Origin: Adlercreutzia sp. ZJ176
Lineage (GTDB): Bacteria; Actinomycetota; Coriobacteriia; Coriobacteriales; Eggerthellaceae
Direction of reading: 5' to 3'
Length of the DNA: 64,000 nt
Assembly: GCF_011038975.1 (NCBI RefSeq)
Contig: NZ_JAAKEC010000006.1
Span: 1 to 64,000, forward strand
Positions 1 to 64,000 of this stretch are shown here, one piece after another; the stretch's first letter is position 1; each line of letters starts with the position of its first letter. The notes below the pieces were generated by a model. It saw only the letters and a program-made list of their open reading frames with translations, was not told the origin of the DNA and searched no databases. A program made the position numbers and the translations under genes.

Positions 1-127
1 TTTGACGTCACGTGCTACCCAACTTTATTGAGAGATTGGAAGATTTTTGCAAATCAACAAAGAAACGTGGGGGAGGCAGCATAAATGCCCCAAAACAGAG
101 AAATCCCCCAACTTTTTAGAGAGAGCC
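1..127. mobile_element. Right end of an ISL3-type insertion sequence (cut by window start)
   Basis: These 127 bases align without gaps to the right end of the complete element at 170-2076 (positions 1950-2076), about 109 of 127 identical by eye. Read inward from position 127 the end begins GGCTCTCTCT, the GGCTCT-type terminus common in the ISL3 family. It is therefore the right end of a related but diverged copy whose body lies outside the window. The 8 bases after it (ATAAAGCA, 128-135) would be its target duplication, but the partner is not visible. Confidence 0.75.
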
Positions 128-434
128 ATAAAGCATAGTTGCTAGGCGGTTATATTACAAGGCAGTTTCGGTTCTGATCAACAAGTTGGGTAGAAAATCG
201 CAATAATCAACTCGCCATCAGGCAAAACACTCTAGATTGAACGTATCTTTGACAACTATAACCCCTGTTCAAACCCGATTTTGGGTACAACGAACTATGC
301 CCTTTATGGGGTTGATTTTTGCAGGTTCGGTTTTTAGCGCCCTACGGGCACAGATAGGCCAAGGACATCACCGTCTTCTTGCGCGGCGGCGCGGCATTAA
401 TCAAGGGCATCACCTCCAGATCAAAGGCGGTTCG

Positions 435-1601
435 CTAGCCCCTCGGGTCTTCGAACTTGACGCCGTTGATCTTGATGCCGCGCTTGATGATTTTCATGTA
501 GCCCAAAGACAAAAGACAACGTCTCCGCATGCGCTCGAATGTCTTGAACCCATAGCTTGTGCGTTTCAAGACCTTGATGGAGTTGTTGAGTCCTTCAGCT
601 GTAGCATTGGTCTTGTTGAACTTATATCCGTTAAGGACGCCTTCACGGTTGCGCTTGATGCTCTTGGCAGCTCGCCTCATCTCAGGTATTCCGCTTCTTA
701 TTGCAAGGCTAATCCAATTGGAAAGAGAGTCACGCTTCTCAGCACACCATGTCATGTCAGACCAGTTGCGGAACAGGTGCATGAGTTTGTATGCACACTT
801 AAGGTCGGGGTCAGCCTCCAGCAGGCGTTCAACCTTGGCAACACGTGCCTCACGGGGCTTCATGAAGGAAAGCTCCGCAATCTCTTCTTCGGTAAGGTCG
901 AGCGTGGACATCAAAGCGGCACGGTTGTCGGCGAGTTTCTCAGCGTATTCAAAGTCGATGCGCTCAAGCTCTTCTGGGCGCGTCAAGAAAAGCTTCCAGG
1001 CTTTGCGCATCTCCCTGCGCAGGGGTTTGGGCAGCGACTCGTCGTTCTGGACGTGCCTGCGCACGCTGTTGAAGGCCTCGGTCGCGAGCTTTACCACATG
1101 GAAGCGGTCGATACAAAGCGTAGCGTCAGGAAACCAGGTCTTTTGGGCACGTATGAACATAGCGCTCATGTCGCTACAGAAGTAGCGCACAGAGGCGCGT
1201 TCCTTTTGATCGAACCCTTCGAAGAAATGCCCTATGCACTTCGTGGTGAGATGCGGCAGTATCTCAACCAGAAAGCCTGTATCCCCATCAGCTATTGCCA
1301 CGGCCATTTTGCCCTCATTGGTGTTTGCCTTGAACTCGTCTATGCAAAGCGTTTCTGGCAGGTAGTGAGCATCGAGAATAGCCCGGTCGAGTACTTTGTT
1401 TACCATGTAGGTGCTCGGACCATTCTTCTCACTTGTTGCCTTCACGGACTTCTTGTCCATGAGGTCCATCAAGATCAGATCCTGTACGTCGACAGACATA
1501 TGGATAGAAGCACCTCCTATCATCTTATGACTCTCGCTCCAGGTCTTTTTGCACTTGGGGCAGATCATGCGCGTAACTTCAATCATCAGCATGAGCGGCA
1601 C
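435..1601 (-). CDS. ISL3 family transposase
   Basis: This 388-residue DDE transposase mobilises the surrounding element. It has the ISL3 catalytic layout: first Asp in CIDEFK (residue 88), second Asp in the family signature CIDRFHVVKL (residue 165), and Glu in TNATAEGLNNSIK (residue 336). The start is a GTG at 1601 right after an in-frame stop. The N terminus is short for the family: only one CxxC pair (CPKCKK, residues 14-19) of the usual zinc finger is in frame, and residues resembling the other half (VCRSC) lie upstream in another frame. The zinc finger may therefore be damaged, or translation may begin differently. The catalytic domain looks intact. A small ORF sits just upstream inside the element. 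Confidence 0.88.
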   Translation of the reverse strand: MPLMLMIEVTRMICPKCKKTWSESHKMIGGASIHMSVDVQDLILMDLMDKKSVKATSEKNGPSTYMVNKVLDRAILDAHYLPETLCIDEFKANTNEGKMAVAIADGDTGFLVEILPHLTTKCIGHFFEGFDQKERASVRYFCSDMSAMFIRAQKTWFPDATLCIDRFHVVKLATEAFNSVRRHVQNDESLPKPLRREMRKAWKLFLTRPEELERIDFEYAEKLADNRAALMSTLDLTEEEIAELSFMKPREARVAKVERLLEADPDLKCAYKLMHLFRNWSDMTWCAEKRDSLSNWISLAIRSGIPEMRRAAKSIKRNREGVLNGYKFNKTNATAEGLNNSIKVLKRTSYGFKTFERMRRRCLLSLGYMKIIKRGIKINGVKFEDPRG

Positions 1602-1645
1602 ACGGTGCGCCGGCGCATATCATACCTTGCGCCAGCGGTGGCCCT

Positions 1646-1771
1646 TTATATGAGCGTGTGCTCATCCCATAGTTCGACCAGATCAGCAACTGTTAGCTCA
1701 TCTGCAAATGATCTATCTGCGAGTGCTCGCCGCCAGGCGTTCACTTCCACAGGTGTCATCCCGTTGCTCAT
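1646..1771 (-). CDS. Small possible protein upstream of the transposase
   Basis: This is a 41-codon frame inside the insertion sequence, starting with ATG at 1771 behind a good ribosome-binding site (AGGAG, 7 bases upstream). It ends 45 bases before the transposase start, on the same strand. The product is acidic at its C terminus (ADLVELWDEHTLI). The frame stays open further upstream to a GTG at 1867, but the ATG has the better signal. I recognise no domain. The second ISL3-like element also has a small ORF before its transposase, so it may be an accessory gene, but chance cannot be excluded. Confidence 0.35.
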   Translation of the reverse strand: MSNGMTPVEVNAWRRALADRSFADELTVADLVELWDEHTLI

Positions 1772-2084
1772 GGTATTGCTCCTAACTGCTACGGACACGG
1801 GTTGCCATAGGGGTACAAGGGGAGGTGCGTTCTTCCCTTGTACCTTGTCTTTCCAACGCGCGGGCACACCCGCGCTCGCAGCGAACAGTTTCTCCTCGCG
1901 CGCCGGACGAGATGATCATAGGTCTGTAGATAGGAGCAAGGCCCTGTGTTTTGACGCCACGAGCCACCCAACTTCATTGGGAGATTGGAAGATTGTTGCG
2001 AAACAGCGGAGAAACGTAGGGGAGGCGGCGCAAATGCCCCGAAGCAGAGAAATCCCCCAACTTTTTAGGGAGAGCCGCAGTTTC

Positions 2085-2254
2085 GCGGTTTCTGCTGCCC
2101 ATTATTTATGCAATCAGCCTCACTTGTTCGGTTTCGGCGTCTTCATTCCTGTCTGTTATTTCGGCTGCGTATGCGGCTGTCTATTTGGCATATTTCATTG
2201 TTGTGTACGTCTATTCAGGCAATAGAGCGGGTGTAACGTGTGATAAGGAGTAGT
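2085..2254 (+). pseudogene. 3' remnant of a membrane-protein gene interrupted by the ISL3 element
   Basis: Read in the frame GCA GTT TCG through the target duplication, the bases after the insertion sequence encode a hydrophobic stretch (FLLPIIYAISLTC, then AAYAAVYLAYFIVVYVYS) ending in a short polar tail (GNRAGVTCDKE) and TAG at 2252-2254, just before ugd. The same frame continues left of the element (132-169). This looks like the C-terminal membrane segments of a polytopic protein. Next to ugd, a polysaccharide flippase or polymerase is possible, but that is only inferred from position. An in-frame stop at 129-131 shows the upstream part is also disrupted. Confidence 0.4.
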
Positions 2255-2260
2255 GATTGA

Positions 2261-3502
2261 GTGAAGATAGCAGTTGCCGGAACAGGATACGTAGGCTTGT
2301 CATTGGCTATATTGCTGGCGCAACATAACCAGGTTGAGGCCGTAGACGTGGCGGCCGAAAAGGTGGAGATGCTGTCACGGTGGAAGTCTCCTATACGCGA
2401 CGCCGAGATTGAGCGGTTCCTAGCAGAAGCAAAGCGGAGCGAGCGGAAGCTCGATCTGTGCCCTACGCTCGATGGTGCGGCGGCCTACGCGAGGGCGGAG
2501 TTGGTGGTCATCGCCACGCCTACGAACTACGACTCAGAGAGGAACTTCTTCGACACCTCCTACGTGGAACAGGTGGTTGAGCTGGTGTTGGAGGTGAACC
2601 CGTCGGCCGTCATGGTGGTGAAGTCCACCGTACCGGTGGGATACACAAAGCTTCTGGTGGAGCGCTATCCGCAGGGTAGGTTTCTGTTCTCGCCCGAGTT
2701 CCTGCGCGAGGGGCACGCCTTGTATGACAATCTGCACCCCTCGCGCATCATCGTGGGCGTGCCCTCGGAGTCGCGATTCGCAAGTGAACTCGAGGAGGCG
2801 GCGCATGTGTTCGCCGGGCTGCTCATGCAAGGGGCCGAGGAGCCCGAGGGTTCCATCCCTACGCTTGTGATGCGGGCCACCGAGGCCGAGGCCGTCAAGC
2901 TCTTTGCCAACACCTATCTGGCCCTTCGTGTTGCCTACTTTAACGAACTCGACACCTACGCGGCTGTGAGGGGTCTGAACGCCGCTCAGATTATCGAGGG
3001 AGTGGGGCTGGATCCGCGCATAGGGAGCCACTATAACAACCCTTCCTTCGGCTACGGCGGATACTGCCTACCTAAGGACACTAAGCAGCTGCTCGCTAAC
3101 TTTAAGAATGTTCCCCAGTGTATGGTTCAGGCCATCGTGGATGCCAACCGCATCCGCAAGGACTTTGTTGCCGAGGAGGTGATAGATCGTACCTGGAGGC
3201 TCGTCTATCAGGGCGTTGAGAGACCGGTGGTGGGTATTTACCGTCTTACTATGAAGACCGGCTCCGACAATTTCAGGGCTTCGTCTGTTCAAGGTGTTAT
3301 GAAGAGGATCAAGGCCAAGGGGATCCCGATGGTCGTCTACGAACCTACGCTTGATGCGCCGGACTTCTTCGGGAGCGAGGTTACTCACGACCTCGAGGGC
3401 TTCAAGGAGTGCTGTGACCTCATCGTGGCCAACCGCTGGAACCCCGAGCTTACCGACGTGGCGGAAAAGGTGTACACGCGCGATTTGTTCCGGAGGGACT
3501 AG
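2261..3502 (+). CDS. ugd: UDP-glucose 6-dehydrogenase (nucleotide-sugar dehydrogenase)
   Basis: Oxidises UDP-glucose to UDP-glucuronate with two NAD+, supplying acidic sugar for capsule or exopolysaccharide. The 413-residue product has the N-terminal NAD-binding GTGYVG motif (residues 7-12), the STVPVGYT and SPEFLREG stretches of the substrate site, the helix [22 protein letters not shown], and the catalytic cysteine in [10 protein letters not shown] (Cys269), followed by the C-terminal UDP-binding domain. The GTG start follows AAGGAG about 11 bases upstream. It lies between two insertion sequences and behind a broken membrane-protein gene, so it looks like the survivor of an eroded surface-polysaccharide locus. 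A related UDP-sugar dehydrogenase specificity cannot be excluded. Confidence 0.93.
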
Positions 3503-3783
3503 GTGCAGCCTTTTTCGCGAGGAGCCGCCCTAAATCCGGCCTTTCCGATAATCGGCTTAATTCGCGTGGTAAGAATAGTCAAATCTAATGGGCCTTTCTG
3601 AAAATCGTGTTGCCGATAAGGCCAAAACATTAACTTGATCAGGCGTTATGTATGAGAATTAAGTCGGCAACACCAGATTCAGAAGAAACGTGGTAGGTTT
3701 TAGGCCGCACTATCAGATGCCCTTGGATTCAAGGGTTTCAAAAACAAGCTATGAGACGCAGCTTTGCAACTGAGACAACGACG

Positions 3784-5144
3784 TTATGCGACCTTGGGTC
3801 CGGGCGGGCCCCTGGGCGCAGACCGGTGCGTCATGTGCGGCCCCTGGCGCTTCTTCTTGCGCTTGGCGGCAGCGGCGGCCTGGGCCTTCTTTCTTCTCTC
3901 GCAGGCGGTGGCGCTCTCGACGGCGTCAGGTGCGCCGAAGGCCAGAAGCAAACGGCGCCTTGTCTCTTCAAAGGTGCCGAACCCGCGGCTCTTGCGCTTG
4001 AGCTCCTTGATCTTGTCGTTGGTCGACTCCGCGCGCGCGGTGTTGATGCGGCTTATCGTCGCGGTCGCCAGGTACTGCTTGCGTCTGGACACGGTCTTGG
4101 CGAAGCGTCGCATCTCGGAAACCTCGAGCCCGCTCGCCTTGCTGACCCGGTTGTCGAGCGCCTTCTCGCATTCTTGTCTGTCGTTCCAGCTATGATCTTG
4201 CCATATGCAGCAGGGCTGGAGCACGAGGTGGGCCTGCCGCAAAAAGGAGTGCTTGGAGTCGCATATCGCGAGCACGTCGCAGATCGTCTTCCTCTCGGCC
4301 TCGATCCACGGCGCGTATCCGTGCTCGCGCCTTCTTTTTGCGCGGTTGACCGCGAGCTTTTTGTGGCGCCTCTTGATGTCGGCGCTGTTGCCCGCGCCCT
4401 TCTGCAGACGACGCCTGTCTTTGCGACGTGGAACCGGTCGACGCCTGTGCATGCGCTCCTGCACCACCTCCTCGCCGCGTCCAGGTAGGCGTCGTGCATG
4501 TCCGAGCAGAAGAAGGAGACGCGTTTGCGCTCGTCAAGACCGAACTGCCCGTACCACCTGTCCATGTCATCTTCGCCTCTGCCTTCCATGACGTCTGTCG
4601 GATGCCCCGTGGCGCCGTCGTAGGCGCAGGCCCAGAACACACACGCCTGCTTTCCCGTGTCGACCTCCCGGTAGCTTTTGGAATGGATCTCGTCCATGAG
4701 CAGGATTTTAGGGAGCCTTGGCTTTCCGATGTGCATGCTGCTTATGGCAAGGCGCACGGTGTCGTGCGAGATGCCGCAGGCTCGGGCGACCTCGGCCATG
4801 GTCTGCCGCCTTCTCAGAAGATCGATGACGCGTGCCTCAAGAGCGTCAGTTATGGCAGGGCTTGCGACGGAGGCGAAGGGGACGTCCGCGCTGTGCGTTG
4901 CCCCGCATCTTCTGCACCTGTGCCTGCGAACCTTCACGGTCAACGTGCAGGGCGTCTCGCCAACGACGTGCGCCATGCGCTTGGAGAAGCTGCCATGCCC
5001 TGTCATGGCGCGCCCGCACCGGGGACATGCGGGATCGGGGTCGTCGACTATGACGCGGAGATCGGAAAAGCCGGCGTTGATGCCCGCCTTGTCCACGCGC
5101 ACGGCGTTTGGCAGCCCGACGTCTTCAGGATGCATCCTGCTCAT
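3784..5144 (-). pseudogene. ISL3 family transposase, frameshifted
   Basis: Reading leftward, the first frame (5144 down to about 4420) encodes an ISL3 transposase N terminus with two CxxC pairs (CPRCG and CRRCG), a helix-turn-helix (MAEVARACGISHDTVRLA), a first catalytic Asp in LLMDEIH and a second in GVDRFHVAK. Family similarity then stops. It resumes one base back in another frame that runs to 3784 and holds the catalytic Glu (ARAESTNDKIKELKRKSRGF). The shift falls at AAAG (4419-4422 on the plus strand as CTTT). Together the frames give a full-length transposase. A disabling mutation, a sequencing error and programmed -1 slippage at Lys AAG are all possible; the first is simplest because the family is normally read from one frame. 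Confidence 0.8.
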
Positions 5145-5515
5145 GAGGCCATCACCCAGCCCACGAAGCCCGAGATAGCGGCGGCGCACCACCCCGGGCA
5201 GTCGTCGACGGCGCCGTCGTCGAAGGCGCACCCGCGCGAGAAGCACTTCTCCGCGAGCGCCTCGGCGCACAGCGCGTCCCACGCGCTGTGCTCGCCCCGC
5301 TCGATCTTCTCAAGAGCCGCAAGTTCTACCTCGTGCGCGCAAAGCGCGCTGCCGTCGGGCTTTGCGCGCACGCTTGCGTATGCGTTAGGCATAAGTCCCT
5401 GCGCATACGCCAGCCTTTTTTCTTGTTGGCTTCTCTGCTGTTCACGGAGCCGCTCCAATCCTCCGATGACGCAGATGCCGCAATGGGGGTGCGAGGCGTT
5501 TCCGCCGCCTTGCAC
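5141..5515 (-). CDS. Hypothetical protein coupled to the ISL3-like transposase
   Basis: A 124-residue frame starting with GTG at 5515 and overlapping the transposase start by four bases (ATGA), the arrangement of translational coupling. The product has an N-terminal HPHCGIC segment, a charged helical stretch (ERLREQQRSQQEKRL), a patch EHSAWDALCAEALAEKC and several further cysteines. I recognise no family. Its position inside the element ends suggests a passenger or accessory gene of the insertion sequence. Both insertion sequences here have a small ORF directly upstream of the transposase. Confidence 0.5.
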   Translation of the reverse strand: MQGGGNASHPHCGICVIGGLERLREQQRSQQEKRLAYAQGLMPNAYASVRAKPDGSALCAHEVELAALEKIERGEHSAWDALCAEALAEKCFSRGCAFDDGAVDDCPGWCAAAISGFVGWVMAS

Positions 5516-5914
5516 CCTCTGCTCTTTTGCTTCCGATACGCTCTTGGATCCGCGCTATCGGAAATCGTCGTCGATAGATTTGATCGGAAGCCGAAGACGA
5601 TCATGAAAGCAGCGGCATGAGATCGCAATACCCCAGTTCAGATAAGGTGAGCAACACGACTCTGGTGGAAAGTTGTGTTGCTAGGCCCAAAATGGAGGCA
5701 GAAATTGGCAAAGCAGCACCAGATTCGGAAAGGCCGACGAGACCTACCTCGGCGTGACGCTCTCGGGCGCCGGCGCGGCGATCTTGCAAACAGCGGCCGA
5801 GCAGGAGCTGTGCTTGTGGCCGGCTCATCCTCTTTCTTCGGTGGCTTTTCAGGTCCTGTGGATTGCGTATTCACAGAAGTTTCGACCCTCAGTGACTCGA
5901 CTATCTCCAGACCG

Positions 5915-6643
5915 CTACGCAACGCCGCCCCCCTTGCCCATGAACGGACGCAAGTGCTCAATGAGCTTGTGGACCATGGTGCCAGGGCGCGACGCCTCAG
6001 GCGTCTTCCCGGCATTGCGATCTTCAAGTTTGCGGGCGTTCGCAAGCGCCACGTCGAGGCGCGGTTCGAGCAACGCGAACATCCCAGGTGTGCTCTTGTG
6101 GTAGGGTCCCGCGCCCATCTTGGCGAGGTGCGCGTCGAGCTTGGGGCCGTACATGCATCGGCTGAGGTCCGCCTGCAGGTACTCGAAGTGTAGCAGGTAC
6201 CATAGCTCGAAGCACTCATTAGACCATATCGCGTGGAAGCGCGCGCCGCCGGCGTCCTCAGCCTCGCATGCCGCTGCGACGGCGTTGAAGTTTTCCGCGG
6301 CGAAGCTGTCCCGATCGTAGACGACCCACACATGCGTGTACCCCCGCGCGCTCGACTTGGCAAGCGCCTGCGCGTGGGCGAGCAGCGAGAGCGTGTTCAT
6401 GCCGACGCCCCTGACGTCGACGGTGACCCAGTCTCCGCGGTGCTCGGCGTTCACGCGTTGGCGGATCTCCTCGAAGTACAACGGTTCGGTCTTGGTTCCC
6501 TCGGTCACGATCAGGTGGTGCTCGGGGCGCAAGGCGACCTTACGCGCCTTGTCCCTCGGTCCCGGCCAGCTCCTCTTCATCCGGGTCGCTGCCGATTCCC
6601 TTGCTCTCTTGACCTCGCTGTGCTTCGGCGGCTTATTGCTCAT
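5915..6643 (-). CDS. RloB-like protein, partner of an AAA ATPase (AbiL-type defence)
   Basis: This 242-residue protein carries RloB-family hallmarks: TEGTKTEPLYF near residue 47 (the TOPRIM-like acidic motif), an acidic DRD motif in VVYDRDSF, and SNECFELWYLLHF. RloB proteins are predicted nucleases related to TOPRIM folds. The start ATG at 6643 overlaps the end of the upstream ATPase gene by 11 bases (ATGAGCAATAA), so the two are co-translated. An AAA ATPase followed by RloB is the layout of the lactococcal abortive-infection system AbiL and of Rlo genes found in restriction loci. A defence role is inferred from this pairing and the accessory setting. An earlier frame extension is a shadow of the ATPase. 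Confidence 0.85.
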   Translation of the reverse strand: MSNKPPKHSEVKRARESAATRMKRSWPGPRDKARKVALRPEHHLIVTEGTKTEPLYFEEIRQRVNAEHRGDWVTVDVRGVGMNTLSLLAHAQALAKSSARGYTHVWVVYDRDSFAAENFNAVAAACEAEDAGGARFHAIWSNECFELWYLLHFEYLQADLSRCMYGPKLDAHLAKMGAGPYHKSTPGMFALLEPRLDVALANARKLEDRNAGKTPEASRPGTMVHKLIEHLRPFMGKGGGVA

Positions 6644-7847
6644 CGCCCGCACCCCACTCGAGCATGCTGCGCAGGTACGGGTCAGCGCCGTATTGGCCGG
6701 CCAGGTACTGCCTGTCATAGGCGTTCTGCGTACGTATGCGCTTGCCCTCGACGTCCACGATATCGGCCAGCGAGTAGAGTTCCGATGCACCGCTGTCGCC
6801 CTTGGCAGCGAACCAGATCTCGTCGCGGCGGAACGTCGCGCTGTTGAGCGTCGACATGTCATGCGACGTAAACACGAGCTGGGCCCTGTTGGGATTTGTG
6901 GCAGGGTCCGTGAACAGTCGGATGACGTAGCGCAGGAGCTTCGGGTGCAGTTTTGCGTCCATCTCGTCGGAGACGACCAGCGACCCGCTCGCGAGTGCGT
7001 CTAGCATGCGCGGTGCCAACCCCAGGAGTTTCTTGGTGCCGTTCGACTCCTCCGCGAGTTCGAGCTCGGTGTCGCCCCCGGCCTCGTGGGTGAGGTAGAC
7101 GCCTTCCAGTCTGTCCTCGCCGTCGCGCTGATAGCGTATGCCGGTGATGTCGATGTCCATGCCGTTGAGCATGCGAACGACCCGCCGCTGCAGGTCCTTG
7201 TCGTCGACCCCGTACATATAATCTTCCAGGTTTGGCTGCGAGTAGTCCAGGAACTTGCAGCCAAGGAACCAGGCGAAGGCCGTGTCGACGGGTTCTAAGT
7301 CGTAGTTGATCGCGAGGAACGACAGCAAGGGCATCATGGTGTCCACCTTCGTGCTCACGCCCTTGCGCCGAAGAGACGAGCCCAGCTCGATCTTGCCGTC
7401 TGATCGCTCGAACAGGGTAGCCGTTGAGCCCTTGCCGGGCTTGCGGCGATGCAGGTACTCCTCCTCGACCTTACCGCGGTTGACCGACAGGACGTAGCGG
7501 TACGTGTAGCCGGCCGCCTCGAACACGGCGCGGAACGTTGTCGGCGAGGCTGCGGACTCGGCGTCGAAGGCGTAGGGCCGGCACTCTATGGGGGCCGCCC
7601 GCCCGCCCTTCATCCGCATGAGTAGCCACGGCCACGCGACCGAGCGGCACAGGCACTCGAAGGCCTGCAGCGCGCTCGACTTGCCACCGCCGTTGGGGCC
7701 GTACAGGACGGCGACGGGCAGTAGGTGCCGCCCGCCGAGCCCCTCGAGTAGCGTGTCGGAATGCTCCGCGATGCCGGCGGCTTCCATGCTCAGTTCAGCC
7801 TCGTCGCGATAGCACTTAAAGTTCTCGAAAGTGAAGCTCACTAGCAT
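6633..7847 (-). CDS. AAA family ATPase (AbiL-type, RloB-associated)
   Basis: A 404-residue ATPase of the ABC/SMC-like AAA_15/AAA_21 group. It begins with the typical FTFENFKCY start, has a Walker A LYGPNGGGKSS near residue 48, and near its C terminus a Walker B-like VVSDEMDAKLHPKLL followed by the conserved His of FTSHD. The Walker B acidic pair (SDEMD) looks functional. It is the first gene of a two-gene operon with the RloB-like gene. In related two-gene systems the ATPase senses phage infection and licenses the nuclease; here that is inference. The promoter region carries a 25-bp dyad suggesting repression. Confidence 0.86.
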   Translation of the reverse strand: MLVSFTFENFKCYRDEAELSMEAAGIAEHSDTLLEGLGGRHLLPVAVLYGPNGGGKSSALQAFECLCRSVAWPWLLMRMKGGRAAPIECRPYAFDAESAASPTTFRAVFEAAGYTYRYVLSVNRGKVEEEYLHRRKPGKGSTATLFERSDGKIELGSSLRRKGVSTKVDTMMPLLSFLAINYDLEPVDTAFAWFLGCKFLDYSQPNLEDYMYGVDDKDLQRRVVRMLNGMDIDITGIRYQRDGEDRLEGVYLTHEAGGDTELELAEESNGTKKLLGLAPRMLDALASGSLVVSDEMDAKLHPKLLRYVIRLFTDPATNPNRAQLVFTSHDMSTLNSATFRRDEIWFAAKGDSGASELYSLADIVDVEGKRIRTQNAYDRQYLAGQYGADPYLRSMLEWGAGDEQ

Positions 7848-7877
7848 TTCAATTTCCCCTTACACCTTATATGAATT

Positions 7878-7902
7878 AATATAGTAGAAATACTACCATA
7901 TT
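7878..7902. promoter_or_regulatory. Dyad operator overlapping the ATPase-RloB promoter
   Basis: The sequence is a near-perfect palindrome: arm AATATAGTAG, a short AAA centre, arm TACTACCATATT. On the minus strand it coincides with a plausible -10 (TATATT) and its spacer, with a weak -35 (GTCAAA) 17 bases upstream, 40-60 bases before the ATPase start. A dyad over the -10 is what a repressor operator looks like. Neither ATPase-RloB gene encodes an obvious DNA-binding repressor, so the regulator is unknown. The HipB operator nearby has a different sequence. Confidence 0.45.
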
Positions 7903-8148
7903 TGACTTTACAATAGCAACTTGTTGTTTTTTCAACGTGAGAAGAAACCGAAGAAACAGCGGAATGCCGCACACGCTTAATCCAGAAGGATTCGGCGTAC
8001 ATGCGAAACCTCATGGGAAAGCCGCGCACAGCTTGGGAAAGGCCGGAAATGAAGACTGAACCACATGAAATCTAGAACACCCAACATTGTTTTAAATTTG
8101 ATTCATGATTCCCATCGTCTTCCTAGCAATACTCGTCAGTTTTGCTAA

Positions 8149-8170
8149 AATGAATCAAATCTGATTCATT
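8149..8170. promoter_or_regulatory. HipB-type operator upstream of hipBA
   Basis: A perfect inverted repeat, AATGAATCA, four bases, TGATTCATT, lies directly before the ribosome-binding site of hipB. A further partial copy (TTTGATTCATGA) sits at about 8097-8108. A TAAAAT at 8146-8151 is a plausible -10 overlapping the operator. Autorepression of hipBA through palindromic operators is established for Escherichia coli; this arrangement implies the same here. Confidence 0.7.
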
Positions 8171-8179
8171 GGAGGTCAT

Positions 8180-8458
8180 GTGATCTACAGCAGCGACATC
8201 GCAGAGCGGGTCCGCCTCGGGCGGCGGGAGCTCGGGCTCACCCAGTCCGCGCTGGCCCAGGAGGCGCGCGTGAGCCGCCCCACCATCGCCCGCATCGAGG
8301 CCGGCGGCGCCGACAGCGTCTCCCTCGGAACCATCCTGCGCGTCCTCAACGCGACCAACTGGGACCTCTCGATTGAGCGCGGCGTCGCCCCGCGCGCGAC
8401 CGAGGACGAGTTCGACATGGACACCTACCTCGACTCCCTCTACGGAGACGCCCGATGA
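8180..8458 (+). CDS. hipB: HipB-like antitoxin, XRE-family regulator
   Basis: A 92-residue helix-turn-helix protein: residues about 9-60 (ERVRLGRRELGLTQSALAQE then RVSRPTIARIEAGG) form a Cro/C1-type domain. It starts with GTG at 8180, four bases after GGAGG; an ATG two bases earlier is out of frame and stops at once. The gene overlaps hipA by four bases (ATGA). HipB antitoxins bind HipA and repress the operon, and the perfect palindrome at 8149-8170 is the likely target. Confidence 0.88.
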   Translation: MIYSSDIAERVRLGRRELGLTQSALAQEARVSRPTIARIEAGGADSVSLGTILRVLNATNWDLSIERGVAPRATEDEFDMDTYLDSLYGDAR

Positions 8459-9786
8459 CCGCCCGGGCGCGCCGGCGCCTGGACGTGTTCGTCGCGCAAG
8501 CCCATGCCGGCGAGCTGCGCATGGCAGAAGATGGGGCTCTCACCTTCCAATACGATCAGTCGTACGCGGGACCCGACCTGTCCGTCCGCATGCCGTTCTC
8601 CTCTGGCGAATATGCGGGCAAATCGGTGTACGCCTGGTTTGACAACCTGCTGCCCGACGATCGGCGGGTGCGCCAGGGCATGGCCGCCGAGGCCGGAACG
8701 AGCACGGGGGTGTTCCCCCTTCTCGCCAACTACGGCGCCGATCTGCCGGGCGCCGTGCAGGTGGTGGCGTCTGACGATGTCGGCTCCCTGCTCAACCGGG
8801 GCCAGGGGTACGTGCGGCTCTCGAGAACCGAGATCGCCGCGCGCCTTCGAAGGATCATGGAGGACGAGGACGCCCAGCGGGCGCGCACCTGGGCGCGCAG
8901 CGACGAGCACTGGTCCCTCGGCGGCATGCAGACCAAGATAGCCTTGCGGGAGTTTGACGGGCAGTGGTACGAGTGCCTGGGGTCAAGCGCGTCGAACGTC
9001 ATCGTGAAGCCGGGCGCCTGGGGGCTTGAGGGGCAAGCGTTCGTGGAGTGCCTCACCATGGAGCTCGCGAAGCGCTGCGGCTTGCCGACGGCGTCGGTGC
9101 GCGTCGAGCCGTTCGACGAGATCAGCGCCATCGTCGTGCAGCGCTACGACCGCTTCACCGCGCCGACGTCGGGCCTGGTGACGCGCATACACCAGGAAGA
9201 CCTCTGCCAGGCGACCGGGACGGTCTCGGCCAAGAAGTACGCCGCGGACGGCGGGCCTTCCGCTCCCGAGGTCATGGGGCTGCTTCGCCGCGCCGAGGGA
9301 GGCAGCGCGAGCCGCTTCGTCGACGCGCTCCTGTTCAACTGCCTCACCGCGTCGACCGACGCCCACGCGAAGAACTACTCGGTGCTCCATCCCAGGAGGA
9401 GCGAGTACCTGCTCGCCCCCCTGTATGACCTGGCGAGCGCCGCGCCGTACATGGGGAAGGGGAAGACGTACCGGCTCGCCATGGCGATCGGCGGCGAGAA
9501 CCGCGTCGGCTGGCTGCGGAAGTCATCTCTCGAGAGGTTCGCGCAGGCGAACGGCTTGGATTCGGGCCAGCTCGCAGACCGCGCCGACGAGCTGGCCGAG
9601 TTGATCAAGGACAACCTGGAGCCCGCCGCCGATGAGCTTGCCCGACAACCCGGCTCTGACGCCCTCGCAAGCTTGCTCATCTGTCGCCTGCGTGCCCTTT
9701 GCGATGCGACGCAGCGCAACATCCGCGTCGACGGCATCCACTTCAAGCCCGTCGACATCGCCCGTTTCGGGATCATGTCTTGCTGA
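8455..9786 (+). CDS. hipA: HipA-like serine/threonine kinase toxin
   Basis: A 443-residue HipA-type kinase, full length for the family. Visible motifs are the nucleotide-binding HWSLGGMQTKIAL (about 152-164), NVIVKPG, the catalytic loop STDAHAKN (Asp302, Asn307) and the metal-binding YDLAS (Asp324). Escherichia coli HipA phosphorylates glutamyl-tRNA synthetase and causes dormancy; the target here is unknown. It overlaps hipB by four bases. All key kinase residues are present, so the toxin should be active. A defence role is possible given the adjacent AbiL-like pair, but that is only inference. Confidence 0.9.
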   Translation: MTARARRRLDVFVAQAHAGELRMAEDGALTFQYDQSYAGPDLSVRMPFSSGEYAGKSVYAWFDNLLPDDRRVRQGMAAEAGTSTGVFPLLANYGADLPGAVQVVASDDVGSLLNRGQGYVRLSRTEIAARLRRIMEDEDAQRARTWARSDEHWSLGGMQTKIALREFDGQWYECLGSSASNVIVKPGAWGLEGQAFVECLTMELAKRCGLPTASVRVEPFDEISAIVVQRYDRFTAPTSGLVTRIHQEDLCQATGTVSAKKYAADGGPSAPEVMGLLRRAEGGSASRFVDALLFNCLTASTDAHAKNYSVLHPRRSEYLLAPLYDLASAAPYMGKGKTYRLAMAIGGENRVGWLRKSSLERFAQANGLDSGQLADRADELAELIKDNLEPAADELARQPGSDALASLLICRLRALCDATQRNIRVDGIHFKPVDIARFGIMSC

Positions 9787-10291
9787 TGCCGATGAGAACG
9801 GCATGACACGGTGATTCGGCCTCGTCTGCCGAATCTCGAACGCGCAGGCGCTCTTCATGTCGGTGCCCTTTCCAAGAGGATCGGCTAGGTTTTAACGTAG
9901 TGCATGATTCACTCCCTCTGATTCTCATCTGCGCACCATGATGGGCTTGCGAATGATAAAGAAAGATAACGAAGATAAAGGATGATAAAGGGCGCCCCAC
10001 GGGTGGGGTCCCAACGACGCGGGCAAGGGCCCCGCGTCCGGGTCCCAGCGGCGCGGCTTCGGGTCCTTCGGGCGGGCCCCGGCCGGCGCTCGCACCCCCT
10101 TCCTGGGCTTTGACTGAATCTTTTCCAACTTCGTCCGCTTTCCTTGCGCGCTCTTGACCTTCCTCAAACACGGCGCTTCTACCATGGCACCATGCCGGCG
10201 CAAGCGGAGTCCCCCTCCCGCTCCCGCTTGCCTGGCGCAACAAGCCATCTGGCCCGCTCCCGCAAGGCGGGACGAGGAAGGAAAGTGAAGA
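9787..10291. other. Intergenic region between hipA and phnD
   Basis: It starts with a perfect hairpin just after hipA: GATTCGGC at 9813-9820, a 7-base loop, GCCGAATC at 9828-9835. This may end the hipBA transcript, although no T-run follows. The middle (about 9980-10100) is rich in G/C runs without a convincing gene or known RNA. Near 10153 a TTGACC could be a -35 for phnD, but no good -10 sits at the right distance. I saw no other structured element. Confidence 0.4.
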
Positions 10292-11368
10292 ATGGAAGCG
10301 CAACCGATCGACCGCCGTCACTTCGTCAAAGGCACGGCAGCTCTGGCTCTCATGGGACTCACCTGGGGATTCGTCGGGTGCTCGTCGGGGAGCTCGGAAG
10401 GTTCGAGCAGCTCTTCGGCGCAGGGCGGCGCAAGCAGCGAGCCCATCACCATGGTGTGGCTGCCTGACAACTCCGCCAGCGACCTCACCGCCTCGCGCGA
10501 GGCCATCGGCAGCGCCATCACCGCCGCGTGCGGCAGGAAGGCCGAGCTGCTCACCACCACCGACTACAACGTCGCCATCGAGTCGCTCGCCACGGGCAAG
10601 GCGCACATGGCGCTGCTCGGCGCCGAGGGCTACGTGCAGGCGAACAAGAAGAACCCCCAGGTGCAGGCTGCGTTCACCGACTCCGACGAGGAAGGCGGGC
10701 TCGAGGGCGCCTGCTACTACAGCCGCATCAGCGTGCTCGAGGAGAACGCCGACCAGTACAAGGACGGCTCGGGCTACTCGATCCAGAACATCAAGGGCAA
10801 GTCGTTCTCGTTCGTGACCGCCACCTCCACCTCGGGCTTCAAGGTCCCCTCCTCCGCCATCGTGAACGAGTTCGGCCTCGAGAGCTCCGACGTGCTGCTC
10901 GAAGCCGGCGGGTTCTTCTCCGAGGTGCTCTTCGGCAACTCGCACCAGGGCTCGGCGGTGAACCTGCTCTCGGGCGACGCCGAGGTGGCCGCCTTCGACG
11001 ACGTTGACGTGGACATGTTCCTCAACCTGGTGTCGGGCGAGGCCAACATGCCCGGCTCGGTGTACGAGGTGAAGGCCGACGCCGAGGCCCCCTTCGACGC
11101 CGTGCGCGGCAAGCGCTTCACCATCATCGCCTCGACGCCCGTGCTCAACGCGCCGTTCTGCTTCAACGAGGGCGTCATCTCGGACGAGGACCGCAACAAG
11201 ATCATCGACTACTTCTGCTCGGACGCCGTGGCGAACGACGAGCGCATCTTCGTCAACCCCGACGACGAGAACGCGAAGGGCATCTTCGAGAAGGACTCGG
11301 AGAAGAAGTGCTTCGTGCGCACCAACGACGCGTGGTATGACCCCATCCGCAAGCTGAGCGGCAACTAG
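10292..11368 (+). CDS. phnD: Phosphonate ABC transporter, substrate-binding lipoprotein
   Basis: A 358-residue periplasmic-binding-type protein that captures phosphonates or phosphite outside the membrane. The N terminus has a twin-arginine motif (DRRHFVKG, residues 7-14), a hydrophobic stretch and a lipobox (GFVGC, Cys30), so it is probably exported folded by Tat and lipid-anchored. A Ser/Gly-rich linker follows, then the PhnD fold (for example NSHQGSAVNLLSG). The ATG follows AGGAAAG. It heads the phn operon, 12 bases before phnC. Its role follows from the downstream C-P lyase genes; the exact ligand is unknown. Confidence 0.92.
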   Translation: MEAQPIDRRHFVKGTAALALMGLTWGFVGCSSGSSEGSSSSSAQGGASSEPITMVWLPDNSASDLTASREAIGSAITAACGRKAELLTTTDYNVAIESLATGKAHMALLGAEGYVQANKKNPQVQAAFTDSDEEGGLEGACYYSRISVLEENADQYKDGSGYSIQNIKGKSFSFVTATSTSGFKVPSSAIVNEFGLESSDVLLEAGGFFSEVLFGNSHQGSAVNLLSGDAEVAAFDDVDVDMFLNLVSGEANMPGSVYEVKADAEAPFDAVRGKRFTIIASTPVLNAPFCFNEGVISDEDRNKIIDYFCSDAVANDERIFVNPDDENAKGIFEKDSEKKCFVRTNDAWYDPIRKLSGN

Positions 11369-11380
11369 GGGAGCGGGAGC

Positions 11381-12313
11381 ATGCAGGAGGAAAGCCCCCT
11401 TCTGGCGGTGAGCCACCTCACGAAGAGCTACGACGGCTGGTCGCGCGCGCTCGATGACGTGACGTTCAGCCTGCGGCGCGGCGAGTTCGTGAGCATCATC
11501 GGCTCGTCGGGCGCCGGCAAGTCGACGTTTCTGCGCTGCGTGAACCGGCTGGTGGTCCCCACCTCCGGCGTGGTGGAGTTCGACGGGCGCGAGGTGTGCA
11601 CCGCGAGCAGGCGGGAGCTGCGCGCCCTGCGCCGCCGCATCGCCATGGTGTTCCAGCACTACAACCTGGTGGGGCGCTCCACGGCCGTGGAGAACGTGCT
11701 GCAGGGCCGGCTTGGCTACAAGTCGGCCCTGGCCGGGTCGCTTGGCATCTTCACCGAGGAGGAGAAGCACCGCGCGTTCCAGGCGCTTGAGCAGGTGGGC
11801 CTGAGCGACTTCGCCTACGCGCGCGCCGACTCGCTCTCGGGCGGGCAGAAGCAGCGCGTGGGCATCGCGCGCTCGCTCGTGCAGGACCCGCTGCTCATGC
11901 TGGCCGACGAGCCCATCGCGAGCCTCGACCCCAAGTCTTCGCGCACGGTGATGGACCGCCTGCGGTGGGCGGCCGATGAGCTGGGCATCGCCTGTTTGGT
12001 GAACCTCCACCAGGTCGACTTCGCGCTCGAGTACTCCGACCGCATCATCGCGCTCTCGGGCGGGCGCAAGGTGTTCGACGGCGTGCCCTCTGAGCTTGAC
12101 GACGCGACCGTCAAGGCCATCTACGACGGCAATCACGACTCCGCGCAGCAGCTTGCGGAGGCGGAAGAGCTTGCAGCGGCGGAAGAGTATGCGGAAGCCG
12201 CAGGGCCCGCGGCGGGAACGGCGGAGGCAGAAGGGCGCGAAGGGGCGGAAGGCGGGCGCCCTGCCGTCCTGCCCGTCCGCCCCGCATCCCTCGCCGCGAG
12301 CGAGGTGGTGTGA
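11381..12313 (+). CDS. phnC: Phosphonate ABC transporter, ATP-binding protein
   Basis: The 310-residue ATPase energises phosphonate import. It has a Walker A GSSGAGKST (41-49), signature LSGGQKQR, Walker B LMLADEPIASLD and a switch His in NLHQVDFAL. The first about 250 residues match PhnC. The last about 55 are an extra Ala/Glu-rich tail (AEELAAAEEYAEAA) that looks disordered. It ends two bases before the start of the first permease gene, so the genes are tightly coupled. Confidence 0.93.
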   Translation: MQEESPLLAVSHLTKSYDGWSRALDDVTFSLRRGEFVSIIGSSGAGKSTFLRCVNRLVVPTSGVVEFDGREVCTASRRELRALRRRIAMVFQHYNLVGRSTAVENVLQGRLGYKSALAGSLGIFTEEEKHRAFQALEQVGLSDFAYARADSLSGGQKQRVGIARSLVQDPLLMLADEPIASLDPKSSRTVMDRLRWAADELGIACLVNLHQVDFALEYSDRIIALSGGRKVFDGVPSELDDATVKAIYDGNHDSAQQLAEAEELAAAEEYAEAAGPAAGTAEAEGREGAEGGRPAVLPVRPASLAASEVV

Positions 12314-12314
12314 C

Positions 12315-13154
12315 GTGGCGGCCCTCGTAAGCGCCGCGGGGGCGGGTGCGAAGGGGAGCGCCGAGGCGCAGGCCGCGGCGTTCTTCCGCAAGCGCCTGCT
12401 CTTCCTCGCGGCCGCCGTGGCGGCGTTCCTCGCGCTCAACGCCGTCTGCGCCGCGTATGTGGACTACAGCTTCATCGACACGCTCGTCCAGGTGCCCGCG
12501 GGCGTCGCGTGGCTGATCGTGGAGTTCGCCCCGTCGGCGGCTTCGCTCGAGAAGCTCGGCGTGATCCTGCCGGCCCTCGGGTCCACCATGCTCGTGTCGG
12601 TCGCGGCGAGCTGCGTGGCGGCGGTGCTCGCCTTCGCGCTCGCCGTCATGGGCTCACGCTCGGTGGGCCTCGGTGGCCCGCTGCCGCTGCTGGCGCGCGG
12701 CATCGCCTCGCTCTTCCGCAACATCCCCGTGGTGGCGTGGACGTTCGTGCTGCTCTTCTCGTTCAAGCAGAGCGAGTTCACGGGGTTCCTCGCACTTCTG
12801 TTCACCAGCTTCGGCTACCTCGTGCGCTGCTTCCTCGAGACGGTTGACGAGGCGGCGAGCGGGCCGGTTGAGGCGCTGCGCGCCGTAGGGGCCTCGTATC
12901 CCCAGATCATCGCCCAGGCGGTGATCCCGCTCACCATCACGCAGGTCATCAGCTGGGTGCTCTACATGATCGAGACCAACATCCGCGACGCCACGCTCGT
13001 GGGCATCCTCACGGGCACGGGCATCGGGTTCGTGTTCGACGTGTACTACAAGAGCTTCCGCTACGACGTCGCGGGGCTGGTGATACTGACGGTCATCATC
13101 GTGGTGATCGCCTGTGAGATGACGTCGAACTTCGTGAGGAGGCGGATGCTGTGA
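12315..13154 (+). CDS. phnE: Phosphonate ABC transporter, permease PhnE (first)
   Basis: A 279-residue membrane protein of the binding-protein-dependent permease family. The GTG start at 12315 is the first sensible start after phnC; the open frame upstream of it only shadows phnC. About six membrane segments are visible, the first at RLLFLAAAVAAFLALNAVCA. The cytoplasmic EAA loop (VEALRAVGASYPQIIAQAVIP) couples it to PhnC. It overlaps the second permease gene by four bases (GTGA). Two PhnE-type permeases suggest a heterodimeric channel. Confidence 0.9.
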   Translation: MAALVSAAGAGAKGSAEAQAAAFFRKRLLFLAAAVAAFLALNAVCAAYVDYSFIDTLVQVPAGVAWLIVEFAPSAASLEKLGVILPALGSTMLVSVAASCVAAVLAFALAVMGSRSVGLGGPLPLLARGIASLFRNIPVVAWTFVLLFSFKQSEFTGFLALLFTSFGYLVRCFLETVDEAASGPVEALRAVGASYPQIIAQAVIPLTITQVISWVLYMIETNIRDATLVGILTGTGIGFVFDVYYKSFRYDVAGLVILTVIIVVIACEMTSNFVRRRML

Positions 13155-14080
13155 GCGGGCGCGGCTTGAATCGAACGCCGGCGAGTGTGCAGGCGGTGTG
13201 TCAGGAGGCTGGGCCGGCGGCAGCGGCTGCGGCTGCGGAGGGCGCGTGCCCGGGCGCGCGCCTCGGCCGCTCGGGGAGCGTCAAGGTGCACGTGGCGAGC
13301 CGCGAGAACGTGGCGCTCATGGCGGTGGTGGCGCTGCTGGCCGCGGTGACCGCGTTCGCGCTCGCCACCATGGACTTCGGCAAGGCGACGTTTCCCGCGG
13401 CGTGCATCGAGGCGCTGGAGGACTTCGCCGCCATGATGCTCACCCCGGGGCTCTCGGGCCACTTCACGCTGGTCGACGTGGTGGAGGGCCTGTTCGTGTC
13501 GCTTGCGCTCGCCTTGCTCACCACGCTCATCGGCGCCGTGATAGCGTTCGTCTTAGGGCTTCTGGCCTCGTCGAACCTGTCGAGCCGCGCGGTGAGCAAC
13601 GTCATCAAGGCGCTGATGTCGGTGGCGCGCGCGGTGCCCACCATCTTGTGGGTGCTCGTGTTCTCGGTGGCCATCGGGCTGGGGCCCGAGGCGGCGGTCA
13701 CGGGGCTTCTGTTCCACAGCGTGGCCTACCTGGTGAAGGCGTACTCGGAGAGCTTCGAGGAGGTCGACCCCGGGGTCCTCGAGGCTCTGCGCGCGGCGGG
13801 CGCGTCGTGGTGGCAGGTGGTCATGCGCGGCGTGGTGCCCGAGAAGGCCAGCGAGATGCTGTCGTGGACGTTTCTGCGCCTCGAGATCAACTTCGTGAAC
13901 GCCGTGGCGGTCGGCGCCGTGGCGGGCGCGGGCGGCATCGGCTACCAGCTCTTCCTGGCCGGCGGCTTCTACTACGACATCCACGAGGTGGGGCTGATCT
14001 CGTATCTGTGCCTCGCCGTGGCCGTGGTGCTCGAGGTGGCGGCCACGCGCCTGCGGGCGCGCCTCACCACCACGCGCTGA
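13151..14080 (+). CDS. phnE: Phosphonate ABC transporter, permease PhnE (second)
   Basis: A 309-residue permease with a 45-residue Ala/Gly-rich N-terminal extension before the first membrane segment (VALMAVVALLAAVTAFAL). The EAA loop LEALRAAGASWWQVVMRGVVP and the conserved end GAGGIGYQLFLAG are clear. It overlaps the first phnE by four bases and differs enough from it that the two should work as a pair. A 216-bp low-complexity gap separates it from phnG. Confidence 0.9.
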   Translation: MSGRGLNRTPASVQAVCQEAGPAAAAAAAEGACPGARLGRSGSVKVHVASRENVALMAVVALLAAVTAFALATMDFGKATFPAACIEALEDFAAMMLTPGLSGHFTLVDVVEGLFVSLALALLTTLIGAVIAFVLGLLASSNLSSRAVSNVIKALMSVARAVPTILWVLVFSVAIGLGPEAAVTGLLFHSVAYLVKAYSESFEEVDPGVLEALRAAGASWWQVVMRGVVPEKASEMLSWTFLRLEINFVNAVAVGAVAGAGGIGYQLFLAGGFYYDIHEVGLISYLCLAVAVVLEVAATRLRARLTTTR

Positions 14081-14296
14081 CGTGGGCGTGCGGGTGTGCT
14101 GCGCGCGAGCGCGTGGGCGCGGAGCGTGCGAGCGTGCGGGTGCGACGTGCGGGCGTGCTGCGCGCGAGCGTGCGGGTGCGAGCCTGCGGGCGCGGAGCGC
14201 GAGCGCGTGGACGCGGAGCGTGAGCGTGCTGTGGAGCGCCGGCGCATGGCAGGGCGCTCACGCGCGGCGAAGCAAGTTGCAGGAAAGGAACGGCAG
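14081..14296. repeat. Degenerate GC-rich repeats between phnE and phnG
   Basis: The spacer consists of short degenerate repeats built from GCGNG units. GTGCTGCGCGCGAGCG appears near 14095 and again near 14155, and GGGCGCGGAGCGTGCGAG-like units recur three times. All frames stay open because of composition, but nothing resembles a protein. The ribosome-binding site of phnG is at its right edge. It looks like slippage-prone filler inside an otherwise compact operon. Confidence 0.6.
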
Positions 14297-14749
14297 ATGT
14301 TGAATCGCTACCGGCGCACGCGCGCCTTGGTAGAGGAGGGCGGTGAGCTCGCCGCCGAGATGGCACTCTTCGTGGAGAACGAGGCGCGGCGGGCGGGGAT
14401 CGACGTGTCGGTGCTCGACGAGCCGCGCGAGGAGCTGGTCATGGTGCGCGTGCGCGAGACCGCCCAGGGGTGCGAGTTCTTCCTGGGCGAGGCCCTCATG
14501 ACCACGTGCCGCGTGTCGGTGGGCGCCTGCACGGGGCTGGGCATGGTGCTGGGGTCCGACCGGCACTTCGCGCAGAACCTGGCCGTGATCGACGCCGCCT
14601 TCTCGGGCGGCATGGGCGAGGGGCTTTCCCGCACGTGGGAGGCGCGCCTGCGCGAGGCCGAGCGCGGCATCGCGCGCCGCCGCGCGCGCGAGCAGGCGCG
14701 CGTGTGCTCCACGCGCGTGGACTTCTCGATGATGGAGGCGGAGCTATGA
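14297..14749 (+). CDS. phnG: C-P lyase subunit PhnG
   Basis: A 150-residue subunit of the C-P lyase core complex (PhnG2H2I2J2) which, with PhnI, replaces the adenine of ATP by the phosphonate. The ATG at 14297 follows AGGAAAGGAA; longer upstream frames read the repetitive spacer and are not credible. The segment EALMTTCRVSVGACTGLGMVLG is characteristic of the family. It overlaps phnH by four bases (ATGA). Confidence 0.92.
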   Translation: MLNRYRRTRALVEEGGELAAEMALFVENEARRAGIDVSVLDEPREELVMVRVRETAQGCEFFLGEALMTTCRVSVGACTGLGMVLGSDRHFAQNLAVIDAAFSGGMGEGLSRTWEARLREAERGIARRRAREQARVCSTRVDFSMMEAEL

Positions 14750-15447
14750 CGGGCGAGCCTTCGTGGGCCTCCCTGAGGGAGGAGGCGCTGCACCGGCACC
14801 AGCGCAACTTCCGCCGCGTGCTCGACGCGTGCGCGTATCCGGGGACGGTCGTGCGGTTGGAGGTGGATGCGCGCCCGCAGGCGCGCGCCGCGGCGCCCGC
14901 CATGCTCGGCGAGGCGCTGTTCGAGGCGGTGAGCCTGCTCGTCGACCAGGCGACGACGTTCTGCGTGGTCGACGCCGCGTATGCGGAGGCGACGTCCTTC
15001 ATCGCCGGCGAGACGCACGCCCGCCCGTGCGACGCGCCCGACGCGGACTTCCTCGTGGTGACGAGCCGCGCCTGCTCAAACGTGGCGCGCCGCGCCGTCC
15101 TCGGCGCCCGCGCGGGGGACCTCCTGGCTCCCGAGCGCGGGGCGAGCGTGATCGTGGACTGCGAGTACGTGCGGTCCTTCGGGCAGTCCCTCGTGCGGCG
15201 AAGCGCGCTTGCGGGCGCGCGCAGCTCCAAGCCGCCGGCCGACCTCTGCCGCGTGGAGGTGCGCGGGCCGGGCGTGGACGGGGCTAACCGCTTCGTTGTC
15301 GACCGCGTCGACTGGGCCCTGGCGCGCGCCGAGCGTGCCGACGAGTTCCCCTGCGGGATCGACGTGCTCCTGGTCGACCGCGACGGATTCGCCGTGATGG
15401 TGCCGCGCACGAGCGCGCTCGCGCTCGCTGACGGGAAGGCGGCGTAG
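14746..15447 (+). CDS. phnH: C-P lyase subunit PhnH
   Basis: A 233-residue subunit of the C-P lyase core. The start overlaps the phnG stop by four bases. The N-terminal RHQRNFRRVLDACAYPGTV matches the conserved PhnH opening, and the C terminus has the GIDVLLVDRDGFAVMVPRT segment. PhnH folds like a PLP transferase but is structural in the complex. The gene abuts phnI with no gap. Confidence 0.92.
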   Translation: MTGEPSWASLREEALHRHQRNFRRVLDACAYPGTVVRLEVDARPQARAAAPAMLGEALFEAVSLLVDQATTFCVVDAAYAEATSFIAGETHARPCDAPDADFLVVTSRACSNVARRAVLGARAGDLLAPERGASVIVDCEYVRSFGQSLVRRSALAGARSSKPPADLCRVEVRGPGVDGANRFVVDRVDWALARAERADEFPCGIDVLLVDRDGFAVMVPRTSALALADGKAA

Positions 15448-16758
15448 ATGGGCTACGTTGCGGTGCGCGGCGGCGGCCGCGCCATCGAGGAGAGCCTGCG
15501 GCTGCTGGAGGCCGAGCGCCTGTCCAGCGCCGCCGACGCGAGCGCGGCGGCCATCGCCTCGACGCTTCCCGACCTGGTCGACCAGGTCATGGGCGAGGCG
15601 TCGCTCTTCGCGCCGCGCCTGGCCGCGCTCGCGCTCAAGCAGGCGCAGGGCTCGCCTGACGAGGCGGTGTTCCTGCTGCGCGCCTTCCGCTCGACGCTCG
15701 AGCGCCCGTATGTGTCGCGCGTGATCGACACCGCCGGCATGTACGTGCGGCGGCGCATATCGGCGGCGTTCAAGGACGTGCCGGGCGGGCAGGTGCTCGG
15801 CGCCACGCGCGACTACAGCCACCGCCTCGTCAACTTCGACCTCGCCAGCGAGGACGCCGCCACGCGCGCCGAGCAGGCCCGCGCGCTGTCCGCCCACTTC
15901 GCCGCTGCTGAGCTCCAGGCGCTGCGCGCATCCGACGAGGCCCTTCGCGATGCCGAGGAGGAGGGGCGCGACCCCCTGTCCTCCTGCGGACGCCTGCCAC
16001 GCGCGCTCGACTACCTGCGCGACCAGGGACTCGTGGCGCCTGCGGCACCTGCGGGGGCAGCTGCGCCGCCCGACGACGCCACCATGACCCCGCTCGTGAT
16101 ACCCGCCTCGCGCTCGATGCGCCTGCAGACGCTCGCGCGCGGCATGACGCAGGCGGTCGAGGCCCTGGGGTACGCGGCCATCCGCGGGTTCGGCCCCGCG
16201 CATCCCACGGTGGGGGAGCTGCGGAGCGGCCTCCTCGAGGTGGTCATCGACCGCCCGCTGGGCACCGGCGAGCTCGCCGACGCGTACTACGCGGGCACCG
16301 TCAGCGCGACGGAGGTGGAGAGCCTGTTCATGGCGGACGCGCGCGACGAGGGCGAAGGCGCGGACGCGGGGCTTGCCTTCGAGGTGGGCTACGGCATGGT
16401 GTTCGGGCGCTGCGAGTCGAAGGCGATAGCCATGAGCGTGCTCGACCGCTGCCTCGAGATCGGCGACGCGCGCTATCCCACCCAAGACGAGGAGTTCGTG
16501 CTCTACCACGTCGACGGCGTCGAGGCGTCGGGCTTCATCTCGCACCTCAAGCTGCCCCACTACGTCACCTTCCAGTCGAAGCTCTCGAGCGTGCGCTCGA
16601 CGCGCGCGCCGGGTGCCGAGCCCAGCCCGCCCGCCGAGCTCCATTCGCCCGCCGGATCAAGCGCGCATGGCGAATCGAGCCCGCCCGCCGAACCCCATTC
16701 GCCTGACCTGCCCCATCAGGAAGACGTCGAAGGAGTCGCCGATGCAGCAACGCTATAA
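15448..16758 (+). CDS. phnI: C-P lyase subunit PhnI
   Basis: The 436-residue subunit that, in the complex, acts as the nucleosidase attaching the phosphonate to C1 of ribose. It opens with the conserved MGYVAVRGGGRAIEES and has SFLMADARDEGEG-like and EEFVLYHVDGVEASGF family segments. It is longer than the usual about 360 residues: the last about 50 form a Pro/Ser/Glu/His-rich tail, and PhnJ starts inside its coding end (17-base overlap). The tail may be disordered. Confidence 0.92.
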   Translation: MGYVAVRGGGRAIEESLRLLEAERLSSAADASAAAIASTLPDLVDQVMGEASLFAPRLAALALKQAQGSPDEAVFLLRAFRSTLERPYVSRVIDTAGMYVRRRISAAFKDVPGGQVLGATRDYSHRLVNFDLASEDAATRAEQARALSAHFAAAELQALRASDEALRDAEEEGRDPLSSCGRLPRALDYLRDQGLVAPAAPAGAAAPPDDATMTPLVIPASRSMRLQTLARGMTQAVEALGYAAIRGFGPAHPTVGELRSGLLEVVIDRPLGTGELADAYYAGTVSATEVESLFMADARDEGEGADAGLAFEVGYGMVFGRCESKAIAMSVLDRCLEIGDARYPTQDEEFVLYHVDGVEASGFISHLKLPHYVTFQSKLSSVRSTRAPGAEPSPPAELHSPAGSSAHGESSPPAEPHSPDLPHQEDVEGVADAATL

Positions 16759-17704
16759 CTTCGCGTTCTTTGACGAGGCGTCGAAGCGCGAGATCCGCCG
16801 CGCCGTGCTCAAGGGCGTGTGCATCCCGGGGTACCAGGTCCCCTTCGCCTCGCGCGAGATGCCCATCGGGCGCGGGTGGGGGACCGGCGGGCTGCAGATC
16901 ACGCTGTCGCTCATCGGGAGGGACGACGTGCTCAAGGTGATCGACCAGGGAGCCGACGACTCGGTGAACGCCGTCAACATCAAGAAGCTCGTGTGCGACA
17001 CCACCGACGTGGACGTGACCGACGACACCGCGCGCGCTACGCTCATCCAGTCGCGCCACCGCATCCCCGAGCAGCCCCTCACCTCCAAGCAGATCCTCGT
17101 GCTGCAGGTCCCCACGCCCGAGCCTTTGCGCAGCTTCGAGCCGAGCGAGGCGGCCACACGCGTCCTGCACGCCGAGGCTGACTACACGGGCGCGTGGCTC
17201 GAGCTGTTCGACCAGATCGTGGCGTACGACACCACGGTGACCGGCGCCGACCACCCCGTGATGGTGAACGGGCGCTACGTGATGGCGCCCTCGCCCATCC
17301 CGCGCTTCGACAACCTGAAGCTCGACCAGGCCGAGAACCTCACGCTCTTCGGCGCCGGGCGCGAGAAGAAGATCTACGCCGTGCCGCCCCACACCAGCGT
17401 GCGCCCGCTCGACTTCGAGGACTACCCGTTCGTCCGCGAGCGCTTCGAGGGCGTGCGTTGCGCGCTGTGCGGCGCGGAGGGCGTGTTCTTCGACGAGCTG
17501 GAGGACGAGGCCACCGGAGAAGTGCGCTACCAATGCAACGACACGGCCTTCTGCGCGGCACGTCGCGCGCAGCAGCGGGAGGGCGATGCCGCGCCCGACG
17601 GTGCGGCGCTCGGCCCGGCACCTGACGCGGCGCTCGACTCAGCGCCCGAGGATGCGCCCGGCGAGGAGCCTGGCGAAGAGGCCGGCGCGAGGGAGGTGGT
17701 CTGA
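16742..17704 (+). CDS. phnJ: Alpha-D-ribose 1-methylphosphonate 5-phosphate C-P lyase PhnJ
   Basis: The radical S-adenosylmethionine enzyme that breaks the carbon-phosphorus bond, releasing the alkane and ribose 1,2-cyclic phosphate 5-phosphate. The 320-residue product carries KGVCIPGYQVPFASREMP (glycyl-radical region), and the C-terminal cysteines CALC and YQCNDTAFC that bind the iron-sulfur cluster with PhnJ's atypical spacing. The ATG at 16742 lies 17 bases inside the end of phnI. A short Ala/Glu-rich tail follows the cluster-binding region. Confidence 0.95.
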   Translation: MQQRYNFAFFDEASKREIRRAVLKGVCIPGYQVPFASREMPIGRGWGTGGLQITLSLIGRDDVLKVIDQGADDSVNAVNIKKLVCDTTDVDVTDDTARATLIQSRHRIPEQPLTSKQILVLQVPTPEPLRSFEPSEAATRVLHAEADYTGAWLELFDQIVAYDTTVTGADHPVMVNGRYVMAPSPIPRFDNLKLDQAENLTLFGAGREKKIYAVPPHTSVRPLDFEDYPFVRERFEGVRCALCGAEGVFFDELEDEATGEVRYQCNDTAFCAARRAQQREGDAAPDGAALGPAPDAALDSAPEDAPGEEPGEEAGAREVV

Positions 17705-17705
17705 C

Positions 17706-18578
17706 GTGGCTGAGGCGTTGACTGCGTGCGTCGCGGCGGGCGGGGAGGACGCCCCGCAGCTTGAGGTCAGGGACCTCTCCCTGCGCTTCGGGCGGGGGTG
17801 TCCCGCCTGCCTGCGCGAGGCGCCCGCGTTCGAAGGCAACGTGTGCCCCGCCTGCGGCACGGTGCACGCCGTGCGCGCGGCGAGCCTGGAGGTGTATCCC
17901 GGCGAGATCGTGGGCATCGTGGGAGAGTCGGGAAGCGGCAAGTCGAGCCTCATGCGCTGCGTCTACTTCGACGAGCAGGCCACCGGCGGCGACGTGCGGG
18001 CGCGCCCCTTCGACGGCGGTGAGCGCAACCTGCTCGACCTCTCCCCGCAGCGCAAGCGCGCGGTGCGCAACCAGGTGTTCGGCATGGTGTACCAGAACCC
18101 CCACCTGGGGCTGCGCATGGGCTTCTCGTCGCTGTCCAACATCGCCGAGGCCATGATCGCCTCGGGCGAGCGCAACGTGGGCGTCATGCGCGCCCGCGGC
18201 GAGGGCCTGCTCGAGCGCGTGAGCATCCCCCTCGCGCGCGCGACGTGCCCGCCGCGCGTGTTCTCGGGCGGCATGCAGCAGCGCGTGCAGATAGCCAAGG
18301 CGCTCTCCGCCAACCCGCCCATCCTGCTGCTCGACGAGGTCACCACCGGGCTCGACCTGTCGGTCCAGGCCGCCGTGCTCGACCTGATCCTGGACATCCG
18401 GCGCAGCTCCAACGTGAGCATGCTGGTGGTGAGCCATGACCTCGGGGTCATCCGGATGCTCGCCGACCGCACGCTGGTGATGCTGTCCGGGCGCGTGGTC
18501 GAGCAGGGCCTGACTGACCAGATCCTGGAGGACCCGCAGCATCCCTACACCCAGAAGCTCGTGAGCTCGCTTTTGTAG
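17706..18578 (+). CDS. phnK: C-P lyase system ATP-binding protein PhnK
   Basis: A 290-residue ABC-type ATPase that docks on PhnJ of the C-P lyase core rather than on a membrane transporter. Walker A GESGSGKSS, signature FSGGMQQR and Walker B ILLLDEVTTGLD are present. The region before Walker A contains two CPAC-type pairs (GCPACLR, then CPACGT about 18 residues later), a zinc-ribbon-like insert absent from Escherichia coli PhnK (252 residues). GTG at 17706 is one base after the phnJ stop. Confidence 0.92.
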   Translation: MAEALTACVAAGGEDAPQLEVRDLSLRFGRGCPACLREAPAFEGNVCPACGTVHAVRAASLEVYPGEIVGIVGESGSGKSSLMRCVYFDEQATGGDVRARPFDGGERNLLDLSPQRKRAVRNQVFGMVYQNPHLGLRMGFSSLSNIAEAMIASGERNVGVMRARGEGLLERVSIPLARATCPPRVFSGGMQQRVQIAKALSANPPILLLDEVTTGLDLSVQAAVLDLILDIRRSSNVSMLVVSHDLGVIRMLADRTLVMLSGRVVEQGLTDQILEDPQHPYTQKLVSSLL

Positions 18579-18681
18579 CGCCCCGCGCAAAGGCGGCCCG
18601 CGGGCCTCCCCCCGCGAACCACGCCGGCCAGACGGAGACGGGCTGGCCTTCAGAAGAAGGAGAAAGAAGGAGAGCAAGCAC

Positions 18682-19995
18682 ATGGACGTCAACTCGTGCA
18701 TCATCCGAGGCGGGGACGTGGTGTGTCCCGATCGCGTGCTCAAGGGCCATGACGTGGTCGTGCGCGACGGGCGCATCGAGGCCGTCGTCCCCACCGCGTC
18801 CGCAGAGCGCGACCTGCAGCCGGACGCGACGTGCGGCGCGCTTCCCGTGATCGACGCGCGCGGGGCCCTCGTCGCCCCCGGCCTCGTGGACATCCATTCC
18901 GACTACGTGGAGAACGTCGCCTCGCCGCGCCCGAGCGTCATCATGGATCTGGCCTCGTCGCTGTACAAGGCCGACCGCGAGCTGGTCAGCCACGGCATCA
19001 CCACCATCTACCACTCGCTGTCGGTGTACGGCGAGACCATCTTCGATCACAAGCCCATCCGCAGCTTCAGCAACGTGAGCGCGCTGGTCGATCAGGTCGC
19101 GGCCATGCGGGCGGGCGAGGAGTGCGACCACCTGATCCGCCACCGCCTCCATCTGCGCGTCGAGCTCGACGCGGTGCGCCTGCTCGACGAGATCACCGCG
19201 TACGTGGGCGCGGGCAAGGTCGACCTGCTGTCGTTCATGGACCACACGCCCGGACAGGGGCAATACGCCGACCTCGCGGTTTTCGCGGACACCATCAGGG
19301 GGTACCGCGAGGCGACCGACGAGGAGGTGCGGGGCATCGTCGCGCGCCAGCAGCAGGCGCGCAAGCTCACCGCCGCGCAGGTCGTGGACCTTGCGCGGCT
19401 CGCGCGTGCGCGCGGCATCTCGGTGGCGTCGCACGACGACGACAGCGTGGGGAAGGTGGAGGCCATGAGCGGCGCCGGCGCGCGGATCTCCGAGTTCCCC
19501 ATCACGCTCGAGGTGGCCCTCGCCGCCCGCGCGCTCGGCATGCGCACGCTCGCCGGCGCTCCCAACGTGCTCATGGGGCGCAGCCACTCGGGCAACCTCT
19601 CGGCGCGCGAGGCCATCGGCGCCGGCGGCATCGACGTCTTGTGCAGCGACTACTACCCGGCGGCGCTGCTCGACGCGGTGTTCGTGCTGCGCGACGCGTG
19701 CGGGATGGACATCGCCGCGGCGTTCGCGCTGGTGACGGCCAACCCCGCGCAGGCGGCGGGGATCGGCGCGGAGCTGGGCTCGATCGAGGCGGGCAAGCGC
19801 GCCGACGTGCTGGTGGTGCGCGAGATCGCGTGCGGCGCGGCGGGCCGCACCATGCCCGTGGTGACGCGCGCCTTCGTGGGCGGGCACTCGGTGTACCGCT
19901 CGCACTACCCCGACCAGCCGAGCGGCTACGGGCGCGACACGCGCGAGGCGCATGCGCGTTCGGCAGCGGGCTCCCTTAAGGCGAAGGCGGTCTAG
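18682..19995 (+). CDS. phnM: Ribophosphonate triphosphate hydrolase PhnM
   Basis: A 437-residue amidohydrolase that removes pyrophosphate from alpha-D-ribose 1-phosphonate 5-triphosphate, giving the PhnJ substrate. Metal-site motifs are visible: LVDIHSDYVE, then HDDD (ASHDDDSVGKV) and CSDYYPAALL. The ATG follows AAGGAG-type sequence. A 103-bp gap separates it from phnK; it lies in the same direction and is probably in the same transcript. It is 3 bases upstream of phnL. Confidence 0.93.
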   Translation: MDVNSCIIRGGDVVCPDRVLKGHDVVVRDGRIEAVVPTASAERDLQPDATCGALPVIDARGALVAPGLVDIHSDYVENVASPRPSVIMDLASSLYKADRELVSHGITTIYHSLSVYGETIFDHKPIRSFSNVSALVDQVAAMRAGEECDHLIRHRLHLRVELDAVRLLDEITAYVGAGKVDLLSFMDHTPGQGQYADLAVFADTIRGYREATDEEVRGIVARQQQARKLTAAQVVDLARLARARGISVASHDDDSVGKVEAMSGAGARISEFPITLEVALAARALGMRTLAGAPNVLMGRSHSGNLSAREAIGAGGIDVLCSDYYPAALLDAVFVLRDACGMDIAAAFALVTANPAQAAGIGAELGSIEAGKRADVLVVREIACGAAGRTMPVVTRAFVGGHSVYRSHYPDQPSGYGRDTREAHARSAAGSLKAKAV

Positions 19996-19998
19996 GCC

Positions 19999-20697
19999 AT
20001 GGCGCTTCTGAGCATCGAGGGCCTCTCGAAGTCCTTCACCCTGCATCACGCGAACCGCCGCATCCAGGGCTGCCGCGACGTCAGCTTCTCCGTCGAGGAA
20101 GGCGAGTTCGTGGGCATCACGGGGAAGAGCGGCTCGGGCAAGTCGACCATCCTGCGCTGCATCTGGCGGACGAACGTGCCCGAGGAGGGGCGCATCCTGT
20201 ACGACTCCGCGCGCTTCGGCATGCTCGACCTCATGACCGCGACGCAGCGCCAGGTGGTCTACCTGCGTCGCTACGAGCTCGGCTACGTGTCCCAGTTCCT
20301 GAGCGCGTTGCCGCGCCAGACCGCCTTCGACATCGTGCTGCGCAGCGCGCTCGACGCACACGGCGCCTCAGGGGAGGGCCCCGCGCGCCGCGAGACCGAG
20401 CGCATGCTTCGCCACTTCGGCCTCGGCGAGGAGCTCTGGGGCATCTACCCGCGCACGTTCTCGGGCGGCGAGAAGCTCAGGCTCAACATAGCCTGCGCCA
20501 TGATAAAGCGTCCGCGGCTGCTCCTGCTCGACGAGCCGACGGCGTCTCTGGACAACGCCTCCAAGCTCAAGGTGCGCGCGCTGATCGAGCAGCTGAAGGG
20601 CGAGGGAACCACCATGGTGGGAATCTTCCACGACCTTGAGTTCATGGAGGGGCTGTGCGACCATGAGTTCAACATGCAGGAAGGGATGATGGCGTGA
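19999..20697 (+). CDS. phnL: C-P lyase system ATP-binding protein PhnL
   Basis: A 232-residue ABC-type ATPase needed for C-P lyase function; it associates with the core complex together with PhnK. Walker A GKSGSGKST, signature FSGGEKLRLN and Walker B LLLLDEPTASLD are present, with a switch His in GIFHDLEF. It overlaps the PHP-domain gene by four bases (GTGA). Confidence 0.92.
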   Translation: MALLSIEGLSKSFTLHHANRRIQGCRDVSFSVEEGEFVGITGKSGSGKSTILRCIWRTNVPEEGRILYDSARFGMLDLMTATQRQVVYLRRYELGYVSQFLSALPRQTAFDIVLRSALDAHGASGEGPARRETERMLRHFGLGEELWGIYPRTFSGGEKLRLNIACAMIKRPRLLLLDEPTASLDNASKLKVRALIEQLKGEGTTMVGIFHDLEFMEGLCDHEFNMQEGMMA

Positions 20698-21554
20698 GCG
20701 CAGAAGAGCTCTTAGAGATGACGGAAGGCCGTGCGGGGTCGGTTGACCTGCACGTGCACACCACGGCCTCGGACGGGTCGGACACCTTCGCGGAGGTGAT
20801 CGAGCAGGCGCGCGAGCGCGGCATCGGCATGATCGCCTTCACCAACCACGATACCACGCGGGGCCTCGGCCGGGCGTGCGCGCTCGGCGAGCAGGCGGGC
20901 GTGCGCGTGGTGGGAGGCGTGGAGATAAGCGCGTGGGACGAGAGGCGCGGGCGCAAGGTGCACGTGCTGGGGCTGGGCCTCGCGGAGGGCTCGCCGGCCG
21001 TGGAGGAGCTGTGCGCGCCCCTGCTCGACCGGCGGCGTGCCGCCACGCTCGAGCAGCTTGACCGCATCGTGGAGGCGGGGCTGCCGATTGACGTGGCGCG
21101 TGCGCTCGAGCTGGGCGAGGCGTCGACGTGCCTGTACAAGCAGCACCTCATGGCCGCGATGACCGACGCGCCCTATGCGTCCGCGGAATACCAGGAGTTG
21201 TACCGGCGCCTGTTCAAGGGCGAGGGCCTGTGCGCCCTGGAGATAGGCTACGTCGACGCGCGCGACGCCGTGCGCGCGGTGGTGCGCGACGGCGGCCTGG
21301 CGGTGCTGGCGCACCCCGGCCAGCTCGACAGCTACGAGGTGGCGAGCGAGCTGGCGGCGGCGGGCCTCGGCGGCATCGAGTGCTATCACCCCGACCACAC
21401 GCCCGTCGACCACGTCCGCTGCAAGCGCCTCGCCGAGAGGTTCGGCCTCGTGCTCACGGCGGGCTCCGACTACCACGGCTCCTTCGGCCGCACGCCGCAC
21501 CTCGGCTTCAGGATCCCGGAGGACTACGCCCTTCGCCGCGCCCCTTCCCGCTAG
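20694..21554 (+). CDS. phnPP: PHP-domain cyclic phosphodiesterase PhnPP
   Basis: A 286-residue PHP-family metallohydrolase. Metal-binding motifs in order: DLHVHTTASDGSD, NHDTT, GVEIS, LAHPGQ, ECYHPDH and GSDYHG. It is the last gene of the phn operon, overlapping phnL. A PHP enzyme in this position from Eggerthella lenta (Elen0235) was shown to hydrolyse both ester bonds of ribose 1,2-cyclic phosphate 5-phosphate in turn, giving ribose 5-phosphate and phosphate. Such an enzyme replaces the PhnP plus PhnN route of Escherichia coli; neither gene is seen here. The assignment combines family motifs with operon position. Confidence 0.9.
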   Translation: MSAEELLEMTEGRAGSVDLHVHTTASDGSDTFAEVIEQARERGIGMIAFTNHDTTRGLGRACALGEQAGVRVVGGVEISAWDERRGRKVHVLGLGLAEGSPAVEELCAPLLDRRRAATLEQLDRIVEAGLPIDVARALELGEASTCLYKQHLMAAMTDAPYASAEYQELYRRLFKGEGLCALEIGYVDARDAVRAVVRDGGLAVLAHPGQLDSYEVASELAAAGLGGIECYHPDHTPVDHVRCKRLAERFGLVLTAGSDYHGSFGRTPHLGFRIPEDYALRRAPSR

Positions 21555-21565
21555 CGGGCGGGGAC

Positions 21566-21589
21566 GCGCCTGCTCAGGCGAGCAGGCGC
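21566..21589. terminator. Hairpin between convergent phnPP and tatD
   Basis: A perfect 10-bp stem, GCGCCTGCTC, with a 4-base loop (AGGC), just after the phnPP stop and overlapping the last codons of the convergent tatD-like gene. There is no T-run on either side, so it would be a weak or factor-assisted terminator. Confidence 0.4.
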
Positions 21590-22512
21590 TCGCTGGTGGC
21601 GGCGAGGGCCTCGGCGAGGGAGCGCTCGTCGGCGCCGCGGGCCTCGGCGAGCAGGCGGAGCGCTTCCTCGAGCTGGGCGCGCCACGCCTCGGCCGACCAC
21701 GACTCTCCTGCGCGGGCGGGGGAGTCGGTCTCCAGCAGCAGCCGCCCCTCGGGGATGGCGCGCGCGTAGGCGCGCCCGCGCTTGCTGGCGAGCATGCGCG
21801 GCCCCACCGAGAAGAGGCAGCCGGCGCGCATCGCGCGGGTGAGCTCGTCGGAGGTTCCCGAGAACCAGTGGAGCACGCAGGCGTGCTGGCCGAGGGCGCC
21901 TGAGCGCTCGAGCGCGTCGAGCACGTCGCCGGCTGCGCGCACCGCGTGCAGCGAGATCACCTTGGGGGTTGCGCTCGCGGCGGCCGTGCGCTTTCCGCGT
22001 CCTGCGCCGCCGCGTCCGCCTTGCCCCGCCGCATCCCCAGTCGCTTTCCCGCAGCAAGCCGCCAGCGCGCGCTCGAGCGCCGCATGCTGGCGCGCGCGGC
22101 ATTCCTCCCGCCCGCGCTCGCCCGCGAAGTCGAGCCCGACCTCGCCGATGAACCGTGCCTGGGGTGCGAGCTTCTCGAACTGCGCGGCCGCCGCGGCGTC
22201 AACTCGCCCGTCGGCCACCCACCACGGGTGCATCCCGAGCCCCACGCGCACGCCCGCACCTTCCGCCAGCAGCTCGCGCGCGGCGACGTAGCCCTCAGGC
22301 GTCACGGTGCACGAGAGCGCGCGCACGCCGAGCGCCGCCGCGTCGCGCGCGAGCGCCTCGGGGCTTGCGGCGAAGTCCACGTGGCAGTGCAGGTCGTAGA
22401 GCACGGGGCGCTTCGCAGGGTCCGCAAGGTTCGTAGGGTCCGCAGGGCTCACCGGGGCCTCCTTCGGTTCGTGTGCATTTGCTAGAGGTTGCAGGGCCTG
22501 ACGTTCTCCCAT
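21574..22512 (-). CDS. TatD family metal-dependent hydrolase
   Basis: A 312-residue TIM-barrel hydrolase. Family motifs are DLHCHVDFA (first metal ligands), LGMHPWWV, GEVGLDF, SLHAVRAA, LHWFSG and the C-terminal LLLETDSP. TatD relatives are DNases or generic phosphodiesterases; this short form (TatD2-like) is uncharacterised. The ATG at 22512 gives a 34-residue variable N terminus before the barrel. An Ala/Gly-rich insertion (about residues 165-190) interrupts the barrel. It is divergent from uppP, whose upstream region it overlaps. Confidence 0.85.
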   Translation of the reverse strand: MGERQALQPLANAHEPKEAPVSPADPTNLADPAKRPVLYDLHCHVDFAASPEALARDAAALGVRALSCTVTPEGYVAARELLAEGAGVRVGLGMHPWWVADGRVDAAAAAQFEKLAPQARFIGEVGLDFAGERGREECRARQHAALERALAACCGKATGDAAGQGGRGGAGRGKRTAAASATPKVISLHAVRAAGDVLDALERSGALGQHACVLHWFSGTSDELTRAMRAGCLFSVGPRMLASKRGRAYARAIPEGRLLLETDSPARAGESWSAEAWRAQLEEALRLLAEARGADERSLAEALAATSERLLA

Positions 22513-22567
22513 GATACGATGCTTCGGGTTTACCTCAAGACGCGAAAGCTGGTTTTTCACCGTGGAT

Positions 22568-23518
22568 ATGATCGTAGAAGTTCTGAAGGCGCTGCTCATC
22601 GGCATCGTCGAGGGCGTTACCGAATGGCTGCCCATCTCGTCGACGGGCCACATGATCCTCGTTGACGAGTTCGTCAAGCTGCAGGTGAGCCCTGAGTTTC
22701 TCGAGCTGTTCCTGGTGGTCATTCAGATCGGCGCCATCTGCGCGGTGCTCGTGCTGTACTTCCACAAGCTCAACCCGTTCTCCACGCGCAAGACGCCCGC
22801 CGAGCGCAAGGGCACGTGGCGGCTGTGGGGCATGGTGGTGATCGGCTGCCTCCCCGCCGCGGCCATCGGCCTCACGCTCGACGACTTCTTCAACGAGTAC
22901 TTCTACAACGCTTGGACGGTGGCGATCGCGCTCATCGCGTACGGCGTGGTGTTCATCCTGCTCGAGCGCCGCAACCGTCGCCGCGAGGAGGCCTACCTCG
23001 CCTCTGTGCGCACCGAGCGCCCGCGCGGTCGCCACGCGCGCGTCGAGGCCACGGCCCAGCTCGCCGATGCGGCCGAGGACGTCGAGGCGGCGCTGTTCAA
23101 GGTGCGCACTGTCGACGAGATCGACTGGAAGACGGCGCTCAAGATCGGCTGCTTCCAGATGCTCGCGATCATCCCGGGCACGAGCCGCTCGGGCTCGACC
23201 ATCATCGGCGGCATGCTGTGCGGCTGCTCGCGCACGGCCGCGGCGGAGTTCACGTTCTTTCTGGCCATCCCCGTGATGTTCGGCTGGGGCTGCCTGAAGG
23301 CGCTCAAGTTCATGATCGGCGGCCTGGTCATGAGCACCACCGAGATCGCGGTCCTGCTGACGGGCATCGTGACGGCGTTCGTGGTGTCGGTGCTCTCCAT
23401 CAAGTTCCTCATGGGCTACATCAAGAACAACGACTTCACGGCGTTCGGCGTCTACCGCATCATCGTGGGCCTGGTGGTGCTGGCCTACTTCGGCCTCAAG
23501 CTGACGAGCATCCTGTAG
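22568..23518 (+). CDS. uppP: Undecaprenyl-diphosphate phosphatase UppP (BacA family)
   Basis: An integral membrane phosphatase that recycles undecaprenyl pyrophosphate for cell-wall synthesis; overproduction gives bacitracin resistance in other bacteria. Signature motifs EGVTEWLPISSTGH (near residue 16) and PGTSRSGSTI are both present among about eight membrane segments. About 45 charged residues in the middle (RRNRRREEAYLASVRTERPR onward) form a larger cytoplasmic loop than usual. I chose ATG at 22568; a GTG at 22562 is equally possible, and no strong ribosome-binding site is visible. Confidence 0.93.
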   Translation: MIVEVLKALLIGIVEGVTEWLPISSTGHMILVDEFVKLQVSPEFLELFLVVIQIGAICAVLVLYFHKLNPFSTRKTPAERKGTWRLWGMVVIGCLPAAAIGLTLDDFFNEYFYNAWTVAIALIAYGVVFILLERRNRRREEAYLASVRTERPRGRHARVEATAQLADAAEDVEAALFKVRTVDEIDWKTALKIGCFQMLAIIPGTSRSGSTIIGGMLCGCSRTAAAEFTFFLAIPVMFGWGCLKALKFMIGGLVMSTTEIAVLLTGIVTAFVVSVLSIKFLMGYIKNNDFTAFGVYRIIVGLVVLAYFGLKLTSIL

Positions 23519-23568
23519 GGCGCGCCCGCGCGCCGCGCGCCGCGCGCAAGGTCTCGGCCCGAACGCGA

Positions 23569-23603
23569 GGAGGGTCCGGGAACGGCAGGTTCCCGGACCC
23601 TCC
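23569..23603. terminator. Bidirectional terminator between uppP and aroF
   Basis: A perfect 15-bp stem (GGAGGGTCCGGGAAC, 23569-23583, pairing with 23589-23603) with a 5-base loop lies between two convergent genes. It is a strong candidate for terminating both, although only short T stretches follow. Confidence 0.8.
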
Positions 23604-23644
23604 TTCTGTCTGCGCCGTCGCGCGCCCGTGCCGCGCGCCGCGCC

Positions 23645-24673
23645 CTACAGGCGGTCGGCGAGCTCCTTCACCAGGCTCTCGGTCTTGCTCCAGCCCAGGC
23701 ACGGGTCGGTGATCGACTTGCCGAACACGCCGCCGTCGACGGGCTGGTTGCCGTCCTCCAAATACGACTCCACCATGAAGCCCTTCACCAGGCCGCGGAT
23801 GGCCTCGTTGCGGCGGCATGAGTCGAGCACCTCCTTGCAGATGCGGAACTGCTCGAACGGCCGCTTGCCCGAGTTGTCGTGGTTGCAGTCCACGATCACG
23901 GCGGGGTTGCGGTACTTCTCGGACGTGTACGTCTCGGTGAGACGCTCGAGGTGCTCGTAGTGGAAGTTGGGGTACGTGCGCCCATCGAGCCCGATGTAGC
24001 CGCGCAGCACCGCATGCGCGAACGGGTTGCCCGGCGTGGACACCTCCCAGTTGCGGTAGATGAACTCCTGCGGGGCCTGCGCCGCGTAGATGGAGTTCAG
24101 CATCACCGACGTGGAGCCGGCGGTGGGGTTCTTCATGCCCGCCGGCACCGAGAGGCCCGAGGCCACCAGGCGGTGCTCCTGGTTCTCGACCGAGCGTGCG
24201 CCCACGGCCACGTAGGACAGCAGGTCGAGCAGGTACTGGTAGTGCGCCGGGTAGAGCATCTCGTCGGCGGTGAACATCCCCGTTTCCTCGATCACGTGCA
24301 GGTGCATGCTGCGGATGGCCTTCACGCCTTCGAGCAGGTCAGAGGGCGCCTCGGGGTCGGGGTTGTGGAGGAGGCCCTTGTAGCCGGTGCCTTTGGTGCG
24401 CGGCTTGTTGGTGTACACGCGCGGGATGATGATGATCTTGTCGTCGACCTCCTCGGCGAGCTTCGCCAAGCGCGTCATGTACGCGAGGACGGAGTCCTCG
24501 CGGTCGGCCGAGCACGGGCCGATCACCAGCAGCTTGCGCGCGTCCTCGCCTGAGAGCACGCGTGCCACCTGCGCGTCGAAGAGCTCCTTCTTCTCCGTGA
24601 GCTCAGCCGACAGAGGCATCTCCTCGCGGATGTCCTTGGGGATGGGCAGGCGGCGCTTGAAGTTCATTGCCAT
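23645..24673 (-). CDS. aroF: 3-deoxy-7-phosphoheptulonate synthase (class I DAHP synthase)
   Basis: Catalyses the first step of aromatic amino acid synthesis from phosphoenolpyruvate and erythrose 4-phosphate. The 342-residue enzyme is of the AroFGH type: LVIGPCSA, PRVYTNKPRTKGTGYKG, the KNPTAGS segment, DCNHDNSGKRP and SITDPCLGW are all present, so the metal and substrate residues are intact. The ATG follows GAGGAAAGG. It lies 27 bases downstream of a chorismate mutase gene, giving an aromatic mini-operon. Which amino acid inhibits it cannot be read from the sequence. Confidence 0.95.
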   Translation of the reverse strand: MAMNFKRRLPIPKDIREEMPLSAELTEKKELFDAQVARVLSGEDARKLLVIGPCSADREDSVLAYMTRLAKLAEEVDDKIIIIPRVYTNKPRTKGTGYKGLLHNPDPEAPSDLLEGVKAIRSMHLHVIEETGMFTADEMLYPAHYQYLLDLLSYVAVGARSVENQEHRLVASGLSVPAGMKNPTAGSTSVMLNSIYAAQAPQEFIYRNWEVSTPGNPFAHAVLRGYIGLDGRTYPNFHYEHLERLTETYTSEKYRNPAVIVDCNHDNSGKRPFEQFRICKEVLDSCRRNEAIRGLVKGFMVESYLEDGNQPVDGGVFGKSITDPCLGWSKTESLVKELADRL

Positions 24674-24700
24674 GGGTGTTGCCTTTCCTCGCCGGGGCGC

Positions 24701-24982
24701 CTACGCGCTCGGCGTCTCCTTCATAACCTTCAGAAGCGTCTCGTAGATCTCGCGCAGCCCCTGGTCGTACAGGGGGCCTTCGCTGTAGGCGCTGATGCGC
24801 TCGAAGATCTCGCCCTCGCGCGCGGGGTCGTAGAGCTTCATGCCGAGGGTCGGCTTGAGCTCGCGGATGGCCAGGGAGTGGCCGGCGCGTTCGTTGATGA
24901 GCGCCACCAGCTGCCGGTCGATCGCGTCGATCTCGGCGCGGTGCGCCTCGAGTTCCATGCGTGCGTGGTTCATGTCAGGCAT
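24701..24982 (-). CDS. Chorismate mutase, AroQ class
   Basis: A 93-residue all-helical chorismate mutase converting chorismate to prephenate for Phe/Tyr synthesis. The signature IDAIDRQLVALINERAG and following KLYDPAREGEIFERI match the AroQ fold. It is a stand-alone domain at the head of a two-gene operon with DAHP synthase, 27 bases apart. The pairing suggests the two enzymes may interact, as stand-alone AroQ mutases and DAHP synthases do in some bacteria; that is inference. Its leader contains a terminator-like hairpin. Confidence 0.9.
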   Translation of the reverse strand: MPDMNHARMELEAHRAEIDAIDRQLVALINERAGHSLAIRELKPTLGMKLYDPAREGEIFERISAYSEGPLYDQGLREIYETLLKVMKETPSA

Positions 24983-25022
24983 GGCGGGTTCCTTCCTTAA
25001 GGTTCAAGCGGTAACGAGAAAC

Positions 25023-25043
25023 GGCCCCCGCCAGGCGAGGGCC
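25023..25043 (-). promoter_or_regulatory. Leader hairpin upstream of chorismate mutase-aroF, possible attenuator
   Basis: On the minus strand GGCCCTCGCC and GGCGGGGGCC form an almost perfect 10-bp stem, followed by GTTTCTCGTT, about 40 bases before the chorismate mutase start. A TATCAT at 25063-25058 preceded by TTG is a plausible extended -10, which would place the hairpin at the very start of the transcript. An overlapping 20-codon frame starting ATGGCACCACAC contains one Trp and one Phe codon. Attenuation of this aromatic operon is possible but unproven. Confidence 0.4.
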
Positions 25044-25350
25044 ACTCGTGTGGTGCCATGATAGCAAAAGGCTTGAGCGGGGCGGCGAACTTCTTCGCCG
25101 CGCCATGTGGTTTTCCGCTCGCGGTCGGCTGCGGACTCTGGGCGCCTCCAGGGCACCTGGGATCCGGTCGCCGCAGCGCCAAGGGATTCTGCCTGTCGAC
25201 CTCGATTATGGACGCGAGCTGAGAAGAATGGGGAGTTTCTCGAAGAGGCGCGATCTGCCGCGCCGCCGGTTCTATCCTTTGCGAAAAGAGGCGCTTCGCG
25301 AGAGTCCAGTCACGCGGAGCTGGCGAGGAACGAGAGGGGTCGGGTGCCGC
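25044..25350. other. Intergenic region before the RhuM-Fic gene
   Basis: It holds the divergent promoter of the chorismate mutase operon at its left edge, a CGCGGTCGGCTG motif also found after the Fic gene, and the left 44-bp direct repeat (25142-25185). No gene is convincing; the open frame running into the Fic gene from 25048 lacks family similarity before residue Met at 25351. Confidence 0.45.
25142..25185. repeat. Left 44-bp direct repeat flanking the RhuM-Fic gene
   Basis: The 44 bases starting GCGCCTCCAGGGCACCTGGG match 26490-26533 at 41 of 44 positions in direct orientation. The repeat contains a small palindrome (CCAGG..CACCTGG). The right copy ends exactly where the stop codon of the AEC transporter gene begins. 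Such a pair can arise from an integrating unit, a duplication, or dispersed repeats. Confidence 0.75.
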
Positions 25351-26307
25351 ATGGCAGAGAAGAACGCTTCGCAGATCGTCTTGTTCGAGTCTTCCGACGG
25401 TGAGGTCGCGCTCGACGTTGCCGTGGACGTGCGGCAGGAGGAGGTCTGGCTGAACCGCAGCCAGATGTCCGCGCTGTTCGGTCGCGACGTCAAGACCATC
25501 GGCAAGCACATCGCCAACGCCCTCAAAGAGGAGCTTGACGCGTCGCCGAATCCAGCTGTCGCAAAATTTGCGACAGTTCAACTGGAAGGCGATCGAGAGG
25601 TAAGGCGCGATATCGAGTATTACAACCTCGACGTGATCATCTCCGTCGGCTATCGCGTGAAGTCCCAGCGAGGCGTCGAGTTCCGCCGCTGGGCCACGGA
25701 CGTGCTCCGCAGGTACGTCATGGAGGGACGCGCGGAGAACGAGGGCAGGCTGCGGCAGCTATCCCAGTCCCTGGCGCTCATGGAGCGCGTCGCCGACAAC
25801 CTGGATGCCAGCCAAGTGCTCGAGATAGTGAAGGTCTACGCGACCGCCCTCGACCTCCTGGACGACTACGACCACCAACGCGTCGAGAGGCCGAAGGGGG
25901 ATGACGCGACCTATGTCCTGAGCTACGACGAGTGCCGAGGTCTGATCGACGCGCTGAGATTCAACGACGAGAGCACCTTGTTCGGCGCGGAGAAGGACGA
26001 CTCGTTCAAGAGCAGCATCGGCGCCATATACCAGTCCTTCGGCGGGCGGGAGATCTACCCGTCGGTGCAGGAGAAGGCGGCCAACCTGCTCTACTTCATC
26101 GTGAAGAACCACTCCTTCCACGACGGGAACAAGCGCATAGCGGCAACCATCTTCCTCTACTTCCTCGACAGGAACGGGATCCTCTACGAGTCCGGGAAGA
26201 AGGCGATCAACGACAGCACGTTGGTTGCAACCACCATCATGATCGCCGAGTCAAGGCCCGAGGAAAAGGAGATGATGGTCTCGCTCGTCATGAACTTCCT
26301 CAGCTGA
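25351..26307 (+). CDS. RhuM-domain protein fused to a Fic/DOC domain
   Basis: A 318-residue two-domain protein. Residues about 27-123 match the RhuM (virulence protein) family: EVWLNRSQMSALFGRDVKTI and YNLDVIISVGYRVKSQRG. Residues about 185-318 form a Fic domain with the complete catalytic motif HSFHDGNKR (254-262). Fic enzymes usually transfer AMP or phosphate to target proteins; substrate and inhibitor are unknown, and I see no clear inhibitory helix or separate antitoxin gene. The ATG at 25351 has GAGAGGGG upstream. The gene is bracketed by 44-bp direct repeats, suggesting acquisition as a unit. Confidence 0.88.
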   Translation: MAEKNASQIVLFESSDGEVALDVAVDVRQEEVWLNRSQMSALFGRDVKTIGKHIANALKEELDASPNPAVAKFATVQLEGDREVRRDIEYYNLDVIISVGYRVKSQRGVEFRRWATDVLRRYVMEGRAENEGRLRQLSQSLALMERVADNLDASQVLEIVKVYATALDLLDDYDHQRVERPKGDDATYVLSYDECRGLIDALRFNDESTLFGAEKDDSFKSSIGAIYQSFGGREIYPSVQEKAANLLYFIVKNHSFHDGNKRIAATIFLYFLDRNGILYESGKKAINDSTLVATTIMIAESRPEEKEMMVSLVMNFLS

Positions 26308-26395
26308 GATGCTGGCGAGCGGAAGCGATCTTGGCGTGAGTTCGTCAAGCAGGTGCGCCGTCTCGTCCGCGGTACGTGCCGTTTGGTATGGCAGA

Positions 26396-26533
26396 TCGCG
26401 GTCGGCTGTCCCGCTCGCGCTTGCTCGCCGTTCGCGGTCGGCTGCTCCGCTCGCGCTTGCGTGCCCGTGCGTCAGCCTGTGAATCCCAAGCGTCTCCAGG
26501 GCACCTGGGGTCCGGTCGTCGCAGCGCCAAGGG
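26396..26533. repeat. Repeat cluster right of the Fic gene, with the right 44-bp direct repeat
   Basis: Two copies of a roughly 36-bp unit starting TCGCGGTCGGCTG and containing CGCTCGCGCTTGC lie at about 26396 and 26432. They are followed by the right copy (26490-26533) of the 44-bp repeat found at 25142-25185. The CGCGGTCGGCTG core also occurs left of the Fic gene near 25119. The cluster ends at the stop codon of the AEC transporter gene. Confidence 0.65.
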
Positions 26534-27514
26534 TCACAGCACCAGGAACGTGACGAGCGGGATGGTGACGAGCGAGAAGACGAGCGTGCCGACGGTGATG
26601 CCCGCGGCGTAGTCGCCAAAGTCGCCTCTCTGGGACGCGATCATGGGGACGATGGTCATCGTGGGGAGCGCCGAGAGCAGCGTGATGGAAGTCACGAGCT
26701 CGCTCGGAAGGGGCGTCAGGTGCAGCAGGGCCCCGATGCAGCACGGGACGAGCACCATCTTCACGGCGACCCCGACGTAGAACTCCTTCGACTTGAAGGC
26801 CGACATGAAGTCCGAGAAGCAGAGGAGCGCGCCCAGGTAGATCATGCACATCGCCGATGTCGAAGAGGCTATCGTTGACAGGACGTCCCCGAGAAGGTCG
26901 GGCAGGGGCCATTCCGCCAAAACGAACGCGAAGGCCAGGACCATGGCGATGATGTTCGGCGTAAGCACTATGTCCAGCACGCTGCGAGCCATGTGGCGCA
27001 CGCTGTGCGCGCTTCCGCCCGAGGCGTCGGCGGCCTCGTGACGCTCGTGGCGCCTGCCCCTCGGCGTCGCCAGCCATACGCCGAGCGTCCAGAACACGGG
27101 AGTGTCGACGATGCTGAAGAGCGACAGGTACAGCAGGCCCAGATCCGGGAAGACGGCTGACAGGAGGGGGATGCCGACGAACCCCGTGTTCCCGAAGATG
27201 AAGCAGAACATGAAGACATGCCCTTTGTCGACCGGCATCCTCAGGGCCTTCGCAAGGGCGAGCGTGACGCAGACGATGAAGGCGTAGAAGCTCGCAGCGA
27301 GGCCGAGCAGGGGCAGGTTGTCGGCCATGGCCTGGCGGGTGCACCCCGTGACCGTCGCGTAGAAGATGAGGCACGGGAGAAGCACCTTGGTGACGAGGCT
27401 CGCGAAGCCGGGCATGAAGTCCCTCTTTATCACGCCCGCCTTCCCCGCGACGAATCCTACGAGCAGGATCGCGAAGAAGATGATCATGGTATGCAAAACC
27501 GCGTTGAAGAGCAT
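26534..27514 (-). CDS. AEC family (auxin efflux carrier-type) transporter
   Basis: A 326-residue integral membrane protein with about ten membrane segments in two halves separated by a charged loop (RGRRHERHEAADASGG). Features of the AEC family include LLPCLIFYAT in the first half and GNTGFVGIPLL in the middle; the family exports small carboxylates, malate being the best-known bacterial substrate. I chose ATG at 27514, preceded by GAGG, over a TTG at 27535. The substrate cannot be predicted. Its stop codon directly abuts the right 44-bp repeat. Confidence 0.85.
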   Translation of the reverse strand: MLFNAVLHTMIIFFAILLVGFVAGKAGVIKRDFMPGFASLVTKVLLPCLIFYATVTGCTRQAMADNLPLLGLAASFYAFIVCVTLALAKALRMPVDKGHVFMFCFIFGNTGFVGIPLLSAVFPDLGLLYLSLFSIVDTPVFWTLGVWLATPRGRRHERHEAADASGGSAHSVRHMARSVLDIVLTPNIIAMVLAFAFVLAEWPLPDLLGDVLSTIASSTSAMCMIYLGALLCFSDFMSAFKSKEFYVGVAVKMVLVPCCIGALLHLTPLPSELVTSITLLSALPTMTIVPMIASQRGDFGDYAAGITVGTLVFSLVTIPLVTFLVL

Positions 27515-27566
27515 CGCTGTCGCCTCGAGTTCCAAACCTTCGTTGTTTCCGCTGGGAAATTCTAAA

Positions 27567-27979
27567 CGATGAACCGCAGCGACGTAAGGGACAGGTACAG
27601 CTTTCCGCTTTCAACGTCGTGCACGTGACCATGGTGAAGGGGTTCTTCACCAGCATGGCGTCTTTGCTCGTCGCCCTGGCTTTGGGCGAGCCCCTTGTGG
27701 AGGAGGGCGCGCCGCAGCTTGTGGGGGTCGGTGTCGTCTCCTATGGGTTGAGTATCGTGCTCTATATCTGGGTGCACCGCTACATCGGCGCTGCGAGGAC
27801 CGACAACTACTACGCCGTAGCGCCGTTTGTCGGCGTCATAGCCCCTTGGGCGATCTTAGACTTCGAGGCGCCCTCCTCTCTTCTTCGCCGTGCTCGCCCT
27901 GTCGATAGCGGGCTCGGTCCTCACCGGCATAGACGTCTCCAATGTGGCGTCCGAAGAGGTGAGCTCGGTCAAGGCGTAG
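27567..27979 (+). pseudogene. Remnant of an EamA/DMT-family transporter
   Basis: The frame from about 27567 encodes the second half of an EamA-type drug/metabolite transporter (FNVVHVTMVKGFFTSMASLL, ALALGEPL, YYAVAPFVGVIAPWAILDFEAP). Near 27875 the sequence shifts frame, and the expected last membrane helix continues in the next frame (LFFAVLALSIAGSVLTGIDV) to a stop at 27977-27979. The first half of the protein is missing. Truncation plus frameshift makes this a pseudogene. Confidence 0.65.
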
Positions 27980-28032
27980 GTCGGCGAAACGGCAGGCTCC
28001 GTGTTGAGCGTAGGGTAGCTGCTGGGCACGGT

Positions 28033-28071
28033 CCAACTCCCCAAACGGAAACGGTCCAACTCCCCAAAGAC
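28033..28071. repeat. Short tandem repeat, ACGGTCCAACTCCCCAAA
   Basis: An 18-base unit occurs twice in direct orientation with a five-base spacer (CGGAA). It sits between two decayed genes and has no visible promoter or hairpin function. Confidence 0.6.
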
Positions 28072-28212
28072 GCAGTATAACGGTACGAAAATGAAGCAAG
28101 GCAATAGGTCAGACTCTCATGCCAATCGCCGAGAAACCGGTCGATCCTGCGCTTCAAATACAGCCCGCAGGGAAAGAGGCTCTGGGGAAGACGCGACAGT
28201 TCTCAGGGGTAA

Positions 28213-28854
28213 ATCTGTCGCCTGACCCGTATCGTCGTCATAGACATATACAGCGACGCGGTTGAGATACTGAGCCCAGGCTGGTTCATCAAAGGGCAGG
28301 ATCCCGACAAGCACCTTTCTGGAGAGAGCAAGTCCTCCATTACCCGCAATCCGCTTATCTCGAAGACGCTCTACCGCTCAGGCGACATCGAGGCGTACGG
28401 CACCGACATCAAGCGCATCAAGGACTTGTGCGACGATGCCGGCATCGAGGTCGAGTATGTGCGTACGGTCGATGGGACCAATCTGGTGTTCCACAGAAAC
28501 GATCCATTTGGGCAAAACGTGGTCGTAGGCGCATCGCCGGCTAACGAAACCGAGCATGAGACTGACCCAGCTGACCGACCCAGTACCGACCCAGTACCGA
28601 CCCAGTTGACCGACCCAGTTGCTAGGCTGTGCGCCGTTCTGGCGGACGGGCCTCTCGGCATAAGCGAGGCTATGGGGTCTCTCGGGCTCTCGCAGAAACG
28701 CAATTTCAGGGAAAGGTATCTGAATCCGGCGCTTGAGCTGAATTGCATCGAGCGAACGATTCCAGACAAACCCAATAGCAGCAAGCAGAAATATAGGCTG
28801 ACCGATAAGGGAAGGCAATACCTTCAAGAGGAGATTCGTAAGATCGGCGTCTAG
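28213..28854 (+). pseudogene. 3' part of an AlbA_2/HATPase-type ATP-binding protein gene
   Basis: An open frame without a proper start, beginning right after an in-frame stop, encodes the C-terminal half of the family of ATP-binding proteins with an N-terminal AlbA_2 domain. Recognisable segments are VEILSPGWFI and RNPLISKTLYRSGDIEAYGTDIKRI. A winged-helix-like tail follows (GISEAMGSLGLSQKRNFRERY). The expected N-terminal domain is not found upstream. Between the two parts lies a short tandem repeat of ACCGACCCAGT (about 28580-28620). A shorter protein could start at 28426 (GTG), but the family N terminus is lost. Confidence 0.6.
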
Positions 28855-29201
28855 CCCGCTGAGGTAATTTGCCCCAGCGGGTCACGTGCAACTCGTTGTC
28901 ATCTCATGAGCTTGGGTTCGGTGAGACCCTGTGGCGTCTGGCTTAGTCTGGGGAACTCGTGGCTGACGTGAACGTGCAGGTCGCACGTGTCTGTGCTGTG
29001 GCCTCGCGTGCTCTCGGCAGGCGTTCTTTCCAGGCGGCTCCGTTTCGCCCATAATACAGCCATGAAGAGAGAAAGAGGGAAACTGCGTGCGGTTTTCCTT
29101 CGCGCGCTCGGCGTCTGTTCGCCCCAGGCGGGTGCGAAAGCGCTAGAATAGTGCGTCACCCCCTGAACCAGATCATGAGACGAACGCGAAGGAAGACGCC
29201 C
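28855..29201. other. Intergenic region upstream of the helicase gene
   Basis: A hairpin (CCCGCTG 28855-28861, CAGCGGG 28875-28881) follows the decayed ATP-binding gene directly and may terminate it. Possible -10 elements for the helicase are CATAAT near 29051, with TTTCCA 17 bases upstream, and TAGAAT at 29142-29147. No gene is visible. Confidence 0.4.
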
Positions 29202-31673
29202 ATGCCCCTCGACCTCGACACCCTCAACGCCCCGCAGCGCGAGGCGGTGCTCACCACGGAAGGCCCGCTGCTCGTGCTGGCGGGCGCCGGCTCCGGTAAG
29301 ACGCGCGTGCTCACGTTCCGCATTGCGCGCCTCATCGAGCAGGGCGTCTACCCGTGGCAGGTCCTGGCCATCACGTTCACCAACAAGGCCGCCACCGAGA
29401 TGCGCGAGCGCCTCGGCGCGCTCGTGGGCCCGAGCGCGCGCGGCATGTGGGTGTCCACCTTCCACAGCATGTGCGTGCGCATCCTGCGCGCCGACGCCGA
29501 GCGGATCGGCTTCACCAAGAGCTTCACCATCTACGACACCGACGATCTGAAGCGCCTGTACAAGGAGATCATGGCCGAGCTCGACGTCGACCCGAAGCGC
29601 TTCCCCATAAACGCGCTCATGAACCGCATCTCGCAGGCGAAAAACGAGCTCGTGGTGCCCGGCGACTTCGAGAAGCAGGCCCTCGACCCGGTGGGGAAGG
29701 TGGCCGCGCGCGTGTACGCGCGCCTGCAGGAGCGCCTGCGCGCGGCGAACGCGTTCGACTTCGACGACCTGCTGCTCTACGCGTACCTGCTGCTGAAGAA
29801 CAACCCCGACGTGCTCGACGCCTACCAGCAGCGCTTCCGCTACATCATGGTGGACGAGTACCAGGACACCAACCACGCGCAGTACGAGATCACCATGCTG
29901 CTGGCCGCCGCGCGTGGGAACATCATGGTGGTCGGCGACGACGACCAGTCCATCTACAGCTGGCGCGGGGCCGACCTGCGCAACATCCTCGAGTTCGAGA
30001 GCGACTTCCCCGAAGCGCACGTGGTGAAGCTCGAGCAGAACTACCGCAGCGTGGGCAACATCCTCGCCGCGGCGAACGCGGTCATCGCGAACAACCAGCA
30101 CCGCAAGCAGAAGCGCCTGTTCACGGCCGCGGAGGACGGCGACAAGATCAACGTGTACATGGCCACCGACGAGCGCGACGAGGGCCGCTGGATCGCCGGC
30201 GAGATCGAGAAGCGCCGCGGCGAGGGCATGGGCTACGACGACATGGCCGTGTTCTACCGCACGAACGCCCAGTCGCGCATGCTCGAGGACATGCTGCTGC
30301 GCGCGGGCGTGCCTTACCGCATCGTGGGCGGCACGCGGTTCTTCGACCGCGCGGAGATCCGCGACGTCATGGCCTACCTCACGTTGGTGATCAACCCCGC
30401 CGACGACATCGCCGCCAAGCGCGTGATCAACGTGCCCAAGCGCGGCATCGGGCGCACGACCGTCGAGCGCATCGAGCAGTTCGCGCGCGAGATGGGCATG
30501 CCGTTTCTGGAGGCGTCCGAGCTTCTGATCGCCGATCCGGAGGTGCGCGCGTCGACGCGCAAGTCGGTGGGCGAGTTCGTGCAGCTCATCAAGACGGCGC
30601 GCACGTACTCGGGCGAGCTGCGCCGCGTGATCGAGATGATCGTCGACCAGGCGGGGCTCATCAGCGCGCTCGAGGCTGAGGGAACCGACGAGGCGCGCGG
30701 GCGCGTCGAGAACATCCAGGAGTTCTTGGGCGTGGTGGACGAGTTCGCCGAGACGCACGACGCTGATGACGCGGACTACGCGGCGCCCACGGCGGGCGCG
30801 CTGGCGGGCGCGAGTGCGCTGGCGGGCACGGGCGCGGGCTCGGGCTCGGGCGCGAGTGCGCTGGCGGACGCGGGCGCGGAATCCGCCGGCTCCGACCCTG
30901 CCGCCTCCCCCGACCCCGACGTCGAGCCGGTGCGCGTGCTGCGCGGCGACTCGCTCGCCGACTTCATCGAGTGGGTGCGCCTGCGCACCGACCTCGACAC
31001 CGTCACCGAGGACGGGCACGCCGTCACGCTCATGACGGTGCACTCGTCGAAGGGCCTCGAGTTCGACTGCGTGTTCGTGGCCGGCATGGAGGAGACGCTG
31101 TTCCCGCACATGAACTCGGTGGGCGACGCGGCCTCGGTGGAGGAGGAGCGCCGCCTGGCGTACGTGGCCATCACGCGCGCCCGCAAGAAGCTCTTCCTCA
31201 CGTGCGCCCAGCAGCGCCAGATCTTCGGCCAGACCTCGGCGAACCCCACGTCGCGCTTCGTCTCCGAGATCCCCTCCGAGCTGCGCCGCACCTCGGGCGT
31301 GGGCTCGGCGGGCTTCTCCGGCACGGGCTGGGAGAAGCGCGGAAGCCGCCGCGGCATCGCGGGGTCGGGCGCGGAGGCGGGCGAGGGGCGCGTGTTCGGG
31401 CGCTCGAGCGCGTCGGGCTCGGCGGGCCGCGCCGACCGGTCGCGCGCGGGGCGCTCGGGCCACGGCAGCTTCTCGTCGGGCGCGAATGCTGCGGCCTCGA
31501 GGAAGTCGGGAGCTGCGGCAACGTTTGCCGTGGGAGACGCCGTTGACCATAAAACGTTCGGTCGCGGCAAGGTGACCAGGGTCGATGGTGATACACTGCA
31601 CGTCAAGTTCGCCAAGACCGGCCAGACCAAGAAGCTTCTCAAGGACTACGCGCCCATCGTGAAGATCGGCTAG
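29202..31673 (+). CDS. pcrA: UvrD/PcrA-type DNA helicase
   Basis: An 823-residue superfamily 1A 3'-5' helicase for DNA repair and removal of stalled complexes. Motifs run in order: Q-motif NAPQREAV, Walker A GAGSGKT (28-34), TFTNKAATEM, VDEYQDTN, GDDDQSIYSWRGA, LEQNYRS, VHSSKGLEFD and VAITRARK. An about 45-residue Ala/Gly/Ser-rich stretch interrupts the region before the last motifs. The C terminus (AVGDAVDHKTFGRGKVTRV) is the Tudor-like domain by which PcrA contacts RNA polymerase. ATG at 29202 after AAGGAAG is preferred to GTG at 29151. Confidence 0.94.
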   Translation: MPLDLDTLNAPQREAVLTTEGPLLVLAGAGSGKTRVLTFRIARLIEQGVYPWQVLAITFTNKAATEMRERLGALVGPSARGMWVSTFHSMCVRILRADAERIGFTKSFTIYDTDDLKRLYKEIMAELDVDPKRFPINALMNRISQAKNELVVPGDFEKQALDPVGKVAARVYARLQERLRAANAFDFDDLLLYAYLLLKNNPDVLDAYQQRFRYIMVDEYQDTNHAQYEITMLLAAARGNIMVVGDDDQSIYSWRGADLRNILEFESDFPEAHVVKLEQNYRSVGNILAAANAVIANNQHRKQKRLFTAAEDGDKINVYMATDERDEGRWIAGEIEKRRGEGMGYDDMAVFYRTNAQSRMLEDMLLRAGVPYRIVGGTRFFDRAEIRDVMAYLTLVINPADDIAAKRVINVPKRGIGRTTVERIEQFAREMGMPFLEASELLIADPEVRASTRKSVGEFVQLIKTARTYSGELRRVIEMIVDQAGLISALEAEGTDEARGRVENIQEFLGVVDEFAETHDADDADYAAPTAGALAGASALAGTGAGSGSGASALADAGAESAGSDPAASPDPDVEPVRVLRGDSLADFIEWVRLRTDLDTVTEDGHAVTLMTVHSSKGLEFDCVFVAGMEETLFPHMNSVGDAASVEEERRLAYVAITRARKKLFLTCAQQRQIFGQTSANPTSRFVSEIPSELRRTSGVGSAGFSGTGWEKRGSRRGIAGSGAEAGEGRVFGRSSASGSAGRADRSRAGRSGHGSFSSGANAAASRKSGAAATFAVGDAVDHKTFGRGKVTRVDGDTLHVKFAKTGQTKKLLKDYAPIVKIG

Positions 31674-31723
31674 CCTCGCCGGCTGCGAGCTGGGAATGAC
31701 CAGATTCAACAAGGAGCACTGCA

Positions 31724-33082
31724 TTGTCATCACCGGTTATCGTGGTTGGACACCGCAACCCTGACAACGACTCGATCTGCGCTGCCGTCGGCTACGCGTA
31801 CCTGAAGAACGAGCTCGCCCGGCGCGAGGGACGCGCCGACGAGGTCACCTACCTGCCCGCCCGCCTGGGCCCCCTGCCGCCTGAGAGCGAGTGGGTGCTC
31901 GAGGCCAACGGCATCCCGGCCCCCAAGATCATCCCGCACGTGCACGCGCGCATCGCCGACGTCATGACCACCAACCTCGTGACCATCAGGCACGACGCCA
32001 CGGTGCTCGAGGCGGGCCGCCTGCTGCGCCAGAACAACATCCGCTCGCTCGTGGTCACCAACGACGACGGCACCTTCCGCGGCCTCATCGCCACGCGCGC
32101 CATCGCGAACCGCTACATCTCGGCCACCGACCTGCTCGACGAGGGCGAGACGAACTCCATGGCCGTGGCGGCCTCGCTCATCGAGTCGCTCGGGCAGCGC
32201 GTGAGCGAGCTCACCGAGGAGAACGTGCTCGTGCTCGACGCGGAGGGCCTGCTCAAAGACGCCGTGGAGGACCTCATCTCAAGCGAGCTTCGCGAAGGCG
32301 TGGTCATCGACGACGACGGCTTCTGCATCGGCATCGTCACGCGCTCCGACATCGCCACGGGCCCGCGGCGCAGGGTCGTGCTCGTCGACCACAACGAGAC
32401 GCGCCAGGCCGCGCCCGGCATCGAGGAGGCCGACGTGGTGGAGATCCTCGACCACCATCGCATCGCCGACGTGATGACCTCGAACCCCATCCAGTTTTTG
32501 AACCTGCCGGTGGGCTCGACGGCCACCATCGTCACCATGGAGTTCCGCAAGCACGGCGTGGAGATCCCGCGCGGCATCGCGGCGGTGCTGCTGTCGGCCA
32601 TCATGACCGACACGGTGATCCTCAAGTCGCCCACGGCCACGCAGGTCGACCGCGACCAGGTGGCGTACCTGGCCGAGGTCATCGGCACCGACCCCACCGA
32701 GTTCGGCCTGCAGGTGTTCCGCACGCGCGGCGGCGAGGACGACATGCCGGTGAAGGATCTTGTTGAAGCTGACTCTAAGGAATTCCTGCTCGGCGACAAG
32801 ACGGTGCTCATCGCGCAGCACGAGACGGTCGACCTGGCCGCCGTCATGAGCCGCGAGCAGGAGATCCGCGAGCACATGCGCTCCCTGCTGGAGGCGAACG
32901 GCTACGAGTTCGTGCTGCTCATGGTGACCGACATCGTGGCCGAGGGCAGCCAGTTCGTCTGCGAGGGCAACCGCCGCGTGGTGAATCGCGTGTTCGGCAT
33001 CGAGTGCACGGGCGAGGGCGGCACCTGGATGCCCGGCATCCTCTCGCGCAAGAAGCAGGTTGCCGCGAAGATCCTCGGGTAG
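31724..33082 (+). CDS. ppaC: Manganese-dependent (family II) inorganic pyrophosphatase with CBS domains
   Basis: A 452-residue pyrophosphatase. The N-terminal DHH domain has GHRNPDNDS; a CBS-domain pair (about residues 75-215) is inserted after it; catalysis resumes with LVDHNE and ILDHHR; and the DHHA2 domain ends with SRKKQV. CBS-containing forms are regulated by adenine nucleotides. It appears to lack the DRTGG domain found in the longest forms. The TTG start at 31724 is eight bases after AAGGAG, which decides the start. It keeps pyrophosphate low and so drives biosynthesis. Confidence 0.92.
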   Translation: MSSPVIVVGHRNPDNDSICAAVGYAYLKNELARREGRADEVTYLPARLGPLPPESEWVLEANGIPAPKIIPHVHARIADVMTTNLVTIRHDATVLEAGRLLRQNNIRSLVVTNDDGTFRGLIATRAIANRYISATDLLDEGETNSMAVAASLIESLGQRVSELTEENVLVLDAEGLLKDAVEDLISSELREGVVIDDDGFCIGIVTRSDIATGPRRRVVLVDHNETRQAAPGIEEADVVEILDHHRIADVMTSNPIQFLNLPVGSTATIVTMEFRKHGVEIPRGIAAVLLSAIMTDTVILKSPTATQVDRDQVAYLAEVIGTDPTEFGLQVFRTRGGEDDMPVKDLVEADSKEFLLGDKTVLIAQHETVDLAAVMSREQEIREHMRSLLEANGYEFVLLMVTDIVAEGSQFVCEGNRRVVNRVFGIECTGEGGTWMPGILSRKKQVAAKILG

Positions 33083-33094
33083 GGGAGCGTCGTC

Positions 33095-34543
33095 GTGAAC
33101 CCCCAGCGCCTGCTCGACTCGTTTCTCGCCATGACCGCCGTAGAGAGCCCCTCGTGGCACGAGGCGGCGATGGCCGACTTCTGCGCGCGCGAGCTTGAGG
33201 GCATGGGCTTTGCCGTGGCGTTCGACGACTCGGGCGAAGAGACGGGCTCGGAGGTCGGCAACCTCATAGCGCACCTGCGCGGCACCGTGCCGGGGCACAT
33301 CGCGTTCTCGGCCCACATGGACACGGTGGTGCCGTGCGCGGGCATCCGCCTGGTGATCGAGAGGCGCCCGGCGGCGGCGTGCGGCTACGAGGACGCCGAA
33401 GGGGAGGTCGAGGTCATCTGCTCGACGGGGGAGACGATCCTCTCGGCTGATGACAAGGCCGGCATCGCGGCCATCTTCGAAGGCGTGCGCGCCACGCTCG
33501 AGGCGGGTGCGCCCCGCCCCGACCTCACGGTGGTGCTCACCACCTGCGAGGAGCAGAGCCTGCTCGGCGCCTCCGCGCTCGCCCCCGACGTCTTCGCCCG
33601 CGCCGCCGTCCTGCCAGACGAACGAACGAATGTTTCACGTGAAACATTTTCGAATGGTGCGGCGCGCGCTGAGGCGGGCGAAGACGAGCGTGCCGTTGCG
33701 TGTGCTGGGGCAGATGGCGAAGCGGGCGGAAGTGCCGAAGAGCGCGCGAGCGCGGGTGCTGCGAGTGCAGGTGTCGAAGAGCACGCAAGCGTGAATGTCG
33801 CGAGCGCAGGTGCTGAAGAGCGCTCAAGCGCGAATGCTGCGAGCGCAAGCGCACGAACGAATGTTTCACGTGAAACACTTGCGGAACCCGATCTCGTGCC
33901 GTGCTTCGTGCTTGACGCCGACGGGCATCCGGGCTCCATCATCGTCGGCGCGCCCTTCCACTACACGCTGCGCGCTCGCTTCACGGGCCGCGCGGCGCAC
34001 GCGGGCGTCGAGCCCGAGGCGGGCGCAAGCGCCATCCAGATGGCCGCGCATGCCGTGGCGGGCATGCCGCTCGGGCGCATCGACGAGCACACCACCGCCA
34101 ACGTCGGTGTCGTCAGCGGCGGCGCGGCGGTGAACATCGTCCCTGAGATCTGCTGTGTCGAGGGGGAGTGCCGTTCGCTCTTCGAGGATCGCGTGAACGC
34201 CCAGCGAGACGCCATGACGCGCGCGTGCGAGGAGGCGGCGGCCCGCTTCGGCGGCACGGTTGAGGTGGACTGGACGGTCGATTACCCGGGCATCCTCTTC
34301 AGCGAGGACGCGCCCATCGTGTCCAGCCTGGTCAGGGCTGCGAAGGCGGCGGGCCTCACGCCGCGGCTCGCCCTGTCGGGCGGCGGCGCTGACGCCAACG
34401 TGCTCTCGACCAAGGGGGCCTGCGCCATCACGCTCGGCATCGGCATGACGAACTTCCACACCTGCGACGAGCACATCACCGTGCGCGATCTCGAAGGGTC
34501 CGCCCGCTACGTGGAGGCCGTCATCGCCGAGTACGCCTGCTGA
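33095..34543 (+). CDS. M20/PepT-like metallopeptidase with an inserted segment carrying two parS sites
   Basis: A 482-residue metallopeptidase. It has the zinc ligands FSAHMDTVVP and SADDKAG, catalytic TTCEEQ, the dimerisation domain (RFTGRAAHAGVEPEAGASAI), and the C-terminal LSGGGADANVLSTKG and HTCDEHITV. Between VLPDE and LVPCFVLD, about residues 178-270, lies an extra Ala/Glu/Ser-rich segment with repeats (ASAGVEEHASVNV, ASAGAEERSSANA) bordered by two copies of RTNVSRET. Those copies are encoded by perfect parS palindromes. The rest matches tripeptidase-like family members, so the insert probably loops out. GTG at 33095 follows GGGGAG. Confidence 0.88.
   Translation: MNPQRLLDSFLAMTAVESPSWHEAAMADFCARELEGMGFAVAFDDSGEETGSEVGNLIAHLRGTVPGHIAFSAHMDTVVPCAGIRLVIERRPAAACGYEDAEGEVEVICSTGETILSADDKAGIAAIFEGVRATLEAGAPRPDLTVVLTTCEEQSLLGASALAPDVFARAAVLPDERTNVSRETFSNGAARAEAGEDERAVACAGADGEAGGSAEERASAGAASAGVEEHASVNVASAGAEERSSANAASASARTNVSRETLAEPDLVPCFVLDADGHPGSIIVGAPFHYTLRARFTGRAAHAGVEPEAGASAIQMAAHAVAGMPLGRIDEHTTANVGVVSGGAAVNIVPEICCVEGECRSLFEDRVNAQRDAMTRACEEAAARFGGTVEVDWTVDYPGILFSEDAPIVSSLVRAAKAAGLTPRLALSGGGADANVLSTKGACAITLGIGMTNFHTCDEHITVRDLEGSARYVEAVIAEYAC
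33631..33646. promoter_or_regulatory. parS: parS site 1 (ParB binding)
   Basis: TGTTTCACGTGAAACA matches the universal bacterial parS consensus at all 16 positions. ParB/Spo0J loads here to organise chromosome segregation. The site is inside the M20 peptidase gene and is read as NVSRET. The 25 bases ACGAACGAA plus the palindrome are shared with site 2. Confidence 0.9.
33862..33877. promoter_or_regulatory. parS: parS site 2 (ParB binding)
   Basis: A second perfect TGTTTCACGTGAAACA, 231 bp after the first, same reading frame and same upstream flank (ACGAACGAA). Two sites this close in one gene point to a segregation locus, and parS clusters usually lie near the replication origin. No origin or parAB genes are visible in the window. 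Confidence 0.9.
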
Positions 34544-34956
34544 TCCGCGCTCGCTTCGCGCGTTCGCCTGTTCGCCCGCTCGCGCATTCGTCGCCGCTTG
34601 CCTTCATCTGTTCGCTCGCCCGTCCGTTCATTCGCTGTCATCCTCCCCTTGGTTCGCTAGGGCGTTGTCCCTCGGCGTGTTTTTCGAAACGCGTTCCGCA
34701 AAACACGCCGAAAGAGAGAGGGCGTGCGCCAGCCCGCCCGCCAGCCAGCCCCATCAGCCCGCAGTCGTTCGCATCCACACGCTCCCGCCAGCCCGCCGTT
34801 GCTCGCGCCCACGCGCCCGCCAGCTTGCCGTCGGGCGCATTTTTTCGCGAAAAAAATTCACATGGCGGCGGCGCGCCTCCTCGCAGGGCGCAAACCCTGC
34901 CTCTGACCTGCGCGTTTCCGCTCCCCGCGGTATGGATACTCCCGGGTGCGTGGCGT
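34544..34956. other. Intergenic region upstream of the rpsL promoter
   Basis: The first part is low-complexity C/T-rich sequence with repeated CGC/TTCG steps. The middle contains repeated CCAGCCCGCC-like units and a TTTTTTCGCGAAAAAA palindrome near 34841-34856. Frames are open by composition only. At 34931-34953 is a 23-base element shared with the rplB leader. Confidence 0.5.
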
Positions 34957-34985
34957 TTGACAAGCTGGCGAAAGGCGCATAATAT
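34957..34985 (+). promoter_or_regulatory. Promoter of the rpsL-rpsG-fusA operon
   Basis: A perfect -35 TTGACA (34957-34962), a 17-base spacer and -10 TAATAT (34980-34985). Transcription would start near 34992, giving a leader of about 130 bases before rpsL. It likely drives the genes through rplW. Confidence 0.88.
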
Positions 34986-35121
34986 ACCACTTCGCGTCTC
35001 AAAGAGGCGCTTGTTTTCACGCACCTCGTCGCCGCTGTTTGTGAGGCGGCAGCGACGAGGGCATGCGGCCCCCAGCCCCGGGCGAAGGGCCGCAGTCGGT
35101 AGAAAAAGGAAGGAATGAGTC

Positions 35122-35493
35122 TTGCCTACTATTAACCAGTTGGTCCGCAAGGGCCGCAAGAAGACGGCTGACAAGTCCAAGACGCCGGCACTCAAGGGCA
35201 ACCCGCAGAAGCGCGGCGTGTGCACTCGCGTGTACACCACCACGCCGAAGAAGCCGAACTCGGCTCTGCGCAAGGTCTGCCGTGTGCGCCTCGTCAACGG
35301 CATGGAAGTCACCGCCTACATCCCCGGTGAGGGCCACAACCTGCAGGAGCACTCCATGGTGCTCATCCGCGGCGGCCGTGTGAAGGACCTGCCTGGCGTT
35401 CGCTACAAGGTCATTCGCGCCGCCCTCGACTGCGCTTCGGTTGACAAGCGCCGTCAGGCTCGCAGCCGCTACGGCGCCAAGCGCCCCAAATAA
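35122..35493 (+). CDS. rpsL: 30S ribosomal protein S12
   Basis: A 123-residue S12 at the decoding centre of the small subunit. The conserved [12 protein letters not shown] and [12 protein letters not shown] are present, with wild-type lysines at positions 43 and 88, the sites of common streptomycin-resistance mutations. The start is TTG at 35122, chosen because AAGGAAGGAA precedes it and the family N terminus [11 protein letters not shown] begins there. Confidence 0.97.
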
Positions 35494-35613
35494 GTAATCG
35501 CTAAGTCGCGCGGGCAGAAGAAGCGCCGCGCCGGCAGGAGGCCGGCGGCAGGCGAAGCCTAATGGGCCGAAGGAAAGCGGCCTCGAAGCGCGCAGAGGAA
35601 AAGGAGTTAGTAC

Positions 35614-36084
35614 ATGCCGCGTCGTGCAGCAGCAGTCCGTCGTGAAACCCAGCCGGACGCAAAGTACAACAACCGTCTCGTCACGCAGCTGATCAACAAG
35701 GTCCTGCTTGACGGCAAGAAGTCCATCGCCGAGGGCATCGTCTACGGTGCGTTCGACATCGTGGAGACCAAGACCGGCCAGGATCCGCTGTCCGTCTTCA
35801 AGAAGGCCATGGACAACGTGCGCCCCACGCTCGAGTGCAAGCCCAAGCGTGTCGGCGGCGCCACCTACCAGGTGCCGATGGAGGTCAACTCCCGTCGCGC
35901 CACCACGCTCGCCATTCGCTGGATCGTTGACTTCTCGCGCAAGCGCAAGGAGCACACCATGAAGGAGCGCCTCGCCAACGAGATCATCGACGCCTCCGAG
36001 AACACGGGCGCGTCCATCAAGAAGCGCGAGGACATGTACAAGATGGCCGAGGCAAACCGTGCCTTCTCGCACTACCGTTTCTAG
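35614..36084 (+). CDS. rpsG: 30S ribosomal protein S7
   Basis: A 156-residue S7 that initiates assembly of the 30S head. Typical segments are [26 protein letters not shown] and [11 protein letters not shown]. It lies 120 bases after rpsL and 18 bases before the chosen fusA start, in the usual str order. Confidence 0.97.
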
Positions 36085-36102
36085 GACAAGGTGAGAGTGA
36101 AC

Positions 36103-38220
36103 ATGGCAAAGATCGATCTGAGGGATACGCGCAACATCGGCATCATGGCCCACATCGACGCGGGCAAGACGACCACCACTGAGCGCATCCTCTACTACAC
36201 AGGCAAGACTCACAAGATCGGCGAAGTCCACGACGGCGCCGCGACCATGGACTGGATGGTCCAGGAGCAGGAGCGCGGCGTGACCATCACCGCCGCCGCC
36301 ACCACGTGCTTCTGGAAGTACCCCGGCGGCGCGGCTGACGGCAAGGAGTATCGCTTCCAGATCATCGACACCCCCGGCCACGTTGACTTCACCGCTGAGG
36401 TGGAGCGCTCCCTGCGCGTGCTCGACGGCACCGTCGCCGTGTTCGACGCCGTCGCCGGCGTGCAGCCCCAGTCCGAGACGGTCTGGCGCCAGGCCGAGCG
36501 CTACGGCGTTCCGCGCATCGCCTTCATCAACAAGTACGACCGCGTGGGCGCTGACTTCTTCCACGCCATCCAGACCATGCGCGACCGCCTCGACGCGAAC
36601 GCCGTGGCCGCCCAGATCCCGATGGGCGCCGAGGACAAGTTCTGGGGCGTCATCGACCTGGTGACCATGACCGCGTGGGACTTCAAGGCCGACGACAAGG
36701 GCATGACCTACCCCGAGCCCATGGATGCCATCCCGGCCGAGTTCGCCGAAGACGCCGAGCTCTACCACCAGGAGCTCCTCGAGGCCGCCGCTGACTGCGA
36801 CGACGACCTCATGGAGAAGGTCCTCATGGAGGAGGAGGTCACGGTCGAGGAGCTGAAGGCCGCCATCCGCAAGGGCGTCATCGCCTGCCAGATCAACCCC
36901 GTGTTCGTGGGCTCCGCCTACAAGAACAAGGGCGTGCAGGAGCTGCTCGACGCGGTGGTCGACTACATGCCGTCCCCGGTTGACATCCCGCCCATCAAGG
37001 GCACCAACCCCGACACCGGCGAGGAGGAGGAGCGCCCGGCCGACCCGAAGGCGCCGTTTGCCTCCCTGGCGTTCAAGATCATGACCGACCCCTACGTCGG
37101 CAAGCTCACCTACCTGCGCGTGTACTCGGGCAAGCTCGACTCCGGCAGCTACGTGGTCAACGCCGTCAAGGGCAAGAAGGAGCGCATCGGCCGCCTGCTG
37201 CAGATGCACTCCAACCAGCGCGTCGACATCGACGCCTGCTCCGCGGGCGACATCGTGGCCGTCGTGGGCCTCAAGGACACCTCCACGGGTGACTCCCTGT
37301 GCGCCGAGGACGCCCCCATCATCCTGGAGTCCATGGAGTTCGCTGACCCGGTCATCGACATCGCCGTCGAGCCGAAGACGAAGGCCGAGCAGGACAAGAT
37401 GTCCATCGCCCTGCAGAAGCTCGCCGAGGAGGACCCGACGTTCCGCGTGTCCACCAACCACGAGACCGGCCAGACCATCATCGCCGGCATGGGCGAGCTG
37501 CACCTTGAGATCATCGTCGACCGCCTGCTGCGCGAGTTCAAGGTTGAGGCGAACGTGGGCAAGCCCCAGGTCGCCTACCGCGAGCGCCCGGGCAAGGAGG
37601 TCCTCAACGCCGAGGGCAAGTTCGTGCGCCAGTCCGGCGGCCGCGGCCAGTACGGCCACGCGGTCATCAACATGTACCCGCAGGAGCCGGGCGCGGGCTA
37701 CGAGTTCGTCAACAAGATCGTGGGCGGCGTGGTCCCCAAGGAGTACATCCCGTCCATCGACAAGGGCATCCAGGAGGCGCTGAACTCCGGCGTCCTGGCC
37801 GGCTACCCGGTCGAGGACGTGAAGGTCGAGCTCATCGACGGCTCCTACCACGACGTCGACTCCTCCGAGGCTGCGTTCAAGGTTGCCGGCTCCATGGCCA
37901 TCAAGGACGCGCTGCGCAAGTCCAACCCGGTCATCCTCGAGCCGGTCATGGCCGTCGAGGTCGAGACCCCCGAGGAGTACACCGGCTTCGTCATGGGCGA
38001 CATCCCGAGCCGCCGCGGCATGATCCAGGGCCAGGAGAAGCGCGGCAACGCCAACGTGATCAGCGCGAAGGTGCCGCTCGGCAACATGTTCGGCTACGCC
38101 ACCGACCTGCGTTCCGGCACTCAGGGTCGCGCGGTGTACACCATGCAGTTCGACTCCTACGAGCCGGTTCCCAAGAGCGTTCAGGAAGAAATCATCAGCA
38201 AGGCTGGCGGAAACGCGTAA
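36103..38220 (+). CDS. fusA: Elongation factor G
   Basis: A 705-residue translocase GTPase. G1 [20 protein letters not shown] and [10 protein letters not shown] mark the GTPase domain; the C-terminal domains end with the typical [10 protein letters not shown] region and [17 protein letters not shown] at 36103 matches the family start ([13 protein letters not shown]); the GTG at 36091 is less likely. The tuf gene that follows fusA in many bacteria is missing: rpsJ comes next. Confidence 0.97.
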
Positions 38221-38256
38221 GCGCCCCGCAACAGGCTAACTTTGGAGGTAAGGTAA

Positions 38257-38565
38257 GTGGCTAATCAAAAGATTCGCATCCGACTCAAGGGATACGATCA
38301 TGAGATCGTGGATCAGTCCACGAAGCTCATCGTCGACACCGCCCAGAAGACGGGTGCCAAGGTTTCCGGTCCTATTCCGCTGCCGACGGAGCGCAACATG
38401 TACTGCGTCATCCGCTCGCCGCACGTCAACAAGGACTCTCGTGAGCAGTTCGAGATGCGCACGCACAAGCGCCTGATCGACATCCTCGAGCCGACCCCGA
38501 ACACGGTCGACTCGCTGATGCGCCTCGATCTTCCTGCTGGCGTTGACATCGAGATCAAGCTGTAA
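38257..38565 (+). CDS. rpsJ: 30S ribosomal protein S10
   Basis: A 102-residue S10 (NusE), a 30S head protein and antitermination partner of NusB. The segments [23 protein letters not shown] and [11 protein letters not shown] are conserved. It has a GTG start after GGAGG. It is the first S10-operon gene, but the nearest promoter seen is upstream of rpsL, so str and S10 segments may be co-transcribed. Confidence 0.97.
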
Positions 38566-38581
38566 GGGGGGTTGCTCGAAC

Positions 38582-39202
38582 ATGATTAACGCTATTTTTG
38601 GCAAGAAGATCGGCATGACCCAGATCTTCGCCGAGGACGACACCGTCGTCCCCGTGACGGTCATCCAGGCTGAGCCCAACGTGGTCTGCCAGGTGAAGAC
38701 CGCTGAGACCGACGGCTACGAGGCTGTTCAGCTGGCGTTCGGCTACGTGAAGCCGCGCCGCGTCAACCGCCCCATGGCCGGTCACTTCGAGAAGCAGGGC
38801 ATCGAGCCGAAGCGCTACCTGCGTGAGGTTCGCGTGGAGAACGCCGCCGACTACAAGGCGGGCGACCTGCAGACCGTGGCCGCGTTCGCCGACGTGAAGA
38901 AGGTGGACGTCCAGGGCACCTCGAAGGGCAAGGGCTTCGCCGGCGTCATGAAGCGCTGGGGCTTCCGCGGCGGCCCGGGCGGCCACGGCGCGCACTTCCA
39001 TCGCGCTCCGGGTTCTGTGGGCCAGTGCGCCACGCCCTCCCGTGTGTTCAAGGGCCTCAAGCTCCCGGGCCACATGGGCTGCGACACCGTGACCGTGAAG
39101 AACCTCGAGGTCGTCCGCATCGACGAGGACCAGAACCTCATCCTGGTCAAGGGCGCGGTTCCGGGCGGCAAGAACGGCATCGTGCGCGTTCGCATGGCTT
39201 AA
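38582..39202 (+). CDS. rplC: 50S ribosomal protein L3
   Basis: A 206-residue L3, an early-assembly protein near the peptidyl-transferase centre. [16 protein letters not shown] and the internal [19 protein letters not shown] are characteristic. ATG at 38582 begins the family N terminus; longer frames read back through rpsJ. Confidence 0.97.
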
Positions 39203-39234
39203 GTTCTCGTTTACGTTAAGGAGCTGCTAATACT

Positions 39235-39861
39235 ATGACAACCATTGAGATCAAGGACGTGAAGGGCGCTGCAGCCGGCACCGCTGAGCTCGCAGAGTCC
39301 GTGTACGGCATCGAGCCGAACGTTCACGTCATGCACCACGTCGTCACGGCGCAGCGCGCCTCCTGGCGACAGGGCACCGCTAACACCCGCACCCGCGGCA
39401 TGGTCCGCGGCGGCGGCAGGAAGCCGTGGCGCCAGAAGGGCACCGGCCGTGCTCGCCAGGGCACCATCCGCGCTCCCCAGTGGAAGGGCGGCGGCGTCGT
39501 GTTCGGCCCCCACACTCGTTCCTACGAGATGAAGGTCAACCGCAAGGAGGTCAAGCTGGCCATGCGCTCGGCGCTCTCCGCCAAGCTGGCTGACGGCGAG
39601 CTTATGATCGTGAAGGACTTCGGCTTCGAGAAGCCCCGCACCAAGGACGCCGTGGCGGCCCTGAAGGCGCTCGGCCTCGAGGGCAAGCGCATCACGCTCA
39701 TCATCGGCAACGAGGATGTGGAGACGTTCCTGTCGTTCCGCAACATCCCCGAGGTGAACATCGTCCCCGTGGGTGACATCAACACCTACGAGCTCATTGA
39801 CAACAAGGTGCTCGTGATCGTTGACACCTGCCTGGCTCGCATCGAGGAGGTGCTTGCATAA
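39235..39861 (+). CDS. rplD: 50S ribosomal protein L4
   Basis: A 208-residue L4 lining the exit tunnel. The tunnel-loop segment [20 protein letters not shown] is present, the region mutated in macrolide resistance. In enterobacteria L4 represses its own operon; no recognisable S10-type leader is seen here. The stop overlaps the rplW start by one base. Confidence 0.97.
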
Positions 39862-40148
39862 TGAACAAGGATCCCCGCGAGGTCATCATCCGCCCCGTCA
39901 TCACGGAGCACAGCTATGACATGATGGAGAAGAACACCTTCACCTTCGAGGTGGCCAAGGACGCCAACAAGGTGGAGATCCGCCAGGCCATCGAGGCCAT
40001 CTTCGACGTGACGGTCACGAAGGTGAACACCCTCAACGTGAAGTCCAAGCCGAAGCGCCTGCGCGGCCCGATCGGCCGCACCCGCACCTGGAAGAAGGCC
40101 ATGGTCACGCTGAAGGAAGGCGACACCATCGAGATCTTCGCCAGCTAA
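39861..40148 (+). CDS. rplW: 50S ribosomal protein L23
   Basis: A 95-residue L23, which forms the docking site for trigger factor and the signal recognition particle at the tunnel exit. VIIRPVITEHSY and the LNVKSKPKRLRGPIGRTRTWKKA segment are typical. In almost all bacteria rplB follows; here a strong terminator follows and rplB is 17.5 kb away. Confidence 0.97.
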   Translation: MNKDPREVIIRPVITEHSYDMMEKNTFTFEVAKDANKVEIRQAIEAIFDVTVTKVNTLNVKSKPKRLRGPIGRTRTWKKAMVTLKEGDTIEIFAS

Positions 40149-40208
40149 GGCGAGCGCAAGTGAGCGCCGCAGGGCGCGACATGAGCGCGACATAAGCGCA
40201 GCGAAGGG

Positions 40209-40236
40209 AGGCACCCGCGAGGGTGCCTCTTTTTTT
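40209..40236 (+). terminator. Intrinsic terminator after rplW
   Basis: A perfect 8-bp stem AGGCACCC-GCGA-GGGTGCCT (40209-40228) followed by C and seven T. It is the best intrinsic terminator in the window and shows that the first half of the S10 operon ends here. Confidence 0.93.
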
Positions 40237-40602
40237 GCGCGGGGGGATGCGGGCGTGTGGGCGCGAGCGGATTTGGGTGCGCAGCGCCCGGCGGCTTGGC
40301 GGCGCGGCGGGGAAGGACCTGGCGGCGCGGGCGCGGCGGCGCAGCTGGGGAGGGGCCCGGTGGCGCAGGTAGGGAGGGGCCCGGCGGCCCGACGCGGTTT
40401 TTCCGTGGGCGGGGGAGCGCAGGCGCATCCCTCGGCGGGCTGATCGTGTATCGTAAGGGAAGAGGACGAAGGGCAGAAGCCGGCTTGAGCCTTGAGGCGG
40501 CCGGCGAGGGCCGAGGACAGAGGGCCGAGGACAGTGGGCGAGGCTGCCGGCGGAAGCAGCCGGCGGCCGGCAGGAGCAGAGGCGAAGTGAGGAGCGCGGG
40601 GC
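40237..40602. other. GC-rich intergenic region before the ABC exporter
   Basis: Low-complexity G/C-rich sequence with repeated GGCGGCGCGGG-like and GAGGGCCGAGGACAG units (two copies of GGGCCGAGGACAG near 40515-40540). No promoter or RNA is obvious. The ribosome-binding site of the ATPase gene is near the right edge. Confidence 0.4.
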
Positions 40603-41304
40603 GTGGCTTTCGTTGAGTTTCGCGAGGTGAGCAAGGTCTATCGCATGGGCGAGGTCGAGGTGGCCGCCGTCGACGGGATGAGCTTTGAGATCGAGCGCGG
40701 CGAGTTCGTGGTGGTGGTGGGGCCGTCGGGCGCCGGCAAGACCACGCTGCTCAACATGCTCGGCGGCATGGACGGCTGCACGAGCGGCTCCATCACGCTC
40801 GACGGGCGCGAGGTCAGCGGCATGGACGAGCGCGCGCTCACGCAGTACCGCCGGCTCGACATCGGCTTTGTGTTCCAGTTCTACAACCTCGTGCAGAACC
40901 TCACGGCGCGCGAGAACGTGGAGCTGGCGAGCCAGATCTGCCCCGAGCCGCTCGACGCTGACGAGGTGCTCGCCCAGGTGGGGCTCAGCCACCGCGCCGA
41001 CAACTTCCCCGGGCAGCTCTCCGGCGGCGAGCAGCAGCGCGTGGCCATCGCCCGCGCGCTCGCGAAGAACCCCAAGCTGCTGCTGTGCGACGAGCCCACG
41101 GGCGCCCTCGACTACCAGACGGGCAAGGCCATCCTGGCGCTTCTGCAGGACACCTGCCGCGCCACGGGGCGCACCGTGGTGGTCATCACGCACAACTCCG
41201 CCTTCACGGCCATCGCTGACCGCGTGATCCACGTGCGCGAGGGGCGCGTGGCCGCCATGGAGACCAACGCGCACCCCGCCTCGGCCGAGACGCTCGAATG
41301 GTGA
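40603..41304 (+). CDS. ABC transporter ATP-binding protein (MacB/LolD type)
   Basis: A 233-residue ATPase of the FtsE/LolD/MacB group. Walker [10 protein letters not shown] (near residue 43), signature LSGGEQQR, Walker [13 protein letters not shown] and the switch His of ITHNSAF are intact. It pairs with the downstream FtsX-type permease, four bases away. Such pairs act as mechanotransmission machines for peptide or lipid export or cell-wall signalling. The substrate is unknown. GTG start at 40603. Confidence 0.9.
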
Positions 41305-41308
41305 GGTC

Positions 41309-44300
41309 GTGCGCGTGACCAGCTCGTTCGGCAAAAACCTCCTGCGTTCCGTCACAGGCTCGCTCGGGCGCTTCGTGGCCATCGCCGCCATCGTGGCTCT
41401 CGGTTGCGGCTTCTACGCGGGGCTGCGCATGACGTGCCCCGACATGCTGCTGTCCGCCGACGCGTACTACGACGACGCGGACCTCTGCGACGTGCGCGTG
41501 GTGGCGCCGCTTGGCCTCGAGGAGGCGGACGTGGAGGCGCTGCGCGCGGTCGAGGGCGTGTCAGCCGTCATGCCGGCGTACGAGACCGACGTCATGGCCA
41601 CCATGGGCGGCGAGCAGTACGCCGTGCGCGTGCACTCGCTCGCCGAGGAGGGCGCGCCTGAGCTCAACCGGCTCGAGCTTGCGGAAGGGCGCCTGCCCGA
41701 GCGCGCCGACGAGTGCGTGATCTCGGCCGACCGCGTGATGGGCTCGCCCGTGGGCATCGGCGACGCCGTCACGCTCACCGAGGGCACCCAAGAGCTCGAC
41801 GAGGTGCTCGTCACGCGCACGTTCACGGTCGTGGGCTTCGCGCACGCGCCCTACTACGTGGCCTCGACGGCCATGGGCTCCACCTCACTCGGTTCGGGCA
41901 GCATCCAGCAGTTCATGTACGTGCTTCCAGGCGCGTTCTGCGAGGACGTGCCCTACGCGGAGGCGTTCGCGCTGGTGGAAGGCGCGAAGGAGGAGTTTTC
42001 GGGAGATGAGGCGTACCAGAGCCTCGTCGACGCGGCCTGCGCGAACGCGGAGGAGGCATCCGCCGAGCGCGCGCCGGGGCGCCTCGAGAGCTTCCGCGCG
42101 CAGACGCAGGCCACCCTCGACGAGGCGCGCGCCGCATACGCTGCCGAGCGCGACCGCGCGTATGCCGAGCTCGACGACGCCCGGTCGCAGCTCGACGAGG
42201 CGGCCGCCACCATCGAGGCGAGCGAGGCGCGCATCGCGCAGGGGCAGGCCGACTACGACGCGGGCACCGCGGAGCTGGCGCGCCAGCGCGCCGCGGCCTT
42301 CGCGCAGCTCGACGCCGCCGAGGCGCAGATCGACGCGCAGCAGGAGCGGAACGCCGACGTCGAGGGGGCCGAAGCCTACCTCGGCGGCGCCCGCGCCGAG
42401 CTCGCGGGGCGCCGCGCCCAGGCGATCGCGCAGTTCGCCGCCGCCGAGCAGGCGCTCTCCCAGGCGGCCGACCAGCTTGAGGACGCCCGCGCGCAGCTGG
42501 CGGAGGGGAAGGCGGCCTACGAGCGCAACCTCGCGCGATACGAGGAGTCGCGCGCCGAGGCCGAGAGCCAGCTCGCGAGCGCTGAGGACGAGATCAACCG
42601 CTCACAGGAGGCGCTCGACGGCCTCACCGAGCAGGACGCCGCGTGGCTCGTGATGGACCGCACCAAGCTCACCGGCGCGGTGAGCTTCGAGTCCGACGCG
42701 CACCGCATCGACTCCATCGCGCAGGTGTTCCCCTTCATCTTCTTCCTGGTGGCGGCGCTCGTGGCGCTCACCACCATGACGCGCATGGTGGAGGAGGAGC
42801 GCGTGCTCATCGGCACCTTCAAGGCGCTCGGCTACTCGCGTGCGCGCATCACCTCGAAGTACCTCATCTACGCCGCGACGGCTTCCGTGACGGGCAGCGT
42901 CGTCGGCATCGCCCTCATGAGCCAGGTGCTGCCGGCCGTCATCATGGAGGCGTACTCGATCATCTACGCCGTGCCGCCTGCGGCGCTGCCCATCGACGTG
43001 CCCATCGCGCTCGCCGCCGCGGGGCTCGGCGTGGGCGTGACGCTCATCGCCACGTTCGCCGCCGCGGCCGCCACGCTGCGCGAGCAGCCCGCGCACCTCA
43101 TGCTGCCGCGCGCGCCGAAGGCGGGCAAGCGCATCCTGATCGAGCGCATCCGGCCTCTGTGGCGGCGCGCGTCGTTCAGCTGGAAGGTCACCCTCCGCAA
43201 CCTCTTCCGCTACAAGAAGCGCTTCGTCATGACGGTCATCGGCATCGCGGGCTGCACGGCGCTCCTGCTCACGGGGCTGGGGCTGCAGGACTCCATCAAC
43301 GACATCATCGACAAGCAGTTCGGCGAGATCGTGAGCTACAACGTGGTGGTCACCGCGGACGGCGCCGCCGACGAGGACGTGCTCGACGAGGTGGGGGAGC
43401 ACGTGGGCGAGAGCGCGCTGGCGCAGGAGGAGCCCATGGTCGCGCGCACGCAGGCGGGCGCCGACGTGCGCGCGACCATGGTGACGCCCGAGGACCCAGA
43501 CGCCTTCGCGGATCTGTGGACCCTGCGCGAGCGCGTGGGGCATGCGCCCGTGGCGCTCGACGGCGAAAGCGTGGTGGTCACCGAGAAGCTCGCCACGACG
43601 CTCGGCATCGGCGTGGGGGACGAGCTCGTGCTCTTCGAGCAGGACGTCATGGGCAACGCCTCAGGGGCGGGGCGCGCGCTCGAGGTGACGGGCGTGGCGG
43701 AGAACTACATCGCCAACTACGCGTTCGTGGGCGCGGAGGCCTACGAGACCGCCTTCGGGCGGGCGCCCGAGTACCGCACGCTGTTCGGCACCGTGGGCGC
43801 GAGCCCGCAGGCGCACGAGGCGTTCGCCGAGGCGGCGCGCGCGATCGACGGCGTGAAGACGGTCACGTTCAACGACGAGACGATCGACACGTACCGCACC
43901 ATGCTCAAGAGCGTGAACATGGTGGTCGTGGTGCTGGTGGTGGCCGCGGCGGCGCTCGCGTTCATCGTGCTGTACAACCTCACCAACATCAACATCACCG
44001 AGCGCGTCCGCGAGATCGCCACGCTGAAGGTGCTCGGCTTCACCCGCCGCGAGGTGGACCTCTACATCTACCGCGAGACCATGCTGCTCACCGTCATCGG
44101 ATGCGTGGCGGGGCTGCTCCTCGGCATCGTACTCGAGGGCTTCGTGGTGGTCACTGCCGAGGTGGACTACGTGATGTTCGGCCGTGAGATCCACGCCGCG
44201 AGCTTCGCGGCGGCCTTCGCGCTCACGCTCGCGTTCGCCGCCTTCGTCATGCTGGTCATGCGCGGCAAGCTGGCGAAGGTCAACATGGTCGAGAGCCTCA

Positions 44301-44314
44301 AGAGCAACGAATAG
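41309..44314 (+). CDS. FtsX-like ABC transporter permease with extracytoplasmic coiled coil
   Basis: A 1,001-residue membrane protein. After the first membrane helix (FVAIAAIVALGCGFYAGLRM, about 23-42) comes an extracytoplasmic domain (about 45-260), then a long Ala/Glu/Gln-rich coiled coil (about 265-455). Three membrane helices with the FtsX fold follow (FPFIFFLVAALVAL onward), then a repeat of helix, outer domain and three helices at the C terminus. This is the double-FtsX, large-loop layout of actinobacterial and firmicute exporters. The coiled coil may reach across the cell wall. The function is unknown; it is paired with the upstream ATPase. Confidence 0.88.
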   Translation: MRVTSSFGKNLLRSVTGSLGRFVAIAAIVALGCGFYAGLRMTCPDMLLSADAYYDDADLCDVRVVAPLGLEEADVEALRAVEGVSAVMPAYETDVMATMGGEQYAVRVHSLAEEGAPELNRLELAEGRLPERADECVISADRVMGSPVGIGDAVTLTEGTQELDEVLVTRTFTVVGFAHAPYYVASTAMGSTSLGSGSIQQFMYVLPGAFCEDVPYAEAFALVEGAKEEFSGDEAYQSLVDAACANAEEASAERAPGRLESFRAQTQATLDEARAAYAAERDRAYAELDDARSQLDEAAATIEASEARIAQGQADYDAGTAELARQRAAAFAQLDAAEAQIDAQQERNADVEGAEAYLGGARAELAGRRAQAIAQFAAAEQALSQAADQLEDARAQLAEGKAAYERNLARYEESRAEAESQLASAEDEINRSQEALDGLTEQDAAWLVMDRTKLTGAVSFESDAHRIDSIAQVFPFIFFLVAALVALTTMTRMVEEERVLIGTFKALGYSRARITSKYLIYAATASVTGSVVGIALMSQVLPAVIMEAYSIIYAVPPAALPIDVPIALAAAGLGVGVTLIATFAAAAATLREQPAHLMLPRAPKAGKRILIERIRPLWRRASFSWKVTLRNLFRYKKRFVMTVIGIAGCTALLLTGLGLQDSINDIIDKQFGEIVSYNVVVTADGAADEDVLDEVGEHVGESALAQEEPMVARTQAGADVRATMVTPEDPDAFADLWTLRERVGHAPVALDGESVVVTEKLATTLGIGVGDELVLFEQDVMGNASGAGRALEVTGVAENYIANYAFVGAEAYETAFGRAPEYRTLFGTVGASPQAHEAFAEAARAIDGVKTVTFNDETIDTYRTMLKSVNMVVVVLVVAAAALAFIVLYNLTNINITERVREIATLKVLGFTRREVDLYIYRETMLLTVIGCVAGLLLGIVLEGFVVVTAEVDYVMFGREIHAASFAAAFALTLAFAAFVMLVMRGKLAKVNMVESLKSNE

Positions 44315-44664
44315 GGCGATAAAAGGCGCGTTGCCTAAGGCGCGCGCCATCCCTCCCGTGCGTTATGAGCATGTCCCTCCCTCATGTCACTGAGCGGAGC
44401 GCTCGAGTCAGATGCCTCCCCATGTCATCCTGAGCGGAGCGCCCGCAGGGCGCGGAGCCGAGAAGGCCGGTAGCTCAGACGGACGCCTCCCTCCCGTGTC
44501 ATCCTGAGCGGAGCGCCGCAGGCGCGGAGTCGAAGGATCTGGCCGCAGGCGAGTAGAGCATGCAGGCGCGCCGCGCTCGGGGCCAGATCCTTCGACTCGC
44601 TTCGCTCGCTCAGGATGACACGGGAGGGGAGCCTGCTCTCTCAGTGACGCGGGGGTGTGGCGCC
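44315..44664. repeat. Intergenic inverted repeats of the TCATCCTGAGCG type
   Basis: Copies of GTCATCCTGAGCGGAGCG occur near 44424 and 44498. The latter continues into GGAGTCGAAGGATCTGGCC and is followed by an inverted copy (GGCCAGATCCTTCGACTCGC ... CTCAGGATGACACGG) ending near 44626. The pair can form a stem of around 40 bases. Such CATCCTGAGCG...AAGGATC elements are dispersed intergenic repeats in many genomes. No gene is present. Confidence 0.7.
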
Positions 44665-44782
44665 CTAGCAGCAGGTGGCTTGGGAGAGGGGCATCCTAGC
44701 GACAGGCGGCTTGGGAGAGGAATGCGCTAGCAGCAGGCGGCTTGGGGGAGGAATGCCCTAGCGGCAGGCGGCTTCGATGCGG
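44665..44782. repeat. 31-bp tandem repeats derived from the 3' end of the flavoprotein gene
   Basis: CTAGC(A/G)(G/A)CAGG(C/T)GGCTT occurs at 44665, 44696, 44727 and 44758, exactly 31 bases apart. The last copy contains the stop codon and final codons of the flavoprotein gene. The others lie just beyond its stop and repeat that gene end. They have no spacers and are not a CRISPR array. Stepwise duplication of the gene end explains the pattern. Confidence 0.85.
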
Positions 44783-46272
44783 AGGGTGAGCATGGCGCCG
44801 GTGTCGTAAGCGCGGCTGCCGGCGACGTCCTCGTCGCAGGTCACGTTGAAGCCCACGAGGCGCTCCCCGCCGTCGTCCGCATCCTCGTACACGTAGACGA
44901 CCGTCATGTCGTCGTCCTCGCGCACCTCAACGCGGCGGCCTTCGCACGCCTCCACGCTTCCCGCCGAGATGAACAGCGTGCCCAAGACGGCGATGGTGTT
45001 CGTGGGGATGCTGCCCGGGTAGGCGTCGGCCGCCTCCGGCGCGCCTCCGGCGAGCTCGGCGGCCATGGCCGCTCCCGCGCACGCGCCCTGGAGCGCGGCG
45101 CTCTTCCAGATGCCCACCACGCGGCGCTCGCCCGACACCAGCTCAAGGGCCTGGGCCACGTCGCCCGCGGCGTACACGTCGGGGTCGCTCGTGCGCATGA
45201 ACTCGTCGACGAGCAGCGCGCGGTCCGCTTCGAGCGCGCCTTGGGGCAGAAAGCCGAGGTTCGACCTCACGCCGTGCGCCACGATGACCTCGTCGAAGCG
45301 ATCCGCCTCGCCGGTGGAGAAGGTGACCGTGAGCTTGCCGGGGGCGGCGGTGCCGCTGATTGCGGCTGCGGCCGCGCCCGTGTTCATGCCGTTCGCATCC
45401 GCCGTGTCCACGCTGCAGGAGCTCGCGTTCGCCGTGCTCGCGTCGTTGGCCACGGCGTCCCTCGTGTCCTCCGCGCTCGCGACCTCCACGCTCTTGATGG
45501 TCTGCCCGAGCCGCAGCTCGACCCCCTTCGCGGCGAGCCCGCGTTCGAACCGCTCGGCGGCGGCGGGCAGCGCGTTGAAGTCGAGCACGTGCGGGTTCAT
45601 GCCCACGAGCGTGCACGTGACGTCGTGGCGCAGGCATGCCTCGAGCGACTTGAGCGCCACCATGGACGCGCCGCTCACCAGCACGCGGCGGCAGGCGCCG
45701 CCCTCGAGCACACGCTTGAGCCGGCAGGCGTCGTCGAGCGTGCGCAGCACCAAGGGCTCGTAGCCCTCCGTTGCGGGGAAGCCCGCCGTGGAGGGGTGCG
45801 CGCCTGAGGCGATCAGGCATTTCTCGTACGTGAAGTCGCCCTGCGGCGTGCGGATGAGGTGCGCGGTGGGGTCGAGCGCGGTGACGGGGCAGTCCAGGTG
45901 CACCTCGGCGCCCAGGCAGGCGAGCTCGTCGGCACTCCACGGGAAGCACTCCTCGTAGGCTTTCTCGCCGCCGGCGTAGTAGGAGGTGAGGATGGGGCTG
46001 TAGGGGAGGGTGGTCGCGTCCGAGAACACGTGGACGTCCCCGGCGTAGCCCGCGCGGCGCAGCGCGATGAGCGCGTTCACGCCCGCCGTGCCGTACCCGA
46101 TGACGGCCACGCGCACGGGAACGGCGCCCGCGGCGTCCTCTTGACCCGCGGAAGCGCTCGCGGTGTTCTCCCGGCTCGCATCAGCGCCCGCGGTTGCGGA
46201 AGCGCCCGCAGCCTCTTCGGCCCTCGCAGCTTGGGCGCCCTGCGAAAGGTCAGCTTGCTCGATTCGGCTCAT
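44758..46272 (-). CDS. FAD-dependent pyridine nucleotide-disulfide oxidoreductase family protein
   Basis: A flavoprotein of about 504 residues. After a 45-residue Ala/Glu-rich N terminus comes the FAD-binding VAVIGYGTAGVNAL, then the LPYSPILTSYY segment, an NAD-binding-type VLVSGASMVALKS, and the second FAD motif DVYAAGDVAQAL. It resembles NADH oxidase or nitrite-reductase-type reductases without the redox-active CxxxxC. A low-complexity insertion lies around residues 265-310. ATG at 46272 follows GAGGAG. It is 31 bases downstream of an Fe-S electron-transfer gene, so the pair may shuttle electrons between an NAD(P)H or respiratory donor and an unknown acceptor. Confidence 0.82.
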   Translation of the reverse strand: MSRIEQADLSQGAQAARAEEAAGASATAGADASRENTASASAGQEDAAGAVPVRVAVIGYGTAGVNALIALRRAGYAGDVHVFSDATTLPYSPILTSYYAGGEKAYEECFPWSADELACLGAEVHLDCPVTALDPTAHLIRTPQGDFTYEKCLIASGAHPSTAGFPATEGYEPLVLRTLDDACRLKRVLEGGACRRVLVSGASMVALKSLEACLRHDVTCTLVGMNPHVLDFNALPAAAERFERGLAAKGVELRLGQTIKSVEVASAEDTRDAVANDASTANASSCSVDTADANGMNTGAAAAAISGTAAPGKLTVTFSTGEADRFDEVIVAHGVRSNLGFLPQGALEADRALLVDEFMRTSDPDVYAAGDVAQALELVSGERRVVGIWKSAALQGACAGAAMAAELAGGAPEAADAYPGSIPTNTIAVLGTLFISAGSVEACEGRRVEVREDDDMTVVYVYEDADDGGERLVGFNVTCDEDVAGSRAYDTGAMLTLRIEAACR

Positions 46273-46303
46273 CTTCTCACTCCTCACGATCTCTTGAGCG
46301 CCA

Positions 46304-47629
46304 TCACGCGAAAACCTGGGCGAGCCAGGGCCCGTACTCGCCGGACCACATGCCGCCGAGCTGCGCGAACACCGCGTCCCAGTCGAGCTGGCTTTCGAAC
46401 AGAAGCTCGGCGTAGTGCTTGTTCGCCACGTCGCGCGGCTCGCTCGTCAGGCGGAAGGCGTAGGTGTAGGTGCAGGTGGGGCACATGGTGACCACCGTCG
46501 CGCCGTCGGGGGCGAAGGAGAGCTTGGAGTCGGCTTGGCTCGCCTGGCGGTTGGGGTCGAAGGCGCTCACCGCGCCGCCCGCACCGCAGCACCCGCTGAA
46601 GATGGTGATCGCGCCGGGCGTGCCGGACGTTGCGCCGAGCGTGCCAGGTGCTGTGCCGGTCGTCCCGTCGGCCCCGCCAGCCCCGCCGGCCATGCCGGCC
46701 GCTGCGCCGGCCCCGCCGGCAGCGCCGGCAGCGCCCGCGTTCGCCGCCACGCCGAGCGCGCGGCACGTCTCCTCGAGGTAGTGCCCGTCGCGGTCCTGGC
46801 ATGACTTCGACAGGCAGAGCGTGCCCTCGGGCAGCGCGCGCTTGCTCGTGAAGCCGTGCGCGGTCAGAAACGCTGGCAGCAGGCTCACCGCCACGTCAAG
46901 CCCGCGGCGCCCGAGCGTCGAGCGCATGGCGTTCGCGCACCCCGGGCACACGCACACGATCTCGCGTGCGCCCGAGAGCGCCACCTCGTCGGCGATGCGG
47001 TCGCACAGCGCCTCGGCGCGCTCGAAGAAGCCGGCGCTCTTCAGGGGGGAGCCGCAGCAGTGGTCGATCATGGTGGTCTTCCCGCCGAGCTCCTCCATGG
47101 TGGCGAAGATCTCGCGCGTGAGGTCGGGCCCGTAGGCGGCCAGCGAGCAGCCGGGGAAGAACGCCACCGCGCAGTCGGTCTCGGCGGCGTGCTCCTCGCG
47201 CTCCACGTGGCGCACGAGGTCGGCGAAGCCGATGCCGTGGATGGCGCGGTACGCGGTGAAGATGTCCCACTCCTGGTCCACCATCACGCTCGACCAGGCG
47301 CCGCGCTCGATGAGCCCGAGGCTCTGGAAGTCAACGCGCGCGTTGTAGATGAGGTCGCACACGTCGTTGTGTGCGAAGCAGGTGTTCTTGCACGAGGTGC
47401 AGAAGAAGCAGCCGCGCACGGCCTGCATGAGCGCCCCGTCGCCTAGGATGCGCGCGGCGAGGTCCTCGCGTGACTCAGCGGCGCGCTCGTGGGCCAGAAG
47501 CGCCCGGGCGATCTCGCCGAGCGTCATGTTTGCGCTGGTGAGCGACGAGCACGCGTCCACGCAGTGGCCGCACTGGGTGCACTGCCCCAAAAACTTCCAG
47601 TAGGCGTCAGAGCGTTCGAGCAAGCCCAT
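46304..47629 (-). CDS. (Fe-S)-binding protein, heterodisulfide reductase/GlpC-like
   Basis: A 441-residue soluble electron-transfer protein. Two [4Fe-4S] ferredoxin motifs (CTQCGHCVDAC near residue 17 and CFFCTSCKNTC) precede two CCG (cysteine-rich) domains: FFPGCSLAAYG with DHCCGSPL, and FSGCCGAGG with MCPTC. This is the layout of HdrD, GlpC and DsrK-like proteins. A Gly/Ala/Thr-rich linker of about 45 residues splits the second CCG domain. ATG at 47629 is chosen because GAGGAGG precedes it by eight bases. No membrane anchor is present. The substrate is unknown. Confidence 0.84.
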   Translation of the reverse strand: MGLLERSDAYWKFLGQCTQCGHCVDACSSLTSANMTLGEIARALLAHERAAESREDLAARILGDGALMQAVRGCFFCTSCKNTCFAHNDVCDLIYNARVDFQSLGLIERGAWSSVMVDQEWDIFTAYRAIHGIGFADLVRHVEREEHAAETDCAVAFFPGCSLAAYGPDLTREIFATMEELGGKTTMIDHCCGSPLKSAGFFERAEALCDRIADEVALSGAREIVCVCPGCANAMRSTLGRRGLDVAVSLLPAFLTAHGFTSKRALPEGTLCLSKSCQDRDGHYLEETCRALGVAANAGAAGAAGGAGAAAGMAGGAGGADGTTGTAPGTLGATSGTPGAITIFSGCCGAGGAVSAFDPNRQASQADSKLSFAPDGATVVTMCPTCTYTYAFRLTSEPRDVANKHYAELLFESQLDWDAVFAQLGGMWSGEYGPWLAQVFA

Positions 47630-47991
47630 GGCGTTGTCCTCCTCGTCAAGCGGCGCCTCCATGCAAGCGGCGCTCGGCGAGCGGCGATCAGCATGCGAAG
47701 GCGGATAAAGCTGCAAGCCCATACGATACCCCACTTCCCAGCCGCGCGCAAAGCAGACGTTGGTCCTCGCTTCGGTCGAGCTGACGAGCCCCGTCAATGA
47801 CCTTGTGTCGTCCCCCCTACATTTTTTAAGATGTAATCAAAGCCCTGAATTGCGTAATAAAGTAAGAATACCCTGTTAATAGCCGATGCTATGATATCGT
47901 ACAACTGTAGATAGCCGTATACTTTTTCGTCAAAACGCACGAGCAAGCTTATGGCCTGCGAAAACGACGAGCATGACGAATCAGTTTATGA

Positions 47992-50900
47992 ATGAGGAGA
48001 TTGGCGAAGGCGCGTTTTGCACCGCTTGCCCCGCCAAGGTGTGAGAAGGCTGTGAAAAATCACGGCCGGAATCCGCACAGCAGGCGGGAAGCCGCATGGG
48101 AGAGCTGGGTGGTCAGTATGTTCGAGCGACTGGTCGATGCGAAGGGAACGTTCGAGGGAAAGGCTCTCTCCGTGCTCCTATCGGTTGCCCTCGTGCTCAG
48201 CGTGACGAACGTGTTCGCGTTCGCTGAGGCCGGCGGCGTCGTGAGCGAAGACGCCAAAACGGGGCAGATCGATCCGGCTGTGTCTGCTGACCAGCGCAAG
48301 GACGCCGCTGTGTCCGAATCTGCCGCATCGGGCGGCGCGAAGGAGCCCGCGGGTGAGCAGGGGGCCGTCCCGGCTGCTTCCAGCACGGCGGCGGTCGCGA
48401 ACGACCCGCATGCCGTCCTTCCCACCCCGCCGCTTGTCGAGGCGAACCTCGACGAGGCCGTGGTCACCTTCGACCTCGAGAACGCCTACGTCGAGGTGAG
48501 GGGCCAGAAGCTCGCCGGCACCAAGAAGATCCCGATGAAGATCGAGAAGTCGAAGGACCTCACGTTCCGCGCCGGCGCTAACGCCGGATACAAGATCGCC
48601 AGCATCAAGGCGAAGAACTCCGCGACGGAGAACGTTCCCGTCACCGTCAAGGACGGCATGTCCGCGATAGCCGCCGACCACGTCAACAGCACCCTCGTGG
48701 TGGTGGTCAAGGTCGAAGCCGACGAGGCCGCCGAAGCTGCCCCGACGTCCGATACGACGCCCCTGACCAACGATACTGACATCAAGGCGGAAGGGGGGAC
48801 CGGCGAGTCTGCGGCTGCCGGTGAGCCCGCGGCCGCTGGTGAGTCCGAAGCTGGCGAAGCCGCCGATTCTGCAGAGTCTGCCGAGTCTGAGGCAGCCGAA
48901 GGCAGCGAATCTGCTGACCACGAAGCGGCCGATGGCAAGGCTGCGGCTGATGACGAAGAGGTCGTCACCGTCCACGCCGACGTGAGCAGCCCCGTCTTCG
49001 AGGGCTACGCCTACGTGGGCAACATCATCGTCAAGGTGACCGCCGGCGAGGGCGTCCTCCCTGAGGGCACCACCGTGAAGGCCGTCGCCGTCGAGAGCCA
49101 GGACGTGATCGACGCCGTGAGCGACAAGGTGGAGGCGCAGGGCAAGGAGCTCCAGGACGCCGTGGCCATCGACGTGACGCTGCTCGACAAGGACGGCGAC
49201 ACCATCCAGCCCGACGGCGCCGTGAACGTATGCTTCTTCGACAACTACGTGGCGGGTGACGAGATAGGCGTGTACCGCGTGTCCAACGACACCTCCACTG
49301 TTGAGACCATTGGTGCCCGCCAAGCCAATCCCACCATCCAGAGCTTCGATGTGGACCACTTCACGATTTACGTAGTGGGTGGTACTACGGAAAACTCCAA
49401 TGTGGATGGTGCCGTGAATTCAATCGACCACCAATATGCTGCCGCAGCCGGTGAAACGGTGGAGCTGAGGGTCAGCGATCTTGATCCGTCTCGTGTTGGC
49501 AGTTGGGCGATCGCCCAGGGCGATGACGCTTATGGGCCAAACGAAACCGAGGACGGCACCTCTCTTGATTGGGGCTATGACCTCAACGAGGGTCAAACTC
49601 CGAAAGACGCTTACGCGACGGTCGCGATCAGCGAAGGCGCAGAGCCTGGGACGACTTATGCGGTTCGCTATGGAAGCGATGGGGATAACTTCGAGTATTT
49701 CTATATCAGTGTTGTTCCTACGGTTAAGTTCGATGCAAATGGCGCGTCGGGCACGGCTCCCGATAGCATTTCTGAGCCTGCCGGAACCGTTGTCATCCTA
49801 CCGGGAGCAGAAGGCTTGACTATGGGTGAAGGCGAAAAAGCCTGCACTTTCATGGGCTGGGCAGATTATAGCGATGTGGAGACGACTGGATCTGGCGGTG
49901 GGGAGATCTACCCAGCTGGCTCCAAATGGACCGTTGAGGGCAACAAGACGTTCTTCGCCGTATGGCAGGAGAGCTCTGCGAAGAGCATCAGGGTTGGGGC
50001 CGAGAGCAGCACCACCATTGAGGAGAACGGCACAGTGCAGCTTGTCGCCATGAGGACTCCCGTGGATGCTCCTGTGACGTGGTCGTCCAGCGATGCAAGT
50101 GTTGCCACGGTTGACGGCAGCGGTCTTGTGAGCGCGGTGCATGACGGCACTGCGACCATAACGGCGGCACTCGACGGCGAAACCTCATCCAGCATAGTCA
50201 TCACCGTCGCGACTTTTCGGAGCGTTGCGTTTGACAACAACGGAGGAAGCGCTTCTGCTCCGGCTTCGACCAGGAAGCCAATCGGCACGACAATTTCCCT
50301 TCCTGACTATAGCGGGGAAAGGAAAGACTTGGAGTTCGTGGGGTGGTCGACGGACAGCAACGCAACTGGCGGTGGTGTGGCTCACTACACTAACACGGTC
50401 TACCCTGTTGGCTACAACTACACGGTATCCAGCGAGGACGTGATTCTGTACGCGACATGGGCGAGCAAGAACCTCGATGCAGAATTCTGCATTCGCACAG
50501 ATGGGAAGATCCCCAGAGAGCCCCAGGCTTATCCGACGGATCAATACACAGGCCGCGTCAAGGTCGAAGATGCCGTCAAGCTGGGGGTGTTTTACGCGAA
50601 TACTACGGGCGTTTCTGCCAAGCTGGCCTATGAGCCGACTCCTGAGCAGATACGGGATCATATGGTAAAAACATACGATCCCAACACTCAAGATGTTGTG
50701 TGGTACGTGATAAAGAACGAAAGCGACGGGTGGCACGTTGACGGCGTCATCGTGGACAAAAACAAGGTTGCTCTCACCTACGAGCCGAATGCCCCTGATG
50801 GCATATGGGACAACATGCCTGCAGGTGAGATGTATAACAAAAACGATCAAGCAACAATCTCGGATATGGTCCCGACGCGTTCTGACGGCTATGTCTTTGA

Positions 50901-53781
50901 CGGGTGGAAAGAGAGCAAAGAGGGCGCAGGCTATACAACGTATTGGGCGGGCAATGAGATCGTCATGGATTCCGATAAGACCCTGTACGCCCAATGGAAA
51001 AGTGACGACCACTACACCGTTACCTACAAGACTGATCCAGAAAGGGGCGGTTCCCTCAGCCAGCGTAGCCAGACTGACCTCGTAGACAGCAACGAGAAGG
51101 TGGCTGGTTCAACGGTCACGCCAAATCCAGGATACAAGTTTAAGGGCTGGTACAAGGGGGCGCATCTCGTTTCAAGTGATCTTACGCTCAGCGAAGGAAC
51201 AGCCAAGGACAAGCTCAACGTAGACAAGAACGGGCATTACGCCAACACGACCTACACGGCCAAGTTCGAAGTCGATCAGACGGTGAAGTTCAACTACGAG
51301 GTCAACTACTTCATCGACGAGACGACCAAACCCGTGCCGGGTATCGATCCCAATCCGAAGACTGGTACCGGTTACGTCGGCGAGTGGGTCACTTGGGAAA
51401 ATCCTGCGACTAGCGGCGGCTACAAGCTCAAGGAATGGCAGCCCACTGGTCTGACGGTTACCAATGACAACAAGGCTTCTGCGACGGTCTACTATGCCGT
51501 TGATCCCAGTCAAACCTATGACGTCACCTACAAGGCCGAGACTGGTGGCCAGGTTGCCCGACTTGCCGCTGACGGCACGAAACCCGTTTATGGCCTCAGG
51601 TGGACGAACGATGACATCTGGGTTCGCGAAGCCACGGGCGTGACCGGCGCGATCGTCAAGACCGACAACGGCTATACATTTGACGGCTGGTATGTCGGCG
51701 AGGGTGATGCTGCGAAGAAGATTTCCTCCAACGAGGTATTGACTCGCGAGGAAGCCGTAAAACACCTGAATGCCGGTAAGACCACTGGCTCGTACGATAA
51801 TACGTTATACACCGCCAGATGGACTCAAGATGAGTACGCCGTCACCTACACCGACGGCGTCGAGGGATCCGAGGTCTTCGCCGACCAGGTGACCGGGGGC
51901 CTGGCCTACGGCGACGAAACGCCCGCGTTCACCAACGGCGGCGACACGCCCGCCGACCCGGCCCGCCCCGGCTACACCTTCAAGGGCTGGAGCCCCGAGG
52001 TCGCCGGCACCGTCACCGGCTCGGTCACCTACACCGCCCAGTGGACCCAGGACGTCTACGCCGTCACCTACACCGACGGCGTCGAGGGCTCCGAGGTCTT
52101 CGCCGACCAGGTGACCGGGGGCCTGGCCTACGGCGACGAAACGCCCGCGTTCACCAACGGCGGCGACACGCCCGCCGACCCGGCCCGCCCCGGCTACACC
52201 TTCAAGGGCTGGAGCCCCGAGGTCGCCGGCACCGTCACCGGCTCGGTCACCTACACCGCCCAGTGGACGGCGAATCCCAGTGCTAGATATGAAGTCCAAT
52301 ATTATCGTCAAAATGTTGTGGGTGACGGCTACGCCCTGTTTGAGACAACAGAGGGCGTGGGTACCACGGGCACTGAAGTTACGGCGGCGCCGAAGAGCTA
52401 CACGGGCTTCACGCATGTGGTGACTGGTGATTCGGTCGAGTCCGGCATCATCGCCGGGGACGGCTCGCTCGTCCTTAGGCTGTACTACGATCGCAACCTC
52501 TATACGGTGAGTGGAGTTATCGACAACGGCGGTTCGGTCGAGGGCAACAACCAGGAGGTTCGCTATCTGGCGTCTTCTGAGCCCATGACTTTTACAGCTG
52601 CAAGCGGGTATCGCATTGTCTCGATTGCTGTCAACGGCGAGCCTCAGAACGTCACGCCTGGCATGATCTCCTACACATTCGGTGCTGTTTCCGATGTCGA
52701 CAGAAATTACGTGGTCGATGTCAAGACGGCTGCTCTCGGCTCAGTCGTTGCAATTGCTCCTAGCGCGCGGAAGACCTATGACGGTACGCCGCTCGTCCCA
52801 GGTGCCGCCGTCTTCGAAGGGTTGCCGGCGGGATATACGGCTGAGGCCGTCGTCTCGGGCGAGCAGACTAACGCGGGCAGCTCGATGAGTTCGCTGTCGA
52901 ACATCATCATCCGTGACGCCGATGGCAACGATGTGACGAGAGACTTCGCCATCGATGCCAAAGACGGTACGTTGATTGTTGATCCTGCTTCCGTCGTCAT
53001 CACGGTGAACAGCGCTTCCAAGCAGGTCGGCACGACTGATCCGGTGTTCACGGGCAAGCCCGACGGCTTAGTGAGCCAAGATGACTTGGGCACCATCACC
53101 TACTATCGCATCGGTTCGGAAGAGGCCGTGGGCTCGTATCCTGACGTGCTTGTGGCCAGCTATGCGAGCAATCCGAACTACACGGCAGAGGTCACTCCCG
53201 GTACCTTCACCATCACAGCGGCTCCTGTTCCCGATGAGCCGACTCCCGATACGCCCGGTGGTACCACCCCCGGCGGCACGACCCCGGGCGGCACGACGCC
53301 TGATACCCCGGGCGGTACCACGCCGACCCCCGGTGGCACGACTCCTGGCAACATCATACCGGTGATCCCGACTCCGCCGACGCCGACCCAGGTGCCGGGC
53401 ACGGTGCCTGACGGGGCGCTGACCCCTGCGATGACGCCCCTCGTTGACGCGCTCGAGGGCGCGGCCGAAGCCGTCATCGGCGAGGACGCCACGCCGCTCG
53501 CTGACATCGGCGACGAGGCCACCCCGCTGGCCGAGCGCCATGTGAGCTGCTGGGTGCACTTCTACATCATCCTCGGCATCATCGTCACGCTCGTCTACGC
53601 GGCATGCGTGGCGGCTCGCCGCGCGCTGTTCTCGCGTCGCCTCAAGAAGTACGAGGACGAGATCGCGGGCGATGACAACTCGCCTTCAAAGGAGCCTGCC
53701 CGCGAGGGCTTCGGGTTCAGCCCCGTCCCCATGGCTCCGCGGGGTGCGACGGCGACGGCGTTCGCGGGCCAGAACAAATAG
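47992..53781 (+). CDS. Large repeat-containing surface adhesin
   Basis: A 1,929-residue exported protein. A signal sequence (KALSVLLSVALVLSVTNVFAFA) ends near residue 79; ATG at 48118 would give a more ordinary signal peptide. Acidic Ala/Glu-rich linkers follow, then a bacterial Ig-like segment (VTWSSSDASVATVDGSG) and multiple InlB B-repeat-type modules ending in Y-A-x-W (FKGWSPEV, TYTAQWT). Two adjacent 74-residue modules are almost identical. A MucBP-like part, MBG-type modules (SARKTYDGTPLV, PNYTAEVTPGTFTIT) and a Pro/Gly/Thr-rich stalk follow. A membrane helix (FYIILGIIVTLVYAACVA) and basic tail anchor it; no LPxTG motif is present. Probable host or mucus binding. Confidence 0.87.
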   Translation: MRRLAKARFAPLAPPRCEKAVKNHGRNPHSRREAAWESWVVSMFERLVDAKGTFEGKALSVLLSVALVLSVTNVFAFAEAGGVVSEDAKTGQIDPAVSADQRKDAAVSESAASGGAKEPAGEQGAVPAASSTAAVANDPHAVLPTPPLVEANLDEAVVTFDLENAYVEVRGQKLAGTKKIPMKIEKSKDLTFRAGANAGYKIASIKAKNSATENVPVTVKDGMSAIAADHVNSTLVVVVKVEADEAAEAAPTSDTTPLTNDTDIKAEGGTGESAAAGEPAAAGESEAGEAADSAESAESEAAEGSESADHEAADGKAAADDEEVVTVHADVSSPVFEGYAYVGNIIVKVTAGEGVLPEGTTVKAVAVESQDVIDAVSDKVEAQGKELQDAVAIDVTLLDKDGDTIQPDGAVNVCFFDNYVAGDEIGVYRVSNDTSTVETIGARQANPTIQSFDVDHFTIYVVGGTTENSNVDGAVNSIDHQYAAAAGETVELRVSDLDPSRVGSWAIAQGDDAYGPNETEDGTSLDWGYDLNEGQTPKDAYATVAISEGAEPGTTYAVRYGSDGDNFEYFYISVVPTVKFDANGASGTAPDSISEPAGTVVILPGAEGLTMGEGEKACTFMGWADYSDVETTGSGGGEIYPAGSKWTVEGNKTFFAVWQESSAKSIRVGAESSTTIEENGTVQLVAMRTPVDAPVTWSSSDASVATVDGSGLVSAVHDGTATITAALDGETSSSIVITVATFRSVAFDNNGGSASAPASTRKPIGTTISLPDYSGERKDLEFVGWSTDSNATGGGVAHYTNTVYPVGYNYTVSSEDVILYATWASKNLDAEFCIRTDGKIPREPQAYPTDQYTGRVKVEDAVKLGVFYANTTGVSAKLAYEPTPEQIRDHMVKTYDPNTQDVVWYVIKNESDGWHVDGVIVDKNKVALTYEPNAPDGIWDNMPAGEMYNKNDQATISDMVPTRSDGYVFDGWKESKEGAGYTTYWAGNEIVMDSDKTLYAQWKSDDHYTVTYKTDPERGGSLSQRSQTDLVDSNEKVAGSTVTPNPGYKFKGWYKGAHLVSSDLTLSEGTAKDKLNVDKNGHYANTTYTAKFEVDQTVKFNYEVNYFIDETTKPVPGIDPNPKTGTGYVGEWVTWENPATSGGYKLKEWQPTGLTVTNDNKASATVYYAVDPSQTYDVTYKAETGGQVARLAADGTKPVYGLRWTNDDIWVREATGVTGAIVKTDNGYTFDGWYVGEGDAAKKISSNEVLTREEAVKHLNAGKTTGSYDNTLYTARWTQDEYAVTYTDGVEGSEVFADQVTGGLAYGDETPAFTNGGDTPADPARPGYTFKGWSPEVAGTVTGSVTYTAQWTQDVYAVTYTDGVEGSEVFADQVTGGLAYGDETPAFTNGGDTPADPARPGYTFKGWSPEVAGTVTGSVTYTAQWTANPSARYEVQYYRQNVVGDGYALFETTEGVGTTGTEVTAAPKSYTGFTHVVTGDSVESGIIAGDGSLVLRLYYDRNLYTVSGVIDNGGSVEGNNQEVRYLASSEPMTFTAASGYRIVSIAVNGEPQNVTPGMISYTFGAVSDVDRNYVVDVKTAALGSVVAIAPSARKTYDGTPLVPGAAVFEGLPAGYTAEAVVSGEQTNAGSSMSSLSNIIIRDADGNDVTRDFAIDAKDGTLIVDPASVVITVNSASKQVGTTDPVFTGKPDGLVSQDDLGTITYYRIGSEEAVGSYPDVLVASYASNPNYTAEVTPGTFTITAAPVPDEPTPDTPGGTTPGGTTPGGTTPDTPGGTTPTPGGTTPGNIIPVIPTPPTPTQVPGTVPDGALTPAMTPLVDALEGAAEAVIGEDATPLADIGDEATPLAERHVSCWVHFYIILGIIVTLVYAACVAARRALFSRRLKKYEDEIAGDDNSPSKEPAREGFGFSPVPMAPRGATATAFAGQNK
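51835..52278 (+). repeat. Two near-identical 222-bp tandem repeats in the adhesin gene
   Basis: The unit starting TACGCCGTCACCTACACCGA occurs at 51835 and 52057, 222 bases (74 codons) apart. The copies differ at very few positions by eye. Both are markedly more GC-rich than the adjacent modules. Recent duplication or ongoing recombination is implied. Confidence 0.9.
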
Positions 53782-53898
53782 GGGAGGGTCGAATACGCCC
53801 AATCCGTGTGCTTTTGCGCTGTTCCTGCGCTAGAATGATGCCCAAGCACAACGAGGCGCCCTCAGGGGCGCAAGGGAGATGAAGGAGAGAAACCCCTC

Positions 53899-55251
53899 AT
53901 GAAGGTCAACCAGAAGAAGCTCGAGCCCGGCAAGGTCCGCCTCGAGGCCGTCGCCACCGTCGACGAGGTCAGCAACGTCCTGCAGGCGGCGCACGTGGCG
54001 TTCGCCCAGTCCATGGGCTTGCAGCCGCAGCAGGGCAAGACGGTCGCCGAGGTCGCCGAGGAGCACATGGGCATCAAGAACCTCGACTCCATCGTGGAGG
54101 CCAGCGCCATCGAGGCGCTCGTCCCGCTCGCGCTCGACAAGAAGAACATCGTGCCGCTGTTCCCGCCGAAGGCCGAGCCGAAGTCGCCGTTCAAGCGCGG
54201 CCGCCAGTTCTCCTTCGACGTGGAGGTCACGCTGAAGCCCGACTACGAGCTCACCTCGTACGACCCGGTCGAGGTCACCGTCCAGCCCTACCGCTTCAAC
54301 GAGGCCGTCGTCGACGCGCAGATCGAGGACATGGCGAAGCGCTACACCTCCTTCGTCGCGGACGACCCCCGTCCGGTCGAGAAGGGCGACAGCTGCCTCA
54401 TCGCCATGAAGTGCTTCGAGAAGGGCGAGGAACTCAAGGGCCTCAGCACCGAGGGCCGCACCTACACGGCCGGCAAGGGCTACATGCCCGAGGGCTTCGA
54501 CGAGGCGATCCTGGGCATGCAGCCGGGCGAGACGAAGCAGTTCACCTTCGAGGGCCCCGGCATCGACGATGACTTCAACGAGATCACGCAGGTCATCGAC
54601 TGCACGCTCACGGTGAAGGAGATCCAGAAGGAGGCGGTCCCCACCATCGACGACGAGTGGATCGCCAAGAACATGCCCATGTACAAGGACCTCGCCGCGC
54701 TGCGCGCCGATATCGCCCGCAACCTCGAGCGCCAGGATCGCGAGCAGTACGACACCTACTGCATGCAGGCGGTCGCCTCTGAGCTCGGCCGTCGCTTCGA
54801 GGGCAAGATCGCCGACGAGGCGTACGAGGCCATGCGCGACAACCTCGTGCAGAACCTGCGCGTCAACCTGCAGCAGCAGGGCAAGGACTGGGAGGAGTTC
54901 GTGCAGGAGAACGGCGGCGAGCAGCAGTTCGGCATGATGCTCATGCTCCAGACGCGCGAGATGCTCGTGCAGGGCTTCGCGCTCGACGCGGTGTTCCGCC
55001 ACGAGAAGCTCAAGCTCACCGACGAGGACATCGACGCCGCCTGCCGCGTGATGAACCCGCAGGCGAACCCTAAGCAGATACGCCAGCAGTTCGAGCAGTC
55101 GGGCCGCGGCTTCGCCCTGCGCGAGTCAGCCGAGCGCATGAAGGCCAACCGCTGGGCGCTCGAGCATGCGATCGTGAAGCACCCCGAGGAGGCGCCCGCC
55201 GCAGCGCCCGAGGTGCTCGAGGAGCCCGCAGCCGACGAAGCCGCGGAGTAG
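53899..55251 (+). CDS. tig: Trigger factor
   Basis: A 450-residue ribosome-associated chaperone and peptidyl-prolyl isomerase. The FKBP-like domain is visible (VEKGDSCLIAMKCFEKG to GPGIDDDFNEI, about 150-235), followed by the long helical C-terminal arms and an acidic Ala/Glu tail. In the N-terminal domain the usual ribosome-binding signature GFRxGKxP is not recognisable; the corresponding region reads MGLQPQQGKTVAEVAEE. It still starts with a TF-like strand (KLEPGKVRLEAVATVDEV). It is seven bases upstream of ygiQ. A TAGAAT near 53831 may be its -10. Confidence 0.86.
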   Translation: MKVNQKKLEPGKVRLEAVATVDEVSNVLQAAHVAFAQSMGLQPQQGKTVAEVAEEHMGIKNLDSIVEASAIEALVPLALDKKNIVPLFPPKAEPKSPFKRGRQFSFDVEVTLKPDYELTSYDPVEVTVQPYRFNEAVVDAQIEDMAKRYTSFVADDPRPVEKGDSCLIAMKCFEKGEELKGLSTEGRTYTAGKGYMPEGFDEAILGMQPGETKQFTFEGPGIDDDFNEITQVIDCTLTVKEIQKEAVPTIDDEWIAKNMPMYKDLAALRADIARNLERQDREQYDTYCMQAVASELGRRFEGKIADEAYEAMRDNLVQNLRVNLQQQGKDWEEFVQENGGEQQFGMMLMLQTREMLVQGFALDAVFRHEKLKLTDEDIDAACRVMNPQANPKQIRQQFEQSGRGFALRESAERMKANRWALEHAIVKHPEEAPAAAPEVLEEPAADEAAE

Positions 55252-55258
55252 CCCGCCC

Positions 55259-57328
55259 TTGCCGCACGCGAAGCCCCGAAAGAACAAGGCCGCAGCTCCC
55301 ACGCGAAAGGAGGCTGCGGCCGCTGACTTCCTTCCCATGACGCGCGAGGCGGCGGCCGCGCGCGGATGGGACGAGCTCGACTTCGTGTACGTGTCGGGCG
55401 ACGCCTACGTCGACCACCCCTCGTTCGGCCACGCCATCATCACGCGCCTGCTCGAGGCGCACGGCTACCGCGTGGGCGTCATCGCGCAGCCCGACTGGCG
55501 CGACCCGGCCTCCGTCACCGTGTTCGGCGAGCCGCGACTGGGCTTTCTGGTGTCGGCGGGCAACATGGACTCCATGGTGAACCACTACACCGTGGCCAAG
55601 AAGCGCCGCCGCTCAGACGCGTTCACGCCCGGCGGCGAGGCGGGGCGCCGCCCCGACCACGCGGCGGTGGTGTACGCGAACCTCATCCGCCGCACCTACA
55701 AGAAGGCGCCCGTCATCCTCGGCGGCATCGAGGCGAGCCTGCGCCGCCTGGCGCACTACGACTACTGGTCGGACTCCCTCAAGCGCTCCATCCTGCTCGA
55801 CTCGGGCGCCGACCTCGTGAGCTACGGGATGGGGGAGCACTCCATCGTCCAGATCGCCGACGCGCTCGCCGCGGGGCTCTCCGTCGCCGACCTCACGTTC
55901 ATCGACGGCACCGTGTACAAGGCGCGCTCGCTCGAGCACGTGTACGACTACGAGCTTCTGCCCTCGTGGGACGAGATCCGCGCCGACAAGCTGAAGTACG
56001 CCGAGAGCTTCGCCGTCCAGTACGACAACGCCGACCCCGTCCGCGGGAAGCGCCTGGTCGAGCCCTACTCCGACCACGAGTTCGTGGTGCAGAACCCGCC
56101 CGCGCCCCCGCTGACCACCTCCGAGATGGACGCGGTCTACCGCCTGCCGTACGCGCGCACGTGGCATCCCGCCTACGACGCGGCCGGCGGCGTGCCCGCC
56201 ATCGCCGAGGTGAAGTTCAGCCTCGCGAGCTGCCGCGGCTGCTTCGGCGAGTGCTCGTTCTGCGCGCTCACGTTCCACCAGGGGCGCATCATCTCGGCGC
56301 GCAGCCGCGAGTCGCTCCTCGACGAGGCGCGCCTCATCACGCAGGACCCCGGGTTCAAGGGCTACATCCACGACGTGGGCGGCCCCACGGCGAACTTCCG
56401 CGCGCCGGCCTGCTCGCACCAGCTCGAGCGCGGCGCGTGCGCGCGCAAGCGCTGCCTTGTTCCCGAGCCCTGCCGCGCCTTGGACGTGAGCCACGCCGAC
56501 TACGTGGAGCTTCTGCGCGCGCTGCGCGCGCTGCCGGGCGTGAAGAAGGTGTTCGTGCGCTCGGGCATCCGCTTCGACTACGTGATGGCCGACCCCGACC
56601 CCGCGTTTCTGCGCGAGCTCGTGGCCCACCACGTGTCAGGCCAGCTCAAGGTGGCGCCCGAGCACGTGTCCGACGAGGTGCTGCGCCACATGGGCAAGCC
56701 CTCCCGCGCGGTGTACGACGCGTTCGTGCGCGCCTACGAGGCCGAGAACGCCCGCGTAGGCAAGAAGCAGTACCTCGTGCCCTACCTCATGTCGTCGCAC
56801 CCCGGCTCCACGCTCAAGGAGGCCGTCGAGCTCGCCGAGTTCTGCCGCGACATGGGCTACAACCCCGAGCAGGTGCAGGACTTCTACCCCACGCCCTCGA
56901 CCATCTCCACCTGCATGTACTACACCGGCGTCGACCCGCGCACCATGCAGCCCGTCTACGTGCCGCGCTCGCCGCACGAGAAGGCCCTGCAGCGCGCCCT
57001 CATCCAGTACCGCAACCCCGCCAACTACGACCTGGTGGCCGAGGCGCTCGCGAAGGCGGGCCGCCGCGACCTCGTCGGCTACGGCCCCGACTGCCTCATC
57101 CGCCCCCGCAAGCCCTCCAAGCGCAACCCCGCGAATTCTGCGAAAGGCGCTGCGAAAGGGGAGCGCGCGAACCCCGCGAAAGGCAGCGCGAAAGGGGAGG
57201 GCGCAAGGGGCGTGAAGTCCTCGCGTGGCTCGAAGGGCGCCGCCCGCCCTGCGCCCGCGCAGCCTCAGCGCGCCGGGCGCCCCCCGAAGGCCAACGGCCG
57301 CAAGGGCGGCATTCGCAAGGGGCGGTAG
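55259..57328 (+). CDS. ygiQ: YgiQ family radical SAM protein
   Basis: A 689-residue protein with the YgiQ N-terminal domain (FLPMTREAAAARGWDELDFV, GDAYVDHPSFG, GGIEASLRRLAHYDYWSD) and a radical SAM domain with the cluster motif CFGECSFC, followed by VGGPTANFR and PSTISTCMYYTG. The biochemical reaction is unknown. The C-terminal about 70 residues are a Lys/Arg/Ala-rich tail with KGAAKGE-type repeats, likely disordered. The start is TTG at 55259; the conserved FLPM lies about 23 residues in, so ATG at 55337 would be too short. Confidence 0.9.
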   Translation: MPHAKPRKNKAAAPTRKEAAAADFLPMTREAAAARGWDELDFVYVSGDAYVDHPSFGHAIITRLLEAHGYRVGVIAQPDWRDPASVTVFGEPRLGFLVSAGNMDSMVNHYTVAKKRRRSDAFTPGGEAGRRPDHAAVVYANLIRRTYKKAPVILGGIEASLRRLAHYDYWSDSLKRSILLDSGADLVSYGMGEHSIVQIADALAAGLSVADLTFIDGTVYKARSLEHVYDYELLPSWDEIRADKLKYAESFAVQYDNADPVRGKRLVEPYSDHEFVVQNPPAPPLTTSEMDAVYRLPYARTWHPAYDAAGGVPAIAEVKFSLASCRGCFGECSFCALTFHQGRIISARSRESLLDEARLITQDPGFKGYIHDVGGPTANFRAPACSHQLERGACARKRCLVPEPCRALDVSHADYVELLRALRALPGVKKVFVRSGIRFDYVMADPDPAFLRELVAHHVSGQLKVAPEHVSDEVLRHMGKPSRAVYDAFVRAYEAENARVGKKQYLVPYLMSSHPGSTLKEAVELAEFCRDMGYNPEQVQDFYPTPSTISTCMYYTGVDPRTMQPVYVPRSPHEKALQRALIQYRNPANYDLVAEALAKAGRRDLVGYGPDCLIRPRKPSKRNPANSAKGAAKGERANPAKGSAKGEGARGVKSSRGSKGAARPAPAQPQRAGRPPKANGRKGGIRKGR

Positions 57329-57409
57329 CGCCCCCGACCTCGCCGCCCAGCTCGCCCAGCTCGACGGCTGTGTGCACCTTGTGTCCCCGCGACATCCGGC
57401 AACTTTTCC

Positions 57410-57438
57410 TTGAAATCCTTCCTTCGCGCGCATATAAT
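57410..57438 (+). promoter_or_regulatory. Promoter of the rplB operon (second half of S10)
   Basis: -35 TTGAAA (57410-57415), a 17-base spacer and a perfect -10 TATAAT (57433-57438). It lies 240 bases upstream of rplB and allows rplB and the genes after it to be expressed independently of the str/S10 promoter. Confidence 0.92.
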
Positions 57439-57679
57439 GTCTCTTTGCGTCTGCGTGTGTTATGGATACACCCGGACGCGTGGTTAGACGGAGTCGCGGC
57501 GCCGAGCCTCCATCGGCGCATGATCGGCAATCGCCTGGCCATGTAACGTAGATGAGGTCCTTGGTGTGCGGAGAGGCGCGCGAGCAAGGGTCTCGGCGGG
57601 CTGCCGCCGGCGTTCCACCTGCCGTCACCAGGCGCGGGGCGCAGGCAAGCTAGCCCGAAGGTACAGGAAAGGTTGAACT
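57439..57679 (+). other. Leader of the rplB operon
   Basis: About 235 transcribed bases precede rplB. They include a 23-base element (57461-57483) shared with the rpsL upstream region, an overlapping 29-codon frame beginning MDTPGRV without a ribosome-binding site, and GC-rich sequence able to form several hairpins. A ribosomal-protein-binding autoregulatory leader is plausible, but I recognise no known motif. Confidence 0.4.
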
Positions 57680-58510
57680 GTGGGTATCAAACAGTACAAG
57701 CCGACAAGCCCCGGCCGACGCTTCCAGACGGTCTCCGACTTCGCGGAGATCACCACGTCGAAGCCGGAGAAGTCGCTGCTTGCGCCGAAGCCTAAGAAGG
57801 CCGGGCGCAACAACTACGGCCGCATCACCACCCGTCATCAGGGTGGCGGCAACAAGCAGCGCTACCGCATCATCGACTTCAAGCGCAACAAGGACGGCGT
57901 GCCTGCCAAGGTCGCCACGATCGAGTACGATCCGAACCGCTCGGCTCGCATCGCCCTTCTGCACTACGTCGACGGCGAGAAGCGCTACATCATCCACCCC
58001 AAGGGCCTCAAGGTAGGCGACATGGTGGTAAGCGGCCCTGAGGCCGACATCAAGCCCGGCAACGCCCTGCCGCTCGCCAACATCCCCGTCGGCACGCTCG
58101 TCCACAACGTCGAGCTGCAGCCGGGTCGCGGCGCGGCGATCGCCCGCTCTGCTGGCACCAGCATTCAGCTCATGGGCAAGGAAGGCAAGTACGCCATCCT
58201 GCGCATGCCCTCCTCCGAGATGCGCCGCGTGCTCCTCACGTGCCGCGCCACCATCGGCGAGGTCGGCAACGCTGAGCACTCCAACATCAAGATCGGCAAG
58301 GCCGGCCGCAAGCGCTGGATGGGCGTTCGTCCCACCGTCCGCGGCACCGTCATGAACCCGGTCGACCATCCGCATGGCGGCGGCGAGGGCAAGAACAAGT
58401 CCGCTGGCCGTCATCCGGTCACGCCGTGGGGCGTTCCCACCAAGGGCCATCGCACCCGCAACCCCAAGAAGGCGTCGAGCCGCTTGATCATTCGCCGTCG
58501 CAAGAAGTAG
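57680..58510 (+). CDS. rplB: 50S ribosomal protein L2
   Basis: A 276-residue L2, essential for subunit joining and peptidyl transfer. The segments [16 protein letters not shown] and the conserved [13 protein letters not shown] near the catalytic histidine are intact. GTG start at 57680. It is the first gene of the second S10 segment. Confidence 0.97.
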
Positions 58511-58534
58511 CGCGTGACACTTTAAGGAGTAATA

Positions 58535-58810
58535 GTGAGCAGAAGTTTGAAAAAGGGTCCTTTCGTAGAACCGCGCCTTCTGGGTCGCATCGAGGCTATG
58601 AACGCGGCTGGCGAAAAGAACGTCATCAAGACCTGGTCCCGTGCCAGCACCATCTTCCCCGAGATGGTCGGCCACACCATCGCCGTTCACGATGGTCGCA
58701 AGCACGTGCCGGTATACATCACCGAGTCCATGGTTGGCCACAAGCTGGGCGAGTTCGCCCCGACCCGCACGTTCAAGGGTCATTCGGCCGACAAGGGCAA
58801 GAAGCGATAG
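58535..58810 (+). CDS. rpsS: 30S ribosomal protein S19
   Basis: A 91-residue S19 of the 30S head; [12 protein letters not shown] and the terminal [10 protein letters not shown] are typical. GTG start, with AAGGAG upstream. It lies between rplB and rplV in standard order. Confidence 0.97.
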
Positions 58811-58824
58811 GATAGGGGTGAACA

Positions 58825-59166
58825 ATGGAAGTTAAGGCAGTATCCCGCTACGTTCGCGTCTCCCCTCGCAAGGCTCGCGTCGTTGTCGACCTGGTTCGCG
58901 GCAAGTCCGTCGAGCAGGCTCGTGAGATTCTGGCATTTACCAACCGCGCCATCGCGGAGACCGTCGAGAAGACGCTCAACTCCGCCGTGGCCAACGCTGA
59001 GCACAACAACCACCTGCGCGCCGACACGCTCGTCGTGAAGGCCGCCTACGTGGACGAGGGTCCGACGCTGAAGCGCATCCGCCCGCGTGCCAAAGGCTCT
59101 GCGTCGCGCATCAACAAGCGCACCAGCCACATCACCATCATCGTTGCACCGCGAGAGGAGGCATAA
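58825..59166 (+). CDS. rplV: 50S ribosomal protein L22
   Basis: A 113-residue L22 forming part of the exit tunnel. [20 protein letters not shown] and the tunnel hairpin region [20 protein letters not shown] are present. It lies five bases upstream of rpsC. Confidence 0.97.
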
Positions 59167-59171
59167 AGTCC

Positions 59172-59882
59172 ATGGGTCAGAAAGTCAGCCCTACTGGGTT
59201 CCGCCTGGGCATCACCGAGGATTGGCGCAGCCGTTGGTACGCCGACAAGAACTACGCCGCTACCCTCGAGAACGACCTTGCCATTCGCAAGTTCCTGGAC
59301 ACCTACCTTGCCCGTGCCGCTGTCTCCAAGGTTGAGATCGAGCGCGCTGGCGACAAGATCAAGGTCATCATCACCACGGCCCGCCCGGGTGTGGTCATCG
59401 GCAAGAAGGGCGCCGAGATCGACGCCCTGCGCAAGAAGCTCGAGAAGGTCGCCTCCGGCCCCGTCTCCGTCGAGGTCGTCGAGATCAAGCGTCCCGAGCT
59501 CGATGCCGTGCTGATCGCCCAGTCCGTGGCCGAGCAGCTCGAGGGCCGCGTCGCCTTCCGCCGCGCCATGCGCAAGGCCGTCCAGTCCGCCCGCAAGTCC
59601 GGCGCCAAGGGCATCCGCATCCAGTGCTCCGGCCGCCTCGGCGGCGCCGAGATGAGCCGCCGCGAGTGGTACCGCGAGGGTCGCGTGCCGCTGCACACCC
59701 TGCGCGCCAAGATCGACTACGGCTTCGCCACCGCCGCCACCACCATGGGCTCCATCGGCGTCCAGGTGTGGGTCTACCACGGCGACGTGCTCCCCGGCCA
59801 GAAGGCTCCGCAGCCGGCTCTCGAGGGAAGCTCCCGCCCGAGCCGCCGTCGCAACGATCGTAACGAGAGGGGGCACAAGTAA
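59172..59882 (+). CDS. rpsC: 30S ribosomal protein S3
   Basis: A 236-residue S3 with an N-terminal KH domain ([13 protein letters not shown]) and the mRNA-entry helicase region ([14 protein letters not shown]). The stop overlaps the rplP start by one base. Confidence 0.97.
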
Positions 59883-60304
59883 TGCTCGTACCTAAGCGCG
59901 TCAAGCACCGCAAGGTGCAGCGTGGTTCCATGAAGGGCAAGGCCAAGGGCGGCACGCGCCTGAACCACGGTTCTTACGGTATCCAGGCTCTTGAGGCCCA
60001 CTGGATCACCAACCGCCAGATCGAGGCAGCTCGTATCGCCATGACCCGCTACATGAAGCGTGGCGGCAAGGTGTGGATCACGATCTTCCCCGACAAGCCG
60101 ATCACCTCGAAGCCCGCTGAGACCCGCATGGGTTCCGGCAAGGGCAACCCCGAGGGCTGGGTAGCTGTCGTCAAGCCGGGTCGCATCATGTTCGAGATCG
60201 ACGGCGTTGACGAGGAGACGGCCAAGGAGGCTTTGCGCCTCGCCATCAACAAGCTGCCCATCAAGTGCAAGATTGTCACTCGCGAGACGGAAGGGCAGGA
60301 ATAA
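59882..60304 (+). CDS. rplP: 50S ribosomal protein L16
   Basis: A 140-residue L16 at the A-site tRNA elbow. [15 protein letters not shown] and [19 protein letters not shown] are typical. It overlaps rpsC by one base and abuts rpmC. Confidence 0.97.
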
Positions 60305-60499
60305 ATGAAAGCAGCAGAGATTCGTGAACTTTCTGCCGAAGACCTGCAGGCGAAGTTGAAGGAGGCGCGTGCTGAGCTGTTCAACCTGCGCTTCCAGATG
60401 GCCACGAGCCAGCTTGACAACACCGCCCGCGTTAAGCAGGTTAAGAAGGACATCGCGCGCATCCAGACCGAGATGCGTGCTCGTGAGCTGAGCGCGTAG
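60305..60499 (+). CDS. rpmC: 50S ribosomal protein L29
   Basis: A 64-residue two-helix protein near the tunnel exit. [14 protein letters not shown] and [10 protein letters not shown] are characteristic. It follows rplP with no gap. Confidence 0.96.
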
Positions 60500-60519
60500 C
60501 TTAAGGGAAGGTGTGAGAA

Positions 60520-60780
60520 ATGACTGAAGAGCGCAATTTGCGTAAGGTCCGTCAGGGCGTCGTGGTCAGCGACACCAATGACAAGACCATCGTGGTAGCC
60601 GTCGAGCAGCGCAAACCGCATCCGGTGTACGGCAAGATGATGACCACCACGAAGAAGTTCCATGCCCATGACGAGAACAACGAAGCCGGCGTTGGCGACA
60701 TCGTTCAGATCATGGAGACGCGCCCGCTGTCCAAGATGAAGCGCTGGCGCCTCGTGAAGATCGTCGAGAAGGCCAAATAG
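60520..60780 (+). CDS. rpsQ: 30S ribosomal protein S17
   Basis: An 86-residue S17, an early 30S assembly protein. [21 protein letters not shown] and the [15 protein letters not shown] end fit the family. It is the last S10-operon gene; the spc genes follow directly. Confidence 0.97.
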
Positions 60781-60830
60781 CGCGTGTGCGTTGCATGCAG
60801 CTATCTTTTTAGGAAAGTTAGGTAAAGCAT

Positions 60831-61199
60831 ATGATTCAGATGCAATCCATGCTCGCGGTGGCCGACAACTCCGGCGCTCGCAAGGTGCAGTGCATCAAGG
60901 TCCTCGGCGGCTCGAAGCGCCGCTATGCGGGCCTCGGTGATGTGATCATCTGCAGCGTGAAAGAGGCTATGCCCAACGGTAACGTGAAGAAGGGCGAGGT
61001 CGTCCGCTGCGTGATCGTGCGCGTGAAGAAGGAAGTCCGTCGCGCTGACGGCTCCTACATCCGCTTCGACCAGAACGCCGCCGTTCTGATCAACAACGAC
61101 GGCTCTCCGCGCGGCACCCGTATCTTCGGGCCCGTCGCCCGCGAGCTCCGCGACAAGAAGTACATGAAGATCGTGTCTCTGGCACCGGAAACGCTCTAA
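60831..61199 (+). CDS. rplN: 50S ribosomal protein L14
   Basis: A 122-residue L14 contributing to intersubunit bridges. [27 protein letters not shown] and [13 protein letters not shown] are typical. It begins the spc part of the cluster, 50 bases after rpsQ. Confidence 0.97.
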
Positions 61200-61213
61200 G
61201 GGAGGTGTCAGTC

Positions 61214-61531
61214 ATGAAAATGCATGTGAAGAAGGGCGATACCGTCAAGATCCTGTGCGGCAAGGACAAGGGCAAGCAGGGCAAGATCCTGCGCTCGATC
61301 CCGCAGAAGCAGCGCGTGGTCGTCGAGGGCGCCAACATGATGAAGAAGGCCATGCGCCCGACTCAGGCGAACCCGCAGGGCGGCATCTCCACCATGGAGG
61401 CCCCCATCCACGTCTCCAACGTGATGCTGGTGTGCCCGCACTGCAACCAGGCGTCCCGCGTCTCGAAGCGCGTGAACGAGGCCGGCAAGAAGGTCCGCGT
61501 CTGCAAGAAGTGCAACAAGGACATCGACTAG
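61214..61531 (+). CDS. rplX: 50S ribosomal protein L24
   Basis: A 105-residue L24, an assembly initiator with a KOW motif ([18 protein letters not shown]). The C terminus has four cysteines (CPHCNQ and CKKCNKD) that could bind zinc. ATG at 61214 is eight bases after GGAGG; the GTG at 61205 overlaps that site and is rejected. Confidence 0.96.
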
Positions 61532-61744
61532 CTTTGTTCCGCCGTTGCTGACGCAACGGCGGAACAGCTCGACGCTGCGGCTTTCCCCAGCACCCCACCT
61601 TGTCGCGCTGACGAAAGCTCGTGTACGAAGTACACTTCGCCTTCGCCATCACGCCAATCTGGGGCACTGGGAAAACCCTCGCTGACGTTACGAACGTTCA
61701 GCGAGGGTTTCGCTGTAGTAACGAGGTTGATTTGAGCGCATGGG
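61532..61744. repeat. Palindromic sequence between rplX and rplE
   Basis: Several strong palindromes lie in a row. GTTCCGCCGTTGC/GCAACGGCGGAAC (about 61535-61564) has a 13-bp stem. TTTCCCCAGCACCCCA and a near-complement TGGGGCACTGGGAAAA (about 61582-61676) enclose GTGTAC-GAA-GTACAC. AAACCCTCGCTGA/TCAGCGAGGGTTT (about 61674-61711) follows. None has a classic T-run, although the last may act as a terminator. It resembles an inserted palindromic repeat element or a complex control region. Confidence 0.6.
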
Positions 61745-61773
61745 TTGACCGGGGAGGGGCTTTCGGGTAAAGT
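61745..61773 (+). promoter_or_regulatory. Promoter upstream of rplE
   Basis: -35 TTGACC (61745-61750), a 17-base spacer and -10 TAAAGT (61768-61773). It could start a separate transcript for rplE onward. Confidence 0.7.
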
Positions 61774-61870
61774 CTCTTCTTCGGGCGCCCATGCGCTCTA
61801 TGGCCCTGGGATACCAGGGACGCGGGGTCGGAAATCCCGCGTTTAATTCATCGACGGAAAGGTTTCACCT
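61774..61870 (+). other. Leader of rplE with two hairpins
   Basis: CCCTGG-GATA-CCAGGG (61804-61819) and CGCGGG/CCCGCG (61821-61841) form two adjacent hairpins before the rplE ribosome-binding site (GGAAAGG). A binding site for a ribosomal-protein repressor is possible; S8 regulates spc translation near rplE in Escherichia coli, but this sequence does not obviously mimic that site. Confidence 0.4.
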
Positions 61871-62416
61871 ATGGCTCCTCGTTTGAAGGAAAAGTATCAG
61901 AATGAGATCGTCGCCAAGCTCGAGAGCGAGCTCGGCATCGCCAACGTCAACCAGGTTCCGCGTCTCGAGAAGATCGTCGTGAACATGGGCGTGGGCGCTG
62001 CCGCCGGCGACTCCAAGCTGCTCGACGCCGCCATGAACGACATGCGCATCATCACCGGCCAGCAGCCCTGCGTCACCCGCGCCAAGAAGTCCATCGCCGG
62101 CTTCCATGTGCGCGAGGGCCAGGCCATCGGCTGCAAGGTCACCCTGCGCGGCGACCGCATGTGGGAGTTCCTCGACCGCCTGCTGGCGACCGCCCTTCCC
62201 CGCGTGCGCGACTTCCGCGGCATCTCGCCGAAGAGCTTCGACGGCCGCGGCAACTACACGCTCGGCATCACCGAGCAGCTGATCTTCCCCGAGATCGACT
62301 ACGACAAGATTGATCGCACCCGCGGCATGGACATCACGTTCGTGACCACGGCTGACGACAACGAGAGCGCCTTCGCGCTGCTTTCCGCGCTGGGCTTCCC
62401 GTTCAAGAGCAAGTAA
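61871..62416 (+). CDS. rplE: 50S ribosomal protein L5
   Basis: A 181-residue L5, which binds 5S rRNA in the central protuberance. [28 protein letters not shown] and the [11 protein letters not shown] segment are typical. It has its own promoter and leader. Confidence 0.97.
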
Positions 62417-62423
62417 ACCGAAC

Positions 62424-62445
62424 AGCCGCCTCGCAAGGGGCGGCT
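62424..62445 (+). terminator. Hairpin after rplE
   Basis: AGCCGCC (62424-62430) pairs with GGCGGCT (62439-62445), followed by TGTTTG. The T-run is weak, so it may be a partial terminator or mRNA-processing signal inside the operon. Confidence 0.4.
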
Positions 62446-62517
62446 TGTTTGCGTAACCTCAGGCAACAAGACCTGAAGCATGGGGTTTCGGGTCTTTAAG
62501 CAAGAAAGAAGGAATGC

Positions 62518-62703
62518 ATGGCTAAGAAATCGATGATCGCCAAAGCCAAGCGCGAGCCGAAGTTCTCCACGCGTCAGCACAACCGCTGCACGCGTTGCGG
62601 GCGTCCCCGTGCTTACTATCGCAAGTTCGGCCTGTGCCGCATCTGCTTGCGTGAATTGGCCAACAAAGGCGAGCTGCCCGGCGTGACCAAGTCTTCCTGG
62701 TAA
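62518..62703 (+). CDS. rpsN: 30S ribosomal protein S14, zinc-binding (type Z)
   Basis: A 61-residue short S14 with four zinc ligands (CTRCGRP and CRICLREL). The short zinc form is typical of Gram-positive and many actinobacterial spc operons. ATG follows AAGGAA. Confidence 0.97.
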
Positions 62704-62806
62704 GAGCTGGCACACGTTTAGGGTGTGTCGACGTGAAAGGCGGAGGCGCTAAGGGCGCCGACGAACCGAACGCTCGGCTCATCACGAATCAAAGGAGAAA
62801 ACAAAC

Positions 62807-63205
62807 ATGACAATGACCGATCCCATCGCAGATATGCTTACGCGCGTGCGTAATGCCCAGTCTGCCGGCAAGGAAACGGTGTCCATGCCCTCGAGCAAGA
62901 AGCTCATCGAGATTGCTCGCATCATGGACCAGGAGGGCTACATCCGCGGTTACGAGGTGATCGACGGCGAGCCCCGCGCGACGCTTGAGATCACGCTGAA
63001 GTACGGCCCGAAGAAGGCCAAGACCATCCGCGGCATCAAGCGCATCTCCAAGCCCGGCCTGCGCATCTACGCCGGCAAGGACGAGCTGCCCCGCGTGCTC
63101 GGCGGCCTCGGCACGGCTATCATCTCGACGAGTCACGGCGTCATGACCGACCGCGATGCCCGCAAGAAGGGCGTCGGCGGCGAGGTCATCGCTTACATCT
63201 GGTAG
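62807..63205 (+). CDS. rpsH: 30S ribosomal protein S8
   Basis: A 132-residue S8, a central-domain assembly protein. [19 protein letters not shown] and the [21 protein letters not shown] end are conserved. It starts at ATG 62807 after AAAGGAG; an internal ATG at 62813 is an alternative. Confidence 0.97.
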
Positions 63206-63224
63206 GAAAGGGAGGTATTGCATT

Positions 63225-63764
63225 ATGTCTCGTATCGGCAAGATGCCCGTCACCGTTCCTGCTGGCGTTGACGTGACCATCGACGGCACCACGGTGACCG
63301 TCAAGGGCCCCAAGGGTGAGCTCACGCGCACCTTTCAGCCCTGCATGACCATCACGCAGGAAGGCAGCGAGATCATCGTCTCCCGTCCTGACGACACCCG
63401 TGAGTCCAAGAGCTTCCACGGCCTGACCCGCACCCTCATCCACAACATGGTCGAGGGCGTGTCCGCCGGCTTCACCAAGAAGCTGCAGCTCGTGGGCGTC
63501 GGCTACCGCGCCGCGCTCAAGGGCAAGGACCTCGAGATGCAGCTCGGCTTCTCGCACCCCGTCCTGGTGGAGGCCCCCGAGGGCATCACCTTCGAGGTTC
63601 CCAGCCAGACCGAGATCGTCGTCTCCGGCCCCTCCAAGGAGCAGGTCGGCCAGGTCGCCGCGAACATCCGCAAATGGCGCAAGCCGGAGCCCTACAAGGG
63701 CAAGGGCATCCGCTACGAGGGCGAGCATGTTCGTCGCAAGGTTGGCAAGGCTGGCAAGGACTAA
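63225..63764 (+). CDS. rplF: 50S ribosomal protein L6
   Basis: A 179-residue L6 near the factor-binding site. [17 protein letters not shown] and the C-terminal [21 protein letters not shown] are typical. ATG at 63225 follows GGGAGG. Confidence 0.97.
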
Positions 63765-63798
63765 GCGTCCGCTCGGTATCTGATTGAAGGGATTATCA

Positions 63799-64000
63799 AT
63801 GAATAAGCTTCAGAAAAAGCAGGCCGGGTTGGCACGTCGCCATCGTCGCGTTCGCGCGAAGATCTCTGGCACGGCGGCTCGTCCTCGTCTGTGCGTTACG
63901 CGCAGCAACAACAACATCTACGTGCAGTTCGTCGATGACGTTGCCCACACGACCATCTGCGGCGTCTCCACGCTCGGCCCTGAGTTCAAGGCCACGGGCA
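63799..64000 (+). CDS. rplR: 50S ribosomal protein L18 (partial, runs off the window)
   Basis: The first 67 residues of L18, a 5S rRNA-binding protein: [19 protein letters not shown] and [20 protein letters not shown] match the family. The gene continues past the window end. Confidence 0.95.

Follow-up and report, generated by a model that had tools for sequence, protein, structure and literature searches.

Why should a peptidase gene carry, twice and without a mismatch, the 16-bp palindrome that ParB recognises in other species? The window analysed here, a 64,000-nucleotide stretch given as contig C46 of a 2.72 Mb genome in 49 contigs, contains the motif TGTTTCACGTGAAACA in two exact copies spaced by 231 bp, and a search of all 64 kb at up to three mismatches returned no match beyond this pair; at the same threshold, 100 shuffled versions of the window gave 0.12 matches on average and never two. 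An initial annotation of this DNA had placed the copies at the borders of an Ala/Glu-rich segment and had each read as NVSRET behind the same upstream bases. The positions are exact, RTNVSRET stands in frame at both copies, and the shared bases prove to be part of a larger repeat of 34 bp whose two units are 91% alike (Table 1).

The host protein matches the M20 and M20_dimer profiles, and TIGR01883 (PepT-like) matches it on both sides of the insert with a score slightly under the cut-off (259.8 versus 274.25 bits); with both domains present and the conserved metal ligands kept, it belongs to the M20 peptidases. Its catalytic parts had been described as intact, and indeed H74/D76, D119/D120, E152/E153, D274/D276 and H455 show no variation among 11 orthologues. 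AlphaFold2 predicts the peptidase fold with confidence, and residues 171–264, which hold both sites, are predicted to be disordered (pLDDT ~27).

Table 1. Features in and around the paired 16-mers (coordinates of the window).
Feature	Position	Strand	Remarks
PepT-like M20 family peptidase gene, host of both sites	33095..34543	+	482 aa; profile matches
Candidate parS copy 1, TGTTTCACGTGAAACA palindrome, read NVSRET	33631..33646		position common to sister species
Candidate parS copy 2, identical, read NVSRET	33862..33877		right flank is that beside the sister's single parS
34-bp repeat unit around copy 1, CGAACGAA-parS-TTTTCG	33619..33652		repeat comparison
34-bp repeat unit around copy 2, 91% identical	33850..33883		repeat comparison
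Ala/Glu-rich coding segment separating both sites	33647..33861	+	in no orthologue compared
Tandem array, 39-bp unit x 3.0, inside the insert	33732..33847	+	repeat search
Codons of residues 171–264, predicted disordered loop	33605..33886	+	pLDDT <50

On sequence grounds both motifs are probably chromosomal parS sites and candidate loading sites for ParB. The initial annotation, which had called them parS, proposed a search of the whole genome for the 16-mer and named a genome without parB as the contrary case. The search returned 47 exact copies, two of them the peptidase pair, and only 4 more at one or two mismatches. Just over half (24/47) lie between 39 and 90 kb of contig C4, within 51 kb around parB, and the remaining 23 are scattered over 12 contigs. 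C4 carries gyrA, recF, yidC, jag, rsmG, parA and parB, the usual origin neighbourhood, with parA-parB beside rsmG and parB at C4:70389. The encoded ParB matches TIGR00180 above the cut-off and, at the four positions that part ParB from Noc (R-X-X-G in the parS-type, Q-K-K-R in the NBS-type; Jalal et al., 2020, PMC7383237), reads R-A-D-G, with the equivalents of R173 and G201 in place. A consensus matched at all 16 bp, parA-parB beside a dense cluster and parS-type residues in ParB thus all speak for the identification. The genome (G000) also has four further ParB_N genes with weaker matches (G000:C11:207993, C12:1085, C14:13461 and C9:39301), possibly on integrated or conjugative elements.

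How the peptidase came by two sites can be read from its orthologues within the Eggerthellaceae. In the sister species compared, Adlercreutzia sp. ZJ473 (G002), the closest named relative, the gene has a single perfect parS, bordered directly by the copy-1 flank on the left and by the copy-2 flank on the right. Orthologues in most genera are without the entire loop; in that of G001, a member of the same genus, the loop is about as long but holds no parS, and none was found in the orthologues of G005, G006 and G007 either. The insert had been thought to be tolerated for the sake of the sites, but it does not make room for a site, because the G002 gene has its perfect parS without any such Ala/Glu segment, and in two other genera Ala/Gly-rich inserts occur in the loop without parS. 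The suggestion that a site was duplicated with coding sequence has fared better, as the sister's single parS joins the copy-1 left and copy-2 right flanks; one site is common to the sister gene, and the Ala/Glu insert is in no orthologue compared. Most simply, a recent duplication and expansion in a disordered loop would have produced both the second copy and the insert. The loop would have lengthened and, as a variable surface loop, have received one parS whose codons added a harmless, disordered NVSRET; later, in the species of ZJ176, a second copy of the site would have arisen along with the expansion of an Ala/Glu repeat, which came to lie between the two. It is possible that G002 instead lost the insert through deletion by recombination between two parS copies, but that history costs one step more than duplication. 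The loop also appears to be a recurrent place of low-complexity expansion, with Ala/Gly-rich inserts in the orthologues of G007 and G006 (L045 and L044).

parS sites inside genes are as such ordinary, and the accepted view is of a few parS close to the origin, which they mark for the cell. The novelty here is not the intragenic pair but a genome-wide expansion to ~50–130 scattered, conserved copies. In a first survey, other members of the family had between 0 and 126 exact copies per genome, with high counts of 108, 126, 104, 109, 75, 48, 39 and 26 and low-copy members mostly at 1–6 and up to 14. Among 248 Actinomycetota genomes, each at least 95% complete, the family maximum was 130 copies (G275) and the highest number outside the Eggerthellaceae was 21, in G278, a genus with a large genome, probably Streptomyces. 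The Streptomyces-type clusters resemble the present case in belonging to Actinomycetota with several parS round the origin and differ in that maximum of 21 and in their placement, as the copies listed there fall within ~200 kb and show no spread along the arms. With respect to chromosomal ParABS (Spo0J/ParB) systems in general, the 16-bp consensus, the parA-parB genes at the origin, the cluster round parB and the parS-type ParB are the same, but the counts, 47 in this genome and as many as 130 in relatives, contrast with the one to 20 parS per genome usually reported (PMC10197239, which cites Livny 2007). The positions differ as well. At distances of up to 25 kb from parB the closed genome of G005 (108 copies) has 40 parS per 100 kb, a density that drops to 1–2 per 100 kb on the arms, and at least 51 of its 108 copies lie outside the 20% ori domain in which the vast majority of parS normally sit (PMC7022226), some of them ~1.7 Mb from parB and opposite the origin. 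The peptidase pair may belong among such distant sites: since the assembly is split into 49 contigs, its distance from oriC was taken by synteny, which puts the orthologues beyond the ori domain, at 0.83 Mb (G005) and 0.97 Mb (G007) from parB. Pseudomonas aeruginosa also has hundreds of extra chromosomal ParB sites (PMC7022226), but these are common 7-bp half sites and not full, exact and conserved 16-bp palindromes. In a tree of ParB the high-copy genera do not form one clade, and about three changes of state are needed, with gain and loss not separable. No account of such a family-level expansion was found in the open-access literature, and searches for NVSRET/MFHVKH, or for parS with Eggerthella, which covered few subscription papers, returned nothing relevant.

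Comparison with the sister species indicates how well the sites are kept. Within the origin cluster, 21 of the 24 sites align to an intact 16-mer in G002, versus 3.2 expected at the 82–95% identity of their flanks, and the remaining three are located in stretches that G002 does not have. Among the scattered sites, 13 of 23 map onto intact G002 sites at at least 12 loci (both members of the window pair map onto one), in a comparison biased by the fetching of only those G002 loci that hold a site. The parS in folC, just ahead of a conserved strand, occupies the same codons in three high-copy genera, represented by this genome, G005 and G006, the last of which has two parS in the gene; it is present in none of 18 other genera and is also missing from G001, of the same genus. 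Most scattered sites are not common to different genera.

Twelve parS of this genome lie in nine recognisable genes, all of them between or outside the matched domains: the places are linkers, inserts or termini, often at the edges of low-complexity segments. The peptidase, a MocR/PdxR regulator and recF have two each, and a transglutaminase, a CPBP protease, the linker of a porCD fusion, the C-terminus of porA, an ABC ATPase and folC have one. The transglutaminase site comes with an insert of ~258 bp that is cleanly absent from G002. In recF (L021:2336-3793, minus strand) the two parS are found in a C-terminal extension that also has a repeated GLPARQAD motif.

Might the protein, and not the DNA, be what is conserved? 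NVSRET would then be a functional peptide motif from which the DNA match merely follows, and most intragenic copies do use the NVSRET frame. We regard this as next to impossible. The codons AAT, GTT, TCA, CGT, GAA and ACA are all rare, each making up 2–7% of its codon family in the genes of the window, so that given this codon usage the probability of NVSRET being written in these six is 1.1e-8; the peptidase loop is predicted to be disordered; some genes use the FHVKH frame (the second MocR site and CPBP); and many copies are intergenic. In the fetched loci, 91 of 92 VSRET readings come from the exact palindrome. That the motif is held at the level of DNA and not of protein is thus supported, and sites selected as DNA would shape proteins, the linkers of unrelated enzymes carrying NVSRET because of the DNA. 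It is only marginally less far-fetched to take the palindromes for transcription terminators or operators and not for centromere-like sites. Half of the origin-cluster sites (12/24) do lie in longer inverted repeats, some followed by T-rich DNA, and some intergenic copies could additionally serve as terminators, but most scattered sites show little or no such extension of the palindrome, the part that does not vary coincides exactly with the ParB site, and at least 12 copies, the peptidase pair among them, are within open reading frames, which a terminator would cut short.

Two other explanations address the scattered copies in particular. They might be a REP-like palindromic repeat, spread by mobility or recombination, whose parS core is coincidental and whose copies on the chromosome arms have no function in segregation. 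Such a reading, which we think unlikely, draws on the palindromic arms of the sites: scattered sites in this genome read CGAA-parS-TTCG and origin sites AA-parS-TT, the G at arm position 4 having a frequency of 0.67 here and 0.73 in G005, where the scattered sites have T-N-N-G arms, and being missing from the origin cluster. The ACGAACGAA flank already seen in the initial annotation is part of this scattered-site arm, and several copies have longer common flanks such as TCCATGATGCT. The copies are also paired, G005 having eight intact pairs at a spacing of 34–36 bp (loci L200–L240; for example, L231:2152 and 2186) and six more sites with a decayed partner one or two bases off the consensus at the same spacing; the same 34-bp arrangement is seen here at L035:4996/5030. 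REP/BIME elements are likewise short dispersed palindromes that are sometimes paired, but the core in the present case is parS, it is exact while the flanks vary (47 exact copies versus 4 near-misses), and its near-perfect preservation against flanks of 82–95% identity argues for selection on the core. Moreover, profile searches found no gene for Y1_Tnp (RAYT), the family that mobilises REPs, in G000, G001 or G002, and one and two such genes in G005 and G006; mobilisation by RAYT is not supported, as this genus is without the gene. A mobile unit with long shared flanks was also considered and set aside, only two such copies being present in this genome, at the ends of contigs C8 and C21. The parS copies L023:4988 and L029:5092, near contig ends, have a longer common flanking repeat, perhaps a duplicated element that breaks the assembly. 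The arms and pairs suggest that the scattered copies spread as a short palindromic unit whose arms then decay while the core is maintained; probably this was an extended palindrome, often paired, with selection on ParB loading keeping the 16-bp core. Spread and later selection are compatible, and the REP-like alternative is partly folded into this explanation. The other possibility, which we consider very improbable, is nucleoid occlusion of the Noc kind, in which a ParB paralogue on the scattered sites blocks division over the nucleoid. Noc is a ParB-family protein that in B. subtilis also binds sites scattered over the chromosome (PMC4331003), and the ParB described here matches the Noc model at 243 bits, under the cut-off of 315. 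Yet Noc is a separate paralogue, and none was found here: only one ParB_N gene is present in each of G005 (108 copies), G001 (75) and G018 (26), which therefore have no Noc-like paralogue for their scattered sites, and in G000 the additional ParB_N genes are weak matches. The specificity residues are RXXG and not QKKR, the sites are parS and not NBS, which differs at half-site positions 1 and 6, and in G005 they also occur ~1.7 Mb from parB, opposite the origin. ParB itself may nevertheless act in nucleoid occlusion.

Selection on parS for ParB loading thus remains the explanation that we prefer, and its consequences can be sketched by analogy. What is established in other species is that ParB, once it has recognised the parS 16-mer, forms a closed CTP clamp, spreads and brings in ParA and SMC. 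By the same route, a ParB dimer at each 16-mer would close as a CTP clamp, slide to the flanking DNA and recruit ParA/SMC, and ParB would presumably load all round the chromosome, arm sites included. Work on P. aeruginosa shows that the position of parS does not matter for ParB binding, yet only parS inside a zone of ~650 kb around oriC serves segregation (PMC5098823); arm sites may therefore do something else, or nothing. It is tempting to speculate that several Eggerthellaceae have a distributed centromere, in which ParB loading at ~50 to 130 conserved parS, the terminus included, would make of it a chromosome-wide organiser of the nucleoid and a loader of SMC, and, as tentatively, that housekeeping genes (folC, recF, por, the peptidase and MocR) hold sites for it in disordered linkers. 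More than 100 exact, conserved copies that extend out to the opposite pole break the rule of origin proximity, while sister genera keep 1–6, and the high- and low-copy sister genera offer a natural experiment on how parS number and position bear on segregation, SMC loading and chromosome folding.

Two minor observations concern the origin cluster on C4. The longer inverted repeats around its sites (L020, L021 and L022) are perfect and add 5–14 bp on each side, and their predicted hairpins, for example at L021:17647 and L021:15214, reach a dG of -36 kcal/mol and are terminator-like, with parS at the tip. At L022 ~8500–9080 (C4:84618), an intergenic segment of ~520 bp with a parS is absent from the sister species.
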